Part shown: positions 1 to 33,218 of the stretch, piece after piece
Numbering within the stretch: the first letter of the stretch is position 1
Layout of the letters: each line of letters begins with the position of its first letter
DNA from: a bacterium
Lineage (GTDB): Bacteria; Planctomycetota; Planctomycetia; Pirellulales; UBA1268
Direction: 5' to 3'
NCBI GenBank assembly: GCA_029978085.1
Contig: JAPOJV010000021.1
Location: 1-33,218, forward strand
DNA length: 33,218 bases
Notes under the pieces: model-generated
Seen by the model: the letters and a program-made list of their open reading frames with translations, nothing else
Databases searched by the model: none
Told to the model about the DNA's origin: nothing
Position numbers and translations under genes: made by a program

Positions 1-36
1 ATGTAACACGCGGGCGGAAACCGCGCTGTGATGGGA

Positions 37-57
37 GAGGGCGTCCGACACGCCCTC
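37..57 (+). other. Hairpin upstream of the LEPR-type gene
   Basis: Arms GAGGGCGT and ACGCCCTC pair perfectly (8 bp) around a 5-nt loop, 37 bases before the ATG at 95. It could be the terminator of a gene left of the window or a structured leader. No T-run follows, so its role is undecided. Confidence 0.4.
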
Positions 58-94
58 GCAAACGCCCCCGGCACCCCCAACCAGGAGATCAGCC

Positions 95-556
95 ATGTCT
101 GGCCGCCAGTCCTACCGAAGCCGTGTTTCGTCCACCCTCCTCACCCTCCAACCGCTCGAGCCGCGGTGCCTCATGGCCGCCGACGCCGGATTCGCAGCCA
201 GCCTTGCCGCAGGCCCGCGACTCGCGGTCGCGCAGGCGGAGGCCGAGGCCACCGCCGGGAGTCAGGCGGCGGAGCAGGCCGTCATCCGCCGCGACGTCAC
301 CCTGGCGGCGGCGGTCGTCGATCCGCGGCGGATGACCGACGCTGTCGGACAGCTGATGGTTCACGGACCGCTGCCCGGCGGGGGGGCCACCTCGCCGATC
401 GCCACGGAGACCTTCGGAAGCAATGCGGTCCCGCAGGATCAGGCCGCCCGACAGGCGTTGGCAAATGGCAGCACACGCACATTCGCACACATCGGGAATT
501 TCAACTTCAGCATCAGACCATTCGGGGCTGATTACAGCGAAACCAACAACGTTTAG
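95..556 (+). CDS. Short exported-type protein with LEPR-XLL-like N-terminal motif
   Basis: This 153-residue protein begins at an ATG with a good ribosome binding site (AGGAG, 7 nt upstream). Residues 1-20 are basic and Ser/Thr-rich, followed by LEPRCLMAAD at about 21-30. That closely resembles the LEPR-XLL motif found near the N-terminus of many large planctomycete surface or secreted proteins. The rest is Ala/Gly-rich with no domain I recognise, and the C-terminus is polar (SIRPFGADYSETNNV). Proteins with this motif are usually far longer, often over 1000 residues, so this is either a genuine small member or a truncated copy; I saw no continuation in another frame downstream. The function is unknown. 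Surface export is inferred from the motif alone. Confidence 0.7.
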   Translation: MSGRQSYRSRVSSTLLTLQPLEPRCLMAADAGFAASLAAGPRLAVAQAEAEATAGSQAAEQAVIRRDVTLAAAVVDPRRMTDAVGQLMVHGPLPGGGATSPIATETFGSNAVPQDQAARQALANGSTRTFAHIGNFNFSIRPFGADYSETNNV

Positions 557-1124
557 CCCACGTGACGCGGTTCGTTCGGATCACGGGCGTCTGCGACTCA
601 TGCGCCAAACCACGCTCCCGCGACACCTCGCGGATCACATGGGCCAAGCCCATGGCCTGGGTCGGCGAGGATATTCAACTTGAGTGCCGGGGCGTGGCGT
701 TGACATCAGTCTCATCGCGTTGCGTCCAAGCCGGGGGCTGATCCGGAAGATCCTCGCGCGTCTCGGTCAGATGCTCAATGCACCCCCGCTCCCGCACCAC
801 TCTCCGCTGTCGCCCTCCTCGAACACTCTCCGACCGCGCATACACCCCCGCTCGATCAGCCGACAGGCACCTACCGGAAGCCGCCTGCCGCAGGCACTCG
901 ATCTTGTCACCCGCAGTGACCGCAACGGGCACGACGTTCTGGGCAGCCCGAATGAGCTGCACGTCTAAGAGCGACGCCAGCATGCAGCACGACTTGATCT
1001 CGGCGACGATCCAAGCGTTTTTCGGCGATTTACCCAACAGGCTGCCGAACAGCTGCCACTCTTGGGGCTTGAGCACGTGAGGCTGCCCGATCCCGAACCG
1101 CGTTCTTTCCCGTGATATTCGCAA
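557..1124. other. 568-bp stretch without a confident gene
   Basis: This region lies between the LEPR-type gene and the 3' end of tRNA-Leu. I see no terminator, repeat or convincing plus-strand gene in it. The only coding-like signal is on the minus strand and is listed separately at 675-1076. Confidence 0.5.
675..1076 (-). pseudogene. Possible gene or gene remnant next to tRNA-Leu
   Basis: A minus-strand frame runs from a GTG at 1076 to the stop at 675 (133 codons). Its first 85 or so codons have clearly G/C-rich third positions and an ordinary protein-like composition (for example KPQEWQLFGSLLGKSPKNAW and KIECLRQAASGRCLSADRAG). The last third turns Arg-rich and loses that character, as if a frame were lost. 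There is no ribosome binding site before the GTG and I recognise no family. It starts about 50 bases beyond the 3' end of tRNA-Leu, a common integration position. It could be a decayed gene, a real small gene or chance. Confidence 0.25.
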
Positions 1125-1207
1125 TGCCGGAGGTGGGACTTGAACCCACACGCCCTTGCGGGCAACGGATTTTGAGTCCGCCGCGTCTGCCATTCCGCCA
1201 CTCCGGC
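1125..1207 (-). tRNA. tRNA-Leu (anticodon CAA)
   Basis: On the minus strand the 7-bp acceptor stem GCCGGAG/CTCCGGC closes a full cloverleaf. The anticodon arm is GCGGA-CTCAAAA-TCCGT, giving anticodon CAA (genome 1172-1174), which reads UUG. A long variable arm (TTGCCCGCAAGGGCG region) marks it as a class II tRNA, and the T arm has GGGTTCAAGTCCC. The discriminator base is A at 1125 and CCA is not encoded. The tRNA stands alone, divergent from the GlmU-like gene. Confidence 0.95.
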
Positions 1208-1321
1208 TCGTGAGGGGCGTCGCCGATTCCGAAGCCTACGCCGACACCCGCGGCATTGCCAGCGGCGGTAGAGTGTCTGGGCTGATCCTGCCGGTTTCGT
1301 GCGCTTCGGGAGTGTGCCCGC

Positions 1322-2599
1322 ATGAACGTCGTCGTGTTCGAGGATGCCGCCGTCGCACAGCTCGGCGACCTCGTCGTCGCCCGCCCCGCCTGCGACCTCA
1401 CGCTCGGATCCCACACGCTCGTGGAGGCCCTCGGGCATCTCGGCCACGTGCGGCGGGCCGTGCGGCCGCATCTGGCGGCGCATCTCGCCGGCCTCGGCGG
1501 TCGCCTCGCCGTCTGGGGCGGCGCGGCTGACGCAGGCTGGCAGCCGCCCGCGTCACGGCACGGGGCCGTCGCCCTGCTCGTGAACGCCCGGGTGGTGCCG
1601 AGCCGTGAGAACCTGGTTTCACTTCGCGGGCTCGTCGAAGCTGGCCACCGTGGCGCAGTACGGCAGGCGGGCAGCATCGCCGCGGCCGTCCTTCATCTGG
1701 ACGCCGACGGTGGCGGACCCGATCACGCCATCGTTGAACGACTCCTCGCCGGCGGTGAGGATCCCGTCGCCGCGATCGAGTCGCTCGTGCTGCCGGATGC
1801 AGCGGCAGAGCTCGCGGTCATCGCCGCGCCGCACGACATCATCACGGCCCACGAGCGAGCGATCGCCGGATCACTCGCAGTGCGAATCGACTCCGGGGCC
1901 TATCAGGAACTTCGGCCGGGTCTGTTCGTTGCCGCGGGGGGCCACGTGGCTGACCCCGTTGTCGTGCGCAGCGGCCCGGTGGTGGTCGAAGCCGGCGCCG
2001 AGATCGGACCGTTCGTCTGCCTCGATGGTCCGATCTGGATCGGGCCAGGCGCCCGCGTGAATCCGCACGCGTGGCTGCGGGCCGGCACGGCCGTGGGCCG
2101 CAGCTGCCGCGTGGGGGGCGAGATCGAGGCCAGCGTGCTCGAGCCATTCTCCAACAAGGCTCACGAGGGCTTCCTCGGCCACAGCCATCTGGGCAGCTGG
2201 GTGAATCTCGGAGCGGGCACGATCACGAGCAACCTGAAGACAAGCTACGGTTCGATCCGGCTGCACGAGCCGCGGTGTGACGGCGGCGCCGACGTGATCG
2301 ACACCGGCCGGCAGTTCCTCGGCGCGGTCATCGCCGACTTCACGAAGACCGCCATCCATACGTCGCTGCCCTGCGGCTGCCGCATCGGCCCGGCGGCCAC
2401 GGTCGGGGGCAACGTGCCGGAGGTCGTGCCCGGGTTTTCCACCATGATTGGCGGCGGCCCGAGCGGCAGCCGCGCGACGGTCGAGCAGGTGACCACGGTG
2501 CTCGGGCGGATGATGGCCCGCCGCGGCCTCGAACTCCTGCCCGTTGACCGCGACCTCGTGCAGGCCGTCGCCGGCCTCGCCGTCCCCACGGTCGGCTGA
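1322..2599 (+). CDS. GlmU-like sugar nucleotidyltransferase / acyltransferase
   Basis: This 425-residue protein resembles the alternative bacterial GlmU family (putative UDP-GlcNAc diphosphorylase/glucosamine-1-phosphate N-acetyltransferase). The opening, MNVVVFEDAAVAQLGDLVVA then RPACDLTLGSHTL, fits that family rather than classical GlmU with its GxGTRM loop. From about residue 195 it turns into left-handed beta-helix hexapeptide repeats (VVVEAGAEIGPFVCLDGP, IWIGPGARVNPHAWLRAGTA). The acetyltransferase signature SNKAHEGFLGHSHLGSWVNL plus GAGTITSN is well conserved. It probably makes an activated amino sugar for envelope polymers, but the sugar cannot be read from sequence. The ATG has GGGAG about 10 nt upstream, and a TAGAGT (1269-1274) is a possible -10 box. 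metF follows 37 bp downstream on the same strand. Confidence 0.82.
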   Translation: MNVVVFEDAAVAQLGDLVVARPACDLTLGSHTLVEALGHLGHVRRAVRPHLAAHLAGLGGRLAVWGGAADAGWQPPASRHGAVALLVNARVVPSRENLVSLRGLVEAGHRGAVRQAGSIAAAVLHLDADGGGPDHAIVERLLAGGEDPVAAIESLVLPDAAAELAVIAAPHDIITAHERAIAGSLAVRIDSGAYQELRPGLFVAAGGHVADPVVVRSGPVVVEAGAEIGPFVCLDGPIWIGPGARVNPHAWLRAGTAVGRSCRVGGEIEASVLEPFSNKAHEGFLGHSHLGSWVNLGAGTITSNLKTSYGSIRLHEPRCDGGADVIDTGRQFLGAVIADFTKTAIHTSLPCGCRIGPAATVGGNVPEVVPGFSTMIGGGPSGSRATVEQVTTVLGRMMARRGLELLPVDRDLVQAVAGLAVPTVG

Positions 2600-2622
2600 T
2601 TCCGCTTCTTCCCGGGGCGGGC

Positions 2623-2628
2623 TACGAT
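2623..2628 (+). promoter_or_regulatory. Possible -10 box of metF
   Basis: TACGAT lies 8 bases before the metF ATG at 2637. It resembles other -10-like boxes in this window but has no recognisable -35. If used, the transcript would be essentially leaderless. Weak evidence. Confidence 0.25.
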
Positions 2629-2636
2629 ACTCGGCT

Positions 2637-3515
2637 ATGACGCTCACAGACGCCTACGCCACTGGTCGGTTCGGACTCTCGTTCGAACTGTTTCCCCCCA
2701 AGACGCCCGAGTCGGAAGCCGTGATGTGGCGCACGGTGGACGAGCTCATGGCCTACCAGCCGGCACTCATCACGTGCACCTACGGCGCCGGTGGCTCGAC
2801 GCAGTCGAAGACGCTCGACGTGATCTCGGGCGTGAAGGCCCGGCACAACGTGCCGGTGGCCAGCCACCTCACCTGCGTGGGCAGCTCGGTGGACGAACTC
2901 CGTCACTACCTGCGCGAGGCCCGCGACCGCGGCGTGGCGGCGATCGTGGCGCTGCGAGGCGATCCGCCGAAGGGCGAAACCTCGTTTACGCCCGTGGCTG
3001 GCGGCCTGCGGTATGCATCGGAACTCGTGGCCCTGATCCGCGGCGAGTTTCCCGAGTTCGGCATCCTCGTGGCCGGCTACCCGGAGACGCACCAGGAGGC
3101 CGTGAGCCCTGCGGCCGATCTCGAGAACCTCAAGCGGAAGTGCGACGCCGGCGGCGATGTCGTGGTGACGCAGCTCTTCTACGACAACGCCGACTTCCTG
3201 CGGTTTCGTGAGCAGTGTGGGGCCCTCGGGATCACGGCCCCGATCGTGCCGGGCGTGATGCCCGTCACTAATTACGCCCAGATCCGCCGGATAGCCAGCC
3301 TGTGCAAGGCGCGGCTGCCCGACGACTTCACCCGCGAGTTCGAGGCGGCGGGGGACGACGAGGCGGCGCAGTTCGAGGCCGGCGTGGCCCTGGCCGCCCG
3401 GCAGGTGGAGGGGCTCTTGGCCGCGGGTGTGCCCGGCATCCACTTCTATGTGCTCAACAAGTCGCCCGCGACCAAACGCGTGCTGGAGCACGTCGGCCTC
3501 CGGCCGAGGGAGTAG
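2637..3515 (+). CDS. metF: 5,10-methylenetetrahydrofolate reductase
   Basis: MetF reduces methylene-THF to methyl-THF, supplying the methyl group for methionine synthesis, using a flavin. The 292-residue product has the family opening SFELFPPKTPE near residue 13, then TCTYGAGGSTQ, ALRGDPPKGE, TQLFYDNADFLRFR and the FAD-barrel segment VPGVMPVTN. This length is normal for a bacterial MetF. I chose the ATG at 2637 over the longer ORF start at 2544 because homology begins there and the longer frame would overlap the upstream gene. There is no strong ribosome binding site. Its TAG stop (3513-3515) is contributed by the GTAG-type edge of the hairpin repeat that follows, so the repeat abuts the coding region. 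Confidence 0.95.
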   Translation: MTLTDAYATGRFGLSFELFPPKTPESEAVMWRTVDELMAYQPALITCTYGAGGSTQSKTLDVISGVKARHNVPVASHLTCVGSSVDELRHYLREARDRGVAAIVALRGDPPKGETSFTPVAGGLRYASELVALIRGEFPEFGILVAGYPETHQEAVSPAADLENLKRKCDAGGDVVVTQLFYDNADFLRFREQCGALGITAPIVPGVMPVTNYAQIRRIASLCKARLPDDFTREFEAAGDDEAAQFEAGVALAARQVEGLLAAGVPGIHFYVLNKSPATKRVLEHVGLRPRE

Positions 3516-3590
3516 CCCGGCGACGCCGTCGCCACGTAGCCCGGCGACACCGTCGCCGGAAAGCAGCTTGTCACGGCGTGACAAGCCTAC
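3512..3590. repeat. REP-like hairpin cluster (three hairpins) after metF
   Basis: Three perfect short hairpins occur in a row. GGCGAC/GTCGCC has loop GCC (3519-3533), CCGGCGAC/GTCGCCGG has loop ACC (3541-3559), and GCTTGTCAC/GTGACAAGC has loop GGC (3566-3586). The second and third form an inverted pair bounded by GTAG (3536) and CTAC (3587-3590) with linker AAAGCA. They belong to the CNCCG-core family found at five other loci in this window. They lie between the convergent ends of metF and the response regulator gene, so they may also act in transcription termination. Confidence 0.85.
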
Positions 3591-3604
3591 GAGTGAGTGA
3601 CGGC

Positions 3605-4102
3605 CTATCGGGGCGGCTGGTCGTCGTCCATCGTGCGGATGTAGCTCCGCAGCCGCTCCAGCTCGTCGCTCACGTGGCGGAGCTTGAGCATGTTCTCGAC
3701 CCGCTTCACGAGCTCCACCTTGTTGACGGGCTTCGAGAGGAAGTCGTCGGTGCCCGCCTCCACGGCCCGCTCGATGTCGCCCAGCTCGCCGAGGGCCGTC
3801 ACCATCAGGATCATGATCCGGCTGGTGGCGGGATTCGACTTCAGCTGCTGGCAGACCTCGAAGCCGGAGAGCTTCGGCATCATCACGTCGAGCAGGATCA
3901 CGTCGGGATCAAAGCTCGCCACCTTGTCGAGCGTGTCGCGGCCATCGACCGCGGTCGCGATCGTGCAGTCGACGTCTGCGAGATAGACCTCGAGCAGCTC
4001 GCGGTTCGGCTCGTTGTCGTCGGCGATGAGCACGCGGCTCCGACGGGCCGCGGTGGCGGCTGCGGCGGACGACTGCGAGGGGGCAGGGGCAGGCTTCGGC
4101 AT
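3605..4102 (-). CDS. Single-domain response regulator (CheY-like)
   Basis: The 165-residue protein is a receiver domain with a short Ala/Pro/Ser-rich N-terminal tail and no output domain. The receiver starts at about residue 22 (RVLIADDNEPN, acidic pocket D28-D29). The phosphorylation site is D72 in VILLDVMMPK, the switch Thr is in MVTALGE and the conserved Lys is in FLSKPVNK. It should be phosphorylated by a histidine kinase not encoded here and act by protein contact. I chose the ATG at 4102 because the ORF-track start is a TTG overlapping the upstream gene. It lies 28 bp downstream of the DUF2617-like gene on the same strand, suggesting co-transcription. The short C-terminal helix (ELERLRSYIRTM) may be a contact surface. 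Confidence 0.9.
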   Translation of the reverse strand: MPKPAPAPSQSSAAAATAARRSRVLIADDNEPNRELLEVYLADVDCTIATAVDGRDTLDKVASFDPDVILLDVMMPKLSGFEVCQQLKSNPATSRIMILMVTALGELGDIERAVEAGTDDFLSKPVNKVELVKRVENMLKLRHVSDELERLRSYIRTMDDDQPPR

Positions 4103-4130
4103 GGAGGATTCCAGATGAGGGGCGGCCCGA

Positions 4131-4670
4131 TCAGGTGAACTCAAAGAGCGACTGGCTCTTCACGATCGCCCGATCCTCGGGGAACGTATGGAACGCCTGC
4201 ACGAGCAGGCCACGGGGCCGGGTTTCGATGTCGATGAAGCTCACGGCGCCGAGGGCCAGCCGGCCGCCATCCTGAAAGCGATGGAGCAGACCCCGTTTGG
4301 TGCCGGCCGCCACCAGCTCCTGCTGAAACGACCACAGCACGTCGTCGGTCACCGTCTCGAGCTGGAAGCAGGTCTCGTAGCTCGTGCCGCCACGGCACTC
4401 CATTCGGTCGCCTCGCTCGCCCACGATGCGGTGGGACAGCAGCCGACGCTTGAGCGGCAGCGGCTGGGCCGCGTCGGTGGCCACCTCGGTGAGCGTGAGA
4501 CCCTCCCGCCGCCAGGTGAGCACATGGCCGGCCGTCGTGATCGCGATGCTGGCCGAGTAGCCGCCGCGGTCGATCGACCGCGACGCGCAGATCGTGAACA
4601 GCTCGGGATGCACGATCCGCCCGTAGAGCTGAAACACGAGGTCTGCAGCCTTGGGCCGAACCGATAACAC
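4131..4670 (-). CDS. DUF2617-like protein of unknown function
   Basis: The 179-residue product begins MLSVRPKAADLVFQLYGR if the GTG at 4670 is used. AGGGAG lies about 10 nt upstream, and homology-like sequence begins exactly there, whereas the longer ORF start adds an unlikely Cys/Arg-rich tail. I believe it belongs to the DUF2617 family, mainly from the ending pattern (ALGAVSFIDIETRPR, then LLVQAFHTFPEDRAIVKSQ); this is recalled, not searched. It is a soluble protein with mixed beta and alpha predicted character, no signal peptide and no membrane segment. It precedes the response regulator gene by 28 bp, so the two may work in the same process. No biochemical role can be given. Confidence 0.65.
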   Translation of the reverse strand: MLSVRPKAADLVFQLYGRIVHPELFTICASRSIDRGGYSASIAITTAGHVLTWRREGLTLTEVATDAAQPLPLKRRLLSHRIVGERGDRMECRGGTSYETCFQLETVTDDVLWSFQQELVAAGTKRGLLHRFQDGGRLALGAVSFIDIETRPRGLLVQAFHTFPEDRAIVKSQSLFEFT

Positions 4671-4816
4671 GATGGTGACTCTCCCTGCCACGGCGGTCTC
4701 GAGCCGCGCGGCCCGACCGACACGCAGTGCATGACGACAGCTGCAAAGTATAGGAGGAGCCTCCGGGGGCCACCAAGCGATGACAGGCATGCACGTACTG
4801 CCCGGCGATCAGGCGT

Positions 4817-5698
4817 CTACAACAGCCCCACGAGGAGGTCATAGAATGCATGCGTGCCCGCGGCGATCCCGAACCCACGCAGCAGAAACACGACGGAAAA
4901 AAACACACCGGCCGCGAGCCGGAATGAAAAGCTGTAGAGTTCGAAGGTATCGCCAAGCGGGCCGACATAGTGGGCGAGGCTGAAGAGCGTGCTCGTGATC
5001 AGGATTGCCCAGGCCGCCGCGGCGATCGGCCCGCTGCCGAGCCGCCCGAGCAGCCACGCCACCGCCGGCAGGAGCAGCAGCCGGAACAACACCTCCTCGT
5101 AGAGGCCGGCGCCGCAGTAGCCGATGATGCGGGCGAGAGCCCCTTCCAGCAGGCCCGCAGGCGGCCCTGCCGCTGCTGCGAGCGGCCACAACGCGATCGA
5201 CTGGAACTCGAGGGGCCACAGCTGCTGCTGGAGCCGCGCAATGCCGACGAGGGCCACGGCCCAGAGCACGCATTCGCCAGCCATGCCCAGCAGCACGGCC
5301 GGGCTGAAGTGCCAGCGGTCGTGCTCCACGTGGTGCCAGGCAAGGAGGCCCACGATCGTGACGGCTGGCAGCAGGAAATAGGACCCAAAACCACAGGCGT
5401 CGAGCAATTGCCGCAGCCAGACGTCGGCGCCGTTGCGGGGCGTGCCGCGGCCGAGCCAGAGCACGCCCCCTTCGTACGCCAGCACCAGCGGCAGTGAGAA
5501 CACGAGGCTCGTCAGCGGCGTGCGCGAGACCGCCCAGTAGCTCGGCGCCGAGGGTGATGCCGACGCGTCAGCGGTGTTTTCCGCGGCGAAATCAGTGGCG
5601 CCTGCGAGGACGTCGTCGTCTGCAGGTGCGAAGCCCGCGCCATCTGCGTCGGCATCCGGATATTCGTCGTCGACATGGTCATCGGGGAGAGCGGGCAT
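4817..5698 (-). CDS. CPBP family intramembrane metalloprotease
   Basis: The 293-residue protein has an acidic, disordered N-terminal tail of about 50 residues followed by some seven hydrophobic segments. The CPBP (CAAX protease/bacteriocin-processing) motifs are complete: EEVLFR with E201, E202 and R206, FSLAHY with H243, and GTHAFYDLL with H283. These residues bind the catalytic metal within the membrane. In other bacteria the family cleaves prenylated proteins or peptide pheromones, or gives immunity to bacteriocins; the substrate here is unknown. It ends about 146 bp before the DUF2617-like gene on the same strand and is divergent from folK. A second CPBP domain occurs in this window, fused to an ABC permease (19853-22069). 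Confidence 0.88.
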   Translation of the reverse strand: MPALPDDHVDDEYPDADADGAGFAPADDDVLAGATDFAAENTADASASPSAPSYWAVSRTPLTSLVFSLPLVLAYEGGVLWLGRGTPRNGADVWLRQLLDACGFGSYFLLPAVTIVGLLAWHHVEHDRWHFSPAVLLGMAGECVLWAVALVGIARLQQQLWPLEFQSIALWPLAAAAGPPAGLLEGALARIIGYCGAGLYEEVLFRLLLLPAVAWLLGRLGSGPIAAAAWAILITSTLFSLAHYVGPLGDTFELYSFSFRLAAGVFFSVVFLLRGFGIAAGTHAFYDLLVGLL

Positions 5699-6087
5699 CG
5701 TGTGATTTTCTCAAGACGCTTGCGCAGCGAGTGTCGCGCCGCTCGTTTTTGCGCGCGTTCCTCGCCTGCGCCGGCGTTGCCTTGACAACATTCCGAGCAT
5801 TCACAGAATGCGAGACATCATCGCACCGCGTTGGCCGTGACGGCCAGCTTTGCGACATACGAACAACAGGAATTTCGTCGGAGTAGTTCGGGGGGCGACG
5901 ACTTGAGGGATCGACTGTCGACGACCTTGGTCGTGGCCTGGATGTCCCCCCCGTTTTCCGGCGACTTTCCCTGTTTTGAGCCGCTGGTGCGTGCCCGTCT
6001 GCTCGTCCGTCGCTCGAGAATTTGCCCCGGCGGGCCCGATGGCCTGTAGAATACGGCGATCCGACTCGCTCGAGGGACGGGACAGCC
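5699..6087. other. 389-bp divergent intergenic region between the CPBP gene and folK
   Basis: I see no gene here. It holds a small perfect inverted repeat, GCATTC-ACA-GAATGC (5797-5811), which could be a regulator site, and a TTGACA (5783-5788) without a matching -10. The folK promoter candidate lies at its right end. Confidence 0.5.
6022..6052 (+). promoter_or_regulatory. Candidate folK promoter
   Basis: TTGCCC (6022-6027) and TAGAAT (6047-6052) are separated by 19 bp, slightly long for sigma-70. The -10 box is good and lies 35 bp before the folK ATG. Confidence 0.4.
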
Positions 6088-7182
6088 ATGGCACGATGCC
6101 TCATCGGATGCGGCTCCAATCTGGGCAGACGGCGTGAGCAGCTCGACAGGGCTGTCGAACTGCTGCGTTTCATGCCGGGCGTGGCGCTCCTCGCAGTGAG
6201 CCGCTTTCGCGAGACAACGCCCGTGGGCGGCCCCGCAGGGCAGGATCCGTATCTGAACGGCGCATGCCTGATCGAGACCGACCTGCCGCCGCAGGACGTC
6301 TTGGGGATGCTCGCAGCCGTGGAGAACACGCTGCATCGCGAGCGGCATGAACGCTGGGGCGAGCGGACGATCGATCTCGACCTGCTGCTCTACGACGATC
6401 TCGTGGTCGAGACGGAGTCGCTCACGCTGCCGCACCCGCGAATGACCACCCGGCGATTCGTGCTCGAGCCGTCCGTCGAGATCGCCGCCGATCTCACCGT
6501 GCCGACGGCCGCCTGCACCGTGCGGGATCTCCTCGACAACATCTCCGTGTCGCATCCGCTCGTGGCCGTCGTGGGCGTGCCCGGGAGCGGGGCGCACGAA
6601 GTGGCTGAGGCGGTGGCCGACGCCACGCTCTCGCGACTGGTGCGGGCGCCAGCACCATTGCCCGCGGCACTGCCGCCAGGATCAGCCGCCTGGTCGCAGA
6701 CGCTCTCCGCTTGGGCGCGGCCGCTGGCGAGCGCAGGCTGGCACGACGAGCCGCACGGCGCGATCGCCGACTTCTGGCTCGACGCGGTCGCCGTGGCGGC
6801 GGCTGAGGAACTGCCCCGCGAGTCGCTCGCCCGACTCGAAGCCGAGCTCGACGCCGTCGCCCGCACGACGATCCAGCCGCATGTGGCGATCCTGCTCGTC
6901 GCCGACGCGGCGACGCTCGAGGAGCGGATCGCCTTCAGCTGTCGGCAGGCCGATCGCTGGTCGAACGTGTTTGCCGACGTGGCGCGGGCCGGCGGCGCCG
7001 TCTGCACCGCGCCCGAGGCGGCCGTCGCGGCGCTCGTGCGGATGCAGGAACGGCTCGTCGCGCGGCTGCGGTCGCGCGAGGCCCGCTCGCCACGGGCGCC
7101 GAAGGCCGTGGTGGTGGTGCCCGCCGACGACCTGGGCCGGGCCACCGCCGAGGCGACGGCGGCGGTCGAGGCGATGCTCTGA
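6088..7182 (+). CDS. folK: FolK (HPPK) with a degenerate kinase-like C-terminal domain
   Basis: FolK transfers pyrophosphate from ATP to 6-hydroxymethyl-dihydropterin in folate synthesis. Residues 1-150 are a full HPPK domain: CLIGCGSNLGRR at the start, RFRETTPVGGPAGQDPYLNG and the signature ERWGERTIDLDLLLYDD. The protein is 364 residues, more than double a stand-alone FolK. Residues 165-364 look like a P-loop nucleoside-kinase-type domain, as in known FolK-deoxynucleoside kinase fusions. Its Walker A, however, reads GVPGSGAHE, lacking the essential Lys and Ser/Thr, so the domain is probably catalytically dead or recruited for another role. The ATG at 6088 follows GAGGGACGGG and fits the HPPK start. 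panC begins within its stop codon. Confidence 0.9.
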   Translation: MARCLIGCGSNLGRRREQLDRAVELLRFMPGVALLAVSRFRETTPVGGPAGQDPYLNGACLIETDLPPQDVLGMLAAVENTLHRERHERWGERTIDLDLLLYDDLVVETESLTLPHPRMTTRRFVLEPSVEIAADLTVPTAACTVRDLLDNISVSHPLVAVVGVPGSGAHEVAEAVADATLSRLVRAPAPLPAALPPGSAAWSQTLSAWARPLASAGWHDEPHGAIADFWLDAVAVAAAEELPRESLARLEAELDAVARTTIQPHVAILLVADAATLEERIAFSCRQADRWSNVFADVARAGGAVCTAPEAAVAALVRMQERLVARLRSREARSPRAPKAVVVVPADDLGRATAEATAAVEAML

Positions 7183-8060
7183 TGACCGCGGCCGTGAAGG
7201 TGGCGCAGATCCGCGCACCGGCCGCGATGCGGGCCGCCGTGCTCGAGGCGCGGGCCGCCGGACGACGGGTCGGCTTCGTGCCCACGATGGGCGCGCTCCA
7301 TGAGGGACACGCGAGCCTCGTCGAACGGGCTGCCGCCGAGTGCGACGATGTCGTCGTGTCGATCTTCGTGAATCCCACCCAGTTCGGCCCCACGGAAGAC
7401 TTCGCCCGCTACCCGCGGACACTCGCCGCCGATGCGGCGCTCCTCGAGCCGCGTGGGGCACGCTGGATCTTCGTGCCCGAGCCCGCCGACATGTACCCGC
7501 CGGGTGCAGCGACCCGCGTGGTCGTCGATGGGCCCGCGCGGCCGTTCGAGGGAGAGATTCGGCCCGGGCACTTCGCCGGCGTGGCGACGGTCGTGTGCCG
7601 GCTCTTTCATTGCGTGCCGGCCGACGTGGCCTACTTCGGCGCGAAAGACTGGCAGCAGACGCTCGTCGTGAAGCGGATGGTGTGCGACCTCGGCCTGCCG
7701 ATCGAGATCACGGTCTGCCCCACCGTCCGCGAAGCCGATGGCTTGGCCATGAGCTCGCGGAACGCCTATCTCGGTGTCGACGAGCGGCAGCGGGCCGTCG
7801 CCCTGCACGAGGGACTCTGTGCTGCCGAGCGGCTCTGGCAGTCCGGGGCCGACGTGGCCGCAGTCGAGCTGGCCATCCGTCAGCCGCTCGAGGCGCGGGG
7901 CATCGCCATCGACTACGCCGCCGTCGTCGCCGCCGAGACGCTCGAGCCGCTGCCCGTTGCCGGCGCCGAGCCGCCCGCCATCGCTCTGGTGGCCGGCCGC
8001 CTCGGCTCCACGCGGCTGATCGACAACCGTCTGCTGCCGCCGCGGTCGAGGACTCGCTGA
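7182..8060 (+). CDS. panC: Pantothenate synthetase
   Basis: PanC joins pantoate and beta-alanine with ATP to form pantothenate, the coenzyme A precursor. The 292-residue product carries the nucleotidyltransferase HxGH motif in VPTMGALHEGHASLVERA, the pantoate-binding FVNPTQFGPTEDFARYPRT, the KMSKS-region element AYFGAKDWQQTLVVKRMV and MSSRNAYL. Length and order are normal for the family. The ATG shares one base with the folK stop (TGATG), so translation is probably coupled. Joining folate and pantothenate genes is common because both pathways handle pterin and pantoate precursors. The next gene, lgt, starts 4 bp after the stop. Confidence 0.96.
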   Translation: MTAAVKVAQIRAPAAMRAAVLEARAAGRRVGFVPTMGALHEGHASLVERAAAECDDVVVSIFVNPTQFGPTEDFARYPRTLAADAALLEPRGARWIFVPEPADMYPPGAATRVVVDGPARPFEGEIRPGHFAGVATVVCRLFHCVPADVAYFGAKDWQQTLVVKRMVCDLGLPIEITVCPTVREADGLAMSSRNAYLGVDERQRAVALHEGLCAAERLWQSGADVAAVELAIRQPLEARGIAIDYAAVVAAETLEPLPVAGAEPPAIALVAGRLGSTRLIDNRLLPPRSRTR

Positions 8061-8064
8061 CACG

Positions 8065-9126
8065 ATGCGATCGACGCTCTTTCACGTGCCGTTGCATCTG
8101 GGCTCGGGCCCCGACGCCTGGCCCCTCTTCGGCTTCGGCATCCTCCTGGCCGTGTGGGCCGTGGCCGGCGGAGCGGTGTTCATTCGCACCGCGATCCGGC
8201 ACGGCGTGCAGCAGGCGGCGTCGGCCCTCGGCCTGCCGCTGCTCGTGGCCGGGGCGATGATCGCCTGGGGACTGCCGGCGCTCGATGATGGACAGGGCGT
8301 GCCCGTGCGCGGCTACGGCGTGATGCTGCTGGCGGCTGCTGCGGCCGGCACCTGGCTGTCGATCGTCCGCGGTCGCGCGGCCGGATTCGATGCCGACACG
8401 ATCCTCGCCCTGGGAATGGAAGTGTTTCTGTGGGGCCTCGTCGGGGCGCGGCTCTTTTACGTGATCGAATATCGCGAACAGTTCTTTCGGCCCGGCATGA
8501 GCCTGGTCGAGTCACTCGGCAGCGTGCTGAACCTCGCGGCCGGCGGGCTCGTCGTGTTTGGCTCGCTGCCGACGGCGGCCTGGGCGGCCTGGCGATTCGC
8601 GCGTCGCCGTGGCCTGCCACTGCTCAGGCTCGCCGACTGCATCGCGCCGGGACTGCTCGTCGGACTCGCCCTCGGTCGCGTGGGCTGCTTTCTCAATGGC
8701 TGCTGCTACGGCGGGCCGTGTGACCTCCCGTGGGCGGTGCGATTTCCGCCGGAGAGTCCCCCGTGGCTCGATCAGGCTGCTCGCGGGCTGCTGCGCCCCG
8801 CTGGCGAATCAGGGGGACAGCCCTGGAGCCTGCCGATCCACCCCGCCCAGCTGTATGCCGCGATCGACGCGGCGCTGCTCGCCATCGTGGCGATGCTCTA
8901 CACGCCGCTGGCCCGTCGTGACGGTCAGGTGTTTGCCCTCGTGCTGACGTTGCATCCGCTGTCGCGGCTGCTCTTGGAGGCGATCCGGGTGGACGAGCCG
9001 CCGGCCCTCGGCACGCCGCTGTCGATCTCGCAGCTCGTGTCGCTCGTGCTCTTGACCCTGGCCGCGGCCCTCTGGTGGTGGATCGCCCGGCAGGCCCCCA
9101 CTCAGCCCGCCAAGGAGCTGCCATGA
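8065..9126 (+). CDS. lgt: Prolipoprotein diacylglyceryl transferase
   Basis: Lgt moves diacylglycerol from phosphatidylglycerol to the lipobox cysteine of prelipoproteins in the inner membrane. The 353-residue protein has about seven membrane segments and the family's core motif in the form GRVGCFLNGCCYGGPCDLPW, the Cys-rich variant seen outside Proteobacteria. HPAQLYAAIDA and the C-terminal PLSRLLLEAIRVDE match the later conserved regions. It is some 60-80 residues longer than E. coli Lgt, mostly in an extended N-terminus with extra hydrophobic segments. The start is the ATG 4 bp after panC. Its stop overlaps the CDGSH gene start (ATGA), placing it in a folK-panC-lgt-CDGSH transcription unit. 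Confidence 0.93.
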   Translation: MRSTLFHVPLHLGSGPDAWPLFGFGILLAVWAVAGGAVFIRTAIRHGVQQAASALGLPLLVAGAMIAWGLPALDDGQGVPVRGYGVMLLAAAAAGTWLSIVRGRAAGFDADTILALGMEVFLWGLVGARLFYVIEYREQFFRPGMSLVESLGSVLNLAAGGLVVFGSLPTAAWAAWRFARRRGLPLLRLADCIAPGLLVGLALGRVGCFLNGCCYGGPCDLPWAVRFPPESPPWLDQAARGLLRPAGESGGQPWSLPIHPAQLYAAIDAALLAIVAMLYTPLARRDGQVFALVLTLHPLSRLLLEAIRVDEPPALGTPLSISQLVSLVLLTLAAALWWWIARQAPTQPAKELP

Positions 9127-9455
9127 GCCAGCCAGACCAGCCGCGACGGCCCGCTGACCAGCCCCCGCGGCCTGCCCCGCCTGGCAGCCCGGTGGTCACG
9201 ATCCGGTGTCGGGAACACGGCCCGCTCGTCGTCGAACTGCCCGTCCTCGACGGCCAGGCTCAGGTGGGGCTGCGGGTGACCGACCACACCGGCCGGGAGT
9301 TTCCCCTGCCCAGTCACAAGCGGGCCGTCGCCCTGTGCCGCTGCGGCCAGACGGGCACGCGGCCGTTCTGCGATGGTTCCCACAAGGACTGCGGGTTCAC
9401 CGCGAGCGACCTCGCCCCCTCCACACGGGTGGATTTTCCAGGGTCCCCATCCTGA
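9123..9455 (+). CDS. CDGSH iron-sulfur domain protein
   Basis: The 110-residue product has one CDGSH domain: CRCGQTGTRPFCDGSH supplies the C-x-C-x8-C-x3-H ligands C72, C74, C83 and H87. These bind a redox-active, acid-labile 2Fe-2S cluster of the mitoNEET type. The N-terminus is Pro/Arg-rich and probably disordered. Residues 24-60 form a small extra region (VVTIRCREHGPLVVELPV) that resembles the beta-strand part preceding CDGSH in bacterial members. The ATG overlaps the lgt stop by 4 nt, which argues against the longer ORF-track start at 9075. It is predicted to be cytoplasmic. Its physiological role is unknown; electron transfer or cluster donation is inferred from the family. Confidence 0.93.
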   Translation: MSQPDQPRRPADQPPRPAPPGSPVVTIRCREHGPLVVELPVLDGQAQVGLRVTDHTGREFPLPSHKRAVALCRCGQTGTRPFCDGSHKDCGFTASDLAPSTRVDFPGSPS

Positions 9456-9622
9456 CAGACCGGTAAGGTCGATGGTGTCCGTGCCGGATGTGCCGCCGGT
9501 GCATATGGCGGAAGCTCTTCCCGGAAAACGACTTACGTCATACGGCGTGGGCAAAAAATGGGTGTCGGGTGGCCCGAACGATATGGACTGACCTCGGAAA
9601 CACCTGTAGGGTTTCACGTCCT

Positions 9623-9641
9623 GGCGGGTTTGAAGCCCGCC
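9623..9641 (+). terminator. Possible terminator hairpin before the MMPL gene
   Basis: GGCGGG and CCCGCC pair around TTTGAAG and are followed by TTT. It lies 168 bp after the CDGSH stop and 26 bp before the MMPL start. It could end the folK-operon transcript or shape the MMPL leader. Confidence 0.35.
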
Positions 9642-9666
9642 TTTCGCAACGGCCCGGACGACATCG

Positions 9667-12219
9667 ATGTCGCAGCAGTCGCACTCCCGGAAGAACTTCT
9701 ACCAGCGGTATAGCGTCGGGATCCTCGCGGTCCTGGTGTTCCTGCTGCCGCTGGTGGTGATCGGGGCGATCAAGGCCAAGGGCAACAACCGCAACGACGT
9801 CAAAGGCTGGCTGCCCCTCGAATACCCGGAAACCCAGACCTACCGGTTCTTCCGCCAGAACTTCCAGGGCGAGGAGTTCGTCCTCGTCAGCTGGGACGGC
9901 TGCACGATGGCCGACCCCCGGCTCGAACTGCTGGCCCGGAAGCTTCTGCCGCCCCCGGAGGAGGCCTCCCGGATCGACCGGCCGCTGTTCTTCAAGACGG
10001 CCCAGACCGGCCCGCGGGCGGTCGCCCAGATGTCGCAGGAGCCGCTTAACCTCGATCCGGCCGAGGCCGTCAATCGGCTGACCGGTGCCCTGATCGGCCC
10101 TCCCCCGGCCGGCGTCGAGCCCAACTCCCCTGCCGACGACCACGCCGCCCGGCAGACCTGCCTGGTGCTGACCCTGTCCGACACCGCCCGGGCCAACCTG
10201 CACGGGGCGATCGACACGATCAAGCGAGTCGCCGTGAAGGAGTGCGGCATCCCCGAAGCCTCTGTCCACATGGGCGGTCCGCCGGTCGACAACGTCTCGA
10301 TCGACAAGGCGGGACAGACGAGCGTGACGGTGCTCTTCGGCCTGTCGCTCGTCGTGGGCGGCATCGTCAGCTGGTGGAGCCTGAAGAGCCCGATGCTTGT
10401 CACGCTCGTCATCGCCTCGGGTGTCTATAGCATGTTCGCGAGCCTCGCGATCGTGTGGTACTCGGGCTATCCGGTCGATGCGATCCTGCTCACGATGCCC
10501 TCGCTGGTCTACGTGGCGACGACGTCGGGCGCGATCCACCTCGCGAACTACTACCGCGACCAGTTCGCTGAAACCGGCGTGCAGGAGGGGGCGGCCGGTC
10601 ACGCGGTCCAGCATGCACTCCTGCCGCTCACGCTGGCCACCGGCACCACGGCCGTGGGGCTCGCCACGCTCGCGGTGAGCGAACTGGTGCCCATCCGGAT
10701 GTTCGGCATCTTCTCGGCGCTCGGCGTGCTTACGAGCTTCGTGATCCTCGTGACGCTCATGCCGGCCGCGCTCGAGCTCTTTCCCCCCAAGCTCAAGATC
10801 GGGGCCGCGGCCGGCGACGACGAGAAGTCGGCTGCATGGCGGCCGATCGAGGCGAGCCCGTGGTGGAAGGTGGGCGAGTGGATCACACGGCATCACGCGC
10901 TCACGGCCACGGCCTGCCTGCTGGTGATGGCCGGCATCGGCTACGGCATGACCCGGGTCGAGAGCAGCGTGCAGCTGATGCGGCTCTTTTCCCCGAAGGC
11001 CCGGATCCGCACCGACTACCAGTGGCTCGAGGATCATCTCGGCCCGCTCGTGCCGATGGAAATCCTCGTGCGGATCGACGACAAGGCCTGTCCGCTCAAC
11101 TTCCTCGAGCGAATGGAACTCGTCGGCGAGATCCAGCAGGAGATCGGCGGCCTCGACGAGGTGGGCAGCTCGCTCTCGACCGTGACGTTCGGCCGCAGCC
11201 TCGACGTGGGCGACTCGGGCGACGGGATCGGCGGCGTGGCGGGCCGGGCCATCGGCCTCAATGCCCGCACGCGGCGGAGCGTGCTCAACCGTCGGCTCAC
11301 CGCCCATCGCGACGACTTCCTCGCGGGTGATTATCTCCGCGAGGCCCAGGTGCCCGGGTCCGACGGCGAGATGCACGCCCAGGAGCTGTGGCGGATCAGC
11401 GCCCGCGTGAGCGCCGTGAAGGAAGTGGATTACGCCCTCTTCAAGGCCGACCTCCAGAAGAAGATCGATCCGATCCTGGCACGGCTCGAGGGCGAGGGTG
11501 TGCCCGGCGTGTCGGTCGACTACACGGGCCTCGTGCCGCTCGTCTACAAGGCCCAGCACTCGCTGCTCGACGGACTCCGGATCGGGTTTATTTGGGACTT
11601 CGCGATCATCGTGGCGGTGATGATCCTGCTCTGCCGGGCCGCTTCGGCCGGGCTCGTGCTCCTGCTGCCGGCCGCGTTCCCCGCGATCATGGTCTTCGGC
11701 GGCATGGGCTGGGGCAACTCGATCCTCAAGTCGCTCGGCACCGGCAACCTGCTCATCGACATTGGCACCGTGATGGCCCCGAGCGTGGCGCTCGGCGTGA
11801 CGGTCGACGACGTCGTGCACTTCATGCTCTGGTTCCGCCGCGGCATCGCCGAGGGCCTTGACCGCCGGAAGGCGACGATGCTCGCCTACAAGGGCTGTGC
11901 GCGGGCGATGTACCAGAGCTGGGGCGTGATCGGGATCGGCCTGTCGGTCTTCTCGCTCTCGCCCTTCGGCCCGACGCAGCGGTTCGGCTACATGATGCTC
12001 TCGATGCTGACGATCGCGCTGGTCGGCAACCTCGTCTTCCTGCCGGCGCTGCTGGCTGGTCCGCTGGGTGCCGTGTTCAGCTGGAGCGTGCTGCGGATCG
12101 AACGGAAGAAGGCCGACCGCGAAGGGCGACGCCGCAAGGTGAAGGTCGACCCTGGCAGCGATGCGCTGCCCGCGCCCCACGTGCTCCCAGGCCCGACCAA
12201 GCAGGTCGTGCATGCCTAA
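9667..12219 (+). CDS. MMPL/RND family transporter
   Basis: The 850-residue protein has the RND layout. A first membrane segment (about 17-36) is followed by a periplasmic domain to about 220, five or six helices, a second membrane anchor near 415, a second periplasmic domain and a final helix bundle. Helix sequences such as TGTTAVGLATLAVSELVPIR and GVTVDDVVHFMLWFRRGIAE are typical of the MMPL/SSD-like family. Such proteins export lipids or other hydrophobic compounds using the proton gradient; the substrate here is unknown. The ATG at 9667 lacks an obvious ribosome binding site. The 3' end overlaps the rRNA methyltransferase start by 8 nt. Confidence 0.9.
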   Translation: MSQQSHSRKNFYQRYSVGILAVLVFLLPLVVIGAIKAKGNNRNDVKGWLPLEYPETQTYRFFRQNFQGEEFVLVSWDGCTMADPRLELLARKLLPPPEEASRIDRPLFFKTAQTGPRAVAQMSQEPLNLDPAEAVNRLTGALIGPPPAGVEPNSPADDHAARQTCLVLTLSDTARANLHGAIDTIKRVAVKECGIPEASVHMGGPPVDNVSIDKAGQTSVTVLFGLSLVVGGIVSWWSLKSPMLVTLVIASGVYSMFASLAIVWYSGYPVDAILLTMPSLVYVATTSGAIHLANYYRDQFAETGVQEGAAGHAVQHALLPLTLATGTTAVGLATLAVSELVPIRMFGIFSALGVLTSFVILVTLMPAALELFPPKLKIGAAAGDDEKSAAWRPIEASPWWKVGEWITRHHALTATACLLVMAGIGYGMTRVESSVQLMRLFSPKARIRTDYQWLEDHLGPLVPMEILVRIDDKACPLNFLERMELVGEIQQEIGGLDEVGSSLSTVTFGRSLDVGDSGDGIGGVAGRAIGLNARTRRSVLNRRLTAHRDDFLAGDYLREAQVPGSDGEMHAQELWRISARVSAVKEVDYALFKADLQKKIDPILARLEGEGVPGVSVDYTGLVPLVYKAQHSLLDGLRIGFIWDFAIIVAVMILLCRAASAGLVLLLPAAFPAIMVFGGMGWGNSILKSLGTGNLLIDIGTVMAPSVALGVTVDDVVHFMLWFRRGIAEGLDRRKATMLAYKGCARAMYQSWGVIGIGLSVFSLSPFGPTQRFGYMMLSMLTIALVGNLVFLPALLAGPLGAVFSWSVLRIERKKADREGRRRKVKVDPGSDALPAPHVLPGPTKQVVHA

Positions 12220-13438
12220 CGGGCCGGAGAGTGATCCCGGCACCGGACTGCCGACCGCGACCGTGGTGCTCAAGCCCAAGCGGGCCCGGCCGTTTTTCGG
12301 CCGGCATCCGTGGGTGCTCGACTCGGCCGTGCTCCGGCTCGACGGCACGGCTGCGGAAGGCGACGTGGTCGATCTGACGACCCATGACGGCACGTTCGTG
12401 GCCCGCGGCCTCTGGAATCCCGCCAGCCGGATTCGTGTGCGGCTCTATGCCTTCGATGCGGCCACGCGGCTCGATGCGGCCTTCTGGCGAACCCGGCTGG
12501 AGGCGGCGGTCGCCTTGCGGCGGGCGCTCGGCCTCGACGACCGCGCCGGCGGCTGCCGCCTCGTGAACAGCGAAGGCGACGACCTCTCCGGCCTGATCGT
12601 GGACCGCTACAGCGACTCTCTGGCCGTGCAGGTGACGGCCGCGGCCCTCGTGCCGCGACTGGAGATGATCTGCGACATCCTCGAGTCGCTCGTGGCCCCG
12701 CGGGCCATTCTCCTGCGGGGCGCCGATCGCGGCCTGGCGAAACTCGAAGGCCTGCATCTGGCCGACCGCGTGGTTCGTGGCACGCCCCCGACCGGCCCGA
12801 TCTTCGTCGCCGAGCGGGGCCTGCGGTTCGGCGTCGATCTCGCCGAGGGGCAGAAGACGGGCTACTACCTCGACCAGCGCGACAACCGGCAGGCCGCGGC
12901 GGCCTATGCCCGCGGCCGGCGGGTGCTCGACATGTTCTGCTACTCCGGCGGCTTCGCGGTGGCCTGCGCGGCGGGCGGTGCCCGCAGCGTGTTGGCCGTC
13001 GATTCGAGTGCCAAGGCGACGACGCTCGCGAAGGCCAACGCCGATTTGAACGGCGCGGCCAACGTGACGGTCGAGACGTCCGACGCCTTCGAGAAGCTCG
13101 ACGCCCTGAGCGCCGCGGGCGAGCGGTTCGGCATGGTGATCCTCGATCCGCCGAAGTTCGCCCGCAGCCGTGCGAGCGTCGACGATGCCCTGCGGGCCTA
13201 CCACCGCATCAACCGTGTCGCCGTCGATCTGCTCGAGCCTGGCGGCATCCTCGTCACCTGCTCCTGCTCCGGCTCTGTGCCGCGGGATGACTTCCTGCAG
13301 ATGCTCGCCGGCGTGGCCCAGCGGTCGGGCCGCCCGATCCAGCTGCTCGAATGCCGTGGCGCGGCCCCCGATCACCCCGTGAGCGCCAGCTGCCTCGAGG
13401 GCGAGTACCTCAAGTGCATCATCGCCCGCGTGGCATGA
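12212..13438 (+). CDS. Class I rRNA methyltransferase, RlmI-like
   Basis: The 408-residue product fits the COG1092/RlmI group that methylates cytosine C5 in 23S rRNA. Residues 15-90 form a PUA-type RNA-binding domain (KPKRARPFFGRHPWVLDSAV). A central segment holds LVNSEGDDLSGLIVDRYSDS, followed by GYYLDQRDNR and a Rossmann methyltransferase with motif I LDMFCYSGGFAVACAAGGA and motif IV ILDPPKFARS. CSCSG near residue 350 corresponds to the conserved late Cys/Ser segment. The ATG at 12212 lies inside the MMPL coding end (8-nt overlap), so translation is probably coupled. Target specificity (RlmI, RlmK or another base) cannot be settled from sequence alone. Confidence 0.9.
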   Translation: MPNGPESDPGTGLPTATVVLKPKRARPFFGRHPWVLDSAVLRLDGTAAEGDVVDLTTHDGTFVARGLWNPASRIRVRLYAFDAATRLDAAFWRTRLEAAVALRRALGLDDRAGGCRLVNSEGDDLSGLIVDRYSDSLAVQVTAAALVPRLEMICDILESLVAPRAILLRGADRGLAKLEGLHLADRVVRGTPPTGPIFVAERGLRFGVDLAEGQKTGYYLDQRDNRQAAAAYARGRRVLDMFCYSGGFAVACAAGGARSVLAVDSSAKATTLAKANADLNGAANVTVETSDAFEKLDALSAAGERFGMVILDPPKFARSRASVDDALRAYHRINRVAVDLLEPGGILVTCSCSGSVPRDDFLQMLAGVAQRSGRPIQLLECRGAAPDHPVSASCLEGEYLKCIIARVA

Positions 13439-13502
13439 ACGACCGGCGGACGGCGGACGCTGACGAACCCGTAGACCCGTCACTCCGCGTGCTCGCGCAG
13501 CC

Positions 13503-13644
13503 GTAGTCCGCACACTCCGTGTGCGGGAGGGGGTGTGAAGGCCGAGGGGCCAATGTTTCAGGATCGAGGCATGCCGACCCGCTGCGGAATAGCCCGGGCC
13601 TGCGGTCTTCACGCCGTGGGCCGCATGCGGAGCATGCGGACTAC
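13503..13644. repeat. REP-like hairpin pair, widely spaced
   Basis: A forward hairpin CCGCACAC/GTGTGCGG with loop TCC (13508-13526, preceded by GTAGT) faces an inverted hairpin CCGCATGC/GCATGCGG with loop GGA (13621-13639, followed by ACTAC), about 95 bp apart. A degenerate copy, GTAGACCCGTCACTCCGCGTG, lies just upstream at 13471. Stem sequences differ from the other loci but pairing is kept. The locus lies between convergent genes (rRNA methyltransferase and the small minus-strand gene). Confidence 0.75.
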
Positions 13645-13670
13645 GGCGCGAGCGGGTGCGGCGGACGGCA

Positions 13671-13946
13671 TTACAGCCGGCGGAGCCGCGTGAACTCGTC
13701 GATCGTCACCGTGGTGAGCTCGCCGTCGTCGCGGGCGAGGATCAGCACGTCGCTGTAGACCTTGTCGTCGGCGTTGCGGCGGAAGTGGAGGCCATGCCGC
13801 CGCCGCTCCGTCCGCAGCACCTTGCCTACGGTCGTGGTGCTCCACTTCGCGCTGGAGCCCACGGTCACTCCGTGCGCCACCTCCACCCGGTCGCCCGGCT
13901 GGAGCTGCTCGTAAAGACTGCGGGCCTGGTATTCCTCGGGCGTCAT
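13671..13946 (-). CDS. Small conserved-looking protein of unknown function
   Basis: The 91-residue product starts MTPEEYQARSLYEQLQPGDR. It is soluble, beta-rich in appearance (RVEVAHGVTVGSSAKWSTTT) and has paired charged segments near the middle (RTERRRHGLHFRRNADDK). I do not recognise a family. The ATG at 13946 follows GAGGGAG; a GTG three bases earlier is also possible. It begins 27 bp after the ilvC stop on the same strand and is probably transcribed with it. The segment around GDRVEVAHG suggests a small SH3-like or KOW-like barrel, but that is a guess. Confidence 0.7.
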   Translation of the reverse strand: MTPEEYQARSLYEQLQPGDRVEVAHGVTVGSSAKWSTTTVGKVLRTERRRHGLHFRRNADDKVYSDVLILARDDGELTTVTIDEFTRLRRL

Positions 13947-13973
13947 CACACTCCCTCGCTCAGGCTCTTCGGA

Positions 13974-14978
13974 TCAGACTTCCTTGCTCTCGATCCACTT
14001 CATCATCTTGCGGAGCTGGCGGCCGGTGCGGGTGAGCTGGTGCTCCCGCTCGCGGCGGCGGGTGCTCTTGAACATCGCGGCGCCGGCCCGGTTCTCGAGG
14101 ATCCAGTCGCGGGCGAACTCGCCCGAGCGGATCTCCTCGAGGATCTTCTTCATCTCCGCGCGGGTCTCGTCGGTGATGATCCGCTTGCCGCGGGTGTAGT
14201 CGCCATACTCGGCGGTGTTCGACACGCTGTATCGCATGTACTCCAGGCCGCCCTGGTAGAGCAGGTCGACGATCAGCTTCATCTCGTGGAGGCACTCGAA
14301 GTAGGCCATCTCGGGCTGGTAGCCGGCCTCGACGAGCGTGTCGAAGCCCGCCTTGATCAGCTCCGACACACCGCCGCAGAGCACTGCCTGCTCGCCGAAC
14401 AGGTCGGTCTCGGTCTCCTCGGCGATCGTCGTCTCGATCACGCCGCCGCGGGTGCCGCCGATGCCCTTGGCATAGGCCAGGCCGATCTTCTTGGTCTCGG
14501 CCGAGGCGTTCGGGCCGAGGGCGATCAGGCAGGGCACGCCGCCCCCCTTCACGTATTCGCTGCGGACGAGGTGGCCGGGGCCCTTCGGGGCGACGAGCAG
14601 GATGTCGTGACCGGCCGGCGGCTCGATCTGGCCGAAGTGGAAGTTGAAGCCGTGGCTGGCCATCAGCACGGCACCCTTCTTCAGGTTGGGCTTGATCGCC
14701 GCGCGGTAAACGTCGGCAGCCAGTTCGTCCGGCAGCAGGATGTTGATCACGTCGGCCTGCTTCACGGCGTCTTCGACGCTCATCGGCGAGAAGCCGTGGC
14801 TCTTGGCGAGTTCATAGTTGGGGCCGCCCGGACGCTGGGCCACGACGACATTGAGCCCGCTGTCGCGGAGGTTCTGGGCCTGGGCATGGCCCTGCGAGCC
14901 GTAGCCGATGATGGCGATGGTCTTGCCCTTGAGGGCGGCGAGGTCGGCGTCGGCGTCGTAATAAATCGTCGCGGGCAC
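13974..14978 (-). CDS. ilvC: Ketol-acid reductoisomerase
   Basis: IlvC isomerises and reduces acetolactate or acetohydroxybutyrate with NAD(P)H in valine, leucine and isoleucine synthesis. The 334-residue class I enzyme begins with a GTG at 14978 preceded by AGGAG at 6 nt. The nucleotide-binding loop is [17 protein letters not shown], and later segments include [24 protein letters not shown] and the metal-site helix [20 protein letters not shown]. The ORF track extends it to 578 residues, but the extra 244 residues are Arg/Pro-rich shadow of ilvN. ilvN lies 35 bp upstream on the same strand. No ilvB is present in this window. Confidence 0.96.
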
Positions 14979-15013
14979 GGGATGCTCCTGGCGTGGTGGT
15001 GGGAGGGTGTGTG

Positions 15014-15571
15014 TCAGGCGAGTGAGTCGGTGGCGTCGGCGGCGTCGGCGGGGCGGCCGCCGTCGGCCGCCTCGGTGAGCTCGCGGGTGGGCAGGCTGCC
15101 CCGCACCATCGCGATTCGGCCGGTGCGGACGAGTTCGAGGATGCCGCGGGGCCGCATCAGTTCGATGAAGCCCTCGAGCTTCTTCTCCGTGCCCGAGATC
15201 TCCACGATCACGCTGTCGCCGGCTACGTCGACGATCCGGCCGCGGAAGATCTCCGCAAGCTCCTTCACCTCCGTGCGGGCGGGGCCGGCCGGAGCCGCCA
15301 CCTTGAGGAGCATCAGATCGCGCTCCACATAGTTGCGGGAGCTGATGTCGTCGACGCGGACGACCGTGACGATCTTTTCGAGCTGGCGGCGAACCTGGTC
15401 GAGCACCCGGTCGTCGCCGCGGAGCACGAATGTCATCCGGGAAAACCGTGGGTCTTCGGTCTCGCCGACGGCGAGGCTGTCGATGTTGTAGCCGCGGGAG
15501 GCGAGCATGCCCGAGACGTGGGCGAGCACGCCGGGGACGTTCTGGACCGTGGCCGAGAGGACGTGGCGCAT
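15014..15571 (-). CDS. ilvN: Acetolactate synthase small (regulatory) subunit
   Basis: IlvN activates the catalytic subunit IlvB and gives valine feedback control. The 185-residue product starts at an ATG (15571) with [20 protein letters not shown], an ACT domain with the effector-site pattern NVPGVLxxVxGxxxxRGYNI. A second ACT-like half follows ([20 protein letters not shown]). The C-terminus ends in an Ala/Asp/Thr-rich low-complexity tail ([11 protein letters not shown]), making it slightly long. The 55 residues before this ATG in the ORF track are not family-like. Usually ilvB precedes ilvN, but here ilvN leads the unit and ilvB must lie elsewhere. Confidence 0.94.
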
Positions 15572-15630
15572 GTCTGCGGAACGGCGGCCGTGAGGCCGGG
15601 CAAGAGGGCGGATGGGTTCGGAGCCCGGCG

Positions 15631-15639
15631 AGTCTAGCA
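15631..15639 (-). promoter_or_regulatory. Extended -10 candidate for ilvN-ilvC
   Basis: On the minus strand TGCTAGACT gives an extended -10 (TGn plus TAGACT) about 60 bp before the ilvN ATG. No good -35 is visible. Confidence 0.4.
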
Positions 15640-15703
15640 TCCCCCCGGAAAAATCCAGTCGCACCGCCCCGGGGGCGGCATTTCCGGGGGTGGCGGGGCC
15701 GCG

Positions 15704-15731
15704 TTGACACGGCCCGAAAAAAGCCGATAGT
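15704..15731 (+). promoter_or_regulatory. Promoter of the rpsB-tsf cluster
   Basis: A perfect TTGACA (15704-15709) is followed after 16 bp by GATAGT (15726-15731); longer spacings give weaker boxes. The start of transcription would lie near 15738, leaving a leader of about 55 nt that is pyrimidine-rich and has no clear ribosome binding site. Confidence 0.6.
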
Positions 15732-15736
15732 GTCAA
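15704..15736. promoter_or_regulatory. Inverted repeat overlapping the rpsB promoter
   Basis: TTGACAC (15704-15710) and GTGTCAA (15730-15736) are perfect inverted arms 19 bp apart, and the left one is the -35 box. This is a possible operator, or a pair of facing -35-like boxes in the ilvN/rpsB divergent region. Confidence 0.45.
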
Positions 15737-15792
15737 AGTTTCGCAGCCCCAGCCCGGGTTTTCCCTCCCCTCCCTCCGAAGAGCGTGTTTGC

Positions 15793-16584
15793 GTGTCGAA
15801 CGTCCTGGCCCAGGAATTGATCGAAGCCGGTGTCCACTATGGCCATCGTGCCAGCCGTTGGAACCCGAAGATGCGGCCCTACATCCATGGCCGCCGCAAC
15901 CTCATCCACATCATCGACGTCCGTGAGACGATCCGCGGTCTCTTGCGGGCCAAGAAGTACCTGAAGCAAGTCGCCTCGACCGGCAGCATCGTGCTCTTCG
16001 TCGGCACGAAGCGGCAGGGAGCCGAGGCGGTGGCCCGCGAGGCCGCCCGCTGCGGCATGCCCTACGTGAACGAGCGGTGGCTCGGCGGCACGCTGACCAA
16101 CTTCCGCACGATCCGCAACCGGCTCGCCCGCCTGGAAGAACTCGAGGCGCTGCTGCCGTCGGACGCCTTCTCCACCTACTCCAAGAAGATGCAGTCGTCG
16201 CTGCGGCGCGAGCATCGCAAGATGCTTCGCAATCTCGGCGGCATCCGCACGCTGTCGCGGCTGCCCGAGTGCCTCGTCGTGTTCGACCCCAAGAAGGAGA
16301 AGAACGCCATCAACGAGGCCCGCAAGATGGGCATCACGACGGTCGCCCTGATCGACACTGATTGCGATCCCGATGTCGTCGACCTGCCGATCCCCGGCAA
16401 CGACGACTCGATCCGTTCGATCGAACTGGTGGCCGCGCGGCTCGCCGATGCGATCGCCGAGGGCAAGGCCTCGACGGCCGCCGAGAGTCAGGCCGCCGCG
16501 GAAGGGAGCGACGCCGAGGCCAAGCCGAAGCCGAAGGCCCGCCCGATGGTGGCCAAGCGGTCGGTGCCGAAGCCCGCGACCTGA
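15793..16584 (+). CDS. rpsB: 30S ribosomal protein S2
   Basis: S2 sits on the back of the 30S subunit and is needed for S1 binding. The 263-residue product starts at a GTG (15793) with [20 protein letters not shown], the expected S2 opening. Other conserved segments are [46 protein letters not shown] and the second signature [20 protein letters not shown]. The C-terminus has an Ala/Lys/Pro-rich extension of about 35 residues. The much longer ORF-track start is upstream noise. No strong ribosome binding site precedes the GTG. tsf follows after 141 bp, the standard order. Confidence 0.97.
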
Positions 16585-16650
16585 GCCCGGCCTGCCGGCG
16601 TCGGTCGTCGCCCGCTGGACGCCCGCTGAATTGGACCTCGTCCGTGGAAG

Positions 16651-16674
16651 GCTGAGCCGCCCCGGCGGTTCGGC
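16651..16674 (+). terminator. Strong hairpin between rpsB and tsf
   Basis: GCTGAGCCGCC and GGCGGTTCGGC pair over about 10-11 bp with two G-U pairs and a minimal loop. No T-run follows, so it is more likely an attenuator, partial terminator or processing site adjusting the S2/EF-Ts ratio than a full stop. Confidence 0.45.
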
Positions 16675-16725
16675 ATTCACGTTCTCCGCATGCACGTCTA
16701 CACATTCTTTCCAGGAGATTGACCG

Positions 16726-17568
16726 ATGGCTGAGATCACTGCCGGGGCCGTGATGGCCCTTCGCGAGAAGACCGGGCTGCCGATGATGGAGTGCAAGAAG
16801 GCGCTCCAGGAATGTGGCGGCAACACGGAGCAGGCCGTCGAGTGGCTGCGGAAACAGGGCATCAAGACCCAGTCGATGCGGGCCGACCGGGAGACCTCCT
16901 GCGGCCGCCTCGCGGTCTACACAGATCCGGCGAAGGGCGTGGGCACGATCATCGAGTTCAAGTGCGAGAGTCCGCCTGTGGCGGGCAGCCCCGACTTCAA
17001 GGATCTCTGCAACGACATCGCCAAGACGCTGGCCCTGGGGCCTGGGGCGGCCACGCCCGCCGACCTGATGGCCCAGAAGAGCCAGGCCCATCCCGGCAAG
17101 ACGCTCGCCGAGTTGAAGGACGACCTCTTCAACCGGATGCGGGAGGTGTTCGAGTTGTCGCGGATCAAGCGGATCGACGCCCCGTGCGGCGGCTATGCCC
17201 ACCACGACGGCTCCAAGGCCGCGATCGTGGAGATCAGCGGCAACACGTCGGCGGCGAACGCGGCCGAGGTGGCCAAGGACATCGCCATGCACGTCGTGGC
17301 GCTCGCCCCGCAGGCGGTTCGCAAGGAAGACCTCGACCCGGCTGTCGTCGAGAAGGAGCGGGAGATCCTCTCCGAGGCCGCCCGCAAGGAGGGCAAGCCG
17401 GAGAACATCATCGCCAAGATGATCGAGGGTCGGCTGCGGAACTTCTTCAGCCAGTGCGTGCTGCTCGAGCAGCCGTTCGTGAAGGATGACAAGCAGACCG
17501 TAGGCCAGCTGGCGAAGTCGGCCGGCCTCGAAGTGAAGTCGGTCGAGAATTGGAAATTGGGTGGATGA
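16726..17568 (+). CDS. tsf: Elongation factor Ts
   Basis: EF-Ts exchanges GDP for GTP on EF-Tu. The 280-residue protein begins at an ATG preceded by AGGAG and shows the N-terminal UBA-like domain with LREKTGLPMMECKKALQECG, the part contacting EF-Tu. NTEQAVEWLRKQG follows, then the two core halves (GRLAVYTDPAKGVGTIIEFK and the later KAAIVEISGNTSAANAAEVA). The C-terminal helices end in FVKDDKQTVGQLAKSAG, close to the conserved end of other EF-Ts. Length is normal. A hairpin repeat pair separates it from pyrH. Confidence 0.97.
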   Translation: MAEITAGAVMALREKTGLPMMECKKALQECGGNTEQAVEWLRKQGIKTQSMRADRETSCGRLAVYTDPAKGVGTIIEFKCESPPVAGSPDFKDLCNDIAKTLALGPGAATPADLMAQKSQAHPGKTLAELKDDLFNRMREVFELSRIKRIDAPCGGYAHHDGSKAAIVEISGNTSAANAAEVAKDIAMHVVALAPQAVRKEDLDPAVVEKEREILSEAARKEGKPENIIAKMIEGRLRNFFSQCVLLEQPFVKDDKQTVGQLAKSAGLEVKSVENWKLGG

Positions 17569-17571
17569 GGT

Positions 17572-17623
17572 GTAGGCCTGTCACGCCGTGACAGGCTTTC
17601 CGGTCACGGCGTGACCGGGCTAC
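17572..17623. repeat. REP-like inverted hairpin pair between tsf and pyrH
   Basis: GTAG-edged GCCTGTCAC/GTGACAGGC with loop GCC (17576-17596) is joined by TTT to CCGGTCAC/GTGACCGG with loop GGC (17600-17618), ending in GCTAC. This compact pair lies inside the rpsB-tsf-pyrH-frr cluster, only 4 bp after the tsf stop and 19 bp before the pyrH ATG. Confidence 0.88.
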
Positions 17624-17641
17624 CGTGTTCTGGGTGACATC

Positions 17642-18388
17642 ATGTCCGCCGGCCCTCACAAACGTGTGCTCCTCAAGCTCTCGGGCGAGAGCTTCGCCCG
17701 GCAGGGCGAGCGGGGCATCTCGATGGACGAGGTCGTCCACATCGCCCGGCAGACGGTGCAGGCGGTGGCCCGCGGCACGGAACTGGCCGTCGTGATCGGC
17801 GGCGGCAACATTCTTCGCGGCGGATCGTTCACGGCCGGCAATGCCGCCATCCAGGAGGCCACGGCCCATTACATGGGCATGCTGGCCACGGTGATCAACG
17901 GCCTCGCCCTCCAGGACGCCCTCGAGAGCCTCGGCGCCCAGACGCGGCTGATGACGGCCATCCGCATGGATGGAGTGGCCGAGCCCTACATCCGCCGGCG
18001 GGCGCGGCGGCATCTGGAGAAGGGGCGGATCGTGATCCTCGCGGCGGGCACCGGCAGTCCCTTCGTCACCACCGACACGGCCGCGGCCCAGCGGGCACTC
18101 GAACTCGGTGCCGACATTCTCATGAAGGCCACCCGCGTCGACGGCGTCTATTCCGACGATCCTGAGAAGAACCCGCACGCCGTGCTCTATCGCGAGCTCT
18201 CCTACCAGCAGGTCCGCGAACAGAACCTGCGGGTGATGGATGCGACGGCCATCTCGCAGTGCATGGAGCACCGGATGCCGATCCTCGTCTTCAACTACCG
18301 CCGCGATGGCAACATCGAGCGGGCCGTGACGGGCGAGCGGATCGGCACGCTGATCGGCAGCCCCGACACGGTCGCTGCCGGGGCCTGA
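17642..18388 (+). CDS. pyrH: UMP kinase
   Basis: PyrH phosphorylates UMP to UDP; it is the hexameric bacterial amino-acid-kinase-fold enzyme. The 248-residue product shows [13 protein letters not shown] with the phosphate-binding Lys/Gly/Ser near residue 10, [26 protein letters not shown]-type sequence ([20 protein letters not shown]), [40 protein letters not shown] and [17 protein letters not shown]. These are the UMP- and ATP-site motifs in order. Start at the ATG 17642; the ribosome binding site is weak. It sits between tsf and frr as in most bacteria. Confidence 0.97.
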
Positions 18389-18497
18389 CCGGCAGACCGC
18401 CCGCCGCCTGCTTGCCCGGCGTGCAGGACCCGTGCCACAATCCCTGGGCTCTCGCGGCCGCGGCCACGGGAGATCAGTCACCCCAGGAGCGGCCGAG

Positions 18498-19058
18498 ATG
18501 CCCGTCGACGACATACTGCTGGATGCCGAGGAGCGGATGGAGAAGGCGGCCGACGTGTTTCGGCACCAGCTGACGGGTATCCGCACGGGCCGTGCGAATC
18601 CCGGCCTCGTCGATTCGCTGCGGGTGGAAGTCTATGGCTCGCCCACGCCGATCAAGGCGCTCGCCAGCGTGGGGGCGCCCGAGCCCAACCAGATCGTCGT
18701 GCGGCCGTTCGACCCGGGCACGATCAAGGACATCGAGAAGGCGATCCAGGCGAGCGACCTGGGCTTCAACCCGCAGAGCGACGGCCGCGTGATCCGGATC
18801 ACGATCCCGGCCCTGTCGACCGATGTCCGCCGCAAGATGTCGGCCCGCATCAAGGAACTCGCCGAGGAGGCCCGCGTGGCGATCCGCAATGTCCGCCGCG
18901 ATGCCAACAAGGCGGCCGACACGGAGAAGGGGGACGGCGGACTCACCGAGGACGACTGCGACTCCTGCAAGGAAGAGGTGCAGGAGCTGACGAAGAAATA
19001 CGAGACGAAGGTCGGCGACCTCGCCAAGGCGAAGGAAGCCGAGGTCATGGAGCAGTGA
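18498..19058 (+). CDS. frr: Ribosome recycling factor
   Basis: RRF with EF-G splits the post-termination ribosome. The 186-residue product starts at an ATG 7 nt after AGGAG. It has the expected three-helix domain with HQLTGIRTGRANPGLVDSLR, then the beta domain with VEVYGSPTPIKALASVGAPE and VRPFDPGTIKDIEKAIQ, and the long helix with ITIPALSTDVRRKMSARIKE and AIRNVRRDANK. The acidic C-terminal helix (TEDDCDSCKEEVQELTKKYE) is normal in position but contains two Cys, which is less usual. It ends the translation cluster; the ABC transporter begins 36 bp later on the same strand. Confidence 0.97.
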   Translation: MPVDDILLDAEERMEKAADVFRHQLTGIRTGRANPGLVDSLRVEVYGSPTPIKALASVGAPEPNQIVVRPFDPGTIKDIEKAIQASDLGFNPQSDGRVIRITIPALSTDVRRKMSARIKELAEEARVAIRNVRRDANKAADTEKGDGGLTEDDCDSCKEEVQELTKKYETKVGDLAKAKEAEVMEQ

Positions 19059-19094
19059 CCCCGGCTCGGGCCACCAACCGCCGGGAGCAGGCCT

Positions 19095-19856
19095 GTGATC
19101 GAAGTCGTCGACCTCGTAAAGCACTACCGGGCGAGTGACGGCGGCATCGTGAAGGCGGTCGATGGCGTGTCGTTCGCCGTGGCTGCCGGTGAGATGGTGG
19201 GCCTGCTCGGCGCGAATGGTGCCGGCAAGACCACCACGCTGCGGGTGCTCGCGACGCTGCTCAAGCCGACGTCGGGCACCGCGTTCGTGGGTGGCCGGGA
19301 CGTGCGCGAGGATCCCGTCGGCGTGCGACGGCGGCTGGGCTACGTGTCGGCGACCACGGGCGTACCGGATCGGCTCACGCCGCGTGAGGTGTTCGACTCC
19401 TTCGGCCGGCTGCACGGCCTCGACCCGGCGGCCCGCGCAGCTCGGGTCGAGCGACTGCTCGACGTGCTCGGCCTACGGTCGTGCGCGGACCGGCCCGCGG
19501 GCCGGCTGTCGTCCGGGCAGCGGCAGCGGGTGTCGGTGGGGCGGGCGCTCGTGCACGATCCGCCGGCGCTCGTGCTCGATGAGCCGACCAGTGCGCTCGA
19601 CGTGGTCGGCTCCCGCGACCTGCTCACGCTGCTCATCGACCTGCGGGCGGAAGGGCATGCGATCCTGCTTTCCACCCACCGGCTCCACGAGATCGAGCAC
19701 CGCTGTGACCGATTCGTCGTGATCCACGGTGGTCGCGTGGTGACCACGGGCACCCGCGCCGACCTCGTCGCGGCGGCGCCGAGCGACGGCCCCGCGACGC
19801 TGGAGGCGGCCTTCTTTGCCGCGATCGACGCGACTGCCGCGGGGGCGCCGCCATGA
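19095..19856 (+). CDS. ABC transporter ATPase (NatA-like)
   Basis: The 253-residue product is a complete ABC ATPase: Walker A GANGAGKTT (K45), signature LSSGQRQRVSVGRAL, Walker B ALVLDEPTSALD and the switch His in LLSTHRLHEIE. It resembles NatA and other ABC-2 exporter ATPases, including a C-terminal Ala-rich end. Translation starts at a GTG (19095) with GGGAG upstream. The stop overlaps the next gene by 4 nt (ATGA), and that gene encodes the ABC-2 permease, so the two form one exporter. Substrate unknown. The cassette follows frr closely and may be read through from the translation cluster. Confidence 0.93.
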   Translation: MIEVVDLVKHYRASDGGIVKAVDGVSFAVAAGEMVGLLGANGAGKTTTLRVLATLLKPTSGTAFVGGRDVREDPVGVRRRLGYVSATTGVPDRLTPREVFDSFGRLHGLDPAARAARVERLLDVLGLRSCADRPAGRLSSGQRQRVSVGRALVHDPPALVLDEPTSALDVVGSRDLLTLLIDLRAEGHAILLSTHRLHEIEHRCDRFVVIHGGRVVTTGTRADLVAAAPSDGPATLEAAFFAAIDATAAGAPP

Positions 19857-22069
19857 ATGCTGCACGCAGCGGATGGCGGGGCGGCCTGCGAGCGGCGGTC
19901 GCGATCGCCCGCCGTGATCTCGTGGAGTTCGTCCGCGACCGCCGCACGCTCTTTATCACTCTGCTCCTGCCGGTGGCCACCTATCCGATCCTGGCGCTCT
20001 CCACGGCGCTCGGCGTGCGGACGGCGGCGGTCGAGATCGAGGCCGAGCGGGCGCCCGTGCCGATCGTCGTGGTCGCGTCGGGCCGCGATGCCGCGGCCTT
20101 CGCGGCCCGCGTGGCCGCCGTCGATGCGAGCGTGACCGGCGCCGCCCGGCAGGAGTGGCCGGCATCACTGCGACTGGACGTGGTGCTGCCGGAGGAGGCG
20201 CGGCGGCGGGTGGATGCGGGCGAGGCCGATCTGTGGATCGAGACGCGGCCCCGAATCATCACCGACCTCGACAGTCGCGGCACGGTCGCGATCCCGGTGC
20301 GCTGGTCCGACAGACGGCCGTTGCCGCAGCAGGTGCGGAGTCAATTCGAGGTCGTGATGAAGGCGGTGGCGGCGGATGCACGCACGCGGCGGCTCGCAGC
20401 GGCCGGGCTCCCGGCCGACCTTCTCGAGCCACTGACACTGAGCTATGCCGCTACGAAACCCGGCGAGGCACCCGCGGCCCCGAAGCCGATCGCGCCGGTG
20501 GTGGCCGGCGGTGTGCTCGTGCTCCTGGCGGTGCTGACGCTCACCGGCGCCTTTTACCCCGCCATCGATGCGATCGCCGGCGAGAAGGAGCGGGGAACGA
20601 TCGAGACGCTATTGATCGCCCCGTGCGCCCCCCGCGACATCGTGTTCGGCAAATTTCTCGCGGTGTTCGCCGTCACGGTGGCCACGCTGGTGGTGAACGT
20701 GCTTTCCATCTGCGCGACCGGCGCCGTGGCGGGCCGGTTCCTCCCGCAGGGGCTGAGCCTGGGCCTCCCGGCCGGCGGCCTGCCGATCGTCGTAAGCGTG
20801 CTCGCGTTCGTGGGCCTGGCGGCGCTCTCGGCCGCGACGTGCCTCGCCGTCACCACCGCGGCCAAGAGCGGCAAGGAGGCGCAGAACACGCTCACGCCGG
20901 TGATCCTGCTGGTGAGTGCCTTGGCCGGCACGGCGCTGCTGCCCGGCATGCAGGCCGCGAGTCCGATCGCCGCGGTGCCGTTCGCCGGGCAGGTGCTCGT
21001 CGGCCGTGCCGCCTTCGATCTCGCCGACGGGGCCGCAGGTTCGTCGCTCGCGGTGCTGGCGGGCCTCGCGGTCACGCTGGTGTCGTCATGCCTGCTCACC
21101 GGCCTGCTGCTCGCGCTCACGTCGCTGATGCTCACCGACGAAGACATCCTCTTTCGCGGCCCCGACGTGGCCGCGTCGGGGCTGGCCCGACCCGGCCGCC
21201 GAGACCGACCCACGGTGGTCGAAGGGATCGTGCCGCTCGTCGGCGGCCTGGCCGCGCTCTGGTATGCCCAGGGCCTCACGCCCGACGACCTCGCCCTGGC
21301 GATCCCGCTGCAGCAGGTGCTCACGGTACTGGGGCCGCTCATGCTGGCCGTGTGGTGGCAGCGGGTGAACCTCGTGCGGACGTTCTCGCTCCGCTGGCCG
21401 TGGGGGCTGCCGCTCGGCGCGGGCACGCCCGTCGGCCGCGTCGTCGCGTCGGTGGGAGGCGCGGCGCTCGTGGGGGCCGGCATGTTCGGCCTCGGCGCCG
21501 CAGCCCTCCTGGCCGTGAAGGGCACGAGCCTGTCGGTCGAGGCCGAGGACCTCAACCGCCGACTGCTCGACCTCATGCTGCAGCGGCCGACCTGGCTGGC
21601 ATGGTGCCTCATGGCCCTCGTGCCCGCGGTGTGCGAGGAGTTCTTGTTTCGCGGCTGGGTGCTGGCCGCGTTCACGGGCGGAGGTCGTTCGCTGCGGCGA
21701 GTGACTGCCGCGGTCGTAGCGCAGGCGGCCTGCTTCGCCGTGTTTCATCTGCTGCCCGAGCGGATGCCGCAGACGTTCGCCCTCGGTCTCGCGCTCGGCG
21801 CGATGACGGTGGCCACGCACAGCATCCTGCCGGCGATCGTCTGCCATCTGGTGCACAATAGCCTGCCGCTCGTGCTCGTCATGCTCGCCGGCGGCCGCAC
21901 GGCCCTGGCGCGGGCGGTCGAGTCGGCAGGCGCGAGCGATGGCGTGACGACCATTCCGCCCTGGGCGGTGGTGGCCGCGGTGATCAGCACGGCCTGCGGC
22001 ATCGCCCTGCTCGCCGCGGGCACACGGGCCGCACGCGATGCAGGGCAGTCACGGAGCGACGAACGATGA
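19853..22069 (+). CDS. ABC-2 permease (NatB-like) fused to a CPBP intramembrane protease
   Basis: The 738-residue protein joins two membrane modules. Residues 1-430 are a NatB-type ABC-2 permease: a first helix near 25-50 (LFITLLLPVATYPIL), a large extracytoplasmic domain to about 215, then five helices including the ABC-2 segment DAIAGEKERGTIETLLIAPC. From about 465 a second helical bundle carries the CPBP motifs: EEFLFRGW with E595 and E596, FHLLPE with H632, and HLVHNS with H665 and H668. All metal-site residues are present, so protease activity is plausible. Permease-CPBP fusions occur in planctomycetes and relatives; their substrates are unknown. The gene overlaps the ATPase gene and the channel gene by 4 nt each. 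Confidence 0.9.
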   Translation: MNAARSGWRGGLRAAVAIARRDLVEFVRDRRTLFITLLLPVATYPILALSTALGVRTAAVEIEAERAPVPIVVVASGRDAAAFAARVAAVDASVTGAARQEWPASLRLDVVLPEEARRRVDAGEADLWIETRPRIITDLDSRGTVAIPVRWSDRRPLPQQVRSQFEVVMKAVAADARTRRLAAAGLPADLLEPLTLSYAATKPGEAPAAPKPIAPVVAGGVLVLLAVLTLTGAFYPAIDAIAGEKERGTIETLLIAPCAPRDIVFGKFLAVFAVTVATLVVNVLSICATGAVAGRFLPQGLSLGLPAGGLPIVVSVLAFVGLAALSAATCLAVTTAAKSGKEAQNTLTPVILLVSALAGTALLPGMQAASPIAAVPFAGQVLVGRAAFDLADGAAGSSLAVLAGLAVTLVSSCLLTGLLLALTSLMLTDEDILFRGPDVAASGLARPGRRDRPTVVEGIVPLVGGLAALWYAQGLTPDDLALAIPLQQVLTVLGPLMLAVWWQRVNLVRTFSLRWPWGLPLGAGTPVGRVVASVGGAALVGAGMFGLGAAALLAVKGTSLSVEAEDLNRRLLDLMLQRPTWLAWCLMALVPAVCEEFLFRGWVLAAFTGGGRSLRRVTAAVVAQAACFAVFHLLPERMPQTFALGLALGAMTVATHSILPAIVCHLVHNSLPLVLVMLAGGRTALARAVESAGASDGVTTIPPWAVVAAVISTACGIALLAAGTRAARDAGQSRSDER

Positions 22070-23193
22070 TGCAGCGACAGGGATCGAGAGCGGCCTGGAC
22101 CGTGGGACTCCTCGTGGCTGCCACCGCCGCGTGGGCTGACGAGCCGGCACCGGTCGCCCCGGAGCCGGCCGCCGCCGCGGGCCCAGCGGAGGTGCAGCGG
22201 CTGCGGGTGGGCGTGATGCCGATCGCCTCCGCGGTGGACTGGACCGGCGATCAACCCGTCGGCGTGATGATCGACATCTGGGAAAACCTGGCGGGCCGGC
22301 TGGGCGTGGAGACCGAATTCGTTCGCGTGGATGCGTTCCCTGCGCTGATCGAGCTGGCAACCTCCGGCACGGCCGACGTGGCGCTCGGGCCGATCGCGAT
22401 CACCGAGGACCGGGAGCGGGTGCTCGATCTCACCCACTCGATCTTCCACTCCGGATTGCGGGTCGCCGTCCGCCAGCGGAACGAGACGGGCTTCCTGGCC
22501 GCGGTGCGGTCGATGCTCTCATGGCAGCTCCTGGAACTCGTCGGCATCGTGGTTGCCCTCGCCCTGATCTCGGGCCACCTCCTGTGGTGGTTCGAACGCG
22601 GCCGCAACGACCATTCGTTTCCGACGGCCTATCCACGGGGCGTCGGAGAGGCGCTCTGGTGGATCATGTCCACGATCATGACCGGCGGCTGCGACGACAA
22701 GCACGTCGACAGCCTGCTCGGCCGGGGCATCGCCTTTGCCTGGATGGTCGGTGGCATCAGCCTTATCGCCGCCTTCACGAGCGTGCTCACCGCGACGATG
22801 ACGGCCGACCGCGTGACGGGCACGATTCACGGCCCGCGGGATCTCGCCGGCCGGGTCGTCGGCGTGCAGGCCGCGGCCGTGACCGGGCCGGTCGTGCGGC
22901 AGCGCGGAGCCATCCCCCAAGAGTTTCCCTCGATCAATGCCGCACTCGATGCGCTCGCGCTCGGCATGGTCGAGGCCGTCGTCTCGGAGAACCAGCAGCT
23001 GATGTTCCTCGTGTCGCAGGCGAGCCGGAATTCGCTCCGCCTCGTGGGGCCGGTCTTCGAGTCGTTCGACTATGGCCTCGGCCTCCCCCCGGGCAGCCCG
23101 CTCCGCGAGCCGCTCAACACGGCGATCCTGCGGATGCGGGAAGACGGCAGCCTCGGGCGATTCATCGAAGAGTGGTTCGGCAAGCACGAATGA
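22066..23193 (+). CDS. Bacterial ionotropic glutamate receptor-like ligand-gated channel
   Basis: The 375-residue protein has a signal peptide (cleavage near AWA-DE, residue 24), then a periplasmic-binding-protein fold split by a pore: S1 about 46-140, M1 152-175, P-loop 194-212, M2 219-243, S2 about 253-372. PIAITEDRERVLDLT aligns with the iGluR segment whose Arg binds the ligand carboxylate (R116 here), and E308 in VVSENQQ matches the acidic ligand contact in S2. M2 contains SLIAAFTSVLT, resembling the iGluR gating motif SYTANLAAFLT. The pore loop reads TGGCD (206-210) where K+-selective GluR0 has TVGYG. I infer an amino-acid-gated pore of unknown selectivity. The start overlaps the permease-protease stop. 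Confidence 0.85.
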   Translation: MMQRQGSRAAWTVGLLVAATAAWADEPAPVAPEPAAAAGPAEVQRLRVGVMPIASAVDWTGDQPVGVMIDIWENLAGRLGVETEFVRVDAFPALIELATSGTADVALGPIAITEDRERVLDLTHSIFHSGLRVAVRQRNETGFLAAVRSMLSWQLLELVGIVVALALISGHLLWWFERGRNDHSFPTAYPRGVGEALWWIMSTIMTGGCDDKHVDSLLGRGIAFAWMVGGISLIAAFTSVLTATMTADRVTGTIHGPRDLAGRVVGVQAAAVTGPVVRQRGAIPQEFPSINAALDALALGMVEAVVSENQQLMFLVSQASRNSLRLVGPVFESFDYGLGLPPGSPLREPLNTAILRMREDGSLGRFIEEWFGKHE

Positions 23194-23198
23194 CGGGT

Positions 23199-23467
23199 CG
23201 ACCTCCTGTGGTGAGAGCTCGGGGCTGCCCATGCCCCGAGAGCCGGACGCTCGCTTCGGACATCCTGTCCTTCGCTCGCTCGGATGCCGCCTTCGCTTCG
23301 GCATCCTGCCTGCGCTCGGCGGCATACGCCGGCTCTCGGGGCATGGGCAGCCCCTCACGGGCGTATTTGAGAGCTGTAGGCCCGTTGCTCCGCAACGGGC
23401 TGCAAGTAGCCCGGTCACGCCGTGACCGGTGAAGCAGCCTGTCACGGCGTGACAGGCCCACGGGAAG
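23199..23467. repeat. Composite intergenic repeat locus
   Basis: This 289-bp gap between convergent genes is nearly all repeats. It opens with CGACCTCCTGTGG (23199-23211), identical to a site at 27311, and ends with CCACGGGAAGG. Inside are the 26-bp inverted repeat (separate entry) and three hairpins: GCCCGTTGC/GCAACGGGC with loop TCC (23380-23400), CCGGTCAC/GTGACCGG with loop GCC (23411-23429) and GCCTGTCAC/GTGACAGGC with loop GGC (23437-23457). The last two form an inverted pair with linker TGAAGCA. Confidence 0.85.
23221..23354. repeat. 26-bp perfect inverted repeat with structured interior
   Basis: GGGGCTGCCCATGCCCCG and onward (23221-23246) is perfectly inverted at 23329-23354. The 82-bp interior folds too: GGACA/TGTCC with loop TCC, and GGATGCCG/CGGCATCC. 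It contains no ORF of note. The layout resembles a MITE or a REP-derived element. Confidence 0.8.
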
Positions 23468-23482
23468 GCATCGCGATCCGCG

Positions 23483-24046
23483 TCAGGCGATGCCCTGGGC
23501 CTTCATGTCGGCGAGCTCGGCTTCGGTCGGCGTCACCATCGTGCCGAAGAGCCAGTCGCCGACGAGCAGGAACACGTTGAAGTTCTTGTCGGGATGGCGG
23601 TGATGGAGGAAGTGGTGCTGGGCGAGCTTCTTGAAGAGGGGCCACTGCGAAAAGAATGAGCCCCGCGGCTTGTGCATCTCCAGGTGCACCAGGTTCCACG
23701 TGAGATGGTGGAGGCAGACGACGACTGGAAACGTGAGGGCGCCGACGTACGAAAACGGTGCGAGCAGGAGGGTGATCGGCAGCGACTCGACGAGCCCCTC
23801 CAGGACGTTGAGCCGGATCCCACGGTCTTCACCGTGCGGCACCGGCTCGTCGTGAAACTCCTTGAGGTACTGCCGGTGATGCTCGATCGCATGGCTCGTG
23901 AACATCCGCTGCCTGGCCCGCAGATTTTTGAGAAAGGAGAGTCGCGGCCGCTTGTGCATCATGCGGGCATGCACCTGATGCTCGACGATCGACATCACGA
24001 TCGAGAGCACGACGAACCAGGCGACGATCTGCAGAGCCAGAGGCAT
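23483..24046 (-). CDS. Fatty acid hydroxylase / sterol desaturase-like membrane protein
   Basis: The 187-residue protein has two or three hydrophobic stretches (residues 3-20 and about 88-112) and many His motifs: IVEHQVHARMMH, SHAIEHHRQYLKEFH, HHLTWNLVHLEMH and QHHFLHHRHPDKNFN. This arrangement is typical of di-iron membrane hydroxylases of the fatty acid hydroxylase superfamily. It should oxidise a lipid at the membrane, but the substrate is unknown and the protein is short for the family. The ATG at 24046 follows GAGGTG. It is transcribed divergently from ppdK and convergently to the channel gene, and appears to be a single-gene unit. Confidence 0.8.
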   Translation of the reverse strand: MPLALQIVAWFVVLSIVMSIVEHQVHARMMHKRPRLSFLKNLRARQRMFTSHAIEHHRQYLKEFHDEPVPHGEDRGIRLNVLEGLVESLPITLLLAPFSYVGALTFPVVVCLHHLTWNLVHLEMHKPRGSFFSQWPLFKKLAQHHFLHHRHPDKNFNVFLLVGDWLFGTMVTPTEAELADMKAQGIA

Positions 24047-24197
24047 GGGGGAGCACCTCGAGGGTGGGGCGAGCCGGACGTCAGGGGGCGGGGTCGACCC
24101 CTGCGGATCGTCAGGGAAGGGTGTACCAGAATGAGCCGTCCGCGTCGGGGCCAGTTTTCAGGGCATTTTGTGGCGAAGAACCTCACGTCCGGCGTCG

Positions 24198-24226
24198 TTG
24201 ACGCCCTCCGCCCCCGAACGTAGATT
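24198..24226 (+). promoter_or_regulatory. Promoter of ppdK
   Basis: TTGACG (24198-24203) and TAGATT (24221-24226) are spaced exactly 17 bp apart, the best sigma-70-type promoter in the window together with that of rpsB. The leader would be about 58 nt. Confidence 0.6.
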
Positions 24227-24290
24227 CTGGCTGGTTTCCCGCAGAAAAGCGGTCCTTCCCGTTCCCCTTTCGAAAGGCATCGTCCCGCAC

Positions 24291-27080
<2,790 letters not shown>

Positions 27081-27082
27081 AC

Positions 27083-27124
27083 ACACGCCCGCGGGGCGCC
27101 ACTCATGGCGCTCCGCGGGCGTGT
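27083..27124 (+). terminator. Strong terminator-like hairpin after ppdK
   Basis: An 18-bp stem with one G-U pair (outer part ACACGCCCGCGG, inner GCGCC) and a 6-nt loop ACTCAT begins 2 bp after the ppdK stop. There is no T-run, so it may be a factor-assisted terminator or an mRNA 3'-end stabiliser. Confidence 0.7.
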
Positions 27125-27161
27125 CGGTAGGGTGACCGAATGGGCGTCGAGTGATACGGAA

Positions 27162-27505
27162 CCGCATTGGTTCGGCCGGCGGTGACGTGCTCGCCGCCGG
27201 CGGATTAAACCCCTTCGGGGCACCTTCGGTGTGACGTCGCGTGCTCAACTGATGTGGTCCGCCAACTCTGGCAGTCAAAATTCACCGGACGGCTGCGCGG
27301 CGTCCCCGACCGACCTCCTGTGGCCCGGTCACGCCGTGACCGGAATGCCTGTCACGGCGTGACAGGACCACGGGAGGACGGTCGGCGAGACCGGAGGAGG
27401 AGCGCAGGGATATCCGTAGCTATGTGCGTGCCACCGGGTACACGGGTGGCGGGAGGAATCCCGTAGCGACGACGGAGCGTCTTGCCGCCGGCCGAACCAA
27501 TGCGG
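27162..27505. repeat. 21-bp perfect inverted repeats enclosing a REP pair
   Basis: CCGCATTGGTTCGGCCGGCG plus one G (27162-27182) is perfectly inverted at 27485-27505. The 302-bp interior has no gene. It holds a hairpin GCCGGCGG/CCGCCGGC (27175-27201, sharing the left arm), TTCG-loop mini-hairpins (CCCCTTCGGGG near 27210) and the REP pair at 27320-27371. It could be a MITE-like insertion with a nested REP pair. Confidence 0.75.
27320..27371. repeat. REP-like inverted hairpin pair
   Basis: CCGGTCAC/GTGACCGG with loop GCC (27325-27343), linker AAT and CCTGTCAC/GTGACAGG with loop GGC (27348-27366) form a compact pair edged by GTGG and CCAC. The wider flanks CCTCCTGTGG and CCACGGGAGG are themselves inverted with one mismatch. 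Confidence 0.88.
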
Positions 27506-27557
27506 CCGGGCTTCCTGACCCACCCCACCGCGTCGCCCTGCCGGTACACTCCGCCTC

Positions 27558-28970
27558 ATGGAGCTGACCCCTGAAGCGCAGCGGCTGGCGGTGATCGTCG
27601 GGGTCGTCGTCGTGCTCTGGTTCACCGAGAGCTTGCCGCTGGCGGTGACGGCGCTGCTCGGGGCGGTGGCCTGCGTGGTGTGTGGCGTGGCGCCGGCGAA
27701 GGAGGTGTTTCGGCCGTTCGCCGATCCGCTGATCTTTCTCTTTATCGGATCGTTTTTGCTGGCGGAGGCGATCCGGCTGCATCGGCTCGACCGGCGGCTG
27801 GCATTCGCCGTGCTCGCGGTGCCCTGGGTCGGGGAGCGGCCCGTGCGAATCCTAGCGGCGGTGGCCGTCGTGTCGATGGTCATCAGCGCCTTCATTTCCA
27901 ATACGGTCACGGCGGCGATGATGCTGGCGATCGTGTCGGGGATTTTGGCGGCGGTCGAGGAGGCGGCTGGAGAGGAGCGGCGGCCGGCGTCCGGCTTCGC
28001 GACGGGGCTGTTTCTGTGCATCGCGTTCGCGGCGTCGATCGGCGGTCTGGCCACGCCGATCGGCACGCCCACGAACCTGATCGGTCTGGGATTCATTCGT
28101 GATCAGCTCGGGGTCGCCGTGTCGTTTCCCGGCTGGTGCGCCGTCAGTCTGCCCACGGTGGCGATCCTGGGAGCGATCCTCGTCGCCGTGCTCGCACGGT
28201 TGTTTCCGGCCGGCGTCGAGCGGCTCGATGGCGTGACGGCCTTCGTGCGGACGGAGCGGCGGCGGCTCGGGGCGTGGACGACCGGGCAGCGATCGACGGC
28301 ACTGGCGTTCGCGATCACCGTGGTGCTCTGGGTGGTGCCCGGGCTCGTGCTCGTGGCCGTCGGGCCCGATCATCCGGTGAGCGAATGGCTCCGGGCTCGG
28401 CTGCCCGAGGGGGTGGCGGCGCTCATCGGGGCGATTCTGCTGTTCCTGTTGCCGGGCGACCGACGGCTGGATGGCCGCAGATCGCGGGCCGTGGTCTGGA
28501 GCGAGGCGCGGATCGACTGGGACATCGTGCTGCTCTACGGCGGCGGGCTTGCGCTCGGCGAACTCTGCTTCTCGACAGGTCTGGCCGCGGCCGCGGGCCA
28601 GGGGATCACCGGCTGGATTCCGCACGGCCCCTGGGCGGGCACCGTGCTGGTGGCGGTGGCGGCCGTCGTCGCGGTGGTGACGAGCGAGTTCACGAGCAAC
28701 GTGGCCAGCGCCACGATGGTGGTGCCGATCGTGATCGCCCTCGGTCAGGCCGTGGACGCCGAGCCGGCTGCGGCGGCGCTGGCGGCTACGTTCGCGGCCA
28801 GCCTCGGCTTCATGATGCCGGTCAGCTCACCCTGCAACGCGATCGTCTACGGCTCGGGCCGGATTCCGCTACGGGCGATGATGGCGGCCGGAGCGATTCT
28901 CGACGTGATCGGCGTCGTCGTGATCGCCACGATCGTGCTCGCCGTCACGAGCCTCTGGGGACCGCCCTAA
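27558..28970 (+). CDS. DASS (SLC13-type) sodium:anion symporter
   Basis: The 470-residue membrane protein has 11-12 hydrophobic segments and the internal repeat of the divalent anion:Na+ symporter family. The two Ser-Asn-Thr/Val motifs at the substrate and sodium sites are visible: ISNTVTAAMM near residue 113 and TSEFTSNVASATMVVPI near 380. Each is followed by a Pro-rich loop (ATPIGTPTNLIGLGF, MMPVSSPCNAIVYGSGR). Substrates of the family are dicarboxylates, citrate, sulfate or phosphate; sequence does not say which. The ATG at 27558 is preceded by a TACACT (27545-27550) that may be a -10 box. The stop TAA overlaps the stop of the convergent Cys-rich gene. Confidence 0.9.
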   Translation: MELTPEAQRLAVIVGVVVVLWFTESLPLAVTALLGAVACVVCGVAPAKEVFRPFADPLIFLFIGSFLLAEAIRLHRLDRRLAFAVLAVPWVGERPVRILAAVAVVSMVISAFISNTVTAAMMLAIVSGILAAVEEAAGEERRPASGFATGLFLCIAFAASIGGLATPIGTPTNLIGLGFIRDQLGVAVSFPGWCAVSLPTVAILGAILVAVLARLFPAGVERLDGVTAFVRTERRRLGAWTTGQRSTALAFAITVVLWVVPGLVLVAVGPDHPVSEWLRARLPEGVAALIGAILLFLLPGDRRLDGRRSRAVVWSEARIDWDIVLLYGGGLALGELCFSTGLAAAAGQGITGWIPHGPWAGTVLVAVAAVVAVVTSEFTSNVASATMVVPIVIALGQAVDAEPAAAALAATFAASLGFMMPVSSPCNAIVYGSGRIPLRAMMAAGAILDVIGVVVIATIVLAVTSLWGPP

Positions 28971-29365
28971 AAACCGCCCTCGATCATTGCGCCGCACTGG
29001 TGGCACCGCGGGATGGCGATCGGCCGCGGAGTGGGCATCTGGCCATCGGCGCACAGCCCATGCAGCCGCGGGAAGCATGGGGGCAACTGGGCGCAGCCGC
29101 GGTTCCACGGGCAGAGCATGCCGAGCTGCCCGCACGGATTGGCCTGGAAGATCCGGTTTCCGTGGTGCATCGGCGGGCAGCTCATGCCGTTGACGTTGCC
29201 ATGCCAGGGCGGCGCCTGCTGGCTGCGGCAGTTGCAGTCGCCCGCGGCCGGCCCCGCGTCGTCCATCACGATGGTCGTCTCCTGGGCATGCGACTCCCGA
29301 AGCGCTGGGAGCGCGCCGCACGCGGCGATGATGAACGCGGCGAAAGCGAAGCGGAGATGGATCAC
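28967..29365 (-). CDS. Small Cys-rich exported protein of unknown function
   Basis: The 132-residue product starts at a GTG (29365) with GAGGAG upstream and has a clear signal peptide (LRFAFAAFIIAACGALPALR, cleavage near HAQ-ET at residue 28). The mature part of about 104 residues contains ten Cys, many His and Met, and Pro-rich linkers: DCNCRS, MSCPPMHHGN, NPCGQ, LCPWNRGCAQ, PPCF and a C-terminal CHQCG. Metal binding or disulfide-bonding outside the cytoplasm is plausible; the sequence does not prove either. The ORF track extends it upstream in frame, but that part is shadow of the plus-strand gene. I recognise no family. Its TAG stop overlaps the DASS gene's TAA on the other strand. Confidence 0.75.
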   Translation of the reverse strand: MIHLRFAFAAFIIAACGALPALRESHAQETTIVMDDAGPAAGDCNCRSQQAPPWHGNVNGMSCPPMHHGNRIFQANPCGQLGMLCPWNRGCAQLPPCFPRLHGLCADGQMPTPRPIAIPRCHQCGAMIEGGF

Positions 29366-29544
29366 CGGAGGACTCCTCGGGGTATAGGCTGCGGGCGTTG
29401 CCAGCCAGAGAGAAGTGTCGGCGGTCCGATGGCTCCGCGGTGAGCGGTCGCACCGAAGGGTCCGGATGTGCGGGTGGGTGAAGCTGGATGGGCATCCGGC
29501 CGCGGCAACGCGGCGGGAGGCTGCCGTTCGGGCAGGGTGTGCCG

Positions 29545-29550
29545 TACGAT
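29545..29550 (+). promoter_or_regulatory. Possible -10 box of the LarA-like gene
   Basis: TACGAT lies 38 bp before the GTG at 29589, with CTGCCG as a weak -35 about 18 bp upstream. Confidence 0.3.
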
Positions 29551-29588
29551 TGCGGTTCCTCCCGCTTTCCACCACAGGTTTCGCCACC

Positions 29589-30809
29589 GTGAACCCCATC
29601 GAGATTCGGTCCGGCCACGACGAGCCACTCCTCTTCGAGCCCGAGTCGGGCACCGAGGTGGTGGAGTGCGCCGGCCCGGACGGGGTTTCGGGCCCGGCCG
29701 CCCGTGAGGTGGTGCGGGCGGCGGTTACAGCGCCTGCGGACGGACCGCCGCTCGATGCGCATGTCGTGCCGGGCGATCGGGCGGTGGTGGCCGTGGTCGG
29801 GGCGGTGCCGGAGGCCGACGCCGTGCTGGCGGCGATCACCGACCGGCTGCGCACCGCCGGCGTCGAGGCAGCCGACACGAAGGCCCTGTTCGCCGAGCCG
29901 CTCGAGCCGCTGCGGCCGCGGGCCGCGCTGGCGACGGCGACCGCCGAGGGCTTCGGTGAGGTGGCCATGTTCGATCCGGCGAACGACGCGGCCACCGCCT
30001 ACCTCGTCGCGGACGAATCCGGCAATCCGCTCTATCTCGCTCGCGGGCTCGTCGATGCCGACGTCGTCGTCGCGGTCGGCACATGGGGCTGGAATGCGGC
30101 GCTCGGCGGTCGCTCGCTCGAGGGAGAGCTCTGGCCGACGTTCGGCAGGAGGCAGTGTCGGCTCGACCTCGTGCGGTCGCTCGCCCGCCGTGGTCGGCAC
30201 GCGCTCGCCGACTGGCGGACGGGGATGCAGGAGATCACCTGGCAGTTGGGGGTCTGTGCCAGTCTGCGGCTCGTGCCGGGCCGGCAGGGCACGCTGCATG
30301 CGGCATTTTTCGGACTTCCCGATTCGGCCGCCCGGCAGGCACGGGCGGCGGCGGCGGCCTGGTGCCCGCAGATCGACGACCCGGTCGAACTGTCGATCGC
30401 CTCGCTCTCCGATCCGCACGCTGATTTCGGATGCATCACGCGGGCGGTCGCGGCGGCGGGGCGAGTAACCCAGCCCGGCGGCACGATCTGCGTGGTCAGC
30501 CGCGTGACCGAAGGTCCGGGCGTGATCTTCCTGCGCTGGCGGCAGGGCGCGCCGCTCGAGCAACTCGTCCACGAGGCGGTGGCCACGGGCGACCCGGCGC
30601 TGATCGCCGATGCCCTGCAGACGCGGCTCTTCGCGCGGGCCCTCGGTGAGCGGCGACTCGTGCTGCTTTCCGACATCGACGAGGCCACGGTGGAGGAACT
30701 GTCGTTCGGTCACGCCGCGACCGCCGACGTCGTCGATCGGCTCGCTCACCGGGCGGACAGTATCGCCGTGCTGCACGAGGCCGATCTGATGCTCCCCAAC
30801 GCGGGGTGA
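29589..30809 (+). CDS. LarA / DUF2088-like protein
   Basis: The 406-residue soluble protein seems to belong to the lactate racemase-like (LarA, DUF2088) family. Residues 45-170 form the first domain (DRAVVAVVGAVPEADAVLAA), and the C-terminal part has the family-like QPGGTICVVSRVTEGPG and the ending VLLSDIDEATVEELSFG, then SIAVLHEADLMLP. LarA itself uses a nickel-pincer cofactor. The catalytic His residues and cofactor Lys cannot be placed with confidence here, so racemase activity is not claimed. Translation begins at a GTG (29589); the longer ORF-track start is not family-like. No larB, larC or larE genes are nearby. It is convergent to the signal peptidase gene across a repeat locus. Confidence 0.6.
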   Translation: MNPIEIRSGHDEPLLFEPESGTEVVECAGPDGVSGPAAREVVRAAVTAPADGPPLDAHVVPGDRAVVAVVGAVPEADAVLAAITDRLRTAGVEAADTKALFAEPLEPLRPRAALATATAEGFGEVAMFDPANDAATAYLVADESGNPLYLARGLVDADVVVAVGTWGWNAALGGRSLEGELWPTFGRRQCRLDLVRSLARRGRHALADWRTGMQEITWQLGVCASLRLVPGRQGTLHAAFFGLPDSAARQARAAAAAWCPQIDDPVELSIASLSDPHADFGCITRAVAAAGRVTQPGGTICVVSRVTEGPGVIFLRWRQGAPLEQLVHEAVATGDPALIADALQTRLFARALGERRLVLLSDIDEATVEELSFGHAATADVVDRLAHRADSIAVLHEADLMLPNAG

Positions 30810-30823
30810 GACCGTTGCGCGGC

Positions 30824-30901
30824 GTAGGCCCGTCGCGCCGCATGGGGTTGTCACGCCGTGACCACTGCGCTGTTTTTCCGGTCACGGCGTGGCCGGGCTA
30901 C
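30824..30901. repeat. Degenerate REP-like hairpin cluster
   Basis: GTAGGCCCGTCGCGCCG at 30824 begins a decayed copy. GTCAC/GTGAC with loop GCC (30850-30862) and CCGGTCAC/GTGGCCGG with loop GGC (30878-30896, one G-U pair) follow, ending in GCTAC. It lies between convergent genes and is the most eroded of the six loci. Confidence 0.7.
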
Positions 30902-30923
30902 CAGGCGGGGTGAGCAGACCTGT

Positions 30924-31901
30924 TCACGGGAGGCGATGGCGGAGGCGGCTGAGAGGGATCGGGCCCCAATGCCGCGAATCGATGCTCGCGGCAGGGTGAT
31001 CACCGAGCACGAAGCACTCGTCGCGGCCGAGCGACCAGGAATGACCGCCGTTCGCACCAGGTCGGTAGAGCACGTCGCGCCACAGCGAGGCCCGCTCGAG
31101 TGAGACCGTGTCGGGCGGTGCCTCGCAGCTGATCGCCAGCTGCGGCGACATCGGTGCGAGATCGCCGTCGGCTGACCAGGGCACGGCCACCTGCCATGCG
31201 GGCGGCGCGCCGGCCGGCAGGCATGAGTGGACGCGCTCGTCGGGCTCGCCGGTGGTGGTCAGCTGCCAGGCGGCCGCCACCAGGTGCCCATCGAGCCGTC
31301 CAGCCACGATCGCATGTCGGCCGGTGGCGGTGAGCCGCCACGGGACGATGCGTGCCCCCACCTGCACCCGCACGCGGACGAAGCCATCCGCCGGCAATTC
31401 ACTCACCCGCAGGATCGCAGCCACGCCCACGTCCCGCACCGGCAGCAGCACGTGACTCCGCACCGACTCGACGCCCGCATCATCGAGCACCTCGTGCGGC
31501 CCTGCCTTCCAGCGTTCGTCATTCCGCCGACTGGTGACCGAGGGCGGCTCTCCTGGGGCAACGGCAAGCCCGAGCTCCGCAAGCAGGGGCGGTTCCTTGA
31601 GGACCGGGTGATCGTCGATCACGAGGTCGCCGTCGCGGATCGCCAACCGCTCGCCGGGGAGGCCCACGACCCGCTTGATCGCCGTGCCATCGGTCGCCCC
31701 GAGGGCCCACCGCTCGAATCGCCGCGGCCGCCGCCAGCGGTCCCCGAGCGGAAACCAGCCCGACCGCACGACCTCACCGGCCAGCAACCCGGGCGCCATC
31801 GATACGCCCTCGACGACATACCGGACGGGCAGGGATGCCCCGGCCGCGACGGCAACCACCGCCGCGGCCGTACCGGCGATCAGCCGCCCACGTTGACCCA
31901 C
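30924..31901 (-). CDS. Signal peptidase I-like protein with a large insertion
   Basis: The 325-residue product has one N-terminal membrane anchor (residues 7-24) and the catalytic boxes of S26 signal peptidases: [14 protein letters not shown] with the nucleophile S34, [17 protein letters not shown] with the general base K76, and [20 protein letters not shown] near the C-terminus. Between the Lys and the last box lie about 225 residues, nearly twice the E. coli LepB distance, forming an extra beta-rich domain. It should cleave exported preproteins, or a specialised subset. The start is a GTG at 31901, overlapping the upstream oxidoreductase gene by 22 nt, so translation may be coupled. Confidence 0.82.
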
Positions 31902-33019
31902 TGGTGGCTCTTCGCGCTCTGGAGAACGGCGTCGCAGACCTTCTGGGTCTCGAGCGCGTCGCGGAACGTGGGATGCGCGGGCTGCTTCTTGGCGTAGGCC
32001 TCGAGGAAGTCAGCCACCTGGTGCACGAACGAGTGCTCGTAGCCGATCGCCAGACCCGGCACCCACCACTTGTTCATGTAGGGGTGGTCGCCGTCGGTTA
32101 CGTGCACGCTCTTCCAGCCCCGCATCGGGCCCTCGTCCCGGTAGTCGAACACCTGCAGCCGGTGCAGGTCGTGGAGATCCCACTTCAGGCTCATGTGCTC
32201 GCCGTTGATCTCGAAGGTGTAGAGAGCCTTGTGGCCGCGGGCGTACCGCGTGCTCTCGAAGAGACCGAGCGAGCCGTTCTTGAAGTGGCAGAGAAAGGAG
32301 CAGGCATCGTCGATGTTCACCTTCTCCACCTTGCCGGTGAGCTGGTGCTTCCGCTCCTTCACGAACGTCTCGGTCATGGCCGTGACGTCGGTCACCGACC
32401 CGTTGAGCCACAGGGCCGTGTCGATGCAGTGGGCCAGGAGATCGCCCGTCACGCCGCTGCCGGCGGCGGCCGAGTCGAGCCGCCACAGGGCGGCGCCCCC
32501 CTGCGGGAGATCGGCGTTGATCGTCCAGTCTTGGAGGAACTCGGCCCGGTAGTGGAAGACGCGGCCGAGCTTGCCGGAGTCGATGATCTGCTTGGCGAAC
32601 GTCACCGCCGGGATGCGGCGGTAGTTGTACCAGACCATGTTGGGCACGCCGGCCTTCTCCACGGCCTGGCACATCTTCTCCCCCTCGGCCGCGTCCATCG
32701 AGAGCGGCTTCTCGCAGAGGATCGCCTTGCCATGCTTGGCGGCTTCGATCGCGATCTCGGCGTGGAGGTTGTTCGGCGTGCAGATGTCGATGGCGTCGAT
32801 GTCGTCGGCCGCGACGAGCTTTCGCCAGTCGGTCTCGACCCGCTTGTAGCCCCAGCGGTCGGCGAAGGCCTGCGCCTTTTCGGCGTCGCGGGCGGCGACG
32901 GCCTGGAGGACCGGCAGATATTCGAGATCGAAGAAGTCCTTGACGCGGTTGTAGCCGTTGGAGTGGGCGCGGCCCATGAAGCCGTAGCCGATCATGCCGA
33001 TGCGGAGGGGTTTCGCCAT
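31880..33019 (-). CDS. Gfo/Idh/MocA family oxidoreductase
   Basis: The 379-residue enzyme opens with an NAD(P)-binding Rossmann fold ([18 protein letters not shown]), then [20 protein letters not shown] and the family's catalytic EKP motif in [18 protein letters not shown]. The C-terminal alpha/beta domain includes [17 protein letters not shown], whose Asp and His fit the catalytic positions. These enzymes oxidise or reduce sugars and inositols; planctomycetes carry many and the substrate here is unknown. There is no twin-arginine signal, so it acts in the cytoplasm. The ATG at 33019 follows AAAGGA. It lies 18 bp after the preceding minus-strand gene and overlaps the signal peptidase gene. 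Confidence 0.94.
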
Positions 33020-33037
33020 TTGGGTGAGTCCTTTGTG

Positions 33038-33218
33038 TCAGTTCCAGCCGTGCGCGTCGCGGACGGCGATCATGGTCTTGAGGATGGTGTTCCAGGTGTT
33101 CGGGTTTTCGAGTGTGGCGTTGGGGAACATGCAGCCGTCCCAGCAGATGTGCCGAAAGGCCTTGGTGAGGCTGCCGTCGGTATTGCGCAGCCAGAAGCCG
33201 GCATGCTTGACGATGTCG
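33038..33218 (-). CDS. 3' end of an unidentified gene (runs off the window)
   Basis: The last 59 codons of a minus-strand gene are visible, ending [11 protein letters not shown] and including [20 protein letters not shown]. Codon use is like its neighbours and there is a clean stop at 33038, 18 bp before the oxidoreductase ATG, so the two are probably co-transcribed. I cannot name the family from this piece. A sugar isomerase/epimerase-type partner would be common next to a Gfo/Idh/MocA gene, but nothing visible proves it. Confidence 0.75.

Follow-up and report, generated by a model that had tools for sequence, protein, structure and literature searches.

A gene-free 344-bp segment between ppdK and a DASS-family transporter gene in a Pirellulales genome is a nested mosaic of multi-copy repeats

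The window analysed here is a 33,218-nt stretch of planctomycete DNA of the order Pirellulales (contig JAPOJV010000021.1, positions 1 to 33,218) from assembly GCA_029978085.1. We call this assembly G000 (3.31 Mb in 263 contigs) and the window contig C24. A segment of 344 bp, 27162-27505, is flanked by ppdK (24168-27080, with its stop codon at 27080) and by a gene for a DASS-family transporter of the DASS/Na-sulfate-symporter type (27558-28970, start at 27558). No plausible gene lies inside it, with 0 overlapping ORFs that have codon-usage support. The original prediction of a gene-free stretch bounded by perfect 21-bp inverted repeats and containing a REP pair is borne out: the arms CCGCATTGGTTCGGCCGGCGG and CCGCCGGCCGAACCAATGCGG are exact at 27162-27182 and 27485-27505 and stand 302 nt apart. 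A perfect 21-bp inverted repeat within 350 bp anywhere in the window has a chance expectation of about 4e-5, and the window holds no further arm match at up to three mismatches, which rules out a chance inverted repeat. Between the arms, an imperfect inverted repeat of 46 nt (27298-27343 and 27348-27393) encloses the REP pair. As DNA, the full 344 nt folds with a z of about -8 against shuffles; as RNA, 27140-27530 folds with a z of -7.6. The features of the spacer are as follows.

27083-27124, plus strand: separate GC-rich hairpin after the ppdK stop, with 19-bp arms that are 95% complementary and a 4-nt loop
27162-27182, no strand: left 21-bp arm, the outer end of unit A; exact match to the right arm, recurring in the genome
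27162-27319, minus strand: unit A, a palindromic repeat unit (covariance-model match at 27164-27328, minus strand)
27207-27231, no strand: two TTCG mini-hairpins forming a 25-nt insert within unit A, common to a subset of copies
27320-27371, no strand: REPIN in place of the apical loop of the A/B composite; missing from the orthologous composite
27372-27505, plus strand: unit B, non-palindromic and highly conserved, with ends as in unit A and dispersed copies
27485-27505, no strand: right 21-bp arm, the outer end of unit B; exact inverted partner of the left arm

The segment is a nested mosaic of three gene-free multi-copy repeats and not a single element. Units A and B are dissimilar, measure about 140 bp each, and abut in opposite orientations; the REPIN sits at the junction. 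When aligned in one orientation, A and B of the composite type both start with GATCGTGAGGAGGnCGGTCGG at the inner end and both finish with CCGCCGGCCGAACCAATGCGG at the outer end, and their middles differ. Because the two stand head to head with common outer ends, those ends read as perfect 21-bp arms; the stem beneath the apex is made by the common inner ends. Older variants of B (at C2, and at C226 of a sister species) have GAGGAGCCGGTCGGGG...CCGCCGGCGACCAATA, the A end type in other genera, and this, with the common ends, makes A and B look like two subfamilies with the same termini. The hairpin at 27083-27124, outside the composite, is probably the 3'-end hairpin of ppdK. It has no T run.

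With the spacer as query, the assembly returned at least about 100 matches in three sets, namely A alone, B alone and the REP pair. Among the matches listed, A stands alone at about thirteen loci and B at seven (C252, C134, C155, C220, C133, C2 and C102), and the REP pair occurs at many more loci than either. Unit B has about 11 copies in G000, plus some in the sister species. C250:9270-9609 holds a full-length composite without the REP pair, and C40 and C55 hold arm-bounded or partial ones. The arm itself, for which a genome-wide search had been proposed, recurs about 10 times (C250, C40 twice, C55, C134, C155, C220 and C252). Gene overlap was examined for 23 copies of A and B in G000 against ORFs called by a simple codon-usage score; none of the 23 overlaps a gene, all being intergenic and in every gene orientation. 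Copies of A and B sit in more than 20 unrelated spacers. Copy numbers of about 13 to 63 with unrelated flanks imply mobility at some time.

One way to read such a distribution is as that of a classical MITE, a 344-bp deletion derivative of a DDE-type insertion sequence that moved whole through its 21-bp terminal inverted repeats. Length, perfect terminal repeats, lack of a gene, intergenic position and multiple copies agree with this, as does one shorter element with both arms in another species (L059). However, solo units (A alone or B alone), which begin and end at the inner ends, greatly outnumber the arm-bounded whole; in G000 the majority of solo A units have no 21-bp arm at all; and no target-site duplication is visible beside the window copy. 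Nor was an autonomous element with A/B ends met in the family, genus and order searches, which were not designed for every long-spaced pair. We regard a classical MITE as quite improbable. We also dropped the idea of a single transposon with A at one end and B at the other: solo A and solo B copies each possess both ends and are dispersed independently, and A is present in many genomes in which no B was found. The mobile-type candidate of the original prediction is repetitive, with both halves dispersed, yet it is not one arm-bounded element but an A/B heterodimer. We consider it probable that the segment is an inverted heterodimer of dispersed non-coding units A and B with a REPIN at its apex, the units having spread non-autonomously.

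The element at 23.2 kb (23196-23456), to which the segment had been likened, is another dispersed family, of the GGGGCTGCCC...GGCAGCCCC type, followed by the same REPIN type. The likeness lies in the adjoining REPIN and in a common 13-bp CGACCTCCTGTGG. This 13-mer is found at the beginning of the 23.2-kb element (23199-23211) and again where A meets the REPIN (27311-27323), and may mark recombination between repeat families. Sequence of the 23.2-kb type adjoins many solo A units in G000. In the genus, many solo A units have AGTTG about 8 nt beyond their GGCGG end, often continuing into the start of the 23.2-kb-type repeat (L018, L019, L022, L014, L016, L020, L092, L094, L102 and L106); this AGTTG may be a target preference or an extended end.

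On the minus strand, unit A carries the conserved motifs CGCGCAG...CGAGCAYG about a stem that covaries. When 47 copies drawn from three genera are aligned, they yield a long hairpin of 20 predicted pairs, 11 of which show at least one two-sided compensatory change across these genera; the two core motifs are invariant and unpaired. A typical copy folds with a z of about -5 to -6.5. An Infernal covariance model finds A in at least 8 of 118 genomes of the order and at least 3 of 73 genera, counts that are lower bounds given Infernal's stricter filters and a limit on scoring per genome, and all matches fall in the window's family. The exact core pattern occurs 13 times in G000, 9 times in the sister species G056, 63 times in the relative G014 and 34 times in the relative G008, with 0 matches to the reversed pattern used as a control; the G000 count is a minimum for A. 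Within this one conserved frame, the inner stem-loop belongs to several unrelated classes (TTTTGAC/GTCAAAA, CGTGC/GCACG, TTTGC/GCAAA), and at one orthologous locus (L020 vs L110) the class has switched between sister species. The 25-nt TTCG insert at 27207-27231 is also found in C152 and C230 and in sister contigs C2, C94 and C168. Many A units of other genera start with CTGA-GGAGCCGGTCGG, that is, with a CnGA foot ahead of a long atypical hairpin. The foot varies: it is CTGA in many of those copies, but in several A/B copies it is GTGA or missing. No Rfam covariance model matches the window at the gathering threshold or the loci L002, L012 and L014 at E up to 5, which rules out a known RNA family for the A, B and composite copies searched.

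Unit B was seen only in G000 and the sister species in the family, genus and order searches. Scanning the genome collection with a B-core pattern gave six sister-MAG records and a single 25-nt match in Akkermansiaceae, which we judged to be chance. By itself B folds no better than shuffles as DNA (z -0.7 and -0.8) and weakly as RNA (z -0.5 to -1.7), so that a hairpin mechanism is weak for B alone. Orthologous copies in the two species group by locus and not by genome, implying that movement was not recent. At three loci the orthologs of B differ by 1.5%, 1.4% and 5.8%, compared with 33%, 11% and 15% for the remaining intergenic DNA there, and third codon positions at the B loci diverge by 16-21% between the species. 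Pooled changes are 12/412 in B versus 207/1485 in other intergenic DNA (Fisher 4e-12). At the window locus, B is 1.5% and A 4.7% divergent, against 33% for the rest of the spacer and 16.5% for third codon positions (Fisher 2e-12 for B). Unit A at C49/C31 differs by 21% between species because its inner stem-loop was exchanged.

The slow divergence of B, together with the clustering of its orthologs, argues for constraint and against gene conversion; homogenisation of B by conversion is unsupported, since orthologs cluster by locus. The comparison with its spacer suggests that B is under present constraint. On this evidence B, and perhaps A, could be a multi-copy structured small RNA or a protein-binding DNA site spread by gene conversion. 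The several-fold slower evolution of B orthologs and the invariant, unpaired CGCGCAG/CGAGCAYG core of A are in keeping with such a role, but B copies group by locus, the fold of B is not significant, and the A, B and composite loci have no Rfam match even at E up to 5. We think this explanation improbable.

In G056, the orthologous ppdK-DASS spacer (L047/L158) contains the composite with a loop in place of the REPIN. The insertion is thus old and not recently mobile, and the REP pair, which had been counted as part of the element, is a later replacement absent from the sister's copy of the locus. Arms both unique and conserved in orthologous spacers had been named as the mark of a local rather than a mobile structure; the arms are not unique, and their conservation in the sister's ppdK-DASS spacer is real. 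A local regulatory structure, such as a long terminator or insulator or an mRNA-stability hairpin kept by selection between ppdK and the transporter gene, would fit the retention of B and A against a spacer that has otherwise diverged by a third, and also the very stable fold of the segment. Against it, A/B units occupy more than 20 unrelated spacers, whatever the orientation of the neighbouring genes, and are spread over three genera; a separate hairpin (27083-27124) already follows the ppdK stop; and orthologous composites at two other loci differ in orientation between the species. At C40/C26, with the flanks as reference, the composite lies the other way round between its arms in the sister; at C55/C141 the unit adjoining the same flank is B in G000 and A in the sister, and the composite, incomplete in both copies, is probably inverted there. 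We hold a local regulatory structure to be unlikely. Constraint at the ppdK-DASS locus could be compatible with the repeat-mosaic explanation.

The solo A at C131 is missing from the sister locus L176 through a 98-bp indel that leaves a right-arm stub, GGAG plus CCGACCGGCGG; because the stub is kept, deletion of the hairpin in the sister is as likely as insertion in G000. At C19/L211, C252/L187 and C155/L081 (the last an A copy), other repeats occupy the sister spacer. None of these comparisons yielded a clean target-site duplication or a truly empty site.

The apex of the composite, 27320-27371, reads GTGG-CCCGGTCACGCCGTGACCGG-AATG-CCTGTCACGGCGTGACAGG-A-CCAC. It consists of two REP palindromes in inverted orientation with the tag GTGG at 27320-27323 and, at the opposite end, the complementary CCAC (27368-27371). 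In other copies the tags are GTAG...CYAC. GT[AG]G-tagged REPs have been described (PMC6006769), as have REP doublets that form a hairpin, termed REPINs (PMC3116915). With inverted REPs, GTGG/CCAC tags, a short spacer and many doublet copies, 27320-27371 is a canonical GTGG...CCAC REPIN (PMC3116915, PMC6006769), unlike known ones in sitting at the tip of another repeat composite. REP-pair copies in the window lie at 17580-17615, 23414-23453 and 27328-27363. The first belongs to a canonical GTAG...CTAC REPIN of the same family at 17577-17618. In three G000 composites (C24, C40 and C55) the REPIN occupies one position, between CTCCT and the GGAG-side stem, and the sister loci have the CACGATC...GATCGTG type or no REPIN in the available half. 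CACGATC...GATCGTG is the ancestral apex type. In the 1.96 Mb of G056 covered by the count, this REP type forms 13 single palindromes and 0 doublets, and doublets recur in G000. The simplest reading is that the REPIN spread after the two species had separated and took the place of the apical loop in three composites.

A RAYT-like gene at C103, whose ORF includes PSHCHIAF and YIERNPVKAGL, is flanked on both sides by a direct repeat of about 130 bp (132 bp) that contains GGTCACGCCGTGACCGGAAT and has no GTRG tag. The flanking palindrome has 20 nt in common with the REPIN, which suggests the C103 RAYT as a candidate mobiliser of the REPIN and not of A/B. Other RAYT-type genes, at L113 (G000:C99) and L301 (G003:C4), are flanked by inverted GAAAAAGGTGCCAGCCACCAAATCTGGG repeats and represent a REPtron/TIRtron distinct from A, B and the REPIN. 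At L114 (G056:C105), a RAYT-type gene is flanked by several GTAGGCCTGTCACTCCGTGACGGGC...GCCCGTTGCGGAGCAACGGGCCTAC REP doublets.

We inspected 18 Y1/RAYT loci in 16 genomes (14 PF01797 and 4 NF047646, one of the latter a G003 gene), drawn from a larger set of profile hits. None of the 18 Y1 transposase genes is flanked by A or B; other REPs or repeats flank them, and a RAYT flanked by A/B was rejected on this count. No Y1/RAYT gene was detected in G014, the genome richest in A with at least 63 copies. The A/B system combines a hairpin fold, tag-like feet (CTGA/GTGA/GGAG), inverted dimers and no target duplications, and in these features resembles repeats moved as single strands by Y1 HUH enzymes. 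Given the 18 loci and G014, a Y1-like way of working is plausible and membership of that system unproven.

We propose that A and B are hairpin-forming mobile DNA that spread non-autonomously, an enzyme provided in trans acting on their common ends in a manner like REP/REPIN and IS200/IS605-type single-strand processing. Where A and B lie head to head, the outer ends become the 21-bp arms, and the loop is held by pairing of the inner ends. In this lineage a REPIN family mobilised separately by a RAYT would have expanded and replaced the apical loop of three composites. The ppdK-DASS copy would be an old one that is now under constraint, in the simplest case as a strong hairpin, in mRNA or DNA, between the two genes. 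A bolder version, possible though doubtful, is an undescribed two-component system in which different single-stranded structures of about 140 nt share ends and one enzyme and form heterodimers that flip between their arms, with B kept as a functional nucleic-acid element; the last of these would explain the slow evolution of B.

Three aspects give these repeats wider meaning. Unrelated small repeats can nest into mosaics that imitate one long-armed transposon, so arm-based calls of new elements need a check for end-sharing units. Unit A, a family backed by covariation, has no Rfam match among the copies searched, and no cognate enzyme was found in genomes rich in it, one of them with 63 copies; the identity of its mobiliser is therefore a testable question. 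Unit B, slowly evolving in old insertions, offers a lead to a repeat with an acquired function.

Several known systems invite comparison. Class 3 TnpA-Y1 associated repeats of Planctomycetes and Acidobacteria have a CnGA foot, atypical structures and high copy number (PMC6006769). Many A units of other genera are like them in their CnGA foot, long atypical hairpin and high copy number (PMC6006769), but no such transposase gene lies beside A or B at the inspected loci, and several A/B copies have GTGA or no foot. The description of a dispersed, high-copy, intergenic hairpin repeat fits A and, except for the hairpin, B. The terminal inverted repeats of TIRtrons/TIRYT are long, unrelated to GTAG REPs, moderately abundant and found as dimers (PMC3733652). 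The A/B arms are alike as moderately abundant long inverted repeats, unrelated to GTAG REPs and arranged in dimers, whereas no tyrosine transposase gene lies between them and the GGGGWSAS motif is not established for A/B (PMC3733652). Bacterial MITEs (NEMIS/Correia, RUP, ERIC) resemble the composite in their 100-350 bp length, terminal inverted repeats, lack of a gene, intergenic position and foldability; A/B differ in having two cores with common ends, a predominance of solo halves and no target duplication shown. BIMEs, mosaics of REPs and other motifs, are similar as intergenic mosaics of inverted palindromic units plus other sequences, but the main A/B units are about 140 nt with dissimilar cores, compared with REPs of 20-40 nt. 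The A/B mosaic is an unusual member of the known REP/REPIN/MITE-type class of repeats. Its novelty is modest and lies in a pair of repeat families with common ends, their heterodimer architecture and the REPIN at the apex.
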